Assembly: GCF_001874145.1 (NCBI RefSeq)
Contig: NZ_MPCX01000005.1
Span: forward strand, 124,001-188,000
Direction: 5' to 3'
Source of the DNA: Lacinutrix sp. MedPE-SW
GTDB lineage: Bacteria > Bacteroidota > Bacteroidia > Flavobacteriales > Flavobacteriaceae
Length of the DNA stretch: 64,000 bases
Position 1 is the stretch's first letter, and each line of letters begins with the position of its first letter. Positions 1 through 64,000 of this stretch are shown here, piece by piece. The notes below the pieces were generated by a model, which searched no databases, had not been told where the DNA came from, and saw only the letters and a list, made by a program, of their open reading frames with translations. The position numbers were made by a program, and so were the translations under genes.

Positions 1-173
1 GTTCCTTTTTCTTTTCCGTGATTAAATTCACCTTCGTAACGTAATACTTTTGTATTATTAAAATTCTTTTTCCAAATACCGTGACGCTTACCATTAGCAT
101 CCATTTGGTTTATACTTTGTGCAAATGTAATTGTTGAAATTAATGTAATTATTACAACTAAAATTTTATTCAT
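1..173 (-). CDS. Secreted MORN-repeat-like protein, C-terminus cut by window edge
   Basis: Reading leftward from an ATG at 173-171 gives a signal peptide (MNKILVVIITLIS followed by TFAQ) and then the start of a mature protein with the pattern D-A-N-G-K-R-H-G-I-W-K and Y-E-G-E-F-N-H-G-K. This N-G-x-x-H-G-x-W / Y-x-G-x-F-x-x-G-K pattern is typical of MORN and YwqK-like repeats. The protein is probably exported. Only 57 codons lie in the window, so the length and the rest of the domain structure are unknown. No SD sequence is visible, as expected for this phylum. Confidence 0.7.
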   Translation of the reverse strand, partial: MNKILVVIITLISTITFAQSINQMDANGKRHGIWKKNFNNTKVLRYEGEFNHGKEKG

Positions 174-253
174 TTTTATAGATTTTTATGACTATTAAAA
201 TAATATAGCGCTACTTTATTTAACGTTTACTATAGAGTCAAATTGTACTAAAC

Positions 254-295
254 AAAAAAGCTGCCAAACTTAATATTTAAGAGGCAGCTTTTTTT
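254..295 (-). terminator. Intrinsic terminator after yidC
   Basis: The arms AAAAAAGCTGCC and GGCAGCTTTTTT flank a short loop and lie 14 bases beyond the yidC stop. On the minus strand the hairpin is followed by a T run. It is A/T-flanked on both sides, so it could also work on the plus strand. Confidence 0.85.
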
Positions 296-308
296 AGTAT
301 AATATATT

Positions 309-2213
309 TTATTTTTTATTGCGTTTTTGAGCTTGCTTTTGTTGCTCTGCCTGCTCCATCATTTCTTTCATACGTTTTTGAAAACGGTTTTCCTTTTTAG
401 GCTTTGCTTTATTTGCTTGTATTCCTGCAAGGATTTTTTCTTCATCTAAAATAAAATTCTTGATTACTAATAAAATTCCAATACTAATTAAGTTTGAAAT
501 AAAGTAGTATAAACTTAATCCTGATGCATAAGAATTAAAGAAAATAATCATCATTATTGGTGCAAAGTAAATCATGTACTTCATCATCTTAGCCATATCT
601 GGCATACCCTCTTGCTGTGGTGCAGACATTTGTTGTTGTCCTGTTGTTAACTTCATATAGAAGAAAATTGCAATACCAGCTAAAATTGGAAATAAACTAA
701 TATGATCACCATAAAATGGAATACTAAAACCATCAGGAAACTTGTAAATAGAATCGAATGATGATAAATCGTCTGCCCAAAGAAACTTCTTTTGTCTTAA
801 TGCAAATGCTGTTGGAAAAAACATGAATAGTGCGTAAAACACTGGCATTTGTATTAAAGCTGGTAAACATCCTGCTAACGGACTTGCTCCTGCTTTATTT
901 TGAAGCGCCATTGTTTCTTGTTGCGCTTTCATTTTATTGTCTTTATGCTTTTCGCGAATAGCATCTAACTCTGGTTTTAAAATTTTCATTTTCATTTGCG
1001 ACAAATACTGCTTGTACTGTACAAAAGACATAGATAATTTTATTAAAACCGTCATGACTATAATAGCTATACCATAAGGTAAAAACGAACTTAAAAAGCT
1101 AAATAATGGTACAAATAAGTATTTGTTAATCCAACCAAAAATTCCCCAACCAAATGGAATACTTTCTTCTAAGTTTTTATCGTATTTTTTTAATATTTTA
1201 CTATCTGTAGGACCATAATATAAACCTAAACTTTCGTTTATTTCGTTTCCATTTAAGGCTAATGCTGTTTTAGCAGAAAATTGCTTTGTAAATACGGTAT
1301 CTATTTCTTCATCTTCTACTAAATCTTTAGATGTTAGAGCTACAGATTTAAATTGCTTATCTGTTGTAAGTATAGAACTAAAAAAGTGCTGTCTAAACGA
1401 CATCCAATCCATATCTTCTTCTACCTCATCATCTTCACCACCTTGTGATAATTTATCTATTTTACCATCATCGTGCTGGTATGTTAAACGTGTGTAACGA
1501 TTCTCGTAAGAGATACTCTCGTCATGTCGATATGCTTTTTGTTCCCATTTTAAATTAACTTCTTGCGAGCTGTTAATTTCGCTACTTAAGCCTTGAGATT
1601 GAATTGTGAAATCAATCATATAATCATTTGGCTTAATAATGTATTTGTATTCTAAAAACTTAGTTTCTGAAACTTTTAGTTTCATAGAAACTATAGTATT
1701 CTCACCGTTTTTAGTTTTTGTTGGTTGAAAGTATAAGTCTTGTGTATTTAGAATACGACTATCTGTAGTACCAAAATTAATATTAAAACTTGCGTTTTTA
1801 TCTTTTACTAGGTATATAGGAAGCGAATCGTAATCTACAAACTTATTAAGTTTAACTTCTGCTAAATGCCCACCTTTATTAGAAAATTTTAATTGTAAAA
1901 CACCATTATCTACAACAGTTTCACCTTCTTGAGCGAAATAAGAAAATGCGCCTAATTTATTTTGAAGTGCTATTTTTCTTAACGAGTCTCCTTCTGTGGT
2001 GTTTGAAAAATCTTGAGCTGTGGTAACTTTTGTGTCATTTTGTGCAGCTGCTGCTTTAGCTTTATTTTCTACATCAATTTGAGCTTGTTTTGCTTTTTCT
2101 TCTGCTTCAAGCTCTTCTGGTGTTGGCTGGTTTTGCCACATCATGAATAATAAAATACCAAATATAAGTACGAAGCCTATAATCGATTTTACGTCTAATT
2201 TCTTTTCTTCCAT
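309..2213 (-). CDS. yidC: Membrane protein insertase YidC
   Basis: This 634-residue protein has the Gram-negative YidC layout. It starts with an N-terminal membrane anchor (about residues 10-26), followed by a large periplasmic domain (about 60-350) and a C-terminal 60KD_IMP core with several membrane segments. The core contains the cytoplasmic coiled region with K-x-L-K-P-E-L-D and the G-A-S-P-L-A-G-C-L-P-A-L-I-Q-M-P stretch typical of the family. The C-terminus is Lys/Gln-rich, as in ribosome-binding tails. It inserts and folds inner-membrane proteins alone or with SecYEG. It lies downstream of pyrG in the same direction and is closed by a strong terminator. An acidic periplasmic loop (GGEDDEVEEDMD) is a lineage feature. 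Confidence 0.97.
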   Translation of the reverse strand: MEEKKLDVKSIIGFVLIFGILLFMMWQNQPTPEELEAEEKAKQAQIDVENKAKAAAAQNDTKVTTAQDFSNTTEGDSLRKIALQNKLGAFSYFAQEGETVVDNGVLQLKFSNKGGHLAEVKLNKFVDYDSLPIYLVKDKNASFNINFGTTDSRILNTQDLYFQPTKTKNGENTIVSMKLKVSETKFLEYKYIIKPNDYMIDFTIQSQGLSSEINSSQEVNLKWEQKAYRHDESISYENRYTRLTYQHDDGKIDKLSQGGEDDEVEEDMDWMSFRQHFFSSILTTDKQFKSVALTSKDLVEDEEIDTVFTKQFSAKTALALNGNEINESLGLYYGPTDSKILKKYDKNLEESIPFGWGIFGWINKYLFVPLFSFLSSFLPYGIAIIVMTVLIKLSMSFVQYKQYLSQMKMKILKPELDAIREKHKDNKMKAQQETMALQNKAGASPLAGCLPALIQMPVFYALFMFFPTAFALRQKKFLWADDLSSFDSIYKFPDGFSIPFYGDHISLFPILAGIAIFFYMKLTTGQQQMSAPQQEGMPDMAKMMKYMIYFAPIMMIIFFNSYASGLSLYYFISNLISIGILLVIKNFILDEEKILAGIQANKAKPKKENRFQKRMKEMMEQAEQQKQAQKRNKK

Positions 2214-2280
2214 ATTATTTTTGTCTTTCGACCCAGCTAAAATTTATTTTAACCTTAGTATTAATGTTGGTTTATTTCGC

Positions 2281-2320
2281 AAACAACCTGTTAGATTTAA
2301 TAAAACCTTACAGGTTGTTT
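2281..2320. repeat. Perfect 11-bp inverted repeat between pyrG and yidC
   Basis: AAACAACCTGT at 2281-2291 is exactly mirrored by ACAGGTTGTTT at 2310-2320, with an 18-base loop. It sits 60 bases before the yidC start and downstream of pyrG. On the minus strand it could form an mRNA hairpin that partly terminates or protects the pyrG transcript. The T tail is short, so a full intrinsic terminator is not clear. Confidence 0.5.
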
Positions 2321-2381
2321 AATATAAGGACCACTTCAAAAAGTAATCCGTTATTGTTTTTGTGCCATAGTGACACGTTTT

Positions 2382-4007
<1,626 letters not shown>

Positions 4008-4018
4008 TTAAACGCGAG

Positions 4019-4026
4019 CAAATTTA
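4019..4026 (-). promoter_or_regulatory. Bacteroidota -7 element for pyrG
   Basis: On the minus strand this reads TAAATTTG, an exact match to TAnnTTTG, 20 bases upstream of the pyrG start. No clear -33 TTG is seen at the expected distance. Confidence 0.6.
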
Positions 4027-4141
4027 CGATATTTTATGGAAGTTCTAAGCGTTTAAACTTTTTATTTTTTAAGCTCTTATAGTGACAGATTTTATTACAG
4101 ATGATGTTTAAAAAATGGTTTTTAGAAAAAAAACAATATAT

Positions 4142-4149
4142 TAGATTTG
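4142..4149 (+). promoter_or_regulatory. -7 element for the 86-residue small protein
   Basis: TAGATTTG matches TAnnTTTG and lies about 47 bases before the ATG at 4197. It supports real expression of that small gene. Confidence 0.5.
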
Positions 4150-4196
4150 TGCTTACCAATTATATTTTAATAACGAAGTGATAAAAATCAAGGCCT

Positions 4197-4457
4197 ATGA
4201 GTAGTTTATCAAACATTAAAACTGAAATTGAAAATTATAAAAACACGTCTAATTTAACCGAGTTACAAATTGTAGAAAAACTCAAAAATTATTATTTTAA
4301 TAAGCGTGTATCTGAAAATTTAAAACTTTACAAAAAAGGGAAGAAAAAAGTTAGTGACATTACTAAAGATTTAAAAATGTCTCCCAGAAAATTTTATGCT
4401 ATTCTAGAAAAGAAAAACATACAGCATAAAAAATACAACAAAAAACGTGAGAGTTAA
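4197..4457 (+). CDS. Small basic protein with possible helix-turn-helix, unknown family
   Basis: This 86-residue protein is very rich in lysine and has no signal peptide or membrane segment. Residues about 48-78 (K-V-S-D-I-T-K-D-L-K-M-S-P-R-K-F-Y-A-I-L) have the spacing of a helix-turn-helix, as if a recognition helix followed the 'MSPRKFYAIL' turn. DNA or RNA binding is therefore an inference. A TAnnTTTG promoter element precedes it. It is transcribed against its convergent downstream neighbour at 4482. I do not recognise the family. Confidence 0.6.
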   Translation: MSSLSNIKTEIENYKNTSNLTELQIVEKLKNYYFNKRVSENLKLYKKGKKKVSDITKDLKMSPRKFYAILEKKNIQHKKYNKKRES

Positions 4458-4481
4458 ATTTAATTGAGATTAAACAATCTC

Positions 4482-4715
4482 TTATGGTTTAGGAAAATTT
4501 TTTTGAATATTTCGCACCAAATTTTCTATACCATTTAACTTTAGCGTGTAAACGGTTTCTAGCATTTCGCCTAATTTTCCTTTAGGAAAACCTTTACTAT
4601 GATACCAAACGATATAATATTCTGGTAAATCTATAAGGTATCTGTCTTTATATTTACCATACGGCATTTTAGTATGTGCAAGTTTTACTAAAAACTTTGG
4701 ATCTGGCTCAAGCAT
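4482..4715 (-). CDS. DUF3820 family protein
   Basis: This 77-residue cytoplasmic protein carries the family's conserved core M-P-Y-G-K-Y-K-D-R-Y-L-I-D-L-P-E-Y-Y-I-V-W, followed by G-F-P-K-G-K-L-G. DUF3820 proteins are small, widespread in proteobacteria and Bacteroidota, and are sometimes labelled quorum-sensing-regulated virulence factors on weak evidence. The role is not established. Its start lies only 2 bases after the stop of the DUF922 gene, so the two are probably cotranscribed. Confidence 0.8.
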   Translation of the reverse strand: MLEPDPKFLVKLAHTKMPYGKYKDRYLIDLPEYYIVWYHSKGFPKGKLGEMLETVYTLKLNGIENLVRNIQKNFPKP

Positions 4716-4717
4716 AA

Positions 4718-5257
4718 TTAATCTACTTTAAATTTCTGCAAGCGTTTAAGTTCTTTTGCAACAAAAGTAGACCATTTTACTTGACCTTCATTATCCATAG
4801 AATAGTTGCTTTCTGTATCGTATTTATTTTGCATATCTGCCAAACTTGTATTTGTTTGGTTGTGTAATGTGTTTAATACTTCGGTTATGTTAGAATTTAC
4901 TTCTAGTTTAGACAATTTCTCTCTAAAGTAACGTGCATGAAGTTCGGTAATATCAAAATGGAGTTGTTCATGTGCTAAAACATGATTATCTACACTTTCT
5001 TTTTTATACCATGAATGTTCTGGGTAAAAATGAGCAAACACTTCACTTTTAAAACCTATTACACCTCGTGTTGAAGACCTTTGTACAGAATAACCAAAGG
5101 TAATACCAGAAGCTGTTATAGCTACTGCCTCTGTACTTTTATCTGGCTTAGCTTTAAAATCCTGCCAATTTAATTTGAAGTTTTCTTTCCAAGCAACACC
5201 TTTTGAATCTTGTTGAAAACATAAGAATACAGCCAAAAAAACAAAGCATTTATACAT
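4718..5257 (-). CDS. DUF922 secreted putative Zn-dependent protease
   Basis: This 179-residue protein has a hydrophobic N-terminal export signal and an early W-x-D-F-K-A-x-P motif. The centre contains H-E-Q-L-H-F-D-I-T-E-L-H-A-R, an HExxH zinc-protease signature with a third His downstream. This arrangement is characteristic of DUF922, a family of predicted exported Zn proteases. Activity is inferred from the motif only. It is followed within 2 bases by the DUF3820 gene. The LysM lipoprotein gene upstream (stop at 5305) may belong to the same transcript. Confidence 0.8.
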   Translation of the reverse strand: MYKCFVFLAVFLCFQQDSKGVAWKENFKLNWQDFKAKPDKSTEAVAITASGITFGYSVQRSSTRGVIGFKSEVFAHFYPEHSWYKKESVDNHVLAHEQLHFDITELHARYFREKLSKLEVNSNITEVLNTLHNQTNTSLADMQNKYDTESNYSMDNEGQVKWSTFVAKELKRLQKFKVD

Positions 5258-5304
5258 AAAATATATTTACTAAAATTAATGTAAAAACGCTTTTTAATAT
5301 CTGT

Positions 5305-7293
5305 TTATTGCTTAACCTCGTCTATTTGTAAATTGTTATACCTAACAATATAAACGCTATCGTTATAAAAACCACCAAATAATTTTTTCTTGTAAGAAAA
5401 TTTATTTTCAATATAAGATGTTAGTGGTGCTTCAATAACAGACTTATAAATATCTTGAGATGAAACCATACGTAATACAACATCCATTGTTAAATCGAAA
5501 CCTCTTATAGCGTAAGTATTAGGTGAAGTATTATATTTTGCTTTATAATCTTTTATAAATTTAAGATTAGACTCTTCATTTACAATTTTAGATATTGAAG
5601 GATATGTAAATTTAAGATTGGACAAATGATAATTTGAAACCTCTTCGTATTCAAAAGCTTTATTGTGGTTAGTTGTTGTTAAAATAATTTCGGTTTTATC
5701 TTGTAGTAATGCATTTAACATACTTGATACATTAGACACAAAATTTGGGTTATCTGTTTCTAAAAACACAACATTTTTTCCAGGTTTTATAACATTAAGT
5801 AAATCCTGCTCTATTATATAATGTGCATCTTTTTTAGTTTTTTTATCTAACCTTGAACTAACTAGTTTTGCATTAGTAAAGTTAGATTTTAGCATAGTGC
5901 TTTTTGCCTTATGTTTTATATCTGAAATTATAATAACCTGTGCTGTAGAGTCTGCAATAAAATAATCTATAATCTTTTTTTCCATATTATCTTCACTTGG
6001 TCTTGATTGAAATACATTATTGCCAAGATTTACAGATTTTGTTATGGGTGAAATTACAGGTACATTTCTTGTTTCTAAAGCAGCTGCTACAGCATTAAAA
6101 TTTTTAGGGAATAATGGACCTATTACAGCATGTGTATTAGAGAAATCATTATTTCTCACTAAAGCTGTTGTATGACTTAATCTATTTTGAGTATCGTAAA
6201 CATCTACTTTTAAATTAACTCCTAATTTTTTTAACGAATCGAATGCCATTAATACTCCAGAGTAAAAGTCTAAAGTTAAGGCTAATGCTCTACTGTTTTT
6301 TATTTTTTGTTTTGCATCGAAAATAGAATCTGTATTCACAGAGTTTAATTGAAACGGTAACATAATAGCTATGTTTTTAGTTTCTGTATCTAAAATTGCA
6401 TTTTCTAACTTATTTATTTGATGCACATTATCTACAACATCTGTGTTATTATTTGCCTGAGTTGCTTGTGTTGCGCCATTATATGGAATTTTTAAAACCA
6501 TACCTTCTTTTAAACCAGATTCTGCTAATCCTGGGTTTAAACGCTCTAATTCGCTTTGCTCTAAACCAGTATTTATTTTTAATCTATAAAATCCCTCTTT
6601 TGCTTTTACTGTATAATAACTATACATTTCGTCTACTTGCTTTACATTAGCAGCATCAAGATTTGGAACATTAATTTTTTGCCCTGGTTGTAAAACTTCT
6701 GAAAGATTAGGGTTTAAGGCTTCTAATTCTGGAACAGTAATACCGTATTTGTAAGCTATTCTCCATTTACCTTCTTTTGGTAAAACTGTATACTGTACTA
6801 TTGGTGAATTTACTTCTTTTTCTATTACTTTTTTAAAAACTGGGATTTGTAATTTATCTCCTTTTCTTAAATTATTGGCATATAAAAACGTATTGTATTT
6901 TTTAATTTCGGCCTCTGTAACATTATATTTTTTAGATAAACTATACAGTGTTTCTTTACGTTTTACTTTGTGTTTTTTGTAACCGGTAAGCTCTTTTACT
7001 TCCTGCGTTTTTTCAATTTTATTTAAACCTGTAGTATTTGTTGGTTGTTTTGTATTACTATTACCGGGTTTTACACCTCCAGTTTTCATGATAATTAAAA
7101 CAGTATTTTTTTTAATACCGTTTTTAGCATCTGGATTAAGTTCTAATATATGACTTTTTGTTACTTTATACTTTTTAGCAATAGTTTCTATGGACTCTCC
7201 AGATTTAACTTTATGCGTCATGTAATTTTGCGCCTTTGCAGATGAGCAACTAAAGCAAATAACTAGTGTAAAGATGTATAGTATGTTTTTCAT
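5305..7293 (-). CDS. LysM-repeat protein with PBP1-like ligand-binding domain
   Basis: This 662-residue exported protein begins with a signal peptide that has a lipobox-like Cys (CFSCSSAKAQ). Four LysM-like modules follow at about 24-70, 103-152, 164-210 and 224-270. They are recognisable by Y-x-V-K-x-x-E-x-x-x-x-I/L-A-x-K-Y and the ending L-x-I-P. Residues about 300-662 resemble a type-1 periplasmic binding protein fold (N-I-A-I-M-L-P-F near its start, V-I-G-P-L-F-P-K, V-I-S-P-I). LysM modules bind peptidoglycan. The PBP1-like part resembles LpoA or amino-acid receptor domains, so a cell-wall synthesis or sensing role is likely but unproved. Confidence 0.85.
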   Translation of the reverse strand: MKNILYIFTLVICFSCSSAKAQNYMTHKVKSGESIETIAKKYKVTKSHILELNPDAKNGIKKNTVLIIMKTGGVKPGNSNTKQPTNTTGLNKIEKTQEVKELTGYKKHKVKRKETLYSLSKKYNVTEAEIKKYNTFLYANNLRKGDKLQIPVFKKVIEKEVNSPIVQYTVLPKEGKWRIAYKYGITVPELEALNPNLSEVLQPGQKINVPNLDAANVKQVDEMYSYYTVKAKEGFYRLKINTGLEQSELERLNPGLAESGLKEGMVLKIPYNGATQATQANNNTDVVDNVHQINKLENAILDTETKNIAIMLPFQLNSVNTDSIFDAKQKIKNSRALALTLDFYSGVLMAFDSLKKLGVNLKVDVYDTQNRLSHTTALVRNNDFSNTHAVIGPLFPKNFNAVAAALETRNVPVISPITKSVNLGNNVFQSRPSEDNMEKKIIDYFIADSTAQVIIISDIKHKAKSTMLKSNFTNAKLVSSRLDKKTKKDAHYIIEQDLLNVIKPGKNVVFLETDNPNFVSNVSSMLNALLQDKTEIILTTTNHNKAFEYEEVSNYHLSNLKFTYPSISKIVNEESNLKFIKDYKAKYNTSPNTYAIRGFDLTMDVVLRMVSSQDIYKSVIEAPLTSYIENKFSYKKKLFGGFYNDSVYIVRYNNLQIDEVKQ

Positions 7294-7430
7294 GTAAAAA
7301 AACTTAGTTTTATTTTAAATATTGAAATGTGCCTTTGTGTTTTAACTTTTTATAGTTTACACAGAACGACAAATTAGTGTTTTTATTTAATATTCAATTA
7401 TCATTCCAAAAAAAAACAGCCATATTTGGT

Positions 7431-7532
7431 ATGCTGCGTTAGTGATGGAGGCTTTGTTGAAGCTCCTCGCAGAGAGCGACTGCCGAGAGCACGACCAAAC
7501 CATGCTTTTTTTGCATGGCTTGGTAACGCCCA
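7431..7532. repeat. REP-like palindromic extragenic element
   Basis: This stretch of about 100 bases is visibly richer in GC than its surroundings. It is bounded by short inverted ends, GCGTTA at 7436-7441 and TAACGC at 7524-7529. Inside, ACCAAACCATGC (7494-7505) and GCATGGCTTGGT (7513-7524) form a near-perfect stem around a seven-T loop. A second weaker stem involves the GCTC/GAGC segments at 7461-7490. From memory, elements starting GGGCGTTACC and ending in CACTAACGCA are common downstream of genes in flavobacterial genomes. It creates a spurious 62-residue reading frame. Confidence 0.65.
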
Positions 7533-7539
7533 ATTTATT

Positions 7540-9072
7540 TTATTCCCACTCGATTGTTGCTGGTGGTTTTGAGCTAATATCGTAAACAACTCTATTTACT
7601 CCTTTTACTTTATTTATAATATCGTTACTGGTTTTTTGTAAAAACTCATATGGTAGGTTTACCCAATCTGCCGTCATACCATCTGTGCTTTCTACTGCTC
7701 TAAGTGCGACGCATTTTTCGTAAGTACGTTCGTCTCCCATAACGCCAACACTGTTTACTGGTAGTAAAATTGCGCCTGCTTGCCATACTTTATCGTATAG
7801 TCCTGCGTCTCTTAATGCGTTTATAAATACAGCGTCTACTTCTTGTAATATTCTTACTTTTTCGGCCGTTATATCGCCTAATATTCTAATGGCTAATCCT
7901 GGTCCTGGAAATGGATGACGACCTAATAATTGCTTATCCATACCCATTGATGCTCCTACACGACGAACTTCGTCTTTAAAAAGCGCTTTTAGTGGCTCGA
8001 CTATTTTAAGTTTCATAAAATCTGGCAGACCGCCAACATTATGATGACTTTTTATTGTTGCACTTGGTCCGCCTGTTGCACTCACACTTTCTATTACATC
8101 TGGGTAAATGGTGCCTTGTGCAAGGTATGTAACGTCTTGTATTTGGTGTGCTTCGTCATCGAACACTTCAATAAATACGCGACCTATGGCTTTACGTTTT
8201 TCTTCTGGGTCACTTTTTCCTGCTAATGCTACAAGAAAACGTTGTGATGCGTCTACGCCTTTTACATTTAATCCCATGCCTTTGTATTGCTCAAGTACAT
8301 CGGTAAATTCGTTTTTACGTAATAAACCGTTATTTACAAATATGCAATATAAGTTTTCGCCAATGGCTTTATGTAATAGCATTGCTGCTACAGATGAGTC
8401 TACGCCTCCAGATAAACCTAAAACAACTTTATTGTTGCCTATTTTAGCTTGTAAGGCTTCTACTGTTTCTTCTACAAATGCATTTGGTGTCCAGTCTGGA
8501 TTTACATTTGCAATATTTACTAAAAAGTTTTCTAATAGTTGTTTACCATCTGTAGAATGGTATACTTCTGGATGAAACTGTATCGCGTATGTTGTTTCGT
8601 TTTCTATTTTATATGCTGCATTTTTTACATCATGCGTACTTGCCAATAATTTACCGTTTGTTGGTAAAGTTTTTATGGTATCGCTATGGCTCATCCATAC
8701 TTGACTTCCTGCTGTTATGCCTTTAAAAAAAGCATCGTCTTCTACAAAACTTAGGTTTGCTCGACCGTATTCTCTAGTATTAGATTCTGCTACTTCTCCA
8801 CCAGAAAAATGTGCTAAATATTGTGCACCGTAACATACTGCAAGCATTGGTTTTATGCCGCGAATGCCTTTTAACTCTGGATGAAAAGCGTCTTGAGATC
8901 TTACAGACATTGGGCTTCCTGAAAGGATAACTGCCTTGTAGTCGTCTAAATTGGTTGGTATTTTATTAAATGGGTGTATTTCGGAATAGATGTTAAGTTC
9001 TCTAACTCTGCGCGCAATTAGTTGTGTGTATTGCGATCCGAAATCTAAAATAAGTACTTTGTCGTGTTGCAT
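7540..9072 (-). CDS. guaA: GMP synthase (glutamine-hydrolysing)
   Basis: GMP synthase aminates XMP to GMP with glutamine and ATP. I chose the ATG at 9072-9070 (510 residues), because the family normally begins M[14 protein letters not shown]. An in-frame ATG 21 bases upstream adds only MQLLLLH. The amidotransferase domain has Cys80 (AVCYGAQ), His167 and Glu169 (FHPEV). The ATP pyrophosphatase loop SGGVDSS is at 221-227. The C-terminus ends K-P-P-A-T-I-E-W-E, as in the family. A REP-like element follows directly. The next gene upstream is bshC. Confidence 0.98.
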
Positions 9073-9127
9073 GTGCAAAAGTAATAATTGCATTTAAAAT
9101 TTAAGAACCTCTTTCCTAATTTTTTTT

Positions 9128-10729
9128 CTAAAATGTTAACACGGTAAATTCTCCTTGTAAAGGCTCTAAATGTTTTATTAGATTTGGAATTAAATTTTCT
9201 CCAAATTCTAAATACAACTCGCTAAAATTTGTGTTTCGTTCTTGTAAACTTTTATTAGGAAATAGTTGATTTTGAAGATCTGTAATACGTTCTATTTGAT
9301 CTTTTAATTTTCTCTTTTGTGCCGTAAGTAAGCGTTTCTCTAGGTTTTCTAACCCGTTAATTTGCTTTTTTTCTTGTGCGGCAACTGCACCTAGAAAAGA
9401 TTTATCGGTTTTTTTTGCTAACTCGTAAAGCGTTTCAAACTGTGTTTTTAAATGATTTACTTGTGTTGAAAAATCGATATCTATATTAGAAATTTCTCTT
9501 ACTTTTTTATTTATAAAAGATTCTCTTTTTAGAAAAATATCTTCATTAGATATATCTAATCTTTTTAATTTATTTGCTTGTTGCTGTGTTTGTATTAAAA
9601 CCGAATTACGCAATAATAACATAGGAAACACTACACCATTAGCTTTAAAATTAGATTTTAATTGAAACCAATATGCTAACTCACCGCCACCGCCAATGTA
9701 ACAAAGGTTTGGTAAAATTATTTCTTGATAAAGTGGTCTTAAAATTACATTGGGACTAAAGCATTCTGGCGCCTCATTGAGGTGTTGTATTATTTCACTC
9801 TTACTCCAAGTAATATTAGTATTTAAGACTTTGAAACTATTATTATTAAAAACAATACGTTCTCTTATATTTTTTGTGATATAAAATAGGTTTATCTCTC
9901 TTGGGTTTACTTGTATTTTATAATCTTGAGATAATGCTTCTATTTGCTTATTAACCTTGCTTACGTTTTGATAAGAGATTTGTTGTGTTAATTCTTTTTC
10001 TGCATAAGGAATAAAGAGGTTTTTTAGCGCTCTGTTATTTGCTTCTACTACAACTAAACCATAATCTTTAAACAACTCATTTGCTAAATAAAATGTAGCT
10101 TGAGCTAAAGTCTCATGCTCTAAATAAGCACTTTTAAAAAGTGTTTTTAAACGGTCTGCATTTTTACCAATACCTAATTCTTGAGAAAAAATTTCTAAAA
10201 CTGCATCTAAACCATTTGTATCTAATTCACCAACGGCACCTGATGCTTCACGGTTCCATTGTATTTTTTTTCCTTTAAAATTAAAGTAGTTTATTTCATC
10301 AAAATCATGATCTTCTGTTGCCATCCAATATACTGGCACAAAATTATTTTCGGGAAATTTAGCTTTTAAAGTTTTTGCTAAATTTATTGTAGACACTATT
10401 TTGTGTAAAAAATAAAGTGGTCCAGTAAATAAATTTAATTGATGTCCTGTTGTTACGGTAAAAGTGTTGCTTTGTCTTAAAGATTCAATATTATCTATTG
10501 TAGCTTGAGAAGCTTCTACCATTTTATAGTTTTCACTTAAAACACTTGTTAAAACGGTACGTGTTTCTTGGCTAAATGCCGAGGCTTTCTCTTTTATTTG
10601 TTCTTGAAAATTTTCAAGATTTGGAAAACGATTGTAAAATGGCCTGAGCGCTTCTGCTTCGGCTAAATAATTACAAATTAGTTGTGAAAAATATCCTGTG
10701 GATTTATAAGAGAGATTGTATGATGGCAT
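9128..10729 (-). CDS. bshC: Bacillithiol biosynthesis cysteine-adding enzyme BshC
   Basis: BshC joins cysteine to glucosaminyl-malate in the last step of bacillithiol synthesis. The 533-residue length fits. Family signatures are T-T-G-H-Q-L-N-L-F-T-G-P (about 95-106), V-P-V-Y-W-M-A-T-E-D-H-D-F-D-E-I (about 131-146), N-R-E-A-S-G-A and the C-terminal coiled coil with Q-x-x-x-F-P-N-K-S-L-Q-E-R. Bacteroidota are known bacillithiol users. BshA and BshB are not in this window, so the pathway is not clustered here. Confidence 0.95.
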   Translation of the reverse strand: MPSYNLSYKSTGYFSQLICNYLAEAEALRPFYNRFPNLENFQEQIKEKASAFSQETRTVLTSVLSENYKMVEASQATIDNIESLRQSNTFTVTTGHQLNLFTGPLYFLHKIVSTINLAKTLKAKFPENNFVPVYWMATEDHDFDEINYFNFKGKKIQWNREASGAVGELDTNGLDAVLEIFSQELGIGKNADRLKTLFKSAYLEHETLAQATFYLANELFKDYGLVVVEANNRALKNLFIPYAEKELTQQISYQNVSKVNKQIEALSQDYKIQVNPREINLFYITKNIRERIVFNNNSFKVLNTNITWSKSEIIQHLNEAPECFSPNVILRPLYQEIILPNLCYIGGGGELAYWFQLKSNFKANGVVFPMLLLRNSVLIQTQQQANKLKRLDISNEDIFLKRESFINKKVREISNIDIDFSTQVNHLKTQFETLYELAKKTDKSFLGAVAAQEKKQINGLENLEKRLLTAQKRKLKDQIERITDLQNQLFPNKSLQERNTNFSELYLEFGENLIPNLIKHLEPLQGEFTVLTF

Positions 10730-10744
10730 AGTTAATAGAAAATC

Positions 10745-10772
10745 TAGTGTAAAGATAAGGCTCTTTACACTA
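10745..10772 (-). terminator. Ten-bp inverted repeat downstream of rimO, upstream of bshC
   Basis: TAGTGTAAAG at 10745-10754 is perfectly mirrored by CTTTACACTA at 10763-10772 with an 8-base loop. It lies about 80 bases past the rimO stop and 15 bases before the bshC start. On the minus strand the hairpin is followed by a weak T-rich stretch. It may be a leaky terminator or a leader hairpin for bshC. Confidence 0.4.
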
Positions 10773-10852
10773 TTGTTTGTCTTAAAATTAACTTAAAAAT
10801 TGTATGAAACGCTCTTAATAATTAGCTATAAACAAGTTGTAAATGCAGCTAA

Positions 10853-12160
10853 TTAAGCTGTTACAACTTCACCATACAAATCAAAATCCTCAGCTTCAAT
10901 AATTTTTACCGTTGTGTATTCTCCTGTTTTTAAATACACTGTTTTAGCATCTATTAAAACCTCATTATCTACATCTGGAGAGTCAAATTCTGTACGACCA
11001 ACAAAGTAGTTTCCTTCTTTTCTATCGATAACTACTTTAAATTCTTGACCTATTTTTGCTTGGTTTAATTCCCAAGAAATTTGAGATTGAATTTCCATTA
11101 TTTCATTTACACGTTGCATTTTCACTTCTTCTGGAACATCGTCTTCTAAATTAAATGCATGTGTGTTTTCTTCGTGAGAATATGTAAAACAACCTAAACG
11201 CTCAAATCGCATTTCGCGAACCCATTCTTTTAGTTCTTGAAAATTTTCTTCGGTTTCACCAGGATATCCAGCAATTAGAGTTGTACGAATTGTCATTTCT
11301 GGAACTTTAGCTCTAAACTCTTTAAGTAGTTTTGTGGTTTTTTCTTTTGTAGTACCACGACGCATACTTTTTAATATATTATCGCTAATGTGTTGTAACG
11401 GAATATCTAAATAATTACAAATTTTTGGTTCGCGTTTCATTATATCTAATACATCCATTGGGAATCCTGTTGGGAATGCATAATGTAAACGAATCCACTC
11501 GATACCTTCAACTTTTACTAAGTTTTCCAATAACTCTGCAAGGTTTCGTTTTTTGTATAAATCTAAACCGTAGTACGTTAAATCTTGAGCAATAAGTATT
11601 AATTCTTTAACGCCATTGGCTGCTAATTTTTCTGCTTCGGTTACTAAATCTTCAATTGGTGTACTTTTATGCTTTCCTCTCATTAAAGGAATTGCACAAA
11701 AACTACAAGGTCTATCGCAACCTTCGGCTATTTTTAAATACGCATAGTTTTTTGGTGTTGTTGTTAAACGCTCACCAATAAGCTCGTGTTTATAATCTGC
11801 ACCTAAAGCTTTTAATAAACCTGGTAATTCTGTAGTACCAAAATATTGATCGACATTTGGTATTTCCTTTTCCAAGTCTGGCTTATATCTTTCAGATAAA
11901 CATCCTGTTACAAAAACTTTATCTACATCACCATCTTCCTTTTTTTGCATGTACTCCAAAATGGTGTTCACACTTTCTTCCTTTGCATTATTAATAAAAC
12001 CACATGTGTTTATTACAACAATATTTCCTTCTTGTTCATGTACAACTTCTTTGCCATTGGCTTTAAGTTGTCCCATTAACACTTCGCTATCGTAAACATT
12101 TTTACTACAGCCTAGTGTTATTACATTAATCTTGTTCTTTTTAAGTGATTTTGTTCTCAT
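10853..12160 (-). CDS. rimO: Ribosomal protein S12 methylthiotransferase RimO
   Basis: RimO is a radical-SAM enzyme that adds a methylthio group to an aspartate of ribosomal protein S12. The N-terminal UPF0004 domain has cysteines 18, 53 and 87 for one iron-sulfur cluster. The radical-SAM CxxxCxxC is C148-D-R-P-C152-S-F-C155. A C-terminal TRAM-like domain is present. L-G-C-S-K-N-V-Y-D-S-E and R-G-K-H-K-S separate it from MiaB. The 435-residue length is normal. A strong TAnnTTTG element lies upstream at 12220-12227. Confidence 0.97.
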   Translation of the reverse strand: MRTKSLKKNKINVITLGCSKNVYDSEVLMGQLKANGKEVVHEQEGNIVVINTCGFINNAKEESVNTILEYMQKKEDGDVDKVFVTGCLSERYKPDLEKEIPNVDQYFGTTELPGLLKALGADYKHELIGERLTTTPKNYAYLKIAEGCDRPCSFCAIPLMRGKHKSTPIEDLVTEAEKLAANGVKELILIAQDLTYYGLDLYKKRNLAELLENLVKVEGIEWIRLHYAFPTGFPMDVLDIMKREPKICNYLDIPLQHISDNILKSMRRGTTKEKTTKLLKEFRAKVPEMTIRTTLIAGYPGETEENFQELKEWVREMRFERLGCFTYSHEENTHAFNLEDDVPEEVKMQRVNEIMEIQSQISWELNQAKIGQEFKVVIDRKEGNYFVGRTEFDSPDVDNEVLIDAKTVYLKTGEYTTVKIIEAEDFDLYGEVVTA

Positions 12161-12219
12161 ACTCTTTTTTCCATATTACTGGAAATACCATTTAGTGATA
12201 CTATTACATTTTCGGTCTG

Positions 12220-12227
12220 CAAAGATA
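12220..12227 (-). promoter_or_regulatory. -7 element for rimO
   Basis: The minus strand reads TATCTTTG, a perfect TAnnTTTG, about 60 bases upstream of the rimO start. No convincing -33 TTG was found. Confidence 0.55.
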
Positions 12228-12270
12228 CGTAATGATTTGAGATTGACAGTCGTTGATTATTATTTATCTA

Positions 12271-13920
12271 TTAATTATACTGTTTTGGAGCTATACGTGC
12301 TTTTGAAGCTTGCTCGTAAGCATATGTCCAATTAAGTAAATCTAATTCTTTTTGTGGTTTTGTAATAAATGTTAAACCTTTTGGTTCGCCGTTTTTACTA
12401 TAACCCATTGGTACTGTTATAGCAGGATATTCTGCGACGGCTGCATAGCCAGCATGATAGTTATTAATTGAAACGAACCCATCTAAATTATGCTTTTTAA
12501 TAGGCTGTAAAAAATAACTTCTTCCATTAAATTTGAGTGTGCGTTTTATTTTTGTGAACGCTGTATTAGTTGCTTTATCTTCTACAACACCTTTAAATAA
12601 AGACTGGCCATAAGGTGCATTAAGTAATGAGTCTTGGTTATTATACTTTATAATATCACTAACTGAGCTTAAATTTAAATTTGGGTTTGCATATTTTTCA
12701 AGATACTCTGGTAAATCGTTTTTCATATCTAAATTTAGCAGTCTTAAAAAATCTGGTAATTCAATTTCTGGTTCTTCAATTTCTATTATTGTAGCACCTT
12801 GTGCTTTTAAAACTGTTAACGCATTGGAATACAAACTATCTTTTAATAAGCGTTTGTAAGCACCTAATCGTTTTCCTTGTAAGTCTTTTTTATTATAATT
12901 ATTAGAGTAAAAACCATTAATCAAATCGGTTTTTATAGATTTAGAATCTTTTGCATCATAACCTAACATAGCGTCTAAAACAATTGCATTATCGGTAACA
13001 TTTTTTGTAATTGGTCCAGCTGTATCTAAAGTTAAAGAAATAGGTATTATTCCTGTTCGACTTAATAAGCCAATAGTTGGTTTTAAACCAACTACTGAGT
13101 TTTGACTTGCTGGAGATAAAATAGAACCTGAAGTTTCACTACCTATTGCTGCAACACAAAAATTTGCAGCTACCGCAACACCACTACCAGAACTAGAACC
13201 ACCAGTATCTATTATTCGTCTTCCATAAGGATTTAATGTTTGACCACCAACGGCACTGTAACCGCTTGGGCAATCGCCACAAAAGAAATAAGCCCATTCA
13301 CTGAGGTTAGCTTTACCTAAAATTATAGCGCCATGGCTTTTTAAACGCTCAACAATAAAAGCGTCTTCGGTTTGGTTATTAGATAATGCAATTGCGCCAG
13401 CAGTTGTAGCCATACCTTTTGTGTTAATGTTATCTTTTAACAAAATTGGCATACCAAATATTGGATGACGCTCGGCTGTAGTTTTTATTTCGGCATCTGC
13501 AATTTTAGCTAATTCAATGGCATTTGGATTTATTGCTATAACAGAATTTAAACTTAATTCATTTTCTCTGTCAAACTGGCGTATTCTGTACAAATAAAAT
13601 TTCACCAATTGCTCATAACTTAACTTGCCTTCTCTTATGTTTTTTTGAATTATTGGTATATTTTGTTCTAGTATAAGTGGCTTTAAAGCATCGTAATTTA
13701 CTTGATTAAAACCAATAAGTGACTCGTTAATATCTTTCCAAAGTGTTTCGTTTTTTAAAAATTTAGAATCTAAAACTTTAAACTCTCTAAAATCTTTTAT
13801 TGCAACTGCCGAGTCTGATTTCTCTTCAATTTCATTAACTTTAATGTCTGTTTTCTTTACTTCTTTACAATTATTTAGTAAGAAAATTGTTATTAAAATA
13901 AATAGTATGTTTTGTTTCAT
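12271..13920 (-). CDS. Amidase-signature lipoprotein
   Basis: This 549-residue protein of the amidase signature family has a lipoprotein signal peptide (Cys18 in LNNCKE), so it is likely anchored in the envelope. The catalytic Ser-cisSer-Lys set is visible: Lys162 in L-L-K-D-N-I-N, the Gly/Ser-rich G-G-S-S-S-G-S-G at 240-247, and the nucleophile Ser266 in G-S-E-T-S-G-S-I. It hydrolyses some amide substrate; the specificity cannot be read. GatA is unlikely because of the export signal and the absence of gatB/gatC. It is divergent from the serine hydrolase gene across a gap of about 100 bases. Confidence 0.92.
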   Translation of the reverse strand: MKQNILFILITIFLLNNCKEVKKTDIKVNEIEEKSDSAVAIKDFREFKVLDSKFLKNETLWKDINESLIGFNQVNYDALKPLILEQNIPIIQKNIREGKLSYEQLVKFYLYRIRQFDRENELSLNSVIAINPNAIELAKIADAEIKTTAERHPIFGMPILLKDNINTKGMATTAGAIALSNNQTEDAFIVERLKSHGAIILGKANLSEWAYFFCGDCPSGYSAVGGQTLNPYGRRIIDTGGSSSGSGVAVAANFCVAAIGSETSGSILSPASQNSVVGLKPTIGLLSRTGIIPISLTLDTAGPITKNVTDNAIVLDAMLGYDAKDSKSIKTDLINGFYSNNYNKKDLQGKRLGAYKRLLKDSLYSNALTVLKAQGATIIEIEEPEIELPDFLRLLNLDMKNDLPEYLEKYANPNLNLSSVSDIIKYNNQDSLLNAPYGQSLFKGVVEDKATNTAFTKIKRTLKFNGRSYFLQPIKKHNLDGFVSINNYHAGYAAVAEYPAITVPMGYSKNGEPKGLTFITKPQKELDLLNWTYAYEQASKARIAPKQYN

Positions 13921-14017
13921 TTTTTAAATTTTATTTAAAAATACAAAACGCAACTTAAAGTTTTAGGTTTTAAACCTTATTCTATCTTTTAAGTCTTATT
14001 AATTAAAACGAATACAA

Positions 14018-15100
14018 ATGAAAAAATTCTTCTTTTTTATATTAAGCATTGTTTTTATTTCTAGTTGCTCTACAGAAAATTCTGAAAACCAAAATGAAAC
14101 TATAAACCCAACAACTACTGAAGCTTTTTATTTTCCACCAAATGATAGTGAGAAATGGGAAACTACAGACGCTTCAGCATTAAATTGGAACGTTAATGCT
14201 ACTCAAGAACTTTCAAACTTTTTAGAGATAAATAACACTAAAGGTTTTATAATACTTTACAAAGGAAAAATAGTTATAGAAAATTATTTTAACAACCATG
14301 ATGCTAATAGCAATTGGTATTGGGCAAGCGCAGGAAAAACTTTAACTACAGCCGTTTCTGGCATTGCAGAAGACCAAGGCATTATTAATATAAATGATAA
14401 AGTTTCACAGTATTTAGGTACTGGATGGACAAGTGCTACTTTAGATAAAGAAGACTTAATTACTTGTAAACATTTATTATCTATGTCTTCTGGACTTGAT
14501 GATACTTTAGGAGACTCTACTTCACCAGAAAACTTACAATATATTGCTGATGCTGGAAGCCGTTGGGCTTACCATAATGTTTATGTGAAAATGCAGGATG
14601 TTATAGCTCAAGCTAGTAATCAAGATTGGAACTCATATTTTAATTCTAATTTAAAAAACAGAATAGGCATGAATGGTGCTTGGTTACCACTTGGAGATCT
14701 AAATGTATATTGGAGTAACACGCGTAGTATGGCTAGGTTTGGTTTATTAATTGCCGCTAACGGTAAATGGGAAAACACACAAATTGTATCTGCCAATTTT
14801 TTAAGTGAGGCCACACAAACAAGTCAAAATATTAACGAAGCTTATGGCTATTTATGGTGGTTAAATGGAAAATCTAGTTATCACCTACCACAAAGTCAAC
14901 TAGAATTTCCCGGAAGTTTAGTGCCTAATGCACCAAACGATATGTATTGTGCTTTAGGCAAAAACGACCAAAAAATTTATATTGTTCCAAGTAAAGATTT
15001 AGTAGTTATTAGAATGGGAGACGCTGCAGATGATGAAAACTTTGCTTTGTCATCGTTTGATAATGATTTATGGGAAAAAATTAATCTAGTAATTAATTAA
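14018..15100 (+). CDS. Serine hydrolase lipoprotein (beta-lactamase class C family)
   Basis: This 360-residue protein has a lipobox signal peptide (Cys17 in FISSCST). The class-C/esterase motifs are present: S-x-x-K as Ser104-A-G-Lys107, and Y-x-N as Tyr185-His-Asn187. It is more likely an esterase or D-aminopeptidase-like enzyme than an antibiotic-resistance beta-lactamase, because such lipoproteins are common in this phylum and no resistance context is seen. It stands alone, divergent from the amidase gene. Confidence 0.88.
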   Translation: MKKFFFFILSIVFISSCSTENSENQNETINPTTTEAFYFPPNDSEKWETTDASALNWNVNATQELSNFLEINNTKGFIILYKGKIVIENYFNNHDANSNWYWASAGKTLTTAVSGIAEDQGIININDKVSQYLGTGWTSATLDKEDLITCKHLLSMSSGLDDTLGDSTSPENLQYIADAGSRWAYHNVYVKMQDVIAQASNQDWNSYFNSNLKNRIGMNGAWLPLGDLNVYWSNTRSMARFGLLIAANGKWENTQIVSANFLSEATQTSQNINEAYGYLWWLNGKSSYHLPQSQLEFPGSLVPNAPNDMYCALGKNDQKIYIVPSKDLVVIRMGDAADDENFALSSFDNDLWEKINLVIN

Positions 15101-15264
15101 CTCCTCTTTATTAAACTCACAACAACTAACTAACAGTCAGAAACTTAAAATTTACAACCTTTATAGTTATGTTAATTACAACAAAACCATACATTAATAA
15201 AGTTAATTTTCTTTTGTAGAAAAATAATAAGTTTAGCTATATTCACGCACTAAACTTAATCAAT

Positions 15265-16251
15265 ATGAAAAAAATTACCTTATTACTAGCAGTATCTCTG
15301 CTAATTTTTGGATGCTCTAGCGACGACAGTCCAAACGAAGAAAACCAACAAAATAGTTGTGCCTTACCTGTTAATTTATCTGTACAAAATTTAACAAATA
15401 CAACTGCGTCTTTTAACTGGGATGTAAGCATAAGCTCTTCTTTATACCAAGTAGAATATGGTACTTTTGGCTTTTCTCAAGGTAGTGGAATAACTTTAAC
15501 CGTTCCTGACACTTACACATCTGTACAAAACTTACAACCACAAACACAATATAGCTTTTATACTCGCGTATTTTGTAATGAATCTCAAACTTATAGTAAT
15601 TGGGCAGGACCATTTTCGTTTGTTACATTAGACAGTAATCCTTTTTGTGAGGACCCAACTAATTTTACAGAAGATGTTTATCCAGACTCTATAACGCATA
15701 ATAAAATAGATTTATATTGGAGTTCACCAAGTTCTGGAGGATCTGAAATACAATATGGAGTACAAGGTTTTAACTTAGGTAGTGGCACTACACAAATTGA
15801 ACCAGATTTTTATGATCAATCTGCATCTATAAACAATTTAAACTCTGAAACAACTTATGATTTTTATGTAAGAAATGTTTGTGAAGACTCTGGATTTAGT
15901 TCATGGGTTGGACCAGTTTCTATCACAACTTTAAACGAGCCATCAAACCCTAATTGTATAGATCCATTTAATTTTACATCTACTTCATCTGGAACAAATA
16001 ATGATGGAAGTAAATATTTTGATTTTACTTGGGATTACGAAAGCTCTCAAAACAGTTGGGAAATAGCTATTGTTGAAGCAGGAACTGCTTTTAATACTAG
16101 TAGTGTAACTGCTACTTCTTTTTCTCCTGTAAGGGTAAGTTATGGCGGTGTTACTTCTGGACAAGCTTATGATTTTTATATACGATCTAATTGTGGTGGA
16201 ACTAATGGTTTTAGTGATTGGGTTGGCCCAATAACAGTTACTGCTCAATAG
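15265..16251 (+). CDS. Lipoprotein with three fibronectin-III-like repeats
   Basis: This 328-residue protein has a lipobox signal (Cys17 in IFGCSSD). Three repeats of about 95 residues follow, at roughly 32-120, 126-220 and 228-328. Each ends with a pattern like Y-x-F-Y-x-R-x-x-C then S-x-W-x-G-P-x-x-x-x-T. These are fibronectin type-III-like modules with a conserved Cys, as found in Bacteroidota surface proteins. It has no catalytic domain or type-9 sorting domain. It probably has an adhesive or spacer role at the cell surface. A strong terminator follows. Confidence 0.85.
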   Translation: MKKITLLLAVSLLIFGCSSDDSPNEENQQNSCALPVNLSVQNLTNTTASFNWDVSISSSLYQVEYGTFGFSQGSGITLTVPDTYTSVQNLQPQTQYSFYTRVFCNESQTYSNWAGPFSFVTLDSNPFCEDPTNFTEDVYPDSITHNKIDLYWSSPSSGGSEIQYGVQGFNLGSGTTQIEPDFYDQSASINNLNSETTYDFYVRNVCEDSGFSSWVGPVSITTLNEPSNPNCIDPFNFTSTSSGTNNDGSKYFDFTWDYESSQNSWEIAIVEAGTAFNTSSVTATSFSPVRVSYGGVTSGQAYDFYIRSNCGGTNGFSDWVGPITVTAQ

Positions 16252-16271
16252 TATTTAAAACAATAACTCAT

Positions 16272-16311
16272 AAAAAAAAGCCTTCGAAATAAATTTCGAA
16301 GGCTTTTTTTT
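16272..16311 (+). terminator. Bidirectional terminator between fn3 lipoprotein and ftsY
   Basis: AAAAAAAAGCCTTCGAAAT pairs with ATTTCGAAGGCTTTTTTT. It is flanked by A and T runs on both sides, so it can end the plus-strand lipoprotein transcript and the convergent minus-strand ftsY transcript. Confidence 0.9.
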
Positions 16312-16335
16312 ATAGAATTTTGTTACATATTTTTT

Positions 16336-17310
16336 CTATTTAAAGAAAGAGTCTACAAACTCGTATTTATTAAATACCTGCAAATCTTCAATACCTTCAC
16401 CAACACCAATATATTTTACTGGTATTTGAAATTGATCACTAATACCAATTACAACGCCACCTTTTGCTGTGCCATCTAATTTAGTAACTGCTAATGATGT
16501 TACTTCTGTAGCTGCTGTAAATTGTTTAGCTTGCTCAAATGCGTTTTGTCCTGTAGAACCATCTAAAACTAGTAATACATCATGTGGTGCATCTCCTATA
16601 ACTTTTTGCATTACACGTTTTACCTTGGTTAACTCATTCATTAAATTAACTTTATTGTGTAAACGTCCTGCCGTATCAATAATTATAACATCGGCATCTT
16701 GAGAAACTCCAGACTCAAGTGCATCAAAGGCAACACTTGCTGGGTCACTTCCCATTTCTTGTCTTATCATTGGCACATCTACTCTATCTGCCCAAACTTG
16801 TAATTGGTCTATTGCTGCAGCTCTAAAAGTATCTGCAGCTCCTAATACAACTTTTAATCCTTGTTTTTTAAATTGATAAGCAAGCTTACCTATAGTTGTA
16901 GTTTTACCAACACCGTTTACTCCTACCACCATTAAAACATATGGTGTTTTTTTACCATTTTCTTGAGGTGGCAATGTTGGTATTTTATATTCTGTTTCTT
17001 CGCCAGAGTTAGTTTCACTTAATAATCCTGCAATTTCTTCTCTAAGAATTCTATTAAGCTCATCTGTACCTAAATATTTATCTTTAGCAACACGAGCTTC
17101 TATACGCTCAATTACTTTTAATGTAGTATTTACACCAACATCACTAGAGACTAATACTTCTTCTAAATTATCTAAAACATCGTCATCGACTTTAGATTTT
17201 CCAGCAACTGCTTTACTAAGTTTCCCTAAAAAACTAGTGCTTGTTTTTTCTAAACCTTTATCTAAGGTTTCTTTTTTTTCTGAAGAAAATATTTTTTTAA
17301 AAAAACTCAT
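16336..17310 (-). CDS. ftsY: Signal recognition particle receptor FtsY
   Basis: FtsY is the SRP receptor GTPase that targets ribosomes to SecYEG/YidC. The 324-residue protein has an N-domain four-helix bundle (about 15-100) and a G-domain. The G-domain shows the P-loop G-V-N-G-V-G-K-T-T-T, the D-T-A-G-R motif, T-K-L-D-G-T-A-K-G-G and the closing G-V-G-E-G-I-E-D-L. The acidic A-domain is very short, as usual in Bacteroidota. It is the last gene of the rpmB-rpmG-DUF4295-ftsY block. Confidence 0.97.
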   Translation of the reverse strand: MSFFKKIFSSEKKETLDKGLEKTSTSFLGKLSKAVAGKSKVDDDVLDNLEEVLVSSDVGVNTTLKVIERIEARVAKDKYLGTDELNRILREEIAGLLSETNSGEETEYKIPTLPPQENGKKTPYVLMVVGVNGVGKTTTIGKLAYQFKKQGLKVVLGAADTFRAAAIDQLQVWADRVDVPMIRQEMGSDPASVAFDALESGVSQDADVIIIDTAGRLHNKVNLMNELTKVKRVMQKVIGDAPHDVLLVLDGSTGQNAFEQAKQFTAATEVTSLAVTKLDGTAKGGVVIGISDQFQIPVKYIGVGEGIEDLQVFNKYEFVDSFFK

Positions 17311-17424
17311 TGGCTGTTTTTTCTATTAAGTGTTAATTAAAATTTTAATAGCAATAGTCAAGCCTTAAATTTAAAACTGAAACATTGTCATTAATTATTG
17401 TAAAGTAACGTAATATTTTGACAT

Positions 17425-17458
17425 TAAAAAAGCCGCTCTCTATTTAGAAAGCAGCTTA
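17425..17458 (-). terminator. Terminator after the DUF4295 gene
   Basis: On the minus strand AAGCTGCTTTCT pairs with AGAGAGCGGCTT with two mismatches and is followed by six T. It separates the rpmB-rpmG-DUF4295 unit from ftsY, so ftsY may depend on read-through or its own promoter. Confidence 0.75.
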
Positions 17459-17481
17459 ATAAATTGTACATATAGTAAAAC

Positions 17482-17634
17482 TTATTTCTTGTTTAAGAAA
17501 TCGTTTACTAAATCTGGTGCCATAATTTTTTCAACAAACATGTATGCTCCTGTTTTAGGAGATTTTTCCATTCTGATTGCTTTAGACAATCTCTTAGATC
17601 CTGTTTGTAACGATGCTACTGATTTCTTTGCCAT
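17482..17634 (-). CDS. DUF4295 small protein
   Basis: This 50-residue basic protein is encoded from ATG 17634-17632 to the TAA ending at 17482. It begins M-A-K-K-S-V-A-S-L-Q-T-G and ends D-F-L-N-K-K. I recognise this as DUF4295, a Bacteroidota-specific family coded next to rpmG and rpmB. The position, the basic composition and the size all suggest association with the ribosome, but no function is established. It starts 21 bases after the rpmG stop. Confidence 0.9.
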   Translation of the reverse strand: MAKKSVASLQTGSKRLSKAIRMEKSPKTGAYMFVEKIMAPDLVNDFLNKK

Positions 17635-17655
17635 AATTCTAAAAAATTATCTTAA

Positions 17656-17838
17656 TTACTTAATTTCTTTGTGAACAGTCATTTTCTTTAAGATTGGATT
17701 AAATTTCTTTATCTCCATTCTATCAGGTGTGTTCTTTTTATTCTTAGTCGTAATATAACGAGAAGTTCCTGGTTGCCCAGAAGCTTTATGCTCTGTACAT
17801 TCTAATATTACTTGTACTCTGTTACCTTTTTTTGCCAT
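17656..17838 (-). CDS. rpmG: 50S ribosomal protein L33
   Basis: This 60-residue protein has the L33 pattern [15 protein letters not shown], then [13 protein letters not shown] and L-K-K-Y-like NPILKK. It has only one cysteine, so it is the zinc-independent (C-) type. It sits between rpmB and the DUF4295 gene in one transcript. Confidence 0.97.
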
Positions 17839-17896
17839 TGTAAAATTTCTTTTTTGTTATTTCCGCGCAAGCGAAAATCTCATCCTATATAGGCTA

Positions 17897-18133
17897 TTAT
17901 TTTATAAATCCTTTAGCTCTTGCATCTTTTAATGCAGCTGCGATACCAATCTTGTTGATTGTTTTTAAAGCAGATGTAGATACTTTTAAAGTTATCCACT
18001 TATCTTCTTCAGGAAGAAAAAAACGTTTTTTGATTAAGTTCGCGTTAAATTTACGCTTAGTCTTATTCATTGCATGCGATACGTTGTTTCCAACCATTGC
18101 TTTCTTTCCTGTAAGTTCACAAACTCTTGACAT
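17897..18133 (-). CDS. rpmB: 50S ribosomal protein L28
   Basis: This 78-residue protein begins M-S-R-V-C-E-L-T-G-K-K and contains N-N-V-S-H-A-M-N-K-T-K-R-K-F, the L28 signature. It has one cysteine only, so it probably lacks a zinc site. It is the first gene of the ribosomal unit, and a near-ideal Bacteroidota promoter lies 39-68 bases upstream. Confidence 0.97.
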   Translation of the reverse strand: MSRVCELTGKKAMVGNNVSHAMNKTKRKFNANLIKKRFFLPEEDKWITLKVSTSALKTINKIGIAAALKDARAKGFIK

Positions 18134-18171
18134 TACTTATAACTTTAAAATTGTTATTAAAATTCGAGGTG

Positions 18172-18201
18172 CAAATATATGAAATCTTTTAGTATTGACA
18201 A
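18172..18201 (-). promoter_or_regulatory. Promoter of rpmB-rpmG-DUF4295
   Basis: The minus strand reads TTG, 19 bases, then TATATTTG. Both the -33 TTG and the -7 TAnnTTTG match the sigma-A consensus of Bacteroidota with optimal spacing. Confidence 0.8.
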
Positions 18202-18212
18202 TCTGTTTTTTA

Positions 18213-19460
18213 TCAATTTTTAAAAATTTCTTTACTTAAAAGTTCTAAAGCCTTATTTACCGCCTTGTTTATAACCCTTAATCTATTATTTCCCAGCTCT
18301 AATTTTTGTGAAATTACTCCATTTTTTGATGCAAATGCAATAAAAACTGTACCAATTTCTGCTTGAGAATCTCCTTTTTCGGGTCCTGCATTACCTGTTG
18401 TAGCAATTGCAAAATCTGTTGCGTATAGTTTTTTGCATTGTACTGCCATTGCTTCTGCAACTTCTGCGCTTACTACTGAATGTTTATCTATTAATGCTTG
18501 TGAAACACCTAAAATATTTACTTTGCTTTGTGTTGCATAAGGTACAATAGCGCCTTTTAAATAGGCTGATGCTCCAGCATGTTGTGTAAATATTTGTGCT
18601 ATTTGACCTCCTGTACAACTTTCGGCTATGGATAGTGTTTTATTGTCTTGGGTAAGTTTTTTTGCTATTACTTCTTCTAAATCACCTTCGTCTTCAAAAC
18701 CTGTAAATATATCTTTTATTAATGGTAATACTGTATCTATTTGGGTTTCTATTTCTTTTAATAAAATGTCTTCGTCTAATCCAATTCCTGATAATCGCAA
18801 TCTTACTTTACCTAAACTTGGTAAATAAGCTAATTTAATATAATGTGGTAATGTGTTTTCCCAAGATTCTATACGTGAGGCAATAATACTTTCTCCTACA
18901 CCGTAGGTTAATAGCGTTTTATGTATAATATAAGGTCGTTCGTATTTTTCTTTTAGCCTAGGTATTACTTCTTTTACCATTAATTCTTTCATCTCAAAAG
19001 GCACTCCCGGCATAGAAATAAAGACTTTATCTTTTTTTTCTATCCACATTCCTGGTGCACTACCTACTAAATTCATTAATGGTTTTGCTTTTGATGGAAT
19101 TAAGGCTTGATCTAAGTTTACTTGTTGTATAGGTTGCTTTACAAAGTCTCGCCAAAGACGCTGTATATTTTCTGTGACTTGAGCATCTCTAATTAAGGTG
19201 TCGTTAAAATACTCTGCTATGGTATGCTTTGTAATATCGTCTTTTGTAGGACCTAAACCTCCTGTAATAATTATTATATCTGCATTTTCTTCAGCTTCTG
19301 CTAATGCTTTTAATATATGAGATTTTTCGTCTTGAACAGAGGTTATTTGGTAAACCGAAATACCTATGGCATTTAGTGCTTTACCTATATATGCTGAATT
19401 TGTATCTACAATTTGACCAATAAGGATTTCATCTCCAATGGTAATAATTTCGGCTTGCAT
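18213..19460 (-). CDS. cinA: CinA family nicotinamide-nucleotide amidohydrolase
   Basis: This 415-residue protein has the two-domain CinA layout. The N-terminal molybdopterin-binding-like domain contains E-I-I-T-I-G-D-E-I-L-I-G and T-G-G-L-G-P-T-K-D-D. The C-terminal PncC-like amidohydrolase domain contains A-E-S-C-T-G-G and T-G-N-A-G-P-E-K-G. It deamidates NMN to NaMN in pyridine-nucleotide salvage. Its start is directly adjacent to the stop of the HPt gene, so translation is probably coupled. Confidence 0.95.
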   Translation of the reverse strand: MQAEIITIGDEILIGQIVDTNSAYIGKALNAIGISVYQITSVQDEKSHILKALAEAEENADIIIITGGLGPTKDDITKHTIAEYFNDTLIRDAQVTENIQRLWRDFVKQPIQQVNLDQALIPSKAKPLMNLVGSAPGMWIEKKDKVFISMPGVPFEMKELMVKEVIPRLKEKYERPYIIHKTLLTYGVGESIIASRIESWENTLPHYIKLAYLPSLGKVRLRLSGIGLDEDILLKEIETQIDTVLPLIKDIFTGFEDEGDLEEVIAKKLTQDNKTLSIAESCTGGQIAQIFTQHAGASAYLKGAIVPYATQSKVNILGVSQALIDKHSVVSAEVAEAMAVQCKKLYATDFAIATTGNAGPEKGDSQAEIGTVFIAFASKNGVISQKLELGNNRLRVINKAVNKALELLSKEIFKN

Positions 19461-19802
19461 TTATAAACTAAAATCGCTTTTTATTTCTTTTGAAGCTTTT
19501 TCTATTGCTTCTAGCACAATTGCTAATTGTGGTTTTACATCTTCTCCTTCCTTTTTATACTTGCCCCAATCTTGTATTTCAATGAGTTTATCTAAAACTC
19601 CCAACTCAAAAACATCTACAGTAGGTTTCATTTTATGAGCGGTTTGGTAAGCTTGAAGCATGTTCTCATTTTCTACTGCTTGTTTTAAAAGTGCGGCATC
19701 GGCAGGAACTTCTTCTAAAAATGTTTCGGCTAATGCTAAAATAAAATCTTCGTCATTATCTGCAAGCTCACGTAGTCTATGTAATTTATAATATTTTTCC
19801 AT
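19461..19802 (-). CDS. Orphan HPt (histidine phosphotransfer) domain protein
   Basis: This 113-residue all-helical protein contains T-A-His56-K-M-K-P in the middle of a four-helix pattern. This is the HPt phospho-acceptor site (usual form H-K-x-K-G; here Pro replaces Gly). A single-domain HPt relays phosphate between receiver domains of hybrid kinases and response regulators. No kinase or regulator gene lies nearby, so partners are unknown. It is packed between the FAH-family gene and cinA without spacing. Confidence 0.85.
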   Translation of the reverse strand: MEKYYKLHRLRELADNDEDFILALAETFLEEVPADAALLKQAVENENMLQAYQTAHKMKPTVDVFELGVLDKLIEIQDWGKYKKEGEDVKPQLAIVLEAIEKASKEIKSDFSL

Positions 19803-19804
19803 TT

Positions 19805-20416
19805 TTATTTAACAGTTATAGAAAATAATTCTTGGTTTTCTATAAATCCTTTTAATTTATCATTAGCAACTACCTTGCCAACTCCGGCAGGTGTTCCCGT
19901 AAAGATAATGTCTCCAATCTTTAAAGTAAAATATTTTGACACATATTCGACGATTTCATCAATTTTCCACAACATTAGGCTCGTATTGCCTTGCTGTACT
20001 ACTTTTTCATTCTTTTCTAAACTAAAATTAAGGTTGTTTAAATCTTCAAAATTTGATTTTGGAAGCCATTTTCCTACAACGGCAGCTCCATCAAACGCTT
20101 TTGCTTTTTCCCAAGGTAGTCCTTTTGCTTTTAAATTTGCTTGCAAATCACGCGCTGTAAAATCGATACCTAATCCTATTTCATTGTAATATTTATGTGC
20201 AAATTTTTTATCTATATACTTACCAACCCGATTTATTTTTACAAGTACCTCAACTTCATGATGTACTTCTTTTGAAAATTCTGGTATAAAAAACGGTTGT
20301 TTTTTTAATAGTATAGCGGTATCTGGTTTTAAAAACACAACAGGATCTGTTGGCTTTTCATTTTCCAATTCCTTAATATGGTCTGTGTAATTTCGTCCTA
20401 TACAAATTAGCTTCAT
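19805..20416 (-). CDS. Fumarylacetoacetate hydrolase family protein
   Basis: This 203-residue protein begins M-K-L-I-C-I-G-R-N-Y-T-D-H and has the metal-binding acidic cluster H-H-E-V-E-V-L-V-K and the terminal signature I-I-F-T-G-T-P-A-G-V-G. It belongs to the FAH/YcgM-like group, which includes acylpyruvases and oxaloacetate decarboxylases. Substrate cannot be assigned from sequence. It lies 2 bases upstream of the HPt gene and 8 bases downstream of the exonuclease gene, suggesting one operon. Confidence 0.92.
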   Translation of the reverse strand: MKLICIGRNYTDHIKELENEKPTDPVVFLKPDTAILLKKQPFFIPEFSKEVHHEVEVLVKINRVGKYIDKKFAHKYYNEIGLGIDFTARDLQANLKAKGLPWEKAKAFDGAAVVGKWLPKSNFEDLNNLNFSLEKNEKVVQQGNTSLMLWKIDEIVEYVSKYFTLKIGDIIFTGTPAGVGKVVANDKLKGFIENQELFSITVK

Positions 20417-20424
20417 AACCGGTT

Positions 20425-21198
20425 TTAAATTTTATTATTAAAAGCTCTTAATTTAATAGCTGTGAGTACCTTTTTTGTATATAAAGGAAAATCTGCATTG
20501 AGTAACCAGCCAAAATATCCAGGTTCCTTATCTAATACATCTAGTACTTTTTTGCCTTTATGCTTACCAAAAGAAAAACATTCTTCGCCCTCTTTATTAT
20601 AGTTTATAAATCCTGCAAAATCTGCAAACTTTTTATGCGAGCTAAACTCGGCTAAAAATTTAGCGTCGTTTTCTAAATCTTCATAACGATCTAATTGTGC
20701 TTTTAAAACTTCATAAGTTGCTAAAGTATCTGCTTCTGCAGAATGTGCATTTTCTAAGTTTTTATCACAATAAAATTTATAGGCTGCACTTAATGTACGC
20801 TGTTCCATTTTATGAAAAATAGTTTGTACATCAATTGCCACGCGTTTATTCATATCAAAATCCATATTTGCACGAAGCATTTCTTCTGCTAATAAAGGTA
20901 TATCAAACCTATTAGAGTTAAATCCTGCCAAATCGCTATCTTTAATCATAACATTAATATCCTTTGCAAGTTCTGCAAATGTTGGCTCGTTTGCAACGCG
21001 TTCATCTGTAATACCATGTATAGCAGAAACCTCTGCTGGAATTGGCATTTCTGGATTTACCAACCAGGTTTTACTCTCTTTATTTCCGTTAGGAAATACT
21101 TTTAAAATGGAAATCTCTACTACTCTATCTTTAGAAATATTAATTCCTGTTGTTTCTAAATCGAAAAAACAAATAGGTTTATTTAGGTTTAATTGCAT
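20425..21198 (-). CDS. 3'-5' exonuclease, DnaQ-like (DEDDh)
   Basis: This 257-residue protein carries the Exo I motif F-F-D-L-E-T-T-G near its start, Exo II around G-F-N-S-N-R-F-D, and Exo III H-S-A-E-A-D near residue 151. It is therefore a DEDDh nuclease. A C-terminal part with F-S-F-G-K-H-K-G-K resembles the exonuclease accessory segment seen in Bacteroidota DnaQ-like proteins. It could be a polymerase III proofreading homologue or a free exonuclease. A TAnnTTTG element at 21219-21226 starts the operon. Confidence 0.9.
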   Translation of the reverse strand: MQLNLNKPICFFDLETTGINISKDRVVEISILKVFPNGNKESKTWLVNPEMPIPAEVSAIHGITDERVANEPTFAELAKDINVMIKDSDLAGFNSNRFDIPLLAEEMLRANMDFDMNKRVAIDVQTIFHKMEQRTLSAAYKFYCDKNLENAHSAEADTLATYEVLKAQLDRYEDLENDAKFLAEFSSHKKFADFAGFINYNKEGEECFSFGKHKGKKVLDVLDKEPGYFGWLLNADFPLYTKKVLTAIKLRAFNNKI

Positions 21199-21218
21199 GT
21201 TTTGTAGTATGGTTTATG

Positions 21219-21226
21219 CAAATATA
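21219..21226 (-). promoter_or_regulatory. -7 element for the exonuclease-FAH-HPt-cinA operon
   Basis: The minus strand reads TATATTTG, a perfect TAnnTTTG, 20 bases upstream of the exonuclease start. Confidence 0.6.
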
Positions 21227-21312
21227 ATTGTATTATGTTACTTTTACTTTGATTCTTTAAATTTTGAAGAGAATACAAACTACACACATTAAAGACTACA
21301 ATAAAAATTATA

Positions 21313-21952
21313 ATGAAAATACAATTTACCATATTTATTTTTTTACTAATTAGCGTATATAGTTTTGCGCAAAATGAACATAAATACGTTAAACTTACCG
21401 AAGAAAAAAAAAGGGAAACGCATAACACTTTATGCTAATAACACAGATTCTCTCTCGTATGACATTTTTTTAAAAGTAGATACTAAAGATTTTAGACGCA
21501 GTAGCACTAGACCTATTCTTAGAAATATTACTCCAAATAGCAAAATTAAACTACTAACATTAATACAATTAAATGGTACCGAAGGCAAGTACAACACTAC
21601 TTTTATTGTTAATGAAGTGGCTTATGCTATTGAAGTAGAAAAAGACCACGAAGGTTTAGATTTTAAAATAGATGAAGCTTTAAAAGATAAAGAAGTAACA
21701 CTTTACACAAAAAACGACTGTCTTATTTGCCCAGATACTAAACGTATTTTAAATAATAATAAAATTGCTTTCACAGAATATAACATAGATAAAGACAGCA
21801 CTAATTATCTTAAAATTATTAAAGATTTTAAAAGCAACACAAACAAAAACTTTGATAATAAAATACCAGTTTTAAAAGTAGATACAGCCATTTACAATAA
21901 TATAGAAAGTGTAGAAGATTTTATTACTGCACTACGAGAAGCGTTTAATTAA
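21313..21952 (+). CDS. Exported glutaredoxin-domain protein, frameshifted at an A9 run
   Basis: An ATG at 21313 opens a clean signal peptide (IFLLISVYSFAQ), but this frame stops after about 40 codons. The rest of the protein continues in another frame, beginning near 21406. The two frames meet in a run of nine A at 21404-21412. Deleting one A joins them as E-E-K-K-G-K-R-I-T-L-Y. The C-terminal part (about 85 residues) is a glutaredoxin/thioredoxin-fold domain with C-L-I-C and a later cis-Pro region K-I-P-V-L-K. It may be a sequencing indel, a broken gene or a slippage site. The downstream frame alone could start at TTG 21365 but would lack export. Confidence 0.7.
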
Positions 21953-21972
21953 GAATAGAATAAAAATTAAAA

Positions 21973-22692
21973 ATGAAAAATTTAAAAAACAAAAAAGCAA
22001 TAATAACAGGAGGAAGCAGAGGTTTAGGTAGAGCTACAGCCATTGCTTTTGCTAAACAAGGTATTGATGTTGGTATTACAGGTAGAAATGAAGACACGCT
22101 TAAAGCTACCGTTGCAGAACTTAAAGGTTTAGGAGTTAATGCAGAATACGAAGTTTTTGATGTAGGTAATTATGAAGAGGTTAAAGCAAGTATAGACAAC
22201 TTAATTAAAAAACTTAGCACAGTAGATATTTTAGTTAACAATGCTGGTATCGCTGCTTTTGGTACACTAAACGATATGCCTGTTGAAGAATGGAGTAAAA
22301 TTATACAAACCAATGTTATGGGTATGTACTATGTTACAAAAGAGGTTTTACCTTATTTAATAGATAAAAACCAAGGTGATATAATTAACATCTCATCTAC
22401 CGCAGGATTAAATGGTAATGCAACTACATCTGCCTATTCTGCATCTAAATTTGCAGTTATTGGTATGTCTGAATCTTTAATGAAAGAAGTTAGAAAAAAT
22501 AATATTAGAGTTTGCACATTAACACCAAGTACAATAGCATCAGACATGTCTATAGATTTAGGTATAGCAGATAAAGACTCACAAGATAGTGTTTTACAAC
22601 CTGAAGATTTTGCAGAGTTAATTGTTGCCGGTTTACAGCTACCAAGACGAGCAATGTTAAAAAGTGCTGCATTATGGTCTACAAACCCATAA
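21973..22692 (+). CDS. Short-chain dehydrogenase/reductase (FabG-like)
   Basis: This 239-residue Rossmann enzyme has T-G-G-S-R-G-L-G near residue 12, N-N-A-G around 90, an active-site Ser in I-S-S-T, and Y-S-A-S-K. It is a classical SDR reductase close to 3-ketoacyl-ACP reductases, probably NADP-linked because of Arg after the glycine motif. A housekeeping FabG role is not shown, since no fatty-acid genes are adjacent. It follows the glutaredoxin-domain gene by 20 bases and ends in a strong terminator. Confidence 0.92.
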   Translation: MKNLKNKKAIITGGSRGLGRATAIAFAKQGIDVGITGRNEDTLKATVAELKGLGVNAEYEVFDVGNYEEVKASIDNLIKKLSTVDILVNNAGIAAFGTLNDMPVEEWSKIIQTNVMGMYYVTKEVLPYLIDKNQGDIINISSTAGLNGNATTSAYSASKFAVIGMSESLMKEVRKNNIRVCTLTPSTIASDMSIDLGIADKDSQDSVLQPEDFAELIVAGLQLPRRAMLKSAALWSTNP

Positions 22693-22710
22693 TATAAAAT
22701 CTTTATTTAT

Positions 22711-22744
22711 AAAAAAACACAGCTTAATGCTGTGTTTTTTTTTT
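22711..22744 (+). terminator. Terminator after the SDR gene
   Basis: AAAAAAACACAGC pairs with GCTGTGTTTTTTT around a TTAAT loop, followed by a long T run. Confidence 0.9.
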
Positions 22745-22814
22745 GTTTTAATTAAAAATTAAATCTTTATATTTAAACTAACTTTTCACATACAGTTTAA
22801 TACGCTATTATTCA

Positions 22815-23273
22815 ATGAGTCTTCTTTTTTCAATTTTAATTGTTGGTATTCCAACTTACCTGTTTTTTAATTGGGTTTTAAAAAAATGGAATATTGGCAA
22901 TAAAAGTAACAGAAAATTTATAGCTATTATTCCTGCTATATGCTTAAGTCCGCTACTATATATAAGTATAATTTACATATGGTTTTTTATAGCATCCTAT
23001 TATCCAACAACAAATTTTAATAAAAATGAATGGCACACAAATACCACCGAAAGGTATAAAATGTCACAAGATATTATTGAAAGTGATTTGTTAATTGGAA
23101 AAACCAAAAAAGAGGTAAGCAATTTATTAGGAGACGATTTTTACATTTATAATAGCAACCATATTGCATACCAACTTGGTTTTGTTCCTGGCTTATTTAA
23201 TATAGATCCAGATGTACTAGATATCTATTTTGAAAATGGAATAGTTGTAAAAGTTTCACAACACAAAACTTAA
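22815..23273 (+). CDS. Two-TM membrane protein with BamE-like motif
   Basis: This 152-residue protein has two hydrophobic segments at about 3-22 and 36-62. A soluble tail contains L-L-I-G-K-T-K-K-E-V-S-N-L-L-G, the motif shared by SmpA/BamE-like domains. Such tails occur in many small envelope proteins of this phylum. No lipobox is seen, so it is not BamE itself. Function is unknown. It precedes the esterase gene by about 35 bases and may be cotranscribed. Confidence 0.7.
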   Translation: MSLLFSILIVGIPTYLFFNWVLKKWNIGNKSNRKFIAIIPAICLSPLLYISIIYIWFFIASYYPTTNFNKNEWHTNTTERYKMSQDIIESDLLIGKTKKEVSNLLGDDFYIYNSNHIAYQLGFVPGLFNIDPDVLDIYFENGIVVKVSQHKT

Positions 23274-23309
23274 TATTAAAACGAATTGCAAATAATTAAT
23301 AAAGAAAAA

Positions 23310-24152
23310 ATGAGAAAATTAATTGGCATATTTTTAATAGGAATTTTATTTACATCATGTAATTCTAAAACAACTACAGCACCTTCTAAATCTAAATTTT
23401 TAATTGATTCTCTTTACAGCGAAAGCTTTGGCAATTATAGAAAACACAATCTCTATTTACCAAAAGACTTTGACACCAAAAAAGATTACCCAATTATATA
23501 TGCGACTGATGGTAATAGCAATTTAACAGATAAAAAAATATTATTAGACTCATTAATAGATAATAAAATAATTAAGCCTTTAGTTTTAGTAGCAAGTTTC
23601 TCTAACGGTAAAATTGCAGACAGTACAAGTATGACAATTGGTAATGGAAAAAGACACAATCTTACTTACAGGTATTTTGAATATGTAAATCAAGATTTCC
23701 CTAAAGACAATAAGTATCCACATTTAGAAAATACTTTTAAAAATCATTTAAATTACTTTAGTAAAGAATTAATTCAATACATAGAAAAAAATCTTGATCA
23801 AACCACAAACCGAGATGATAGATATTTTTATGGCGCATCTAATGGTGCAGGATTTGGCTTGAGTTTGCTAAATACTAACCCAGATTTAATAGGTACTTAT
23901 CTTTGTTTTTCAACATTTGCCGGTGATATAAAATCTAATACTTCTTGGAATACTAATACTAAATATCCAAACCTCTATTTAAGATATGGAAGTGAAGAAA
24001 CTTTTCTTGATGCTGATGCTAAGTTTTTAAAATTAAAATATGCCGAAACAAACTCCTTTATAGATGTTAAGAAATATAATGGCGGACATAATAATAAATT
24101 TTGGAAAAAAGAATTTACTAATATTATTACAGACATTTTAAAGTACGAATAA
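23310..24152 (+). CDS. Alpha/beta-hydrolase esterase lipoprotein
   Basis: I chose the ATG at 23310 rather than an upstream TTG, because it gives a lipobox signal peptide (GILFTSCNS). The 280-residue product resembles enterochelin-esterase/esterase-D proteins. It has K-D-Y-P-I-I-Y-A-T-D-G-N in the N-terminal half, the nucleophile elbow G-A-S-N-G, and a late G-G-H-N supplying the catalytic His. The substrate is not readable. No siderophore genes are near, so an iron role is only possible. Confidence 0.85.
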   Translation: MRKLIGIFLIGILFTSCNSKTTTAPSKSKFLIDSLYSESFGNYRKHNLYLPKDFDTKKDYPIIYATDGNSNLTDKKILLDSLIDNKIIKPLVLVASFSNGKIADSTSMTIGNGKRHNLTYRYFEYVNQDFPKDNKYPHLENTFKNHLNYFSKELIQYIEKNLDQTTNRDDRYFYGASNGAGFGLSLLNTNPDLIGTYLCFSTFAGDIKSNTSWNTNTKYPNLYLRYGSEETFLDADAKFLKLKYAETNSFIDVKKYNGGHNNKFWKKEFTNIITDILKYE

Positions 24153-24377
24153 AACATGAGCCGTTTTAAAGAAATAACTAAACAATTATAATAATTAGAA
24201 ATAATACACATTGCTTGTTATGCTATATATTATTTAAAACTTTTGATACTACAAATATTCCACAACAAATGCCTAACTAATTTCATATTATAAAATATAT
24301 CTTAGGTACTGCCACATTAAATCTGGTTTAATTCTCAAAATGACACATATAAATGAATAAATAAAGTTCTATAAAAC
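24153..24377. other. Gene-free stretch, nothing recognised
   Basis: This AT-rich spacer between the esterase gene and the E2 terminator has no open reading frame, promoter pair or repeat that I can support. Confidence 0.5.
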
Positions 24378-24411
24378 AAAAAAAAGCACAGTAATTAAAC
24401 TGTGCTTTTTA
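24378..24411 (-). terminator. Bidirectional terminator after the E2 gene
   Basis: AAAAAGCACAGT pairs with ACTGTGCTTTTT. It lies 21 bases past the minus-strand E2 stop. A/T runs on both sides make it usable from either direction. Confidence 0.85.
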
Positions 24412-24431
24412 TATATAATAAGTAGTATAAA

Positions 24432-25739
24432 TTATATTTCTCTATTAGAATCCCAAGCTTCCAAATAGTCTTTTACTGCTTTTACAAACTGCCCACCAAG
24501 TGCTCCATTTACAACTCTGTGATCGTAAGAGTGTGATAAAAACATTTTATAACGTATACCTATAAAATCGCCATCTGGTGTTTCTATAACTGCTGGCACT
24601 TTACGTATAGCACCTAAAGCTAAAATACCTACTTGTGGCTGGTTAATAATTGGTGTCCCCATAATACTACCAAATGTACCAACATTTGTTACAGTATATG
24701 TTCCGCCTTGTATATCGTCTGGTTTTAATTTATTATCTCTTGCGCGTCCTGCTAAATCGTTTACAGCTTTTGTCATGCCAACCAGGTTAAGTTGGTCTGC
24801 ATTTTTAATAACTGGTACAATTAAATTCCCATCTGGTAAAGCTGCTGCCATACCTAGGTTTACGTTTTTCTTTTTAACAATTGTATCGCCTTGTAAAGAG
24901 ATATTCATCATAGGAAAATCACGTAATGCTTTTGCAACGGCTTCCATAAATATAGGCGTAAACGTAAGGTTTTCGCCTTCACGTTTCATAAATTCTCCTT
25001 TTACTTTCTTTCTCCAGTTCCAGATATTTGTAACATCGGCCTCGATAAAACTTTGTACGTGTGCACTTGTTTGTACACTATCTACCATATGATGCGCAAT
25101 AAGCTTGCCCATTCTAGTCATTTCTATAATTTCATCACCTTGTGCTGCTACAACTGGCGCTGGTTTTTTAGCTTCAGGTTTAGCAGTCTTAGCTGGTGCA
25201 GCTGCTTCTTGTGCAAGTTGAGAACCTCTATTTTTTAAGTAAGCTTGCATGTCTGCCTTAGTTACACGACCATCTTTTCCTGTTCCTGTAATAGCATCTA
25301 ATTCGGCCTGATCAATACCTTCGGCTTTAGCCATATTTTTTACTAATGGAGAGTAAAAACGTTCGCCATTAGAACTTATTGGCGCTGCTGTTTCTTGAGC
25401 TTTAGTCACCGTTTTTTCAACCTCTGCAACTGCAGGTGCTGTTTTTTCTTCTACAACTTCTTCTGCTTTTGGTTCTGTAGCGGCTGTATTACCTTCACCT
25501 TCTGTTTCTATCACAGCAATGGTTTGGCCTACTTGTACCACATCGTCTACATTAAAAAGCACTTCTACTAAAACACCATCAACTTCACTTGGTACTTCAC
25601 TATCTACTTTATCTGTTGCAATTTCTAAAACTGCTTCGTCTTGTTCAATAGTATCTCCAACTTCTTTTAACCATGAAGTAATCGTAGCTTCTGCTACGCT
25701 TTCTCCCATTTTCGGTAATTTTAGTTCAAATCTTGCCAT
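24432..25739 (-). CDS. 2-oxo acid dehydrogenase E2 acyltransferase
   Basis: This 435-residue E2 component carries one N-terminal lipoyl domain with Lys44 in E-I-A-T-D-K-V-D. An Ala/Glu/Val linker follows, then a peripheral-subunit-binding domain (about 130-168), a second linker and the catalytic domain. The active site reads S-Y-D-H407-R-V-V-N-G. Asn replaces the commoner Asp, a variant also known in active E2 enzymes. The lipoyl sequence suits a branched-chain or generic E2 rather than SucB. No E1 or E3 gene is adjacent. A TAATTTTG -7 box lies at 25777-25784 on the minus strand. Confidence 0.92.
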   Translation of the reverse strand: MARFELKLPKMGESVAEATITSWLKEVGDTIEQDEAVLEIATDKVDSEVPSEVDGVLVEVLFNVDDVVQVGQTIAVIETEGEGNTAATEPKAEEVVEEKTAPAVAEVEKTVTKAQETAAPISSNGERFYSPLVKNMAKAEGIDQAELDAITGTGKDGRVTKADMQAYLKNRGSQLAQEAAAPAKTAKPEAKKPAPVVAAQGDEIIEMTRMGKLIAHHMVDSVQTSAHVQSFIEADVTNIWNWRKKVKGEFMKREGENLTFTPIFMEAVAKALRDFPMMNISLQGDTIVKKKNVNLGMAAALPDGNLIVPVIKNADQLNLVGMTKAVNDLAGRARDNKLKPDDIQGGTYTVTNVGTFGSIMGTPIINQPQVGILALGAIRKVPAVIETPDGDFIGIRYKMFLSHSYDHRVVNGALGGQFVKAVKDYLEAWDSNREI

Positions 25740-25853
25740 ATTAATAAAAAATGTGTCTTTTTATATTTTCAAAATGCAAAATTAATAAAAAATAGCTTAT
25801 TTATCTGACTATTCATTATAATTTTGATTTTATTAACTCTATTATTTTGATAC

Positions 25854-26951
25854 TTAAAAGTGTATCACTTCTCCTCTACTTTTTGAGGAATGACTTCCGA
25901 GTATAAAATTAGCGTTTTTTGGAAGTATTTTGAAAGTTAAATTTTTATTTTTTTCTGAAGTTTCCATTTCTTCAATAATCTTTTGAAAACTAATATAGTT
26001 AGCATCAAAAATCACCTGTGTATTGGCTTTTGCTTCCGTTATATTTTGAATTGATGATATCGGTTTTTTTAATTTTTCGGCTAAAACATCTATTTCCTTA
26101 TTTGAAACTAATGCGTAATTTTCAGTTTTTACAACTACATCTTTTCCTTTATTGCCAAATATTCTTGCAGATTGTATGCCTAAAAAAACCAAAGCATCAA
26201 AAACTACATTACGTTTAAAATGTTTTTTATAAAATATTTGCATAGCGCCATAAAAGCGTTTTGCATAGGTTTTATTTTTTAAAGTGCTTTCTCCTTTGTA
26301 ATGTATTGCACTTATTTCTCCATAATAATAGCTTTGGTAACCTGCTTTTATAATTTTATAACTTAGGTCTATATCTTCGCCATACATAAAATAGTCTTCG
26401 TCAAAACCATTTACAGCTTTGTAAACATCGCGCTTTATTAACATAAATGCGCCTACATAAATGGGTACTTTACCTATTTCATTTTTAGATAGTTGGTTTG
26501 CATAATAGTGTTGTGAGTTACCTAAAGCTTTTTGTATTGCTACTTTTGTTATTGGAACGTTACGTTTACTTTCGGGTAAAAACTCACCATTTCCATCTAT
26601 TAACTTACAGCCTACTATACCAAGGTTATGTTTTGTTTTTGCAAATTGCAAGAGTGTTTTAAACGTGTTTTCTCCTACTACCGTGTCTGGATTTAATATG
26701 CAAATATATTCGCCTTGGGCTTGTGCTACTCCTATATTATTTCCTTTAGAAAACCCATAGTTATTTTTATTTTCTATAAGTTTTACTTTAGGGAATTTAG
26801 CTTTTACCATAGCACAACTTTTATCTTGTGAGTTGTTATCTACTACTATTATTTCGGCATCTATATTTTGTATTGCTGTTTCTACGCTTTGTAGACATAG
26901 CTCTAAAAAGTAGCGTACATTATAGTTAAGTATGATAACCGAGAGTTGCAA
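25854..26951 (-). CDS. Family 2 glycosyltransferase
   Basis: This 365-residue GT-A enzyme starts L-S-V-I-I-L-N-Y-N-V-R-Y-F and contains E-I-I-V-V-D-N-N-S-x-D, the metal-binding N-P-D-T region, and F-D-E-D-Y-F-M-Y-G-E-D-I-D-L-S-Y-K, typical of rhamnosyltransferase-like members. After about residue 270 it has an extra tail of about 95 residues that I cannot assign. It probably transfers a sugar to a cell-surface glycan. It lies 6 bases downstream of recR on the same strand, although the two functions are unrelated. Confidence 0.93.
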   Translation of the reverse strand: MQLSVIILNYNVRYFLELCLQSVETAIQNIDAEIIVVDNNSQDKSCAMVKAKFPKVKLIENKNNYGFSKGNNIGVAQAQGEYICILNPDTVVGENTFKTLLQFAKTKHNLGIVGCKLIDGNGEFLPESKRNVPITKVAIQKALGNSQHYYANQLSKNEIGKVPIYVGAFMLIKRDVYKAVNGFDEDYFMYGEDIDLSYKIIKAGYQSYYYGEISAIHYKGESTLKNKTYAKRFYGAMQIFYKKHFKRNVVFDALVFLGIQSARIFGNKGKDVVVKTENYALVSNKEIDVLAEKLKKPISSIQNITEAKANTQVIFDANYISFQKIIEEMETSEKNKNLTFKILPKNANFILGSHSSKSRGEVIHF

Positions 26952-26957
26952 AAAGGC

Positions 26958-27575
26958 TTATTGTTTTAATGAGTTTTCAAACGGAATACGGTTTAAAATA
27001 CTGCGTCCAAGTGTTACCTCATCTGCATACTCTAACTCATCTCCAACAGATATTCCTCTGGCTATTGTAGAGGTTTGTACTTCTAAACCTTGTAATTGTT
27101 TAAATATATAAAAGTTGGTAGTATCGCCTTCCATAGTTGGACTTAAGGCAAAAATAAGTTCTTTAATGTTTCCGCTTTTTACTTTTTCTATTAAGCTTAC
27201 AATATTTAAATCGTGTGGACCAATACCTTCTATAGGATTTATTTTTCCGCCTAAAACGTGATACAATCCTTTATGCGATGCCGTATTTTCTATAGCCATA
27301 ACGTCGCGAATATCTTCAACGACGCAAATAACATCTTTTTTTCGTAATGGATTTGCGCAAATTTCACACAGTTCTACATCGCTAATATTGTGACAAGATT
27401 TACAAAATTTTAAATCTTCGCGCATGTGTGTAATTGCTTGCGATAAATTTGTGGTTTGCTCCTTTGGTTGTTTTAATAAATGTAATGCCAAACGTAATGC
27501 TGTACGCTTACCAATACCTGGTAATTGTGAGATTTCGTTAACAGCATTTTCCAAAAGTTTTGATGAGAATTCCAT
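26958..27575 (-). CDS. recR: Recombination protein RecR
   Basis: RecR acts with RecO/RecF in loading RecA at gaps. The 205-residue protein has an N-terminal helix-hairpin-helix (L-P-G-I-G-K-R-T-A), a four-Cys zinc finger (C-K-S-C and C-E-I-C), a Toprim domain beginning I-C-V-V-E-D, and the Walker-B-like C-terminus. Length and motifs are all canonical. The start at 27575 fits the usual N-terminus with F/Y-S-x-x-L. Confidence 0.97.
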
Positions 27576-27734
27576 AGACTGCGAATTTAAATATTAGTCA
27601 AGACTTTCGCTAATTTTAGCGCACTTAAATACATTAATACTTAAGGTAATAATAAGTTATATTTTACTATTTTTTTACAACAAACCTATAGCTGTAAACT
27701 TATTTTGTATTTTGGCCGGTAGAATATAATTTAC

Positions 27735-29198
27735 ATGACTGCTACTCAAATTTTATTATTAATTGCTGCCTATTTTGGTGTGCTTATTTTAATATCTTAT
27801 TTCACAGGAAAAGAAGATACAAATGCTGCTTTTTTTAAAGCAAACAAATCTGCACCATGGTATTTGGTTGCTTTTGGTATGATTGGAGCATCGCTATCTG
27901 GCGTAACATTTATCTCTGTTCCTGGTGCTGTAGAAGGCAAACAGTTTGGCTATTTTCAAGTTGTACTAGGCTATTTTGTTGGTTATTTAGTTATTGCTTA
28001 TGTATTATTACCTTTATATTATAGATTAAACTTAACGTCTATTTATACGTATTTAAGAGATAGGTTTGGCAGTACAAGTTACAAAACAGGTTCTGTAGCC
28101 TTTTTAATTTCTAGAACGGTTGGTGCTGCTTTTAGGCTGTTTTTAGTTGCTAAGGTCTTACAGCTTTTAGTTTTTAATCAATTTGGTATTCCTTTTCCGG
28201 TTACCGTATTAATTACCATTGCCTTAATTTGGCTATATACCTTTAAAGGTGGTATTAAAACTATAATTTTTACAGACACTTTACAAACATTATTTATGCT
28301 TACTGCCGTAATTGTGGCAATTTTCTTTTTAGCTTCTGCTTTAAATTTAAATAGTATTAGTGAAGTCTACAGCAATATTACTAATAGCAACATGAGTAAG
28401 GTTTTCTTTTTTAGCGATGGTAATGATCCGCAGTATTTTTGGAAAAGCTTTTTAGCAGGTATATTTATTACTATTACCATGACAGGTTTAGACCAAGATA
28501 TGATGCAAAAAAACCTAACCTGTAGAAATATTAAAGAAGCACAAAAAAATATGCTTTCGTTTGCAGTGGTTCTTGTATTTGTAAACATCTTATTTTTAGC
28601 TTTAGGTTTAATGCTTACCCAATATGCAGAGCAAAATGGTATTACTGCCAAAAAGGATGATTTATTTCCAACCGTAGCCATGTTGCCAGAAATAGGTATT
28701 GCGACTTCAGCATTTTTTCTTTTAGGTTTAATTGCTGCTGCTTACTCGAGTGCAGATTCTGCTTTAACTTCACTAACAACTGCTTTTTGTATAGATATTA
28801 TAGAGCTTGATAAAAAACCACAGCAAGAACAAAAAAAGATACGTAAACGTGTGCATATCTTTTTTAGTTTTCTACTTGTTGCTGTAATTATATTATTTGA
28901 TACTATTTTTAAAGATGTTTCTGTTATATGGGAGTTATTTAAAGCTGCTGGTTATACTTATGGTCCATTACTTGGCTTATTTGCATTTGGCATTTTAACC
29001 AAAAACCATATTAAAGATAAATATGTTTGGATTATTGCCATAGCCGCACCATTACTATCTTACTTTATGAATCTGTATTCTAAAGAGCTATTATTTGGCT
29101 ACCAATTTGGATTCGAAATTTTAATAGTAAACGGCTTACTAACATTTATTGGCTTATTATTTATTACCAATAAAAAAGAAGTTAATACTGGTTTGTAG
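27735..29198 (+). CDS. Sodium:solute symporter family protein
   Basis: This 487-residue integral membrane protein has about 13 hydrophobic segments and the SSS-family pattern, with T-F-I-S-V-P-G near TM2 and [10 protein letters not shown] in the middle. The latter motif is typical of Bacteroidota SSS transporters related to the SGLT/proline-permease group. Substrate cannot be read. The 3' end overlaps the convergent CoA-binding-protein gene by 17 bases. Confidence 0.92.
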
Positions 29199-29544
29199 AT
29201 AGCATTACCAATGTACAAGCAACTTCTACTTCAATATTATTTTCTTCGAGAATAGCGTAAAATTCTGGATTTTCTGTTCCTGGATTAAAAATTACACGCT
29301 TGGGTTTTAAAGACACTATATAGTTATAATATTCTTTTTGCCTAGTAGGGTTTAAATATAGAGTTACTGTATCTAAAACCTTATAAGGTTTTAATTCTGT
29401 ATCTATAGTAACACCATATTCTTCTCCTGGACGCATTCCAAAGGCCACAGTATCATGATTATAATTTGTTAATTTTTGCATCGCCATATTAGAATATCTA
29501 TTTGGTTTTGTTGATGCCCCTATTACTAATGTTTTCTTATTCAT
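29182..29544 (-). CDS. CoA-binding domain protein (YccU-like)
   Basis: This 120-residue Rossmann-type protein begins with [15 protein letters not shown] and contains [14 protein letters not shown]. These are the signatures of the stand-alone CoA_binding family (YccU). CoA binding is known for the family, but the physiological role is not. It is convergent with, and overlaps, the symporter gene. Confidence 0.93.
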
Positions 29545-29711
29545 CTTTTTTTATTTCTTATCTCATATTAATAAAAAGAAACAAGACAAATGTTAAATTC
29601 ATGTTAACACCTGTTAAAAGCGGTAACAGAAATTTAAAACAAACGTCTTTATATTATTACCAAAACAAACCAATTTAAATACAATCAATCAAAAAACACC
29701 AATCAATCAAA

Positions 29712-32192
29712 ATGAAACATTTTTTAAGCATTTGCCTATTTGTAATGGCTTTTACATTACAGGCACAAACTTCGGTTAATAGTCCATCCATATTTAAAAA
29801 TGGAATTATTACTGGTACTATTTTAGACGGAAATCTTAACGAACCCTTACCATATGTAAATATTGTAATTAGAGATTTAAATAATAAAATTATTACAGGT
29901 GGTCTTACAAAAGAAGACGGTACTTTTTACATGGAAAATATACCTGAAGGAAAAAACAAAGTAAGCATCGAATACCTTGGCTACAAAACAGTAAGTCGTG
30001 AAATTGAAATTACCAAAGCCACTAAAAGAATAGACTTTGGTACTATTAAAATATTTGAAGAAGCTACCAGTTTAGGCGAGGTAGAAATCACGGCCGAAGT
30101 TTCTACAATACAACAAAAAGTAGACAGAAAAGTAATAAACGTTGGTAAAGACCTTACTACAACTGGACCAACAGCAAGTGATATTATGAATAACTTACCA
30201 AGTGTAAGTGTAGACCAGCAATCTGGAGCTATAAGTTTACGTGGTAATCAAAATGTGCGCGTTATGGTAGACGGAAAATTATCTAACATTCCTGCTGCAC
30301 AGTTATTAAAACAAATTCCTTCTACCTCTATAAAAAGTATAGAGTTAATTACAAATCCATCTGCCAAATATAATCCAGAAGGTATGAGTGGTATTATAAA
30401 TATAGTACTACATAAAAACGTGAAATTAGGATTTAATGGTAGTATAAATATGGGATTAAATGTAGATGAAAATGCAAAATTTAATTCATCGGTAGATTTA
30501 AACTATAGAAACGGAAAAATTAACATCTACGGAAACTATGGAAACAATATTGCTAAAAACGCAAACAGAGGAAACATTTTACGTATAGACGATAATTCTC
30601 AACAGTTTTTTGGAGGCTTATCTAACACTAAAAATCACTTATATAAAGTTGGTGTAGATTACTACATTAATGATAAAAACACAGTATCTTTTTTCACAAA
30701 CCAAAATACATTCGACTCTAAAACTAATAGTGAAACCAGTGTTTTATTTTATGATGATGAAGCCGCTAACCAATACCAAACTTTTAAAAATACAAACGAT
30801 AACATCTCTGGGCAGTACAACTTAAATTACAAATTAGATTTTGCTAAAGATGGTCACAACGTAGAGCTAGAAGTAGATTATAACGATTTTGAACAAGATG
30901 AAGATGCTAATTTTTATAATTTTGGTGCAAATGCACTAAGTCCTACAAGAAATGATTTAGTAGGAACAGAAAGAAATAGAACAACCATAAACCTAGACTA
31001 TGTAAACCCATTAAGTGAAAAAGCAAAATTAGAATTAGGGTTACAAGCACGTTTATTTGAAACCAATATAAACTTTGCCTCTACTGGTTTGAGCTTTAAT
31101 GAAGCTGGAATGCTAAGGCAAACACCATCAACAACTTTTGATTACGAAAGAAACATATTCTCTGCTTATGCAACCTACGGAAAGAAATTTGAAAAATTCA
31201 CATACCAAATTGGTTTAAGAGCAGAGACTGTAGAGGTTAACGCTAATGCCTTAGAGACAGAAATAGAAACAAACGAAACTACTCCAAATCCTTTTAAAAA
31301 TGATTATTTTGAAGTCTATCCTTCGTTGTTTTTAACTTATAGTCCTAGCGAGAAAAACTCATATCAATTAAGCTATAGTAGACGTATAGATAGACCTGGA
31401 ATTGGACAAATAAACCCTATTAGAGAATGGAGCACGCCATTAATATCTCAATTTGGAAACCCAAATCTTTTACCACAATTTACAAATTCTATAGAAGCAA
31501 ACTATACACGTGTAGTAAAAGGCGGAAGCATAACTGGTGGTGTATTTTATAGAATTATTGAAGACGAAATTAATACTGCCGTATTTGTAGACCAAACAGA
31601 TTTAAGCAGGTTAATTTTAACTAATGATAACTTTGATAACACATCGGCTTTTGGTATAGAGTTATCAAGTAATTACAGACCAACAAAATGGTGGAGCATT
31701 AATGCAAGTTTTGATTTGTTTTCGCAAACACAAACCGGTATTACAGAACGTATAGATGTACCATTAGAAAATGCAACTATAGACGATATTATTAGAAGTG
31801 AAATTGAAGTAGATAATGTAGCTTGGAATTTTAGAGCTTTCAATAACTTTAGTGTAAGCAAAACCTTATCATTCTCTCTTTTTGGATTATATAGAGGAAA
31901 AAATAAAGGTATCCAGTTTGAAAGTACACCAATGTATTTTGTAAATGTAGGAGCAAGACAAAGCTTTGCTAAAGGTAAAGGGTCTATAAGTATTAATTAC
32001 AATGATATTTTTAATACTATGGAATTTGGTTTTGTAGGTGATAACCCATTTAGACAAACCGGAAATTTTAATTGGGAAAACCAAAACATATTTTTAGGAC
32101 TAAATTATAGATTTGGTGGTGGGAAATACAGAGCTAAATCTAGAAAAAATAGAGATAATAACGAAAAATCTAGCGGTGGTGGATTTATGTAA
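29712..32192 (+). CDS. Outer-membrane beta-barrel receptor with carboxypeptidase-regulatory-like domain
   Basis: This 826-residue exported protein has a signal peptide (MAFTLQAQ) and then a carboxypeptidase-D-regulatory-like domain at about 33-112 (G-T-I-L-D-G...L-P-Y-V-N-I-V-I). A TonB-dependent plug follows with L-P-S-V-S-V-D and S-L-R-G-N-Q-N-V-R-V-M-V-D-G. The rest is an OMP_b-brl_3-type barrel with many aromatic-alternating strands. A charged Lys/Arg/Asn-rich tail ends in S-G-G-G-F-M. No SusD partner is adjacent, so it is probably not a polysaccharide-utilisation receptor. A terminator follows at 32268. Confidence 0.92.
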   Translation: MKHFLSICLFVMAFTLQAQTSVNSPSIFKNGIITGTILDGNLNEPLPYVNIVIRDLNNKIITGGLTKEDGTFYMENIPEGKNKVSIEYLGYKTVSREIEITKATKRIDFGTIKIFEEATSLGEVEITAEVSTIQQKVDRKVINVGKDLTTTGPTASDIMNNLPSVSVDQQSGAISLRGNQNVRVMVDGKLSNIPAAQLLKQIPSTSIKSIELITNPSAKYNPEGMSGIINIVLHKNVKLGFNGSINMGLNVDENAKFNSSVDLNYRNGKINIYGNYGNNIAKNANRGNILRIDDNSQQFFGGLSNTKNHLYKVGVDYYINDKNTVSFFTNQNTFDSKTNSETSVLFYDDEAANQYQTFKNTNDNISGQYNLNYKLDFAKDGHNVELEVDYNDFEQDEDANFYNFGANALSPTRNDLVGTERNRTTINLDYVNPLSEKAKLELGLQARLFETNINFASTGLSFNEAGMLRQTPSTTFDYERNIFSAYATYGKKFEKFTYQIGLRAETVEVNANALETEIETNETTPNPFKNDYFEVYPSLFLTYSPSEKNSYQLSYSRRIDRPGIGQINPIREWSTPLISQFGNPNLLPQFTNSIEANYTRVVKGGSITGGVFYRIIEDEINTAVFVDQTDLSRLILTNDNFDNTSAFGIELSSNYRPTKWWSINASFDLFSQTQTGITERIDVPLENATIDDIIRSEIEVDNVAWNFRAFNNFSVSKTLSFSLFGLYRGKNKGIQFESTPMYFVNVGARQSFAKGKGSISINYNDIFNTMEFGFVGDNPFRQTGNFNWENQNIFLGLNYRFGGGKYRAKSRKNRDNNEKSSGGGFM

Positions 32193-32267
32193 AAACACAA
32201 AATTCAGCTCAATTTAATAGTCCTTATAAAAGTTGATGGTTAGTGTTTATTTTGGCTATTAAATTAG

Positions 32268-32298
32268 AAAACCCAAAGCGTTTATGCTTTGGGTTTTT
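32268..32298 (+). terminator. Terminator after the outer-membrane receptor
   Basis: AAAACCCAAAGC pairs with GCTTTGGGTTTT, followed by T. It lies about 75 bases past the receptor stop. Confidence 0.9.
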
Positions 32299-32391
32299 AT
32301 TTATGTATATATTTTCTTGTTAAAGATCTATAAATTGCGTTAAAAAAGTGCTAAATACCTCAACCAAATAGATTTAACCATAATTGGGTTA

Positions 32392-32399
32392 TATATTTG
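32392..32399 (+). promoter_or_regulatory. -7 element of the candidate small RNA
   Basis: TATATTTG is a perfect TAnnTTTG. The expected start falls about 5-7 bases downstream, at the base of the first stem of the proposed RNA. A clear -33 TTG is not present (only TTT near 32373). Confidence 0.5.
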
Positions 32400-32403
32400 C
32401 ATC

Positions 32404-32490
32404 AGTTAATTCTTGAAATTGATATTTCATATTATTATAGAATTGATTAATAGCGTGAAATCCTGGAACTTTGTTTCAGGATTTTTTTTT
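32404..32490 (+). ncRNA. Candidate structured small RNA, about 85 nt
   Basis: In a gap of over 500 bases between the receptor and fabH, a TAnnTTTG box is followed at once by paired segments. A ten-pair stem joins 32404-32413 with 32439-32448 and includes two GU pairs. It encloses a hairpin TGAAAT-TGAT-ATTTCA at 32414-32429. The unit ends with a twelve-pair hairpin (32458-32484) followed by a nine-T run. No credible start codon with an open frame lies inside. It looks like an independently transcribed RNA. It could be a known flavobacterial RNA family, which I cannot check here. Confidence 0.45.
32458..32490 (+). terminator. Terminator of the candidate small RNA
   Basis: AAATCCTGGAAC, a TTT loop, and GTTTCAGGATTT form a 12-pair stem with one GU, followed by an uninterrupted T run ending at 32490. 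Confidence 0.85.
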
Positions 32491-32660
32491 ATGAGATTAA
32501 AATCCTTATGTTAAATAGTGTTAAATACTGAATATCAATGTAATAAAATCAAAAAATAAGCGTCTATTAAGAAACACAACACCGTTAACGAATTTATTTT
32601 ATTTGAATTAGTCTTTACATAAAACGTTCGTAAACACGTTAAGTTTATATGATTGATAGC
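32491..32660. other. Gene-free stretch, nothing recognised
   Basis: About 170 AT-rich bases between the candidate RNA and the fabH terminator. No reading frame, promoter pair or repeat is supported. Confidence 0.5.
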
Positions 32661-32693
32661 AAAAAATCCCATTGTTAAACATTGGGATTTTTT
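32661..32693 (-). terminator. Terminator after fabH
   Basis: On the minus strand AAAAAATCCCA pairs with TGGGATTTTTT, with a further short inner stem. It lies about 25 bases beyond the fabH stop. Confidence 0.85.
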
Positions 32694-32718
32694 ATAGTTA
32701 TAGTTTCTTGTTAAAAAA

Positions 32719-33729
32719 TTACCACTTTATTATAGCACTTCCCCAAGTAAATCCACTACCAAAGGCTGCTAAAACCACATTATCACCTTCTTTTATTTTA
32801 CCTTCTTCCCAAGCTTCAGTTAACGCAATAGGTATAGACGCTGCTGTTGTATTACCATAACGCATAATATTATTATAAACTTGATCATTACTAAGTGCAA
32901 ACTTTTTTTGTATAAATTGAGCTATTCTTAAATTAGCTTGATGCGGAATAAGCATACTAATATCTTCTTTCCCTAATTTATTTTGCATTAAACCTTCCAT
33001 AATTACTTCACTAAATCTAACTACAGCATTTTTAAATACAAATTGCCCATTCATATGCGGGAAATAACTTTCATCGTTAGGATCTTTATCTGCTAAAATA
33101 TCATTTACCCAACGTTTTCCCATACCTGGTGCTACTAACACCAACTCTTCAGCATGTTCACCTTGAGAGTGTAGATGTGTAGATAATACACCTTTAGTTG
33201 TGTCTTCTTCTCTTGTTAAAACTGCAGCTCCTGCTCCATCACCAAAAATTACCGTAACGCCTCGACCACGTGTAGTTTTATCCAACCCGTGAGAATGCAA
33301 CTCACTACCAATAACAAGAATGTTTTTATACATTCCTGTTTTAATAAAATTATCTGCTACAGATAAAGCATAAATAAAACCAGAACATTGGTTACGTACA
33401 TCTAGCGCACCAACAGTTTTAATTCCTAAAGCATGCTGTACTTGTACGCCCGGACCAGGAAAATACATATCTGGACTTAAAGTCGCAAAAACAATAAAAT
33501 CTATATCGTCTTTATCTATTCCTGCACGCTCAATTGCTTGTTTGGCAGCTTTTACTCCCATAGTTGCAGTTGTATCTCCAGAACCTGGTTTTACCCAACG
33601 GCGTTCTTTTATTCCTGTGCGTTCGGTAATCCATTCATCATTTGTATCCATCATTTTAGATAGATCATCATTAGTTACCACATTATCTGGCAAATACTTA
33701 CCAAGTCCAATAATTTTCGAATTGTACAT
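32719..33729 (-). CDS. fabH: 3-oxoacyl-ACP synthase III (KAS III)
   Basis: FabH starts fatty-acid synthesis by condensing an acyl-CoA with malonyl-ACP. The 336-residue protein has the thiolase fold with the catalytic triad visible: Cys115 in N-Q-C-S-G-F, His263 in I-P-H-Q-A-N, and Asn293 in G-N-T-T-A-A. D-E-W-I-T-E-R-T-G-I-K-E-R-R near residue 31 is the family's CoA-binding signature. It stands alone here, not beside plsX or rpmF. A second, specialised KAS III homologue elsewhere in the genome would be normal. Confidence 0.95.
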   Translation of the reverse strand: MYNSKIIGLGKYLPDNVVTNDDLSKMMDTNDEWITERTGIKERRWVKPGSGDTTATMGVKAAKQAIERAGIDKDDIDFIVFATLSPDMYFPGPGVQVQHALGIKTVGALDVRNQCSGFIYALSVADNFIKTGMYKNILVIGSELHSHGLDKTTRGRGVTVIFGDGAGAAVLTREEDTTKGVLSTHLHSQGEHAEELVLVAPGMGKRWVNDILADKDPNDESYFPHMNGQFVFKNAVVRFSEVIMEGLMQNKLGKEDISMLIPHQANLRIAQFIQKKFALSNDQVYNNIMRYGNTTAASIPIALTEAWEEGKIKEGDNVVLAAFGSGFTWGSAIIKW

Positions 33730-34043
33730 TTATAATCTTTTATTCTTTTTTTAAACAAGAAGTTATTTGTTAAAACTTCTTAAAATAGTCTCGCAATTTA
33801 ATGTTTTCGCAATAAAACACTTTAAAATTATATTTCAATCATTATGCATGCATAATATATAAACTATTTTATGTATTTAATAATAACAAAAAAACAAATG
33901 TCATCTTGTCACCTTTACTTAATTGGTATTTTTTTTGACTATCACAAAACAGTAAATTAATAATAATAATTAAAACCTGTTTTTTACCACTATGTTTTAC
34001 ATAACCATAGTGATTAAATTAACAGATTTAAAAAACTATAACA
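33730..34043. other. fabH-htpG divergent control region
   Basis: About 314 AT-rich bases separate the divergent fabH and htpG genes and contain no reading frame worth calling. Two palindromic sites are visible: a perfect 16-bp palindrome at 33841-33856, and CACTATG/CATAGTG at 33988-33994/34006-34012, about 32 bases before the htpG start. The second is not a CIRCE element (TTAGCACTC). Control of htpG by an unknown heat-shock regulator is possible. Confidence 0.4.
33841..33856. promoter_or_regulatory. Perfect 16-bp palindrome, operator-like
   Basis: ATTATGCATGCATAAT is self-complementary over 16 bases. Its 12-base core TATGCATGCATA differs by one base from the core of the palindrome at 37251-37280. 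A dimeric repressor, for example of MarR type, could bind both; this is inference. Confidence 0.4.
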
Positions 34044-35957
34044 ATGGCAAAAGGTAATATTAATGTTTCGGTAGAAAACATTTTTCCACTAATTAAGAAG
34101 TTCTTATATAGTGATCACGAAATATTTTTACGTGAACTTATTAGTAATGGTACAGATGCAACTTTAAAATTAAAGCATTTAACCAGTATTGGAGAGTCTA
34201 AAGCAGAATACGGAAACCCAATTATTGAAGTTAAAATCGATAAAGAAGGTAAAAAACTTCATATTATTGATCAAGGTTTAGGTATGACTGCAGACGAAGT
34301 TGAAAAATACATTAACCAAGTCGCTTTCTCTGGAGCCGAAGAATTTTTAGATAAATATAAAGACTCTGCTAAAGACTCTGGAATTATTGGGCATTTTGGT
34401 CTTGGTTTTTATTCTGCTTTTATGGTAGCAGATAAAGTAGAAATTATTACTAAATCTCACAAAGAAGGAACCGAAGCTGCACACTGGACTTGTGATGGTT
34501 CTCCAGAATTCACATTAGAAACAGCAGATAAAAAAGATAGAGGAACAGAAATTATTCTTCACATTGCTGAAGACTCTTTAGAGTTTTTAGAAGAAGCACG
34601 TATTGGTAGCTTACTATCTAAGTATAACAAGTTTATGCCTATTCCAATTAAATTTGGAACTAAAGAAATTAACGATCCAGAACATACACCTGAAACAACT
34701 AAAGATGCTGAAGGTAAAGAAACTACAGAACCACAGAAAAAAATTACTGTAGATAATATTATAAACAATCCTAATCCAGCTTGGACAAAACAACCAACTG
34801 AGTTAGAAGATGCAGACTATAAAGGTTTTTATAGAGAACTTTATCCTGCTCAATTTGAAGAGCCTTTATTTCATATTCACTTAAATGTAGATTACCCATT
34901 TAACTTAACTGGTATATTGTATTTCCCAAAAATGACTCAAGATATGAGCATGCAAAAGGATAAAATTCAATTATACCAAAACCAAGTATTTGTAACAGAT
35001 AATGTAGAAGGTATTGTACCAGAATTTTTAACCATGTTACGTGGTGTTATAGATTCTCCAGACATTCCATTAAACGTATCACGTTCGTACTTACAAGCAG
35101 ATGGCGCTGTTAAAAAGATTTCATCTTACATTACACGTAAAGTAGCAGATAAATTAAAATCGTTATTTAATAATAACCGTGAAGATTTTGAAGCAAAATG
35201 GAACGATATTAAAATTGTTATTGAATATGGAATGCTTTCTGAAGATAAATTCTTCGATAAAGCAGATGCATTTGCATTATACCCAACAGTAGATAATAAG
35301 TTTTACACGTATCAAGAATTAGAAAACGCCATTAAAGCAAACCAGACAGATAAAGATGGTAAAATGGTAATTCTATACGCAAGCAACCAAGACGAACAAC
35401 ATACATATATTGAAGCTGCCAAAGCAAAAGGATATGAAGTATTGTTATTAGATTCTCCAATTGTTTCGCATTTAATGCAAAAATTAGAAAGCACTAAAGA
35501 GAATATTACTTTTGCACGTGTTGATGCAGATTCTATAGACAAACTAATTAAGAAAGACGATACAACAATTTCTAAATTAGATGAAGAGCAAACTAAAGCA
35601 TTAGACGAATTACTAAAAGAAGTTATTCCTTCTGAAAAATTCTCTGTACAATTAGAACCTCAAGATAGTGATGCTGCTCCATTTATGATAACACAACCAG
35701 AATTCATGCGTCGTATGAAAGAAATGCAAGCAACTGGTGGTGGCGGAATGAATATGTTTGGTAACATGCCAGAGATTTACAACCTAGTAGTAAATACAAA
35801 TTCTGACTTAGTAAACGATATTCTAAATACCAAAACAAAGAAAAAACAAGAACGTTTAATTAACCAAAGTTTAGATTTAGCTAGACTATCTCAAGGTTTA
35901 TTAAAAGGTAAAGAATTAAGCGATTTTGTAAAACGTAGTTATGAGATGATTAAGTAA
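34044..35957 (+). CDS. htpG: Molecular chaperone HtpG (Hsp90)
   Basis: HtpG is the bacterial Hsp90 ATPase chaperone. The 637-residue protein has the N-terminal GHKL ATPase domain with F-L-R-E-L-I-S-N, the D-x-G-x-G motif in D-Q-G-L-G-M-T, and G-H-F-G-L-G-F-Y-S-A-F. The middle domain has N-V-S-R-S-Y-L-Q. The C-terminal dimerisation domain ends with K-R-S-Y-E-M-I-K. An extra Gly-Met-rich segment (GGGGMNMFGNMPE) lies near residue 570. A clear terminator follows. Confidence 0.98.
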   Translation: MAKGNINVSVENIFPLIKKFLYSDHEIFLRELISNGTDATLKLKHLTSIGESKAEYGNPIIEVKIDKEGKKLHIIDQGLGMTADEVEKYINQVAFSGAEEFLDKYKDSAKDSGIIGHFGLGFYSAFMVADKVEIITKSHKEGTEAAHWTCDGSPEFTLETADKKDRGTEIILHIAEDSLEFLEEARIGSLLSKYNKFMPIPIKFGTKEINDPEHTPETTKDAEGKETTEPQKKITVDNIINNPNPAWTKQPTELEDADYKGFYRELYPAQFEEPLFHIHLNVDYPFNLTGILYFPKMTQDMSMQKDKIQLYQNQVFVTDNVEGIVPEFLTMLRGVIDSPDIPLNVSRSYLQADGAVKKISSYITRKVADKLKSLFNNNREDFEAKWNDIKIVIEYGMLSEDKFFDKADAFALYPTVDNKFYTYQELENAIKANQTDKDGKMVILYASNQDEQHTYIEAAKAKGYEVLLLDSPIVSHLMQKLESTKENITFARVDADSIDKLIKKDDTTISKLDEEQTKALDELLKEVIPSEKFSVQLEPQDSDAAPFMITQPEFMRRMKEMQATGGGGMNMFGNMPEIYNLVVNTNSDLVNDILNTKTKKKQERLINQSLDLARLSQGLLKGKELSDFVKRSYEMIK

Positions 35958-35974
35958 TCTCTATAAATTAATTT

Positions 35975-36007
35975 AAAAAGCCACTTCAATTTGAAGTGGC
36001 TTTTTTA
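35975..36007 (+). terminator. Bidirectional terminator between htpG and yitT-like gene
   Basis: AAAAGCCACTTCAA pairs with TTGAAGTGGCTTTT, flanked by A and T runs. It serves htpG and possibly the convergent membrane-protein gene that ends at 36013. Confidence 0.9.
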
Positions 36008-36012
36008 TTTAA

Positions 36013-36870
36013 CTAAACCGTTTCAGTTGTAGACTCTAAAACACTAATATCTGCTTTTTCATCTACTTTATAAACTACAGCTTTAACAGTCTCAATTTGT
36101 TTTCTGTTTTTTGTAATTAAAATTAACTTTCCTTGAGAATCATGGTGTATTAATTTTAATATTGTATTAGTATGCTTTTTGTTATTTAAAAAAGCCTCTT
36201 GTATAAGTAAATTCTTTTCAGAAAAAACAAATACCGTCATGTGCATTGCAGATTGCTTAATATAATAAGCTATGGTTTTACTAATAGCAATTATAGCAAC
36301 AATACTATAAGCAGCCATTGTAAAATCGTTAAACACAAAAATACCCAAAGCAATTACAATACCATCTACCATTAATATTAATTGACTAAAAGGACGTTTA
36401 ATTTTTTTTGCCAGTATACGAACTAAAATATCATTTCCTCCAGTGGTTGCACCAGCTTTCATTACCATAAAAACAGAAAAACCAATAATTACACCACCAA
36501 ATATCGATGAGATTAAAACATCTTCTACAAATATCTTATTTCTAAATATTTTGGTGAAAATGTCTATATAAAAAGACACCAACACCATTGAAAATGCTGT
36601 TTTTAAGCCTGTTTTTTTTCCCAATACTTTTGTTCCCCAAAGTAATAATGGAATATTTATACACAAAGCTACTATACCAACAGATAAACCTGTAAGTTTA
36701 TTTGTTACAATACTTAAACCTAAAATACCACCTGGCACAATATTATGTGGTATAATAAATATTACATACGCTATAGCTAATATTAATGACCCAATCATGA
36801 CATTAGTATAGCTTTTTAACTCTTTAACTGTTTGCTCTCTTTTTAGTAATACTGTGATTTTTCTTATCAT
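36013..36870 (-). CDS. YitT family membrane protein
   Basis: This 285-residue protein has five to six hydrophobic segments between about 22 and 195, with the YitT/DUF161 patterns P-G-G-I-L-G-L-S and A-G-A-T-T-G-G-N-D-I. A cytoplasmic C-terminal DUF2179 domain follows (about 205-280). The family is thought to be transporter-like, but no substrate is established. Upstream on the same strand lie two short-ORF/terminator units, and the nearest hairpin ends 13 bases before its start. This suggests transcriptional attenuation or simply an unrelated neighbour. Confidence 0.9.
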   Translation of the reverse strand: MIRKITVLLKREQTVKELKSYTNVMIGSLILAIAYVIFIIPHNIVPGGILGLSIVTNKLTGLSVGIVALCINIPLLLWGTKVLGKKTGLKTAFSMVLVSFYIDIFTKIFRNKIFVEDVLISSIFGGVIIGFSVFMVMKAGATTGGNDILVRILAKKIKRPFSQLILMVDGIVIALGIFVFNDFTMAAYSIVAIIAISKTIAYYIKQSAMHMTVFVFSEKNLLIQEAFLNNKKHTNTILKLIHHDSQGKLILITKNRKQIETVKAVVYKVDEKADISVLESTTETV

Positions 36871-36882
36871 AATACTAGGTAT

Positions 36883-36921
36883 AAAAAAATCCCTTTGATT
36901 TAGTGTAAAATCAAAGGGATT
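36883..36921 (-). terminator. Second minus-strand hairpin terminator upstream of yitT-like gene
   Basis: AATCCCTTTGATTT pairs with AAATCAAAGGGATT and is followed on the minus strand by seven T. It lies 13 bases before the ATG of the YitT gene and just after a 31-codon reading frame. Confidence 0.8.
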
Positions 36922-36944
36922 AAAAGTTTCTATTTCTTATTAAT

Positions 36945-37040
36945 TTAAACGCTTTGATATTTGGGTGTAATCGACTTCTTACACATAAAATTATGTGCAT
37001 TACTTTTAATACTAATCGATATAAGGTTTAAAAAATTCAT
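36945..37040 (-). CDS. Possible 31-residue peptide (second of two tandem short ORFs)
   Basis: From ATG 37040-37038 to the TAA at 36945 this frame encodes a 31-residue peptide with a hydrophobic start (M-N-F-L-N-L-I-S-I) and a basic C-terminal half with one Cys. It lies between two strong minus-strand terminators. No own promoter is visible, so expression would need read-through of the first hairpin. Coding is uncertain: the frame is short and no homologue is known to me. Confidence 0.25.
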   Translation of the reverse strand: MNFLNLISISIKSNAHNFMCKKSITPKYQSV

Positions 37041-37052
37041 TTTACTATGGTT

Positions 37053-37088
37053 AAAAAAAAAGCGTTCTATTAAAAAATAGAACGCTTT
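37053..37088 (-). terminator. First minus-strand hairpin terminator of the short-ORF pair
   Basis: AAAGCGTTCTATT pairs with AATAGAACGCTTT around a TTTT-type loop and is followed on the minus strand by an unbroken T run. It lies 26 bases after a 20-codon reading frame. Confidence 0.85.
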
Positions 37089-37113
37089 ATATATGGTTTT
37101 TATAATATACGCT

Positions 37114-37176
37114 CTATGCTTTGGAAATTGACATCCAAAACATTTTACAAATACTATTTAATTTATTGTTTCTCAT
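37114..37176 (-). CDS. Possible 20-residue peptide (first of two tandem short ORFs)
   Basis: From ATG 37176-37174 to a TAG at 37114 this frame encodes a 20-residue peptide with a basic N-terminus and a hydrophobic, Cys- and Trp-containing centre (I-C-K-M-F-W-M-S-I). A near-consensus promoter ends only about 10 bases before the ATG, so the mRNA would be almost leaderless. A terminator follows directly. It could be a leader peptide, a small toxin or regulator, or the 5' part of a non-coding RNA. Confidence 0.3.
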   Translation of the reverse strand: MRNNKLNSICKMFWMSISKA

Positions 37177-37186
37177 AATTATACTG

Positions 37187-37215
37187 CAAAGGTAAATTTA
37201 ATTTTTATAAACAAA
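37187..37215 (-). promoter_or_regulatory. Strong promoter of the short-ORF unit
   Basis: The minus strand reads TTTG, 17 bases, then TACCTTTG. Both -33 and -7 elements match the Bacteroidota sigma-A consensus. It points away from the kinase-like gene, toward the short ORFs and yitT. Confidence 0.75.
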
Positions 37216-37250
37216 CCTTTCTTATGTTAAATTAATTTTAAATAAAAATA

Positions 37251-37280
37251 AAAAAATACTATGCGTGCATAGTATTTTTT
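37251..37280. promoter_or_regulatory. Perfect 30-base palindrome, operator-like
   Basis: Fourteen-base arms (37251-37264 and 37267-37280) are perfectly complementary around GT. The core TATGCGTGCATA matches the palindrome at 33843-33854 in 11 of 12 bases. It lies 40 bases before the start of the kinase-like gene and about 36 bases behind the short-ORF promoter, so it could control both directions. With a 2-base spacer it is better suited as a dimeric-protein site than as an RNA hairpin. Confidence 0.5.
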
Positions 37281-37319
37281 GTCAATAAATAACTACCTTA
37301 TAGGCATTGAATTATTACT

Positions 37320-38381
37320 ATGAACGAAAAATTAATATCTAAAAAAAAACCAGCATATCCAATAACAGATAAGTTGTCAAAATACCTTAGTGAGCAAGGC
37401 CGAAACATAAAAATTCCAATTTTTTATGATGATCTTTTACGCTTTCAAGGTGCAGTAGAAATTTTTGATGATAATGATAATGATACACTTTGGGTAAGCT
37501 GTTATTATGCCGAGCATGAAAGAGATGAAATAGAGTTAAGTTTAAAACAAATGTATTCTATATTACATTCAGACGGTAGTGACTCTATTCTACCCTATTT
37601 AAATATTGATAGTATTGATTTTTGCACCTTTGGTAATACTAAACCTTTTCGTATAAAAGTTAGAAACGTATTAAATGATAACTATATATTTTTATATATA
37701 AAAAAAGCAGATGCTTCCAGAATTTACGGTTTAGAACTTGAGCATATTCTATCGCCCAACCATATAAACTTTTTAGTTCATAAAGACACTTTAATAGAAG
37801 AACATATTTCTGGAATTCCTGGTGACACTTACATAAGCGAATACCTAAATAAAATTACAGAACAAGATAAACGTGCATTAGCCAAAGAGTTTGTTAAATT
37901 TAATGAGCGCTGCTTTGTAAGACTTTTGGCAGATATGCGCTCGTATAATTATGTAATTGTAATTACTCATGATTTCGACCGTATTCAATATAGAATTCGC
38001 GCAGTAGATTTCGACCAGCAAAGTTATGAAGGTAACCCAAAAGTATATAAACCACAGTTTTTAAAAGAAAACAATGCTTTAGTAAAAATGAGTATAGAGG
38101 TTTTAGCTAAAGAGTCTATAGAACAATATAAAAAAGAAGAACGTTCTCTTCTAGCAAAGCGAGCAACAAGCGAGCAGGAACGCTTACAAGATTTAATTAA
38201 TTGCATGAAAGAAGATACAATTTCTACAAATGCTAAAATTAAAGAATTAAGGTCTGGCTTATTTAAACTCACTAACGATGTAAGGTTTAAACGCTCTAAA
38301 AACATGGGAGAATTACTAAAATCTGCATTAGATTTTATTATAAGAAATTACCAAAACGAAAATCCATATATTATAAAATAA
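37320..38381 (+). CDS. Uncharacterised protein with kinase-like motifs, paired with pyruvate carboxylase
   Basis: I do not recognise a named family. The 353-residue soluble protein shows motifs in protein-kinase order. There is Y-I-F-L-Y-I-K-K (Lys128/129, possible ATP lysine), then Glu139 or Glu141. A hinge-like L-I-E-E-H-I-S-G-I-P-G-D spans 158-169. Asp205-M-R-S-Y-Asn210 has the D-x4-N spacing of a catalytic loop, and A-V-Asp230-F-Asp232 resembles the metal-binding DFG. The last 100 residues are a charged helix. It ends 27 bases before pyruvate carboxylase, so cotranscription is likely. Kinase activity is an inference from spacing alone. Confidence 0.7.
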   Translation: MNEKLISKKKPAYPITDKLSKYLSEQGRNIKIPIFYDDLLRFQGAVEIFDDNDNDTLWVSCYYAEHERDEIELSLKQMYSILHSDGSDSILPYLNIDSIDFCTFGNTKPFRIKVRNVLNDNYIFLYIKKADASRIYGLELEHILSPNHINFLVHKDTLIEEHISGIPGDTYISEYLNKITEQDKRALAKEFVKFNERCFVRLLADMRSYNYVIVITHDFDRIQYRIRAVDFDQQSYEGNPKVYKPQFLKENNALVKMSIEVLAKESIEQYKKEERSLLAKRATSEQERLQDLINCMKEDTISTNAKIKELRSGLFKLTNDVRFKRSKNMGELLKSALDFIIRNYQNENPYIIK

Positions 38382-38408
38382 CACACAACTAAAACACACT
38401 ACTACAAA

Positions 38409-41400
38409 ATGAAAATTAAAAAAGTTCTTGTTGCTAACAGAAGTGAAATTGCTATTCGCGTTTTACGAGCTTGTACAGAGTTAAACATAACAACTGTAGC
38501 CATTTATACGTACGAAGATCGCTACTCGCAACATAGAAATAAAGCTGATGAATCTTACCAAATTGGAGAAAACAACCAACCATTAAAACCCTATCTAGAT
38601 ATTGAAGCCATAATAGATTTGGCAAAATCTAAAAATGTAGACGCTATACATCCAGGTTATGGTTTTTTATCTGAAAACTCAGAATTTGCAAGACAATGTG
38701 CCGCTAATGGTATTATTTTTATTGGTCCAGACCCAAAGGTTATGGACGCGTTAGGCGATAAAATTACTGCAAAAAAAGTAGCAGTAAAATGTAATGTACC
38801 AATTATAGAAAGTAATAAAAAGAAACTAACCTCTTTAAAAGTAGCGCTTTCTCAAGCCGAAACTATAGGTTATCCTATTATGCTTAAAGCTGCCTCTGGT
38901 GGTGGCGGTCGTGGCATGCGAATTATTAGAAAAGCTGAAGATTTAGAACTAAATTTTGACTCAGCAAGAAATGAAGCATTAAATGCTTTTGGTGATGACA
39001 CCATGTTTTTAGAAAAATATGTTGAAGACCCAAAACATATTGAAGTACAAATTGTTGCAGATAATCATGGTAATATTCGCCACTTACATGAACGCGACTG
39101 CTCTGTACAACGTCGACATCAAAAAGTAGTTGAAATTGCACCATCACATAATGTAAGTGATAATGTTAAACAACAATTATATAAATATGCTGTTTCTATT
39201 GCCAAGGAAGTAAGTTATAATAACATTGGTACAGTAGAGTTTTTAGTAGATAGAGAAGATAATATTTACTTTATAGAAGTTAATCCTAGAATACAGGTAG
39301 AACATACCGTTACCGAAATGGTTACAGGTATAGATTTGGTAAAAACACAAATTTTTGTTGCTGGTGGTTACAAATTAAACAGCCAACAAATAAAAATATA
39401 CGATCAAGATTCTATAGCTACCTATGGTTTTGCATTACAATGTAGACTTACAACCGAAGATCCTGCCAATAACTTCACACCAGATTATGGTAATGTAACA
39501 ACATATCGTAGTGCATCTGGTATGGGTATTCGTTTAGACGCTGGTAGTATATACCAAGGCTATCAGGTAAGTCCGTTTTTCGATTCTATGTTAGTAAAAG
39601 TTTCATCACATGGTAGAACCTTAGATGGTGCTACACGTAAAATGATTCGAGCTTTAAAAGAATTTAGAATTCGTGGTGTAAAAACTAACATTCACTTTTT
39701 ACAAAATGTAATTCAGCATCCAACATTTAAAGATGGAAAAGTAACCGTTAATTTTATTCAAAATACACCTGCACTTTTCAAAATAAAATTACCACAAGAT
39801 AGAACTTCAAAAGTAGTTAAGTATTTAGCTGAAACTATTGTAAATGGCAATCCTGATGTAAAGTTTATTGAAGAAAACAAGGTGTTTAGAAACCCTAAAA
39901 TTCCAAAGTTTAGTTTATCTGAAGCTTATCCAAAAGGCACAAAAGATTTACTTACAGAGTTAGGACCAGAAAAATTTTGTGCTTGGTTAAAAGATGAAAA
40001 GAAAATTCATTTTACAGATACCACAATGCGAGATGCACACCAGTCACTATTAGCAACACGTATGCGAACGTTCGATATGCTTAAAGTAGCCGAAAGTTAT
40101 GCAAAAAACCATCCTAATACATTTAGTATGGAAGTTTGGGGTGGCGCAACTTTTGATGTTTGCTTACGTTTCCTGCACGAAAGTCCATGGACACGCTTAA
40201 GAGAATTGCGTAAAGCAGTACCCAACATATTATTTCAAATGCTATTACGAGGCTCTAATGGTGTTGGTTATAAAGCATATCCAGATAATTTAATTGAAAA
40301 GTTTGTAGAAAAATCTTGGGAAAATGGTGTTGATATTTTTAGAATTTTCGACTCCTTAAACTGGGTAAAAGCTATGGAGCCAAGTATAAATTATGTTCGT
40401 AATAAAACTGGCGGAATAGCAGAGGCAGCATTAAGTTATACTGGCGATATTTTAGATGTTAACGAAACAAAATACAACCTAAAATACTACACACAACTTG
40501 CTAAAGATTTAGAAAATGCTGGTGCCCACATGATTGCCATAAAAGATATGGCAGGTTTATTAAAACCTTATGCTGCAACAGAATTGGTTTCGGCGTTAAA
40601 AGACACTGTAAATGTACCAATTCATTTACATACTCATGATACCTCATCACTACAAACAGCAACCTATTTAAAAGCTATAGAAGCTGGTGTAGATGTTGTA
40701 GATGTAGCATTAAGTGGTTTATCTGGGCTTACATCTCAACCTAATTTTAATGCGGTTGTAGAAATGATGAAAAACCAACCAAGAGAACACCAGTTCGATA
40801 TGCCAAAATTAAATCAGTTTTCAAATTTTTGGGAAGACACTCGTGAGTTGTACTACCCATTTGAATCTGGTTTAAAAGCTGGAACAGCAGAGGTTTTTGA
40901 GCATGAAATTCCTGGCGGACAATATTCAAATTTAAGACCACAAGCTATAGCTTTAGGTTTAGGTGATAGGTTTGACGAGGTTAAAAAAATGTATGCTGCT
41001 GTTAACAAACTATTTGGCAATCTAGTAAAAGTAACACCAAGCTCTAAAGTGGTTGGAGACATGGCGATTTTTATGGTTACAAATAATCTTACCACAGAAG
41101 ATGTTATGGAACGTGGTGAAGAAATTTCGTTTCCAGAATCGGTAATTAGTTTCTTTAAAGGAGATTTAGGTCAGCCAGCTGGAGGATTTCCTAAAAAGCT
41201 TCAAAAAATAATTCTAAAAAACAGAAAGCCATATACTAATAGACCAAATGCACATTTAGAACCTATAGATTTTGATACTGAGTATAAAGCCTTTAAAAAG
41301 AAATTTCAAAAAGGATTTACAAGAGCTATAGAAATGGAAGATTTCTTATCGTACACTCTATATCCAAAAGTTTTTGAAAAAGCCCATGAAAATTATAAAA

Positions 41401-41861
41401 ACTATGGCAACTTAGCATTAGTACCAACAAAAAACTTTTTTTATGGTATGAAATTGCGAGAAGAAACTTTAATAGAATTAGAACCTGGTAAAACAGTAAT
41501 TATAAAATTACTATCTGTGGGCATACCTAATGAGCAAGGTATGAGAACTGTATTTTTTAAAGTTAATGGAGAAAATAGATTTGTTGAAGTATTAGACAAA
41601 TCTTTAAATATTACTGTAGAAGAAAATGAGAAAATAGATCCTGCTAATACCAACCATATTGGTGCACCATTACAAGGTTCATTATACAAAGTATTAGTAA
41701 AAAAGGGACAAGAAGTAAAAGAAAACGATCCTCTATTTATAATTGAAGCCATGAAAATGGAAACAACTGTTACGGCTTTTAAATCTGGAATTGTTAAAAA
41801 AATTAGTTTAAAAGAAGGTAATATGGTTAAACAAGACGATTTAATTGTAACTATAGAATAA
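38409..41861 (+). CDS. pyc: Pyruvate carboxylase
   Basis: Pyruvate carboxylase converts pyruvate to oxaloacetate using ATP, bicarbonate and biotin. The 1150-residue single-chain form contains all domains in order: biotin carboxylase (about 1-455, with G-G-G-G-R-G-M-R and E-V-N-P-R-I-Q-V-E-H), carboxyltransferase (about 530-800, with D-T-T-M-R-D-A-H-Q-S-L), the PC allosteric/linker domain, and a C-terminal biotinyl domain. The biotin Lys is Lys1116 in E-A-M-K-M-E-T. It is downstream of, and probably cotranscribed with, the kinase-like gene. A terminator follows. Confidence 0.98.
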   Translation: MKIKKVLVANRSEIAIRVLRACTELNITTVAIYTYEDRYSQHRNKADESYQIGENNQPLKPYLDIEAIIDLAKSKNVDAIHPGYGFLSENSEFARQCAANGIIFIGPDPKVMDALGDKITAKKVAVKCNVPIIESNKKKLTSLKVALSQAETIGYPIMLKAASGGGGRGMRIIRKAEDLELNFDSARNEALNAFGDDTMFLEKYVEDPKHIEVQIVADNHGNIRHLHERDCSVQRRHQKVVEIAPSHNVSDNVKQQLYKYAVSIAKEVSYNNIGTVEFLVDREDNIYFIEVNPRIQVEHTVTEMVTGIDLVKTQIFVAGGYKLNSQQIKIYDQDSIATYGFALQCRLTTEDPANNFTPDYGNVTTYRSASGMGIRLDAGSIYQGYQVSPFFDSMLVKVSSHGRTLDGATRKMIRALKEFRIRGVKTNIHFLQNVIQHPTFKDGKVTVNFIQNTPALFKIKLPQDRTSKVVKYLAETIVNGNPDVKFIEENKVFRNPKIPKFSLSEAYPKGTKDLLTELGPEKFCAWLKDEKKIHFTDTTMRDAHQSLLATRMRTFDMLKVAESYAKNHPNTFSMEVWGGATFDVCLRFLHESPWTRLRELRKAVPNILFQMLLRGSNGVGYKAYPDNLIEKFVEKSWENGVDIFRIFDSLNWVKAMEPSINYVRNKTGGIAEAALSYTGDILDVNETKYNLKYYTQLAKDLENAGAHMIAIKDMAGLLKPYAATELVSALKDTVNVPIHLHTHDTSSLQTATYLKAIEAGVDVVDVALSGLSGLTSQPNFNAVVEMMKNQPREHQFDMPKLNQFSNFWEDTRELYYPFESGLKAGTAEVFEHEIPGGQYSNLRPQAIALGLGDRFDEVKKMYAAVNKLFGNLVKVTPSSKVVGDMAIFMVTNNLTTEDVMERGEEISFPESVISFFKGDLGQPAGGFPKKLQKIILKNRKPYTNRPNAHLEPIDFDTEYKAFKKKFQKGFTRAIEMEDFLSYTLYPKVFEKAHENYKNYGNLALVPTKNFFYGMKLREETLIELEPGKTVIIKLLSVGIPNEQGMRTVFFKVNGENRFVEVLDKSLNITVEENEKIDPANTNHIGAPLQGSLYKVLVKKGQEVKENDPLFIIEAMKMETTVTAFKSGIVKKISLKEGNMVKQDDLIVTIE

Positions 41862-41886
41862 TAGAAGAAAAACTATTTACAAGTTT

Positions 41887-41914
41887 AAAAACCACCTTTT
41901 TAGGTGGTTTTTTG
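41887..41914 (+). terminator. Terminator after pyruvate carboxylase
   Basis: AAAACCACCT pairs with AGGTGGTTTT around a TTTT loop, followed by T. Confidence 0.85.
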
Positions 41915-41994
41915 TTTTTGGCTTTGTAAATTATTTGTAGTAGCTTCGTTTTAAGTATTTAAAAGTCCCAAATTCTTCAAAAAAACTTAAAAAA

Positions 41995-42504
41995 ATGAAA
42001 AAACTTATTCTATTAATACTAATACTAAATGTTGGTACTTTATTCTCTCAGTCTAAAGAATCTAAACTAAAATTAAACGACTCTTGGTTTGCAACAACCG
42101 TAGAAAGCGAAGGAAAACCTGTTATTGTAAGAGGTAGAAAACATTTAAAAAACTTTACCGACTCTAAGCAATATAATGATCACGTAGAGTTTGTTTGGAC
42201 ATTTAATTCACAAACAAACAATGGTATTCCTACTGCTGAAGAAAATAAATTAATGACAGAAATTGAAGACGCATTAATTAAAAGTTTAGAGCATGATTTA
42301 CAATCTATACTTACAATAGTTTACAGCCACAAAAACCGTAAAACCTGGTTATTTTACACAACTTCGGTTGCAGAATTTAAAAAACGTGTTAGTACCACAT
42401 TATTAGAATTTGAAAAAATTCCTATTCAAGTGTCTTTTAATAAAGACAGAGCTTGGAATTTATATACCAATACTTTAAAAAAATATGGCTTAGAACCTAG
42501 GTAG
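41995..42504 (+). CDS. DUF695 secreted protein
   Basis: This 169-residue protein has a signal peptide (LNVGTLFSQ). The mature part matches DUF695 as I know it: an early D-S-W-F-A-T, then G-K-P-V-I-V-R-G-R, N-N-G-I-P-T-A-E-E-N-K and a K-T-W-L-F-Y-T segment. DUF695 proteins have no established function. Most family members are cytoplasmic, so the export signal is notable. A VOC-family gene follows about 50 bases later. Confidence 0.8.
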   Translation: MKKLILLILILNVGTLFSQSKESKLKLNDSWFATTVESEGKPVIVRGRKHLKNFTDSKQYNDHVEFVWTFNSQTNNGIPTAEENKLMTEIEDALIKSLEHDLQSILTIVYSHKNRKTWLFYTTSVAEFKKRVSTTLLEFEKIPIQVSFNKDRAWNLYTNTLKKYGLEPR

Positions 42505-42557
42505 TATAAACTTTGTTTAAATAAAGAACAGATATTAAGCCTTAATTTAAATAAATA

Positions 42558-42941
42558 ATGAATTGTTTCACCTTTAACCATATTGCACTTTCTGTTAAAG
42601 ATGTAGATGTATCTGTTTTATTTTATAAAAAAGTATTTAAGCTTGAAGAGATAAAAAACACCGCATCTCATTCAAAAACAAGATGGCTTAAATTTAACGA
42701 TAACAAACAATTACATTTAATACCTAGACCAGATAGTGAAATAAAAACTAACAAAGCTGTACATTTTGCCTTAGCCACATTAAATTTTAATGCATTTGTA
42801 GAGCACTTAGAGTCTTTAGGTATAGACTATTCAGATTGGCGTAACACACCAAAAAAAGATTATATTAGAAACGATGGTATTAAGCAAATTTACTTTCAAG
42901 ATCCAGATGATTATTGGATTGAAGTAAATAATGATTACTAA
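42558..42941 (+). CDS. VOC family protein (glyoxalase/dioxygenase fold)
   Basis: This 127-residue protein has the two beta-alpha-beta-beta-beta halves of the vicinal-oxygen-chelate fold. It starts F-N-H-I-A-L-S-V-K-D-V-D-V-S-V-L-F-Y-K, with the metal His in N-H-I-A. It has V-H-F-A-L-A at the start of the second half and ends Q-D-P-D-D-Y-W-I-E-V. It could be a lyase, dioxygenase or resistance protein. It precedes the DinB-like gene by 15 bases. Confidence 0.9.
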   Translation: MNCFTFNHIALSVKDVDVSVLFYKKVFKLEEIKNTASHSKTRWLKFNDNKQLHLIPRPDSEIKTNKAVHFALATLNFNAFVEHLESLGIDYSDWRNTPKKDYIRNDGIKQIYFQDPDDYWIEVNNDY

Positions 42942-42956
42942 TTTTTATTTTTTTTA

Positions 42957-43424
42957 ATGAAAACGACTTCGCAAATAGCAAAACATATATTAGAATTTCA
43001 TTTTGGTGGAAATTGGACTGCTTCAAATTTAAAAACAGTTTTAGATTCTGTAACCTGGCAACAAGCAACAACTAAAATACAGGATTTTAATACTATAGCT
43101 ACATTAGTATTTCATATAAATTATTATATAGACGCTAATTTAAAAGTACTTGAAGGCGAAAAACTAAATGCTAAAGATGCCTTAAGTTTTAATCATCCAC
43201 CAATTACAAACCAAAAAGACTGGGAGCAATTTTTAGATAAAATTTTTACTCAAGCTAAACAATTTGCAGAATTAATTAAACAATTACCAGATAGCAAATT
43301 ACAAGCTTATTTTGAAGATGAAAAATATGGTACTTACTTTAGAAATTTACTTGGTATTATAGAGCACTCACATTACCATTTAGGACAAATTGTTATGTTA
43401 AAAAAACTAGTAGTTGTAAATTAA
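42957..43424 (+). CDS. DinB-like / DUF1572 protein
   Basis: This 155-residue four-helix protein carries a histidine in F-H-I-N-Y-Y and a C-terminal H-S-H-Y-H-L-G-Q-I-V. This spacing places three metal-binding histidines as in DinB/DUF1572 proteins. The family may act in thiol-dependent detoxification (some members use bacillithiol), and bshC lies elsewhere in this window. Its stop codon overlaps that of the convergent regulator gene by 4 bases. Confidence 0.85.
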   Translation: MKTTSQIAKHILEFHFGGNWTASNLKTVLDSVTWQQATTKIQDFNTIATLVFHINYYIDANLKVLEGEKLNAKDALSFNHPPITNQKDWEQFLDKIFTQAKQFAELIKQLPDSKLQAYFEDEKYGTYFRNLLGIIEHSHYHLGQIVMLKKLVVVN

Positions 43425-44896
43425 TTAAACTTAGCAGTAAGTGTTTCTACTATAGTCTCTATTTTTTTATTTTTAGTCTTTTTTTCTAAAACCACTGGTG
43501 GCGATTGCCTTACCTCACAATTTTCTACCGTACAACGTTGGCAAGTTACACCAACATTTTGCATTTTAATATTTGCATCGCTTAAAAAATTAAGTTTACG
43601 TTGTAGTTGTTTATTAATTAATAAACCTATACTTATACTTCTATATTGCCTATCTTTAAAAGGATCTCTTGTTGCAGATGATAGTACCAAATATTTTTCA
43701 CCATCATCTTTATAATTAGAAATCTGGATATCAAATTCATGACTATTTTTATTTTCACTTATATCTTTTAAAACTTTTAAAGACACCCAACGTCTACAGT
43801 AATGTTCGTTTGTTTCGTTGGCATGTGGCGAGTGTTGGTGTGATAAATGCAACTCTTTATTTAAATAAAAAGCATTACTACCTGCCGTGTGAGAAAAACG
43901 TAAGAAAAACAGATTTTGAATATTAAATGCTTTTGGTAAAATATTGGTTAACCTTTGGTAAAAAGATTCTGGAGAAGCATTAAAACTCTCTATAGATTCT
44001 ATAAATAAGTTAGACTGAAATGTTTCTTTTTCAAAAATATTAGCTAATTGTTTCTTTAGTTTTTCACGAGAAATAATTAATGCACCTGCAAAATATGAAG
44101 CATAAAAATTATTTAAAACTTGATCAAAAGTATCAAACTTAATCCATGGAAAAGTAAACAAGCGCTCCTTAATTTCAAGAAAATTATAAGCCAATTCCTT
44201 CGCATAAATAAATGTACGTTGAGATTCGTCTATTTCATTGTTTAGCAGTAAGGTTTTAGTTTTTGGTACATAAACCGAACGTAAATTTCCTAAAGCCTCA
44301 TGTTTATTTAATTCATTTTTTTCAATAGTATAGCCATACTCTTCAATTAATATTTCTTCTAAATCTTTAGAGCTAATAAAACTATCTAAATTTAAATGGT
44401 AAGCTTTTGCAAAAGCTAAAACATTTTGCTCTAAGTCATGAAAATAATTATTATTAGCTTCTTGAAATGAGCGTACAGAGGCTAAATAAAAACTTTCTCG
44501 ACTAAAATTATAATGTTGTGCTATTTCAATAATAGTACTAATAAATGCATTTACTTTTGCTGGTGCATTAGCAACTATATCTATTAAATTACTTTCTTTA
44601 ATACCAAAGAGTTCTAACGGTATTTCTTTTAAAATTTTAGACTGAAGCAAATCACCTATTGGTGCTAAATTTTTATCTAACTTTAAAGATACCATTTGGT
44701 CATAAGGCACATCTAATCGTTCTGAAAGAATCGCTATTTTGTCTGGCTTTGGGTATTTTTTTCCGTTTTCAATTTCATTTAAATAAGACTTTGATAAGCC
44801 AGATAATTTAGACAAACCAAATAGAGATAAATCTTTATCTGTACGTATCTGCTTTAGCTTTAAACCAAATATAAGTTTAATATAATCTTCTTCCAT
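43421..44896 (-). CDS. XRE/ImmA-type regulator of the glyoxylate shunt (RamB/ScfR-like)
   Basis: This 491-residue protein has an N-terminal XRE helix-turn-helix at about 8-62 (L-K-Q-I-R-T-D-K-D-L-S-L-F-G-L-S-K-L-S-G-L-S), a middle region like ImmA/IrrE, and a C-terminal Cys-rich tail with C-Q-R-C-x4-C. This is the build of short-chain-acyl-responsive regulators such as RamB and ScfR, which control acetate and glyoxylate genes. It lies divergently from aceB with the operator region between them. Control of aceBA is therefore a strong inference from position. Confidence 0.9.
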   Translation of the reverse strand: MEEDYIKLIFGLKLKQIRTDKDLSLFGLSKLSGLSKSYLNEIENGKKYPKPDKIAILSERLDVPYDQMVSLKLDKNLAPIGDLLQSKILKEIPLELFGIKESNLIDIVANAPAKVNAFISTIIEIAQHYNFSRESFYLASVRSFQEANNNYFHDLEQNVLAFAKAYHLNLDSFISSKDLEEILIEEYGYTIEKNELNKHEALGNLRSVYVPKTKTLLLNNEIDESQRTFIYAKELAYNFLEIKERLFTFPWIKFDTFDQVLNNFYASYFAGALIISREKLKKQLANIFEKETFQSNLFIESIESFNASPESFYQRLTNILPKAFNIQNLFFLRFSHTAGSNAFYLNKELHLSHQHSPHANETNEHYCRRWVSLKVLKDISENKNSHEFDIQISNYKDDGEKYLVLSSATRDPFKDRQYRSISIGLLINKQLQRKLNFLSDANIKMQNVGVTCQRCTVENCEVRQSPPVVLEKKTKNKKIETIVETLTAKFN

Positions 44897-44912
44897 AAAA
44901 ACAAATATACAC

Positions 44913-44964
44913 TTTTTTGCGAATATTATTTTTTGGCGAAAATAAATATTTAGCGAACGTTCGC
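44913..44964. promoter_or_regulatory. Putative operator cluster of the RamB-like regulator
   Basis: Three GCGAA-type motifs occur within 52 bases of the divergent promoter region: TTTTTTGCGAA (44913-44923), TTTTGGCGAAAA (44931-44942) and the perfect palindrome GCGAACGTTCGC (44953-44964). The palindrome ends directly before the -33 of aceB. The arrangement fits autoregulation plus repression of aceBA. Confidence 0.55.
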
Positions 44965-44995
44965 TTGTTTTTTAAAAATCTTTGTTCTAATATTG
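44965..44995 (+). promoter_or_regulatory. Promoter of aceBA
   Basis: TTG at 44965-44967, a 20-base spacer and TAATATTG at 44988-44995 (one mismatch to TAnnTTTG) lie 21 bases before the aceB start. The -33 element abuts the GCGAACGTTCGC palindrome. Confidence 0.5.
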
Positions 44996-45015
44996 TACTA
45001 TAAAATTATAACAGT

Positions 45016-46614
45016 ATGGAAAACACGCTTTTAAAATCGCACAAAATTACTTTCTCTAAAGAAGTAAAAAATTACTATCCAGAAATTTTAACCGATGATG
45101 CTTTTAACTTTTTAACTGCGCTTCACGAAAAATTTAATTCTAAACGTTTAGAACTTTTAAAAAGAAGAGAACAACAGCAGTTAGTTTTTGATACAGGTAA
45201 ATTTCCAAGCTTTCCAATAGAAACCAAGACTATAAGAGAAAGCGACTGGACAGCAGGAAACATACCACACGATTTACAAGATAGACGTGTAGAAATTACA
45301 GGACCTGTTAATAGAAAAATGATAATTAATGCTCTAAACTCTGGTGCCAAAACCTTTATGGCAGATTTAGAAGACAGCAATGCGCCTACCTGGAAAAACA
45401 CTATTGAAGGTCAACAAAACTTAATGGATGCCAACAACAAAACCATTGCTTTAGTAGATACAAAAAGAAATAAATCTTACAAACTAAATAACAAAACCGC
45501 TGTATTATTAGTGAGACCTAGAGGTTTACATTTAAATGAAAGGCATATTTTAATTAACAACCAAGAAACCTCAGGAAGTTTGGTAGATTTTGGTTTATAT
45601 GTTTTTCATAACGCTGCAACATTACTAAAAAACAACACAGCACCTTACTTCTATTTACCAAAATTAGAACATTACCTTGAAGCGCGCTGGTGGAATGAGG
45701 TTTTTGCTTTTGCTCAAGACTATTTAAAAATACCATTAGGTACATTTAAAGCAACCGTTTTAGTAGAAACAATAACAGCAAGCTTTCAATTAGACGAGAT
45801 TATTTACGAATTAAAAGATCACATTGTAGGCTTAAACTGTGGGCGTTGGGACTATATTTTTTCATATATCAAAAAGTTTAGAAACCACTCTAACTTTGTT
45901 GTTCCTAATCGCGATCAAGTAACAATGGAAACACCGTTTATGGACGCTTACTCTAAGTTAGTAATACAACGCTGCCATAAAAGAGGCATACTAGCAATTG
46001 GCGGTATGGCTGCTCAAATTCCTATTAAAAATAACGAACAAGCCAATGCTAATGCATTAGAAAAAGTAAGAAAAGATAAAGAACGTGAAGTAAAAAACGG
46101 CCACGATGGTACTTGGGTTGCACATCCTGCTTTAGTAAATGTAGCATTAAATGAGTTTAATAAACACATGCCAAATGCAAACCAATTACACATAACAAGA
46201 GATGATATTAATATTACAGAACAGGATTTAGTACAATTACCAAAAGGTACAATAACTGAAGCTGGTATTAGAAAAAACATTAACGTGGGTATTTTATATA
46301 CCGAAGCTTGGCTACGCGGTCATGGAGCTGTTGCACTGTATAACTTAATGGAAGATGCTGCTACAGCAGAAATTTCACGAACACAAATTTGGCAGTGGTT
46401 AAAAAATAAAGTTATTATTGAAGATGGTCGCGAATTTAACCAAGCGTTTTACAATGAGTTATTTAATGATGAAGTTGAAAAAATAATTACCGAAATTGGA
46501 GAAGAAAACATAAAAAACACAAAGTTTAAACTTGCTATAGACCTTTTTAACTCTTTAGTTCTCGCGGAAACATTTGAAGAATTTTTAACACTTCCAGCTT
46601 ACCAATACATTTAA
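45016..46614 (+). CDS. aceB: Malate synthase A
   Basis: Malate synthase condenses glyoxylate and acetyl-CoA in the glyoxylate shunt. The 532-residue length fits the A form. Motifs include the N-terminal R-V-E-I-T-G-P-V, A-K-T-F-M-A-D-L-E-D-S-N-A-P-T-W, the glyoxylate-site R-P-R-G-L-H, and L-V-E-T-I-T-A-S-F-Q-L-D-E. The later G-R-W-D-Y-I-F-S-Y-I-K is also typical. It is first in the aceB-aceA operon, opposite the RamB-like regulator. Confidence 0.98.
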   Translation: MENTLLKSHKITFSKEVKNYYPEILTDDAFNFLTALHEKFNSKRLELLKRREQQQLVFDTGKFPSFPIETKTIRESDWTAGNIPHDLQDRRVEITGPVNRKMIINALNSGAKTFMADLEDSNAPTWKNTIEGQQNLMDANNKTIALVDTKRNKSYKLNNKTAVLLVRPRGLHLNERHILINNQETSGSLVDFGLYVFHNAATLLKNNTAPYFYLPKLEHYLEARWWNEVFAFAQDYLKIPLGTFKATVLVETITASFQLDEIIYELKDHIVGLNCGRWDYIFSYIKKFRNHSNFVVPNRDQVTMETPFMDAYSKLVIQRCHKRGILAIGGMAAQIPIKNNEQANANALEKVRKDKEREVKNGHDGTWVAHPALVNVALNEFNKHMPNANQLHITRDDINITEQDLVQLPKGTITEAGIRKNINVGILYTEAWLRGHGAVALYNLMEDAATAEISRTQIWQWLKNKVIIEDGREFNQAFYNELFNDEVEKIITEIGEENIKNTKFKLAIDLFNSLVLAETFEEFLTLPAYQYI

Positions 46615-46623
46615 AAAAAAACA

Positions 46624-46654
46624 ATCCTGCGATTGCGGCAACAATCTACAGGAT
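46624..46654 (+). repeat. Nested stem-loop between aceB and aceA
   Basis: ATCCTG (46624-46629) pairs with CAGGAT (46649-46654), and inside it GATTG (46631-46635) pairs with CAATC (46642-46646). It is not followed by T, so it is not a terminator. It may be a processing or stability element that sets different aceB and aceA levels. Confidence 0.5.
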
Positions 46655-46689
46655 CTAATTATTAATAATAAATAACGTAACACAAAATT

Positions 46690-48312
46690 ATGAAAAATTT
46701 AGCACAAACAAATTATAGCTCTGCGCTAGAAACAATAAGAAGCCTAAAAGCTAAATATGGAAATACTTGGGATGCAATATTACCAGAAAGCGCTGCAAGA
46801 ATGGCAATACAAAATAGATTTAAAACAGGTTTAGATATTGCTAAATATACCGCTGCCATTATGAGAAAAGACATGGCAGAGTACGATGCAGACACTACAA
46901 AATACACGCAATCTCTAGGTTGCTGGCATGGGTTTGTTGCCCAACAAAAAATGATAGCTGTTAAAAAGCACCATCAAACTACAAACAAAAAATACTTATA
47001 CCTTTCTGGTTGGATGGTTGCTGCATTACGTTCAGAGTTTGGCCCGTTACCAGACCAATCTATGCATGAAAAAACTGCTGTACCTGAATTAATTGCAGAA
47101 ATTTATGATTTCTTGCGTCAAGCAGATGCTATAGAATTAAACGATTTATTTAGACGCTTAGAAAATGGTGAAGACGTACAAGACAAAATAGATAATTTCG
47201 AAACTCACATTGTACCTATTATAGCAGATATTGATGCTGGTTTTGGTAATGAAGAAGCAACCTATTTATTATCAAAAAAAATGATACAAGCTGGTGCTTG
47301 TGCAATACAAATTGAAAACCAAGTATCTGATGCTAAACAATGCGGTCACCAAGATGGCAAAGTTACCGTACCACATGAAGATTTTATAGCAAAACTAAAT
47401 GCAGTAAGATATGCTTTTTTAGAATTAGGTATTGAAGACGGGATTATAGTTGCTAGAACAGATTCTGAAGGTGCAGGATTAACACAAAAACTTCCTGTAA
47501 GTCAAAAACCTGGAGATTTAGCATCACAATATCTTGCCTTTGTTGAAGCAGAAGAAATTGATATAAATAATGCTAAAGAAGATGATGTTTTACTTAAAAG
47601 AGATGGTAAACTTGTTAGACCTGTTCGTCTTGCCAATGGCTTATATAAATTTAGAGATGGTACCAATATTGACCGTGTTGTATTAGATTGTGTAACTAGC
47701 TTACAAAATGGAGCAGATTTATTATGGATAGAAACACCAACTCCAAACGTTAAACAAATAGCACATATGGTTAATAGAGTGCGCGCAATAATTCCAAACG
47801 CAAAATTGGTATACAATAATTCACCATCATTTAACTGGACTTTAAATTTTAGAAATCAAGCATATGATGCTATGCTTTTAGAAGGAAAAAACCTTACAGC
47901 ATATGATAGAAACAATTTAATGGCTGAAGAGTATGATAATACAGAGTTAAGTCTGCGTGCAGACCAAAATATAAAAACGTTTCAAGCAGATGCATCAAGA
48001 GAAGCCGGAATATTTCACCACTTAATAACCTTACCAACTTATCACACAACTGCGTTGCATATGAATAATTTAACACAAGGATACTTTGGTAAAGAAGGCA
48101 TGTTAACTTATGTAAAAGAAGTACAACGTCAAGAGATTAGAAAAGGTGTATCATGCGTAAAACACCAAAGAATGGCAGGATCTGATTTAGGTGATGATCA
48201 CAAAACATTTTTTGCAGGAGAAAAAGCACTAAAAGCTAGCGGAGAAAATAACACATCAAACCAATTTGAAAACACTATTAAAACTACTCCTGTTATAGAT
48301 ATAGCAGTATAA
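46690..48312 (+). CDS. aceA: Isocitrate lyase
   Basis: Isocitrate lyase splits isocitrate into succinate and glyoxylate. The 540-residue protein is the longer bacterial form. The active-site hexapeptide K-Q-C-G-H at 216-220, followed by Q-D-G-K-V, replaces the KKCGH of E. coli and is common in this lineage. I-A-D-I-D-A-G-F-G-N near 178 and I-E-T-P-T-P complete the signature. It follows aceB by 75 bases with a hairpin between. A strong terminator follows. Confidence 0.97.
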   Translation: MKNLAQTNYSSALETIRSLKAKYGNTWDAILPESAARMAIQNRFKTGLDIAKYTAAIMRKDMAEYDADTTKYTQSLGCWHGFVAQQKMIAVKKHHQTTNKKYLYLSGWMVAALRSEFGPLPDQSMHEKTAVPELIAEIYDFLRQADAIELNDLFRRLENGEDVQDKIDNFETHIVPIIADIDAGFGNEEATYLLSKKMIQAGACAIQIENQVSDAKQCGHQDGKVTVPHEDFIAKLNAVRYAFLELGIEDGIIVARTDSEGAGLTQKLPVSQKPGDLASQYLAFVEAEEIDINNAKEDDVLLKRDGKLVRPVRLANGLYKFRDGTNIDRVVLDCVTSLQNGADLLWIETPTPNVKQIAHMVNRVRAIIPNAKLVYNNSPSFNWTLNFRNQAYDAMLLEGKNLTAYDRNNLMAEEYDNTELSLRADQNIKTFQADASREAGIFHHLITLPTYHTTALHMNNLTQGYFGKEGMLTYVKEVQRQEIRKGVSCVKHQRMAGSDLGDDHKTFFAGEKALKASGENNTSNQFENTIKTTPVIDIAV

Positions 48313-48332
48313 CTTAAAACATTCTTAACTAC

Positions 48333-48368
48333 AAAAAAAAGAGTTAGCTTTTAGCTAACTCTTTTTTT
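48333..48368 (+). terminator. Terminator after aceA
   Basis: AAAAGAGTTAGCT pairs with AGCTAACTCTTTT around TT or TTT, flanked by an A run and a seven-T run. Confidence 0.92.
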
Positions 48369-48462
48369 ATTTTAATTAAATGCTTCTTAAAGTAAAAGTG
48401 TTTCCTTAAATCTTTTGTTATTTTAGTCTTATGCTTAATTATAAACTATAATCTAAAGACTT

Positions 48463-48819
48463 ATGAGCAATCAGTTAAAAATTAACGGTAAAATTTTAAA
48501 CAAAGCTAAAGTGCTAAATTTAATAGAAAAAAATAGTACTATAGAAGCAGTTAAATACGTGAAAGATGAAACAAATCTATCTTTAAAAGATTCTAAGGAT
48601 ATTGTAGACAACCTTCTAGAAAATCCAGAATTTTATGGCGGTGCAGAAAATACTATTATAGAACCAACCATAACAGAAAGAAATCTTATTGTAAAAAATA
48701 AAGAGCGTAATTTTAAAGGCTCTCATGTTTTAAAAAACAAGCAAACAAAAGCCAAAAACTCGATTATTATTTTTTTATTAATCGTAGTACTAATATTAAC
48801 CTATTTTCTTTTAAAATAG
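48463..48819 (+). CDS. Small protein with L7/L12-like segment and C-terminal membrane anchor
   Basis: In this 118-residue protein, residues about 26-51 (E-A-V-K-Y-V-K-D-E-T-N-L-S-L-K-D-S-K-D-I-V) resemble the ribosomal L7/L12 C-terminal helix-turn-helix. A basic linker follows, and a single hydrophobic segment at about 100-117 ends the chain. It is thus a tail-anchored protein with an L7/L12-like domain. No family name is certain. It precedes a second membrane-protein gene by about 16 bases. Confidence 0.65.
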   Translation: MSNQLKINGKILNKAKVLNLIEKNSTIEAVKYVKDETNLSLKDSKDIVDNLLENPEFYGGAENTIIEPTITERNLIVKNKERNFKGSHVLKNKQTKAKNSIIIFLLIVVLILTYFLLK

Positions 48820-48835
48820 ATTTAAAAATATACTA

Positions 48836-49411
48836 TTGAAAAACAAAAAAATAAAACTAACCTTTAATGATAGAAAACAGTTTATAGTGTTTGCTATAAA
48901 AAAACACTTAGGCTTATTAGGTATTTGGTTAGCATTTATAATTTTCGGTGCTTTTTTTGCATATTTAGGTAGTAAATTTAAAACTGATGGTACATTATTT
49001 ATGGCTTTTGGTTTTGGGTTTATTTTACTTAGTTCTGCTTTTATACTCTTTACACTACCTTCTAGCCTGCAATATTATTATGAACAAGCTTTAACTAAAA
49101 AATATGGGAGCTACACTTTAGCTAAAATCACAAATAAACGAATTGATGACTATTCACATAATCTAAAAAATTTAGATAGTAGTACAAACAAAAGAGTCAA
49201 AACGTTTTTGTATGTAATAGAATTTCAGTTTACCTATAATAATATAACTTATAGTAATGAATGTTATTTTGAGCACGAAGCAACTTTTAATGCTATTACA
49301 ACGACTACTGTATTGCCTATAAAATTTTTAAAAATCAACCCCAATAAAACCTCCATAAGACGGCAAAAACTAAGTAAGCAATTAGGTATTAAAGCACAAT
49401 TATGCAACTAA
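48836..49411 (+). CDS. Membrane protein, DUF3592-like
   Basis: This 191-residue protein has two hydrophobic segments near 23-44 and 53-75. A soluble tail contains Y-V-I-E-F-Q-F-T-Y-N-N-I-T-Y, a pattern of DUF3592-like proteins (a short beta domain after two TM helices). The start is a TTG at 48836; no ATG fits better. Function is unknown. It is close behind the tail-anchored L7/L12-like gene, so the pair may be cotranscribed. Confidence 0.6.
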   Translation: MKNKKIKLTFNDRKQFIVFAIKKHLGLLGIWLAFIIFGAFFAYLGSKFKTDGTLFMAFGFGFILLSSAFILFTLPSSLQYYYEQALTKKYGSYTLAKITNKRIDDYSHNLKNLDSSTNKRVKTFLYVIEFQFTYNNITYSNECYFEHEATFNAITTTTVLPIKFLKINPNKTSIRRQKLSKQLGIKAQLCN

Positions 49412-49497
49412 GTTAACGCTAAGTAAAAGTTAAGTTTTTATTATAAAACGTATCATTTAAAACACGCTAAAAACAATTAAACTACCTTTGTTAAACT

Positions 49498-51756
49498 GTG
49501 CAGAATAAGTTAAAAACACATTTAATCACTACAGAGTTATTTTTAAAAGGCTCTAGCTTTTACAGAGGTATTGTATTAACAGTTGCTATTGTTTTACCTT
49601 TAGCAATTTTAAATATTACCAATTTATTTGAATTTGCTCCAGCTATTGCACTTGGAACATTTTTAAATGCACCAAGCGATGTTCCTGGTAGTTTAAGGCG
49701 TAAAATTAATGGTATACTTATAAGTATTCTTTTAACCCTTTTAGTATCATTTATAATTTTTGTTACAAAACCCTATTTCATATTATTATTAATAGCAATT
49801 GCAATTATTAGTTTTTTAGTAAGCCTAATTTCTGTTTATGGTTTTAGAGCGTCTTTAATTTCATTTTCTGGCCTATTGGCAATTGTTTTAACATTAGCTA
49901 TAGAAAAAACCGATATTAAAGCTATAGCATTACATGTTGGTTTACTTGGTGTTGGCGGACTTTGGTATTTAATTGTTTCACTACTATCTAACTGGTTATT
50001 TCCTAAAAAGGATGATGACCAACTACTATCAGACACATTACAACTTACAGGAGAATTTTTAAAAATAAGAGCCAAGTTACTTACCAAACAAAACAAACGA
50101 GAAAAAAACGCCAAAAAGGCACTTATATTACAAACACAAATTAGCGAAAAACACGAAACATTGCGTGAATCGCTATTAGAAGGAAGAAAACGTTCTGGTA
50201 GATCATTTTCTAATGAGCGTAGACTTTTAATATTTATTTCACTAGTGGATATTTTTGAGTTAGCTCTAGCAAATTCTTTAGATTACTCAAAAATAGATTC
50301 CATATTTGGTTTACATAAATCACATTTAATAGTTTTTAAAAAAATGAATAAAGTTTTAGGCAATCACTTAATTGCTTTATCTGAACTTTTAATAAAAAAA
50401 GGAAACCTTCCAAACTTAGAACAACTAAACAAAACATTTAAAAAAACAGAAACTGCAATTCAAGATTATGTAGATGTAGTTACTTTACCAGAAGCCAGAG
50501 ATGGCGCAATAGCATTAAGAAACCTTCAAGATTACCAAAAACAACTCTTACAAGAAGTAAAAGCTATTAGACGTGTACTTAAAAAAGTAAAAGACAACAC
50601 TAAAGCATCTTTAAAAATTAAAACCTCTCAACAGTTTTTAACCTCTCAAGATTATAGATTTAATATTCTATTACAACATTTTAGCTTAAAATCACCAATG
50701 CTAAGGCATGCTTTAAGACTATCAATTGCTATTGTCTTTGGCTTTTTGTTAGGTAGCTTATTAGATTTAAAAAATGCTTATTGGATTGTACTTACCATAA
50801 TAGTTATAATGAGACCCAATTATGGTTTAACAAAAGAACGCTCTAAAAACCGTATTATAGGTACGTTAATTGGCGCTGTTATAGCAATAATTATTATTTT
50901 AATTACTAAAAACACTACAGTTTACATGATTTTAGCTGTAGTATCTTTAACTTTTGCCTTCTCGTTAATACAGCAAAGCTATAAAGCAGGCGCAGCTTTT
51001 ATTACTTTAAATATTGTATTTGTTTATTCTTTAATAGACCCTAATGCATTTTCGGTTATTCAATATAGAGTAATAGATACTATTATTGGAGCAACTATTG
51101 CTATAGTTGCAAACTATCTGGTTTTTCCAAGTTGGGAATATAAAAATCTAGATGCCGTAATTGTTAGCGTAATAACTTCAAACGGAAAATACCTACAAGC
51201 CACTAAAGCATTATACCACAATAAAGAAGAAAATAATTTAAATTATAAAATTTCTAGAAAGGAAGCCTTTTTAGCTATGAGTAATTTAAACGCCGCTTTT
51301 CAACGCGTGACGCAAGATCCAAAATCTAAACAAAAAGAATCGGCTTTAATTTACGACATGGTAACTTTAAACCATACCATTTTATCTGCAATTGCTTCAA
51401 TTGGAAGCTATATACTTAACCATAAAACTACTTCTGCTTCTAAAGAGTTTGACACCATTACAGAGAGTATTTTTAACACATTAAACAATACGGCTTCAAA
51501 ATTAGAAAACAACAAAATAACAGAGCTCACAACAGAAAAAGAAACTGCTCAAGCACATAAAAGACTTCAGCAACATTATGAGAATTTATCTCAAAAAAGA
51601 GATATGGCTATAGAAGCTGGACAAACGCAAATAGATAATAAAGCACTACTAAACCTTCAAGAAGCACATTTAATAAGCAACCAACTACTTTGGCTTAAAA
51701 CGCTGTCTACAAATTTAACCAATGCTGCAAAAAAATATAAGTCGGTTTTTAATTAA
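49498..51756 (+). CDS. FUSC family membrane protein (YccS/YhfK-like)
   Basis: This 752-residue protein has two repeats of an N-terminal membrane bundle (about 22-165 and 395-545), each followed by a cytoplasmic helical domain. G-T-F-L-N-A-P-S-D-V-P-G-S and I-V-I-M-R-P-N-Y-G-L-T-K-E-R are FUSC-family signatures. YccS and related proteins are linked to aromatic-acid or antibiotic efflux, but no function is established for this group. The start codon is a GTG at 49498. Confidence 0.9.
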   Translation: MQNKLKTHLITTELFLKGSSFYRGIVLTVAIVLPLAILNITNLFEFAPAIALGTFLNAPSDVPGSLRRKINGILISILLTLLVSFIIFVTKPYFILLLIAIAIISFLVSLISVYGFRASLISFSGLLAIVLTLAIEKTDIKAIALHVGLLGVGGLWYLIVSLLSNWLFPKKDDDQLLSDTLQLTGEFLKIRAKLLTKQNKREKNAKKALILQTQISEKHETLRESLLEGRKRSGRSFSNERRLLIFISLVDIFELALANSLDYSKIDSIFGLHKSHLIVFKKMNKVLGNHLIALSELLIKKGNLPNLEQLNKTFKKTETAIQDYVDVVTLPEARDGAIALRNLQDYQKQLLQEVKAIRRVLKKVKDNTKASLKIKTSQQFLTSQDYRFNILLQHFSLKSPMLRHALRLSIAIVFGFLLGSLLDLKNAYWIVLTIIVIMRPNYGLTKERSKNRIIGTLIGAVIAIIIILITKNTTVYMILAVVSLTFAFSLIQQSYKAGAAFITLNIVFVYSLIDPNAFSVIQYRVIDTIIGATIAIVANYLVFPSWEYKNLDAVIVSVITSNGKYLQATKALYHNKEENNLNYKISRKEAFLAMSNLNAAFQRVTQDPKSKQKESALIYDMVTLNHTILSAIASIGSYILNHKTTSASKEFDTITESIFNTLNNTASKLENNKITELTTEKETAQAHKRLQQHYENLSQKRDMAIEAGQTQIDNKALLNLQEAHLISNQLLWLKTLSTNLTNAAKKYKSVFN

Positions 51757-51790
51757 AACACGTTTATTAAAACTGCTATAACTTTTAAGT

Positions 51791-51798
51791 TATCTTTG
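51791..51798 (+). promoter_or_regulatory. -7 element for the DEAD-box helicase
   Basis: TATCTTTG matches TAnnTTTG perfectly and lies 16 bases before the chosen ATG at 51814, so it also rules against the upstream TTG start. Confidence 0.6.
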
Positions 51799-51813
51799 CA
51801 TAAAATTAATTAC

Positions 51814-53049
51814 ATGTCATTTAAAGATTTAAAACTTAACAGACCATTATTACGTGCCATTGCCGAAAAAGGTTATGATAACCCAACCTTAATTCAAGAG
51901 CGTACAATACCTTTAGTTTTAAATAAAAAAGACGTCATTGCCTCTGCTCAAACCGGTACCGGAAAAACAGCAGCTTTTGCATTACCTATACTCCAGTTGC
52001 TTTACGATAAGCAAGATGCAGCCAAAAATCAAAAAAAAGTTCGTGCTTTAATTATAAGCCCTACACGAGAATTAGCAATACAAATTCAAGAAAATTTTCA
52101 AGACTATTTAATATATACTAACCTACGTTCTGCAGTTATTTTTGGAGGTGCGTCCATAGAACCACAAAAAGATGTTTTAAGAAAAGGCGTAGATATTTTA
52201 ATAGCTACTCCTGGTAGATTATTAGATTTACACAAACAAGATGAAGTAAATTTAGACTATGTTGAAACCTTAGTTTTAGACGAAGCAGATTTAATGCTTG
52301 ATATGGGTTTTATAGACGATGTTAAAAAAATTGAAAGACTTTGTCCTGCAGAAAAACAAATCCTTCTGTTTTCAGCAACAATGCCATATAAGGTTGAGCA
52401 ATTAGCAAAAACTATTTTAAACAACCCTAAACGTGTTGAAGTATCCCAGAATTCTTCAACATCAAAAAATATAAACCAAGCACTTTACTACGTCCCAAAA
52501 CCTAAAAAAATAGAATTATGTTTACACTTATTACGTAATACTATAAAAGGTAAAATAATTATTTTTAGACGCACAAAATATGGTGTAGATAAACTTGAAA
52601 AAACGCTTTTAAGAAACAATTATAAAGCCGATAGTATTCATGGTGATAAAAGCCAAACCTTAAGACAAGAAGCTTTAAATAGATTCAAAAAAAATGAGGT
52701 TAATATTTTAATTGCTACAGATGTTGCTGCTCGCGGTATAGATATAGAAAATGTAGATGCAGTAATAAATTTTGATATGCCAAACGTACCAGAAACTTAC
52801 GTACATAGAATTGGTAGAACCGGAAGAGCTGGAAATACTGGTATGGCGTATTCATTTTGTTCTGCAGATGAAAAAGAATACATAAAAACCATACAACAAC
52901 TTATTAATTTACAATTAGACATTGTAGAAGATCATCCATATCCATTAGATCCTAAAGCAAAACCACAGGTACATAAAAAGAAAGGTTCTAAATATAAAAA
53001 AGGAAGAAAAAGTGAAGCTTCAAAAAAGAAGAAAAAACGTTGGTATTAA
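51814..53049 (+). CDS. DEAD-box RNA helicase (RhlE-like)
   Basis: I chose the ATG at 51814 (M-S-F-K-D-L-K-L-N-R-P-L-L-R-A-I), because the family begins here and a -7 promoter box overlaps the earlier TTG. The 411-residue protein has the Q motif, A-Q-T-G-T-G-K-T, P-T-R-E-L-A, D-E-A-D, S-A-T, and H-R-I-G-R-T-G-R. The C-terminus is a very basic tail (K-K-G-S-K-Y-K-K-G-R-K). It is RhlE-like rather than DeaD. A likely role is RNA unwinding in ribosome assembly or cold adaptation. Confidence 0.94.
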   Translation: MSFKDLKLNRPLLRAIAEKGYDNPTLIQERTIPLVLNKKDVIASAQTGTGKTAAFALPILQLLYDKQDAAKNQKKVRALIISPTRELAIQIQENFQDYLIYTNLRSAVIFGGASIEPQKDVLRKGVDILIATPGRLLDLHKQDEVNLDYVETLVLDEADLMLDMGFIDDVKKIERLCPAEKQILLFSATMPYKVEQLAKTILNNPKRVEVSQNSSTSKNINQALYYVPKPKKIELCLHLLRNTIKGKIIIFRRTKYGVDKLEKTLLRNNYKADSIHGDKSQTLRQEALNRFKKNEVNILIATDVAARGIDIENVDAVINFDMPNVPETYVHRIGRTGRAGNTGMAYSFCSADEKEYIKTIQQLINLQLDIVEDHPYPLDPKAKPQVHKKKGSKYKKGRKSEASKKKKKRWY

Positions 53050-53066
53050 TTTTACCAACGTTTTTA
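53034..53066 (+). terminator. Terminator overlapping the helicase stop codon
   Basis: AAAACGTTGGTA pairs with TACCAACGTTTT, followed by T. The left arm covers the last codons of the helicase gene. Confidence 0.8.
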
Positions 53067-53173
53067 TTTTTAGTTAAATAGTATTTCAATTAAAAATAAT
53101 AAGCAATAACAAACAAATTATTATTCATTACTTAATTAATCTGTACTTTAGTAACTTAAAATCAACTTTTAAA

Positions 53174-54964
53174 ATGAAACACTATTTAGCAATTTTATGC
53201 ATGATAACGCTACTAGCATCATGTAAAAACGACAAAAGCCCTACTACAGAAACACCAGACTCTACAGAAAAAAATATAGAATTTAGCAGTATGCTAAACG
53301 ATTTTTATCAAGACGGTTTAAAACTAAATCCTTTAGCAGCAACCTCTGCAGGAGATCATAGATATAATAATTTACTACCCAATTCTCTATCAGATGAGTT
53401 TGCTACAAAAGTAAAAGCATACTACCAAAATTATAAAACTAAAGCAGAATCTTATACTAATGAGCAACTCACAAAAACACAACAATTAAGTCGTGATGTT
53501 TTAATTTGGGATTGCAACATTAACTTAGACCGTTTTAATTTTAATGAAGATTTAACGCCTATAAACCAAATGTGGACACAGCAATTAACCATTGGTCAAT
53601 TAGCAAGCGGTAAAAGTGCACAACCTTTTAATACCATAGAAGATTATGAGAATTGGTTACAACGTGTTGATCAATATTTAGAATGGGTAGCATCAGCCGA
53701 AGCTAAAATGAAAGAAGGCATTCAAGTAAATCACGTATTACCTAAGTCTTTAATTATAAAAGTTACACCACAATTAAAAACTATAATTGATACTAAATTA
53801 GAAGACCATTTATTTTATCAGCCTATTAAAAATATGCCTGAAGATTTTTCTGAAGAAGACAAAAAACGTCTTACAGAAGCTTATTCAAACATGATAGAAA
53901 ACAAACTAAAACCTGCTTATACTAACCTTTATACTTTTATGAATGGTGAATATTTAGAAGCTGGTAGAACTTCTAGCGGCATTAGCGATACTCCAAATGG
54001 GAAAGCCTATTACGATCACCAAATTAAACTTTACACAACGACAGAAATGACTGCAAACCAAATTCACGAACTTGGTTTAAGTGAGGTAAAACGTATACTT
54101 GCAGAAATGGAAGCAGTAAAAGAGCAAGTTGGTTACAAAGGTGATATTATTTCTTTTTTCGATTATGTTAGAAATAATAAAGAATTAATGCCGTACAAAA
54201 CTCCAGAAGAAATTATTGCTAATTTTAACGAGATTCATAAAACCATGAAACCCCAAATAGAAAAACTATTTGACGTTAAACCAGAAACAGCTTTTGAAGT
54301 AAGACAAACCGAAAAATTTAGAGAAGCATCTGCAAGTGCAGAATACAATCCTGGCTCTTTAGATGGTACACGACCTGGAATTTTTTACACACCAATTCCA
54401 GATGCCACAAAATATAATGTTTTTAGTGACGAAGCATTATTTTTACACGAAGCAATTCCTGGACATCATTATCAAATTTCTTTACAACAAGAAGACACAA
54501 ACTTACCAGAGTTTAGAAAAACTTTGTGGTATAGTGCCTATGGTGAAGGTTGGGCTTTATATAGCGAGTCTCTAGGTAAAGAACTTGGTTTATACACAGA
54601 TCCTTACCAATATTTTGGAATGTTAGGTATGGAAATGCACCGCGCTATTCGTTTAGTAGTAGATACTGGAATGCATGCAAAAGGCTGGACAAGAGAACAA
54701 GCAATTAAATACTCTTTAGCGCACGAGGCAGAAAGTGAAGCCAGTATAATTTCAGAAATAGAACGTTATATGGCTAATCCTGGTCAAGCATTATCTTATA
54801 AAATTGGCCAATTAAAAATTAGAGAACTTCGTGCCAAAGCAGAAAAAAGTTTGGGAGAGAAATTTAATATTGCAGCGTTTCATAATCAAGTATTAGAAAC
54901 TGGTTGTGTACCATTAGCTTTATTAGAAACCAAAATTGATAATTGGATAAACGCTTCAAAATAA
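53174..54964 (+). CDS. DUF885 lipoprotein, putative metallopeptidase
   Basis: This 596-residue protein has a lipobox signal (Cys17 in LLASCKN). The DUF885 core shows the zinc-binding-type motif His425-Glu426-A-I-P-G-His431-His432, followed later by Y-G-E-G-W-A-L-Y. The family resembles gluzincin peptidases and is widespread in Bacteroidota. Substrate is unknown. It is probably periplasmic or outer-membrane-anchored. It stands between the helicase and another exported protein without tight spacing. Confidence 0.9.
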   Translation: MKHYLAILCMITLLASCKNDKSPTTETPDSTEKNIEFSSMLNDFYQDGLKLNPLAATSAGDHRYNNLLPNSLSDEFATKVKAYYQNYKTKAESYTNEQLTKTQQLSRDVLIWDCNINLDRFNFNEDLTPINQMWTQQLTIGQLASGKSAQPFNTIEDYENWLQRVDQYLEWVASAEAKMKEGIQVNHVLPKSLIIKVTPQLKTIIDTKLEDHLFYQPIKNMPEDFSEEDKKRLTEAYSNMIENKLKPAYTNLYTFMNGEYLEAGRTSSGISDTPNGKAYYDHQIKLYTTTEMTANQIHELGLSEVKRILAEMEAVKEQVGYKGDIISFFDYVRNNKELMPYKTPEEIIANFNEIHKTMKPQIEKLFDVKPETAFEVRQTEKFREASASAEYNPGSLDGTRPGIFYTPIPDATKYNVFSDEALFLHEAIPGHHYQISLQQEDTNLPEFRKTLWYSAYGEGWALYSESLGKELGLYTDPYQYFGMLGMEMHRAIRLVVDTGMHAKGWTREQAIKYSLAHEAESEASIISEIERYMANPGQALSYKIGQLKIRELRAKAEKSLGEKFNIAAFHNQVLETGCVPLALLETKIDNWINASK

Positions 54965-55069
54965 CAACAAAACTGTAATTAAAGTTTTATATTTAGTACA
55001 ATTAAAAAACATCACACTTTTGTTTTTTAATTGTACTTTATATTTTTAGATAATATTTAAATTCAAAAA

Positions 55070-56053
55070 ATGTCTATAAAAAAACATCTTACTATCTGCT
55101 TTTTTTTCGTGTCACTGTGTTGTATGTCACAAAACACAACTATAATTTCAGAGACTCAAAATCCAGTTGCCTATGCAACCATTTCTTTTGGTAACGGCAA
55201 TGGGATTTTTGCAGATGAAGACGGCAAGTTTTATTTTTCAAAAAAATTATATAAAGACATAGACACCTTATATCTATCTGCAGTAGGTTATAAAGATTTA
55301 AAACTCCCAACACAACAATTACCTAGCACGCTAGTAATGGAATCTAAGGTAAGTGAACTGCAAGAGGTTATTATAAAAAACAAACCTAAAGGTCCTTTTA
55401 AAATTGAAAAAATAAAGCCAACAACACATAACGATTATTATAAATGTTGGCTACCAACTATAGAAAGTGAAATTGGAGTACTATTTCCTAATAAAACACA
55501 ACAAACAAAACGATTAACTAAAATAAAAATACCAATAAAAGTTGAAGCCAAAACATGGCGAAAACGTAATAAATCTAATAGCAAAAAAAGACCCTTTTCA
55601 ACTAAATTTAAAGTCAATTTCTACGAAAACAATAATGGTTTACCTGGAGATATATTAACCTACGATAATATTGTTTTTATCGCTACAGAAAAAAACGAAG
55701 AACTTTTTGAACTTGACGTAACACCTTTTGATATATACGTACCAAAATCTGGTATTTTTGTATCATTACAAGTATTGGGATATACTGATGCTAAAGGAAA
55801 ACTACTACCTAACAAAAAATACCAAGAAGTCAAAACAAAACGCGGTATAGTAAAAGTATCTACCACATTTAGACCGCTTTTACCTTTTACAGATAAAATT
55901 CAAGAAAAAAGAACCTACGTAAAACGTGTGTTTTTAAACGGCGGAAAATGGGTACTTTACGACAAAGAAAACATTAACAAATCTAAGCTACTTATGGAAG
56001 GTTTAAATAATTATGGCATAGGTTTAGAAATGGAAGTCTACCAAAAAAAATAG
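55070..56053 (+). CDS. Exported protein with carboxypeptidase-regulatory-like domain
   Basis: This 327-residue protein has a signal peptide ending near CCMSQ and a carboxypeptidase-D-regulatory-like domain at about 25-90 (N-P-V-A-Y-A-T-I-S-F, then D-E-D-G-K-F). A region follows that contains basic K-R-x-R stretches and F-Y-E-N-N-N-G-L-P-G-D. The rest is of an unassigned family common in flavobacteria. It lacks a TonB barrel. No clear partner is adjacent. Confidence 0.75.
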   Translation: MSIKKHLTICFFFVSLCCMSQNTTIISETQNPVAYATISFGNGNGIFADEDGKFYFSKKLYKDIDTLYLSAVGYKDLKLPTQQLPSTLVMESKVSELQEVIIKNKPKGPFKIEKIKPTTHNDYYKCWLPTIESEIGVLFPNKTQQTKRLTKIKIPIKVEAKTWRKRNKSNSKKRPFSTKFKVNFYENNNGLPGDILTYDNIVFIATEKNEELFELDVTPFDIYVPKSGIFVSLQVLGYTDAKGKLLPNKKYQEVKTKRGIVKVSTTFRPLLPFTDKIQEKRTYVKRVFLNGGKWVLYDKENINKSKLLMEGLNNYGIGLEMEVYQKK

Positions 56054-56158
56054 AAATTTTATACTTTAAAATTACATTTTAACTAAAAATGAATGACTTC
56101 GGTTTAAAAAACAAAAAAAGTCGTTGCGAGTTAACATATTTATATTATTTTTAATTCT

Positions 56159-58378
56159 ATGACAGCCTTAGAAATTGAAAAAGAAAATGCAGCTATTGCA
56201 AAAGCCTACAAAAACCTACTTAAAGTAAGTTATACCTCATTAACAGAAGATGATAAAAAACTTATTAGAAAAGCTTTTGAAGTTGCTGTAGATGCTCACA
56301 AAGAACAACGAAGAAAAAGCGGTGAAGCTTATATTTTTCATCCTATTGCTGTGGCACGAATTGTAGCTTCAGAAATAGGACTTGATGCTACATCAATTGC
56401 TGCTGCTCTACTCCATGATGTTGTAGAAGACAATGAAGATTACTCTATAAAAGATATTGAACAATTATTTGGTGAAACTGTTGCCAGAATTGTAGATGGT
56501 TTAACAAAAATATCGTCTATGAGTAAAGACACTGCAATGGATGTGTCTTTACAAGCCGAAAATTTTAGAAAAATGTTACTTACATTAAATGATGATGTAA
56601 GAGTAATTATTATTAAAATTGCCGATCGCTTACACAATATGCAAACTATGGACTCTATGCGTCCAGATAAGCAAGTTAAAATTGCAAGCGAAACACTATA
56701 TATTTATGCTCCATTAGCACACAGAATTGGACTTTACAACATAAAAACCGAACTAGAAGATTTAAGCTTAAAATATACAGAACCAGAAGTTTATAACGAC
56801 ATTTTATTTAAACTAAAGGAAAGTAAAGAAGAACAAGACGCCTATATAAACGACTTTAATAACGTTATAAAAACATCTTTAGATAGGGAAAATTTAAATT
56901 ACGAAATAAAAGGAAGACCAAAATCTATATTTTCTATAAAAAGAAAAATGGATAAGCAAGGAGTTTCTTTCGATGAGGTTTACGATAAATTTGCTGTAAG
57001 AATTATATATAAATCTGATACTGCAAACGAAAAATTCTTAGCCTGGAAAATATACTCTGTAGTAACAGATCATTTTAGGCCAAACCCAATAAGACTAAGA
57101 GATTGGATTTCGTCACCAAAATCTACAGGTTACGAAGCCTTACATATTACCGTAATGGGACCTAAAGGACGTTGGGTAGAAGTACAAATTAGAAGTGAGC
57201 GTATGAACGAGATAGCCGAAAAAGGTTATGCAGCTCACTATAAATACAAAAATGAAAACGATAAAGACGATAATTTAGACTTGTGGATAAACCGCTTACA
57301 AGAAGCCTTAGAAAATCACGAAACTAATGCTGTCGATTTTGTAGAGCAGTTTAAACTTAACTTATACTCAAAGGAAATTTTTGTTTTTACGCCCAAAGGA
57401 GATTTAAAATCTTTACCTAAAGGCGCAACACCATTAGATTTTGCTTTTAACATACATACCGAAGTTGGTATGAAAACACGAGGTGCAAAAGTTAATGGTA
57501 AACTAGTACCATTAAGTCACGAGTTAAAAAGTGGAGATCAAGTAGATATTTTAACCTCCGAAAATATAAAGCCAAATCCAAATTGGTTAGATTACGCAAC
57601 AACATCGCGTGCACGCTCTAAAATAAAATCACTTTTAAAAGAAGAGAAAAAAGAAATTGCAGAAGACGGCAAAGAGATTTTACGTCGTAAATTAAAACAA
57701 TTAAAAATTACGCTTAATGAAAAATCGGTTAACGAAATGGTTAATCACTTTAAGCTTAAAACCAGTTTAGATTTATTTTATCGTGTAGGTATTGGTTCTA
57801 TTAGTAACCCAATGCTAAAAGAATACGCAGCCTCTAGAAGTAATGCACTTGTTAGTTTTATAAAAAATAAAATTAACCGAAAAAACAACGTTTCAAAAGA
57901 AGATTTAGAAAAAGACGAAATTACCAACAAATACGATATGTTGGTATTTGGTAAAGAAGAAGAACGCCTAGATTATAAATTAGCCACTTGCTGTAACCCA
58001 ATTCCTGGTGACGCTGTATTTGGATTTCTTACAATTAACGATGGTATTAAAGTACACAAAAACAATTGCCCAAATGCACTAAGCTTACAATCTAATTATG
58101 CTTACCGTATTATGCAGGCAAAATGGATAGATTCTTCTCAACAAGAATACCACGCAAACATTAGACTTTCTGGTATAGACAATCTTGGTTTAGTAAACGA
58201 TATTACTAAAGTAATCTCTAGTAATATGCATGTAAACATGACAAGCATTAGTTTTAAAAGTGACGATGGTATTTTCTCAGGTAAAATTAATTTAAGTGTA
58301 AAAAACAAAACCCTATTAAAAAAGGTTATGGATAACCTGAAGAAGATTAATGGTATTGAGAAAGTAACACGCATGTAA
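56159..58378 (+). CDS. Bifunctional (p)ppGpp synthetase/hydrolase (RelA/SpoT)
   Basis: This 739-residue protein is the Bacteroidota Rel-type enzyme that makes and degrades the alarmone (p)ppGpp. The hydrolase HD domain has His61 and the pair His86-Asp87 in L-L-H-D-V-V-E-D. The synthetase domain contains K-F-A-V-R-I-I-Y and G-Y-E-A-L-H-I-T. A TGS domain starts near residue 400 (E-I-F-V-F-T-P-K-G-D). An ACT domain closes the chain (A-N-I-R-L-S-G-I-D-N-L-G). Both active sites look intact. It is followed by a fur-family gene 95 bases later. Confidence 0.96.
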   Translation: MTALEIEKENAAIAKAYKNLLKVSYTSLTEDDKKLIRKAFEVAVDAHKEQRRKSGEAYIFHPIAVARIVASEIGLDATSIAAALLHDVVEDNEDYSIKDIEQLFGETVARIVDGLTKISSMSKDTAMDVSLQAENFRKMLLTLNDDVRVIIIKIADRLHNMQTMDSMRPDKQVKIASETLYIYAPLAHRIGLYNIKTELEDLSLKYTEPEVYNDILFKLKESKEEQDAYINDFNNVIKTSLDRENLNYEIKGRPKSIFSIKRKMDKQGVSFDEVYDKFAVRIIYKSDTANEKFLAWKIYSVVTDHFRPNPIRLRDWISSPKSTGYEALHITVMGPKGRWVEVQIRSERMNEIAEKGYAAHYKYKNENDKDDNLDLWINRLQEALENHETNAVDFVEQFKLNLYSKEIFVFTPKGDLKSLPKGATPLDFAFNIHTEVGMKTRGAKVNGKLVPLSHELKSGDQVDILTSENIKPNPNWLDYATTSRARSKIKSLLKEEKKEIAEDGKEILRRKLKQLKITLNEKSVNEMVNHFKLKTSLDLFYRVGIGSISNPMLKEYAASRSNALVSFIKNKINRKNNVSKEDLEKDEITNKYDMLVFGKEEERLDYKLATCCNPIPGDAVFGFLTINDGIKVHKNNCPNALSLQSNYAYRIMQAKWIDSSQQEYHANIRLSGIDNLGLVNDITKVISSNMHVNMTSISFKSDDGIFSGKINLSVKNKTLLKKVMDNLKKINGIEKVTRM

Positions 58379-58455
58379 CGCTTCACTTGTTAATAACTGA
58401 TTGATAACACGCTATTGAATATTACAAATTTATAGAATAACCTCAAAAAATTACG

Positions 58456-58463
58456 TAAATTTG
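58456..58463 (+). promoter_or_regulatory. -7 element for the Fur-family gene
   Basis: TAAATTTG matches TAnnTTTG and lies 10 bases before the ATG at 58474, so the mRNA would have a very short leader. Confidence 0.6.
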
Positions 58464-58473
58464 TCGCGTAATT

Positions 58474-58932
58474 ATGAGCGCAAATACAGAAAATAAAAAT
58501 CAAGAGATTGTAAAAAATGTTTTTACAACTTTTTTAGAAAGTAATGGTCACCGTAAAACTCCGGAACGTTACGCTATACTTCAAGAAATTTACAATAGTA
58601 AAGAGCATTTTGATATTGAGTCTTTATATTTAAATATGAAGAATAAAAAATATCGTGTGAGTCGAGCAACGCTTTACAATACTATAGAACTACTTTTAGA
58701 TTCGGGATTGGTACGTAAACACCAGTTTGGTCAAAACCAAGCTCATTACGAAAAATCTTATTTCGATAAACAACATGATCATGTTATATTAACAGATACT
58801 GGTGAAGTTATCGAATTTTGCGATCCTAGAATACAGTCTATAAAAAAAACAATAGAGGAAGTTTTTGATATAAAAATCAACAACCATTCCCTATATTTTT
58901 ATGGCACAAAAAACACAACAAAAGACAACTAA
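58474..58932 (+). CDS. Fur family transcriptional regulator
   Basis: This 152-residue protein has the Fur winged-helix ([10 protein letters not shown] and V-S-R-A-T-L-Y-N-T) and the metal-site H-D-H-V-I-L. It has only one cysteine (Cys116), so it lacks the CxxC pairs of the structural zinc site. This places it with Fur/PerR variants that bind metal through His and acidic residues. It lies between the rel gene and purA, with 15 bases to purA, so it may be cotranscribed with purA. Confidence 0.92.
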
Positions 58933-58947
58933 AAACAATTATTTATA

Positions 58948-60219
58948 ATGGCAGTAGATTTACTACTAGGTTTACAATGGGGAGACGAAGGCAAAGGAAA
59001 AATTGTCGATGTATTAACCGCTAACTACAATATTATTGCACGCTTTCAAGGTGGGCCAAATGCAGGACATACATTAAAATTCGATGGTATAAAACATGTA
59101 TTACGTACAATTCCTTCTGGTATTTTTCACAAAGATGCTATGAATGTGATTGGTAATGGTGTTGTTGTTGATCCTGTTGTTTTTATAAAAGAATTAGAAG
59201 GTTTAGATCAATTTAATATTGACTATAAAGCTAAGTTAATTGTGTCTCGAAAAGCACACTTAATTTTACCAACACACCGTTTACTAGATGCTGCAAGTGA
59301 AGCCTCAAAAGGTAAAGCTAAAATTGGTTCTACTCTTAAAGGTATAGGACCAACTTATATGGATAAAACAGGTAGAAATGGTATTCGCGTTGGAGATTTA
59401 GAAATGCCAGATTGGAAAGAAAAATACCGTGCTTTAGCAAACAAACACGAAGCCATGATAGCGTTCTATGATGTAGATATTCAATACGATTTAGAAGAAA
59501 TGGAAGTTGAATTTTTCGAATCTGTAGAAAGATTAAAAGAATTACAATTTATAGACAGTGAAGCCTATTTACACCAAGCGTTAAAAGATGAAAAAACTAT
59601 CTTAGCCGAAGGTGCTCAAGGTTCTCTTTTAGATATTGATTTTGGTACATATCCATTTGTAACATCATCTAACACAACAGCTGCTGGTGCTTGTACAGGT
59701 TTAGGTATTGCACCAAATAGAATAAAAGAAGTATTTGGTATTTTTAAAGCTTACACAACACGTGTTGGTTCTGGACCATTTCCTACAGAGTTATTTGATG
59801 CAGATGGCGAAGAAATGGCTAGAGTTGGTCAAGAATTTGGTGCTGTAACAGGTAGAGCAAGACGTTGTGGTTGGTTAGATTTAGTAGCCTTAAAATACAC
59901 TTGTCGCGTTAATGGTGTAACACAATTAATGATGATGAAAAGTGATGTATTATCTGGGTTTAAAACTTTAAAAGTAGCAACAGCATACAAGTATAAAGGC
60001 GAAACAATTGAGCATTTACCATTTAATATAGAACCAGAAAACGTAGAACCTGTATATACAGAGTTTAAAGGTTGGAGCGAAGATTTAACTAAAATGAGCG
60101 ACGCTTCTCAATTACCAAAAGAACTTAACGATTATATCGCTTTCTTAGAAAAAGAATTAGAAATACCTATTAAAATTGTATCTGTTGGACCAGATAGAAA
60201 ACAAACTATTTTTAGATAA
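58948..60219 (+). CDS. purA: Adenylosuccinate synthase
   Basis: PurA joins aspartate to IMP with GTP on the way to AMP. The 423-residue protein begins with G-L-Q-W-G-D-E-G-K-G-K, the P-loop of the family. It has G-P-N-A-G-H-T near residue 33, Q-G-S-L-L-D-I-D-F-G-T-Y-P-F-V-T and T-G-R-A-R-R-C-G-W-L-D. Length and motifs are canonical. A terminator follows at once. Confidence 0.98.
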   Translation: MAVDLLLGLQWGDEGKGKIVDVLTANYNIIARFQGGPNAGHTLKFDGIKHVLRTIPSGIFHKDAMNVIGNGVVVDPVVFIKELEGLDQFNIDYKAKLIVSRKAHLILPTHRLLDAASEASKGKAKIGSTLKGIGPTYMDKTGRNGIRVGDLEMPDWKEKYRALANKHEAMIAFYDVDIQYDLEEMEVEFFESVERLKELQFIDSEAYLHQALKDEKTILAEGAQGSLLDIDFGTYPFVTSSNTTAAGACTGLGIAPNRIKEVFGIFKAYTTRVGSGPFPTELFDADGEEMARVGQEFGAVTGRARRCGWLDLVALKYTCRVNGVTQLMMMKSDVLSGFKTLKVATAYKYKGETIEHLPFNIEPENVEPVYTEFKGWSEDLTKMSDASQLPKELNDYIAFLEKELEIPIKIVSVGPDRKQTIFR

Positions 60220-60240
60220 TTTTCTTAAATACTACAGTAT

Positions 60241-60277
60241 TAAAACCTGCCAAGAAATAATTTTCGGCAGGTTTTTT
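60241..60277 (+). terminator. Terminator after purA
   Basis: AAAACCTGCC pairs with GGCAGGTTTT and is followed by T. It lies 21 bases after the purA stop, before the OstA-like gene. Confidence 0.85.
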
Positions 60278-60334
60278 GGTATTATACTACTATTAAATTT
60301 ATGCCAATACATAATGTCAACTCATTATTATCGT

Positions 60335-60342
60335 TATTTTTG
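60335..60342 (+). promoter_or_regulatory. -7 element for the OstA-like gene
   Basis: TATTTTTG matches TAnnTTTG, 19 bases before the chosen ATG at 60362. It supports that start over the long upstream extension. Confidence 0.5.
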
Positions 60343-60361
60343 TTCAAACTCTAAAAACAAG

Positions 60362-62182
60362 ATGTTTAAAAACCTATTTATACTTTTATTTTTCAGTTTT
60401 ATAGCAACTCAAAGTTTTGCTCAAAAACAAAAAAATATAGAAATTAAAGACTCTGGAGCCTTTGGTTCTATAGACGAAGAAAAATTTCCTGGAGCAAGAA
60501 TATTAACGCGTAGTGATGCAGGTCAAGTACACGTCTACCATGATGGTATAGATATGTGGTGTGATCAAGCCGTAGTTTACGGAAAAGAAAATTTTGTTGA
60601 AGCTTACGGTAATGTTTTAATGAAACAAGGCGACACCATACAAATGGTAGCAAAATATGCAGAGTATAGTGGTAAAACCCAATTAGCAGTTGCTAAGGGA
60701 GAAGTTGTTTTAACCGAGCCAAGCTCTACTCTAACTACCGAAAAATTATTTTTTGACCGTACTAAACAACAAGCTTTTTATAACGATTTTGGAAAAGTAG
60801 TTCGCGACTCTTCAGGGACAATTACCAGTACTGTTGGTCGTTACTATATGCAAAAAAAGAAATACCGCTTTTTAAACACAGTAGAACTTGTAAATCCAGA
60901 ATATACATTAACAACAAATCAATTAGATTTTTATTCAGAAAGTGGCCATGCATACATGTATGGACCATCAACAATAGTAGGAGAAACAAGTACCATTTAT
61001 TGTGAGCGCGGTTTTTACGACACAAATGAAGATACAGGCTATTTTATTAAAAACTCTAAAATAGATTACGATAACCGCCAAGTTGTTGGAGACAGCATGT
61101 ATTTTGATAGAAAAATAGATTTCGCTTCAGCAACAAATAATATTACAATTACAGATACAATTAATAACAGTATTATTCGAGGTCACTATGCAGAAGTTTA
61201 CAAAGCAAAAGATTCTGCTTTTGTAACCAAACGCGCACTAGCTGTAAGCCTACAAGAAAATGACTCCATCTACTTACACGCAGATACTTTAATGGTTACA
61301 GGTAAAGAGAACCATAGAATAACACGTGCTTTTAGAAATGCAAAACTTTATAAATCTGATGTTAGTGGTAAAGCAGATTCTATTCACGTAAATCATCAAA
61401 CAGGTTTAACACAATTAATTAATTTATCTCAATCATCTTCTCAAGAGGCATTTGCAACAAAAAGAAGACCAATACTATGGAATTTAAAAAACCAAATGAC
61501 TGGAGATACAATTCACTTAAAATCTAATCCAGATACAGAAAAAATTGATTCTTTAATTGTATTTGAAAATGCTTTCATGATTAGTAAAGACACTCTAAGC
61601 GACGACGGTTACAGCCAAATAAAAGGAAAACGACTTATTGGTTTGTTTGATACAGAAAACCAATTAAAAAATGTAAATATTTATAAAAATGCAGAATCCA
61701 TTTTTTATATGAGAGATGAAAATGACGAACTTGTAGGCATAGATAAAGCAAGATCTGCAAATATAGAAATGGTGTTTAGCAATGGAGATATAGATATGTA
61801 TAAACGTATTTTAAATCCTGAAGCCAAAACATTTCCTGAAGAAGAATTTCCTAAAAACTCAAAAAAATTAGTTGGATTTGATTGGCGTGAAGATGAAAGA
61901 CCGTTAAATGTTGAAGATTTATTTAAAGACGATCCTCCTTTAGAACTTGTAAAAATTAATGGTTTAGAACCTTTTGTACCAGAAGAAGAATTTTTTGATA
62001 AAGCACTTTTAGACCGTGTTGAAAAAGCAGATGAAGAAGCAAAACCAAAAATTAGAGTTAGCGGTATAACAAGTGAAACTAATGAGCCAGAACCTAAAGC
62101 TTCAAGACAAATACCAAAAAAGATTTTAAAACAACCTAAATTGGTACCTGCTATAAAAGCTAGCAGTAAAGACGAAGAGTAG
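60362..62182 (+). CDS. OstA-like LPS-transport protein
   Basis: I chose ATG 60362 (606 residues), because it opens a clean signal peptide (F-K-N-L-F-I-L-L-F-F-S-F ending TQSFAQ). An upstream in-frame extension would cross the purA terminator and a -7 promoter box. The mature N-terminal part carries LptA/OstA-type beta-jellyroll repeats (Y-G-N-V-L-M-K-Q-G-D, A-K-Y-A-E-Y-S-G, A-K-G-E-V-V-L-T), followed by further repeats up to about residue 500. The C-terminus is charged and Pro/Lys-rich. The role is probably as a periplasmic component moving lipopolysaccharide outward. It is followed after 5 bases by an aminotransferase gene. Confidence 0.9.
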   Translation: MFKNLFILLFFSFIATQSFAQKQKNIEIKDSGAFGSIDEEKFPGARILTRSDAGQVHVYHDGIDMWCDQAVVYGKENFVEAYGNVLMKQGDTIQMVAKYAEYSGKTQLAVAKGEVVLTEPSSTLTTEKLFFDRTKQQAFYNDFGKVVRDSSGTITSTVGRYYMQKKKYRFLNTVELVNPEYTLTTNQLDFYSESGHAYMYGPSTIVGETSTIYCERGFYDTNEDTGYFIKNSKIDYDNRQVVGDSMYFDRKIDFASATNNITITDTINNSIIRGHYAEVYKAKDSAFVTKRALAVSLQENDSIYLHADTLMVTGKENHRITRAFRNAKLYKSDVSGKADSIHVNHQTGLTQLINLSQSSSQEAFATKRRPILWNLKNQMTGDTIHLKSNPDTEKIDSLIVFENAFMISKDTLSDDGYSQIKGKRLIGLFDTENQLKNVNIYKNAESIFYMRDENDELVGIDKARSANIEMVFSNGDIDMYKRILNPEAKTFPEEEFPKNSKKLVGFDWREDERPLNVEDLFKDDPPLELVKINGLEPFVPEEEFFDKALLDRVEKADEEAKPKIRVSGITSETNEPEPKASRQIPKKILKQPKLVPAIKASSKDEE

Positions 62183-62187
62183 AAATA

Positions 62188-63378
62188 ATGCAAAACGATT
62201 TCTTTAAATATCAAGCACAAACCTCACCTTATCCTTTAGCAATGGAAGTTTCACACGCTAAAGGCTCTTATATATACGATACCCAAAACAACAAATATTT
62301 AGACTTTGTTGCAGGTGTTTCTGCTTGTACTTTAGGTCATAATCACCCAAAAGTAATTTCAGCAATAAAACAGCAGCTAGACAAGTACTTACACGTTATG
62401 GTTTATGGTGAATATGTACAAAAACCAGCTGTAGAACTCACTAAATTATTAGCAAAACATCTGCCAGAAAATTTAGAAAAAACATACCTAGTTAACTCTG
62501 GAACAGAAGCTATTGAAGGTGCTATAAAACTCGCAAGACGTGCAACAGGAAGGAGTCAAATTATTGCAGCTCACAACGCATACCACGGTAATACTATGGG
62601 CTCTTTAAGTTTAATGGATTTTGAAGAACGCAAAGCTCCATTTCGTCCGTTATTACCAGAAGTGAGCCATATAACTTTTAATCACGAACCACATTTAAAG
62701 CACATTACAAATAAAACCGCTTGCGTAATTCTTGAAACTATACAAGGTGGCGCAGGTTTTATAGAGCCAAAAAACAACTACTTACAAAAAGTACAAAAAA
62801 GATGTCATGACGTTGGTGCGCTTTTAATTTTAGACGAAATACAGCCTGGAGTTGGTAGAACTGGAAAACTTTTTGGTTTTCAAAATTATAATTGCAATCC
62901 AGATATTTTAGTAACAGGAAAAGGCCTTGGTGGCGGTATGCCAATTGGTGCGTTTACAGCATCAAGCCAGTTAATGGATTGCTTGCAAGATAACCCTAAG
63001 CTAGGTCATATAACTACTTTTGGTGGCCATCCAGTTATTGCTGCCGCTGCCCTAGCAACCTTGCAAGAAGTAATTAGTAGTGACTTAATGTCACAAGCTT
63101 TAGAAAAAGAACAACTTATAAGACAACATTTAAAACACGAATTAATTACCGAAATTCGAGGAAAAGGATTAATGTTAGCTGCTATAACTCCTTCTGCAGA
63201 AATCACTAACCAGTTGATTTTAAATACCCAAGACGCTGGACTAATCTCTTTTTGGTTGCTTTTCGAGCCAAAAGCAATTAGAATTACACCACCACTAACT
63301 ATATCTAATCAAGAAATTATTGATGGCTGTGGCATCATTATTGAATTACTTAATAAAATACAAAGCGAAAACAATTAA
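62188..63378 (+). CDS. Class-III PLP-dependent aminotransferase
   Basis: This 396-residue fold-type-I enzyme has the PLP-lysine Lys245 in V-T-G-K-G-L-G-G and the acidic Asp216 in L-I-L-D-E-I-Q. The N-terminal V-N-S-G-T-E-A-I-E-G-A-I-K-L-A-R segment is that of the ornithine/acetylornithine group. It could act on acetylornithine, but no argD neighbours (argB, argC) are present, so the substrate is open. It starts 5 bases after the OstA-like gene and is likely cotranscribed with it. Confidence 0.93.
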   Translation: MQNDFFKYQAQTSPYPLAMEVSHAKGSYIYDTQNNKYLDFVAGVSACTLGHNHPKVISAIKQQLDKYLHVMVYGEYVQKPAVELTKLLAKHLPENLEKTYLVNSGTEAIEGAIKLARRATGRSQIIAAHNAYHGNTMGSLSLMDFEERKAPFRPLLPEVSHITFNHEPHLKHITNKTACVILETIQGGAGFIEPKNNYLQKVQKRCHDVGALLILDEIQPGVGRTGKLFGFQNYNCNPDILVTGKGLGGGMPIGAFTASSQLMDCLQDNPKLGHITTFGGHPVIAAAALATLQEVISSDLMSQALEKEQLIRQHLKHELITEIRGKGLMLAAITPSAEITNQLILNTQDAGLISFWLLFEPKAIRITPPLTISNQEIIDGCGIIIELLNKIQSENN

Positions 63379-63529
63379 TTTAATTATCTGTTAATCAAAT
63401 TATAAAGTGCTGTATTAGTTTAAAATTTTAGGTTGTTGATTACTTTGTTAAAAACATTTAGTGATTACGCCTTAAAAATGGACAATTGAGTACTACTTTT
63501 ATTATTGTTGAACGCTAGAAAATGTGCCT

Positions 63530-64000
63530 ATGGAATTTAGCCAAGAAGAAGAACATAACAAAATTTCACTTTCGAAGTTTGAATCTATGTTAAAAACAAA
63601 TAATATTTTGTTTTTCGATTCTAATGAATTTGAAAATATTATTCACCATTATTTAAATAATGGCAAAGTAGCATTGGCTAAAAAAGCTATAAAATTAGGA
63701 CTTGACCAACACCCAACATCTACAAATTTAAAACTCTTTAAAATTGAAGTATTTGTTTTTGAAAATGAACTAGAAAAAGCAAATGATTTATTAGACCAAT
63801 TACATCTTATAGAACCTTCAAACGAAGAAATCTACATTCAAAAAGCAAATATTTTATCAAAAGAAGATAAACATAACGAGGCTATAAGTGTGTTACAAAA
63901 AGCATTAGATTTAGCTGATGACACTTCAGATTTGTACTCTATTATAGGAATGGAATATTTATTTTTAGATCGTTTCGATTTAGCTAGAGATAATTTTATG
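63530..64000 (+). CDS. TPR-repeat protein, C-terminus cut by window edge
   Basis: The ATG at 63530 opens 157 codons that run off the window. The sequence shows tetratricopeptide-like helices (A-L-A-K-K-A-I-K-L-G, A-N-D-L-L-D-Q-L, A-I-S-V-L-Q-K-A-L-D-L-A) and no signal peptide in the visible part. TPRs mediate protein contacts. The rest of the protein and its role are unknown. Confidence 0.8.
   Translation, partial: MEFSQEEEHNKISLSKFESMLKTNNILFFDSNEFENIIHHYLNNGKVALAKKAIKLGLDQHPTSTNLKLFKIEVFVFENELEKANDLLDQLHLIEPSNEEIYIQKANILSKEDKHNEAISVLQKALDLADDTSDLYSIIGMEYLFLDRFDLARDNFM

Follow-up and report, generated by a model that had tools for sequence, protein, structure and literature searches.

A predicted kinase-fold protein of an uncatalogued Bacteroidota family, encoded next to pyruvate carboxylase

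In the window, by which we mean the whole 64,000-nucleotide stretch of Lacinutrix sp. MedPE-SW DNA that was analysed, an open reading frame with an ATG start (37320-38381, plus strand) encodes a kinase-like protein of 353 residues. By its predicted fold and motifs, the protein belongs to the protein-kinase-like superfamily, and its family is uncatalogued yet widespread among the sampled Bacteroidota. An initial annotation had noticed this unrecognised frame 27 bases before a pyruvate carboxylase gene (pyc) on the same strand, and the position is correct: pyc starts at 38409 after a gap of 27 nucleotides and extends to 41861 (plus strand), with matches over the cut-off to the NCBIfam models PRK12999 and TIGR01235. 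Our leading reading, which we put forward tentatively, treats the protein as a kinase that is catalytically competent, represents an undescribed family, and most likely phosphorylates a target in PEP-pyruvate metabolism.

Predicted fold and conserved residues

The AlphaFold2 model of the whole protein, built from 35 sequences, had a mean pLDDT of 85.0 and a pTM of 0.83. The kinase core (residues 88-348, 37581-38363, plus strand; model ma21d4a7e0fac) was also folded and searched separately, and its model, built from 40 sequences, reached a pLDDT of 85.3 and a pTM of 0.81; the two models share sequences and are thus not fully independent. In the full model, residues 1-87 (37320-37580) form an N-terminal extension of a helix, a beta hairpin, and a second helix. 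The core begins with three strands, the third of which ends in K128-K129, followed by the helix that carries E141 and by two strands ending in E160-E161-H162. H162 is followed in the models by two helices and the D205 loop, and then by a hairpin of two strands that leads to D230, beyond which there are only helices.

When the models were compared with the PDB using Foldseek, the best 50 matches were all kinases, for the whole model and the core alike, with weak best E-values (1.7e-4 and 9.8e-5, respectively) and poor superposition (among the matches listed, TM-scores were 0.22-0.29 with the whole model and 0.29-0.38 with the core). Kinases were also most of the named matches listed among the viral models of BFVD. 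VIA-align, which only re-ranks the Foldseek matches, best aligned 274 residues of the whole protein with VPS34 (Z 11.6, 4.8 A) and 225 of the 261 core residues with PI3K gamma (Z 11.3, 5.0 A); by the program's own standard, a model that lacks a clear match reaches a best Z of 7-8. The kinase-like fold that had been proposed from the order of motifs is borne out in this respect, as both models have kinase topology, the listed matches of both programs are kinases, and no contrary fold was seen. Judging from these models, we regard a kinase-like fold as very likely. It is very improbable that the protein is no kinase at all and that the motif order and the predicted fold are both misleading: such a reading could point to the lack of a sequence-based match to any kinase family, but two predictions and three fold comparisons agree, and the conserved residues sit where the fold demands.

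Residue conservation was read from 28 aligned sequences, namely the window protein and 27 relatives with 41-76% identity to it. K128, E160, H162, D205, N210, D230, F231, and D232 are invariant in all 28; E139 and E141 are kept in 90% or more of the sequences, whereas K129 reaches neither level and is conserved only among closer relatives. In 35 sequences with 60-85% identity to the window protein, K128, D205, N210, and D230-F-D232 are also unvarying. All residues that the initial annotation had named (K128, K129, E139, E141, D205, N210, D230, F231, and D232) and its hinge-like segment L158-I-E-E-H162 are present as described, and the conservation it had called for is found for K128, D205, N210, and D230 in all 28 sequences, down to 41% identity. 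As the residues are invariant or nearly so across these sequences, the motif order is more than chance.

The positions of these residues in the modelled core are those expected of a kinase. The loop C102-T-F-G-N-x-K-P109 (37623-37646), in which C102, N106, and P109 are invariant, lies between core strands 1 and 2 (residues 94-102 and 110-116); it occupies the place of the phosphate-binding loop and may serve as such. K128 (37701-37703), at the end of strand 3 (residues 121-129), is by analogy the ATP-binding lysine, and E141 (37740-37742), in the helix of residues 132-144, is by analogy the glutamate of helix C. The hinge-like I159-E-E-H162 (37794-37805) is found at the strand of residues 157-162, the catalytic loop is D205-x4-N210 (37932-37949), and D230-F-D232 (38007-38015) is the metal-binding motif in place of DFG. 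A second D-F-D at residues 218-220 is, in the model, the turn between the strands 211-218 and 221-228, and D230 follows directly after the second hairpin strand, which is the expected site of the metal-binding aspartate of kinases. In the proposed mechanism, ATP would be bound between the two lobes, where K128, E141, and the loop that includes G105 would hold it, with D205 as the catalytic base and N210 and D230 holding the metal.

Because the lysine, the catalytic aspartate, the asparagine, and the metal-binding aspartate are all invariant, an active kinase is likely rather than a pseudokinase, and we consider the protein to be probably enzymatically active as far as its sequence tells. The window motifs read A-D-M and D-F-D, not HRD and DFG. 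SelO and SidJ are members of the superfamily that do other than phosphate transfer or regulate by nucleotide binding, and the atypical motifs (D-M-R for H-R-D and D-F-D for D-F-G) would suit a protein that uses the kinase fold to transfer a non-phosphate group or that regulates partners by binding a nucleotide. We consider this improbable, as the full set of lysine, glutamate, catalytic aspartate, asparagine, and metal-binding aspartate is conserved, which would not be expected of a degenerate pseudokinase.

Distribution of the family and comparison with known kinases

A scan of genome contigs yielded at least 581 relatives, and the 80 that were kept all came from Bacteroidota by title. The family was present in 33 of 60 relatives' genomes (whole-genome search), in 80 of 296 sampled genomes of the phylum (one as a fragment match with an E-value of 4e-8), and in 129 of 395 sampled genomes of the class (a few of them fragmentary), mostly with one copy per genome. 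No relatives were found on plasmids by tblastn with a deep relative (L148) as the sole query or in phages with the window protein as the sole query. Pfam, NCBIfam, PADLOC, PHROGs, and the PDB sequences, searched with single sequences and with profiles, gave only weak and inconsistent matches; those to CFAP300 (E-value 0.00054, 1 of 28 members) and YuA_Gp49 (E-value 0.0057, 1 of 35 members) did not recur and were therefore put down to chance. A kinase-fold family carried by about one quarter to one third of the sampled Bacteroidota genomes is hence nameless in the five libraries searched, and a search of one literature library with chosen search words returned no paper on it. Passages of a survey of Legionella kinases indicate that new families of the superfamily are still turning up by this route (PMC9758233).

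None of the 28 members matched the Pfam models for PI3/PI4-kinases (PF00454), Ser/Thr kinases (PF00069), AceK (PF06315), APH (PF01636), or DUF2252 (PF10009), and there was also no match to HipA_C (PF07804) at E-values up to 10, though the filters drop most matches above 0.1. As judged from these searches, this is a new family within the superfamily that is not AceK, HipA, APH, PI3-kinase, or Ser/Thr kinase. We also compared profiles of HipA (13 sequences), APH (14), and DUF2252 (2) with the family, using 11 unrelated sets as controls. The scores of HipA (21.5) and APH (23.4) were above those of all 11 controls (11.0-20.4), and the score of DUF2252 (17.1) was within the controls; in this comparison, only the position of the match is informative. 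The E-values of 0.05-0.27 were weak, and the best one (APH, 0.049) was reached at the catalytic loop only. All three profiles put their own catalytic loop on D205-x4-N210, and in the APH alignment the region past this loop was misplaced relative to D230.

The catalytic loop, which reads A-D-M-R-S-Y-N in the window protein, is G-D-M-H-x-G-N in deep relatives and there resembles its counterpart in HipA and APH kinases; the short HipA forms of the window's order have N-D-M-H-x-K-N. The spacing also bears on this comparison. The initial annotation had seen a caveat in the 20 residues between N210 and D230, and this distance is real, but it does not disqualify the protein, as the distance from the asparagine to the next conserved aspartate is 17-19 in seven HipA-type proteins of the window's order; in five APH-type proteins it is 13, which sets APH apart from the family. 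A toxin-antitoxin partner, as might accompany a HipA-type protein, was not noticed in the neighbourhoods read.

The best core superpositions of VIA-align were obtained with catalytic domains of PI3K, VPS34, and PIKK (Z 9.1-11.3 over 215-227 residues among the best 50 matches), which share only 8-13% identity with the protein among these matches, and no lipid-kinase context was seen around the genes of the family. A Z of about 11 at 4-5 A supports membership of the modelled core in the superfamily more than in the PI3/PI4-kinase family. As VIA-align re-ranks Foldseek matches, a greater closeness to PI3K than to HipA or APH is not established, and the absence of HipA, AceK, and APH structures among the best 50 of these re-ranked matches is uninformative.

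A possible alternative, which we consider rather unlikely, is a small-molecule kinase, acting on a sugar, in metabolite repair, or similarly, like the APH, fructosamine, and homoserine kinases, which would feed or detoxify central metabolism and not regulate an enzyme. The segment after D230 is short, with nothing but helices behind it, and would fit such a kinase, as would the G-D-M-H-x-G-N of the deep relatives next to the APH-type H-G-D-x-x-x-G-N and the enzyme-like single copy in most genomes. However, the neighbouring genes vary and spell no one pathway, and the APH model matches no member of the 28.

AceK, the isocitrate dehydrogenase kinase, is a bacterial member of the same superfamily and acts as a switch at a carbon branch point. 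A likeness of the family to AceK would lie at most in this way of working. AceK was found in eight of the 296 phylum genomes, five of which also carry the kinase-like family; the idea that the family replaces AceK is unsupported, since these five genomes have both.

Pairing with the pyruvate carboxylase gene

A tree of 67 rows was built from a chosen subset of loci; two genes, and also one identical pair, are in it twice. The window protein falls within a clade of 32 rows (SH-aLRT 99). For 22 of these 32 rows, pyc is the next gene. The other ten rows correspond to nine genomes, seven of which are metagenome-assembled and may be incomplete, and in none of the nine was pyc found at E-values up to 1e-250; the pair in this clade is therefore adjacent wherever pyc is seen. 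Long flanks were available for 19 loci, at which the pair was kept with 15 different upstream genes and 14 different downstream genes (18 loci readable). As the pair is kept while its flanks change, this is strong evidence of selection on the pair. In the clade of the window, the two genes would form a two-gene operon.

Outside this clade, the picture is different. Most members of the family are not near pyc, and in the other large clade it is a solitary gene flanked by genes of the opposite strand. Pyc was present in 19 of the 60 relatives, and the kinase of the clade is absent from 12 of the 19; nine of the 12 carry only a more distant copy of the family (56-63% identity), and three are without the family altogether. 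The initial annotation had raised the idea of a dedicated kinase or pseudokinase that controls anaplerosis. Of this view, the adjacency in the window's clade and its persistence amid changing flanks stand, but a strict dedication to pyc was rejected, as each of the two genes occurs without the other and most members of the family lie elsewhere. We accordingly regard it as improbable that pyc is the sole target.

Four genomes of the window's genus (G002, G005, G006, and G012) have a pyc-linked copy (87% identity) and a second copy elsewhere (58-59%), and they offer a natural pair for comparing function. At two loci (L035, and L209 from G009), pyc is split into several open frames, and at L209 the kinase-like gene is split too, which may be due to sequencing error or decay.

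Central carbon enzymes and other neighbours

Other enzymes of central carbon metabolism also adjoin genes of the family. A pyruvate kinase gene lies upstream at a locus of the window's clade without pyc (L204), malic enzyme is a neighbour at L151, class II aldolase at L145, L215, and L224, and at L249 GAPDH and PEP synthase are found on either side of the gene. The neighbours that exceeded the NCBIfam cut-offs were PEP synthase (four), GAPDH (two), pyruvate kinase, aldolase, and pyc; malic enzyme was assigned by its best NCBIfam match, which was below its cut-off. A strict criterion was written down after the first neighbours had been met, and 40 fresh loci were then taken. Two of these 40 counted under it (L273 and L289, both with PEP synthase), and divergent neighbours were one PEP synthase (L290) and one GAPDH (L286). 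Of the next 40 loci, one counted (L340), which is not independent because the link had already been seen in that family, and the divergent neighbours were three PEP synthases, from the family of L290, and one GAPDH, from the genus of L286.

For a statistical comparison, 226 loci were merged into 82 contexts and searched with 19 E. coli enzymes (two of them cut short, and pgi missing) and the pyc of the window. Central carbon enzymes made up 9 of 240 adjacent gene types versus 7 of 849 non-adjacent ones (odds ratio 4.7; one-sided Fisher p 0.0028), and without pyc the enrichment at adjacent places had a p of 0.0074. The seven non-adjacent hits retain a biotin-carboxylase-like hit to pyc (L210) and a weak PEP-synthase-like hit of 25% (L036), which counts against the link. 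Since the enzymes were chosen only once the first hits were known, the p for the whole data is post hoc; the fresh loci alone gave 4 of 118 adjacent versus 2 of 297 non-adjacent (p 0.057). Recurring gene clusters numbered four at adjacent places and 23 at places two to three genes away, and since recurrence in two placements is thus common farther off, recurrence alone proves little. No neighbour other than PEP synthase occurred in three different placements. Taken together, a wider link of family genes with central carbon enzymes is suggestive.

These data also bear on whether the protein could be a housekeeping kinase of unrelated function, with the pyc pair and the other carbon neighbours as accidents of lineage. 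The solitary gene of the second large clade, the occurrence of pyc and the kinase each without the other, and the borderline result for the fresh loci would all agree with it. We nevertheless consider it unlikely, as the pyc pair persists while nearly all its surroundings change and as the neighbourhood test on all data gave a low p.

PEP synthase was found in 15 of the 80 phylum genomes with the family and in 18 of the 216 others. A family dedicated to PEP synthase was rejected, as 65 of the 80 family-bearing genomes are without this enzyme. The known regulator of PEP synthase is the PEP synthase regulatory protein (PF03618), with which the family shares that its target recurs as a neighbour of family genes. 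The window protein has no match to PF03618, and this model found no protein in any of the 296 phylum genomes, even though PEP synthase is encoded in 33 of them and the controls E. coli, B. subtilis, and Caulobacter were positive.

As genes of the family tend to adjoin those for enzymes of sugar and pyruvate conversion, the protein may be a metabolic switch. In our leading reading, that of an active kinase in PEP-pyruvate metabolism, the gene would tend to adjoin PEP synthase, GAPDH, pyruvate kinase, malic enzyme, or aldolase across the family, and the phosphorylated target would be either an enzyme, as in a branch-point switch, or a metabolite. A role in this part of metabolism has, in our estimate, not quite an even chance. 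A bolder version, which we consider speculative and unlikely, is that aerobic Bacteroidota share a branch-point kinase, comparable to AceK at the glyoxylate shunt of other bacteria, that phosphorylates enzymes between PEP, pyruvate, and oxaloacetate and that each lineage re-linked to the enzyme most controlled, namely pyc in the window's clade and PEP synthase, pyruvate kinase, or malic enzyme elsewhere. If it is true that PEP-pyruvate enzymes are phosphorylated, this would show how abundant marine and soil bacteria switch between sugar breakdown and synthesis, and the kinase-pyc pair offers a first candidate substrate.

Some further features of the surroundings were noted. Three loci of one family (L160, L226, and L230) have a pyruvate-flavodoxin oxidoreductase gene three genes upstream on the same strand, and the kinase-like gene lies there between a flavodoxin-like gene and rseC-/rnfB-like genes, which were recognised by eye. 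At six loci of deep relatives (L148, L150, L153, L154, L155, and L157), a glycosyltransferase gene that by eye resembles bshA, which functions in bacillithiol synthesis, lies directly upstream on the same strand, and these upstream genes have 68-81% identity to the copy at L148. In many deep lineages (L148 to L157, L221, L223, L229, and L233-L238), the next gene after the kinase-like one is a convergent metallo-hydrolase-like gene, also recognised by eye.

In the window itself, two strong hairpins (37059-37088 and 37251-37280; RNA fold z -3.8 to -5.2) lie between the divergent genes at 36013-36870 (minus strand) and 37320 (plus strand), and Rfam gave no match. A short transcript from the minus strand would be in keeping with a TTGACA box at 37285 and with terminator-like sites at 37088-37059 and 36921-36888, all of them on that strand.
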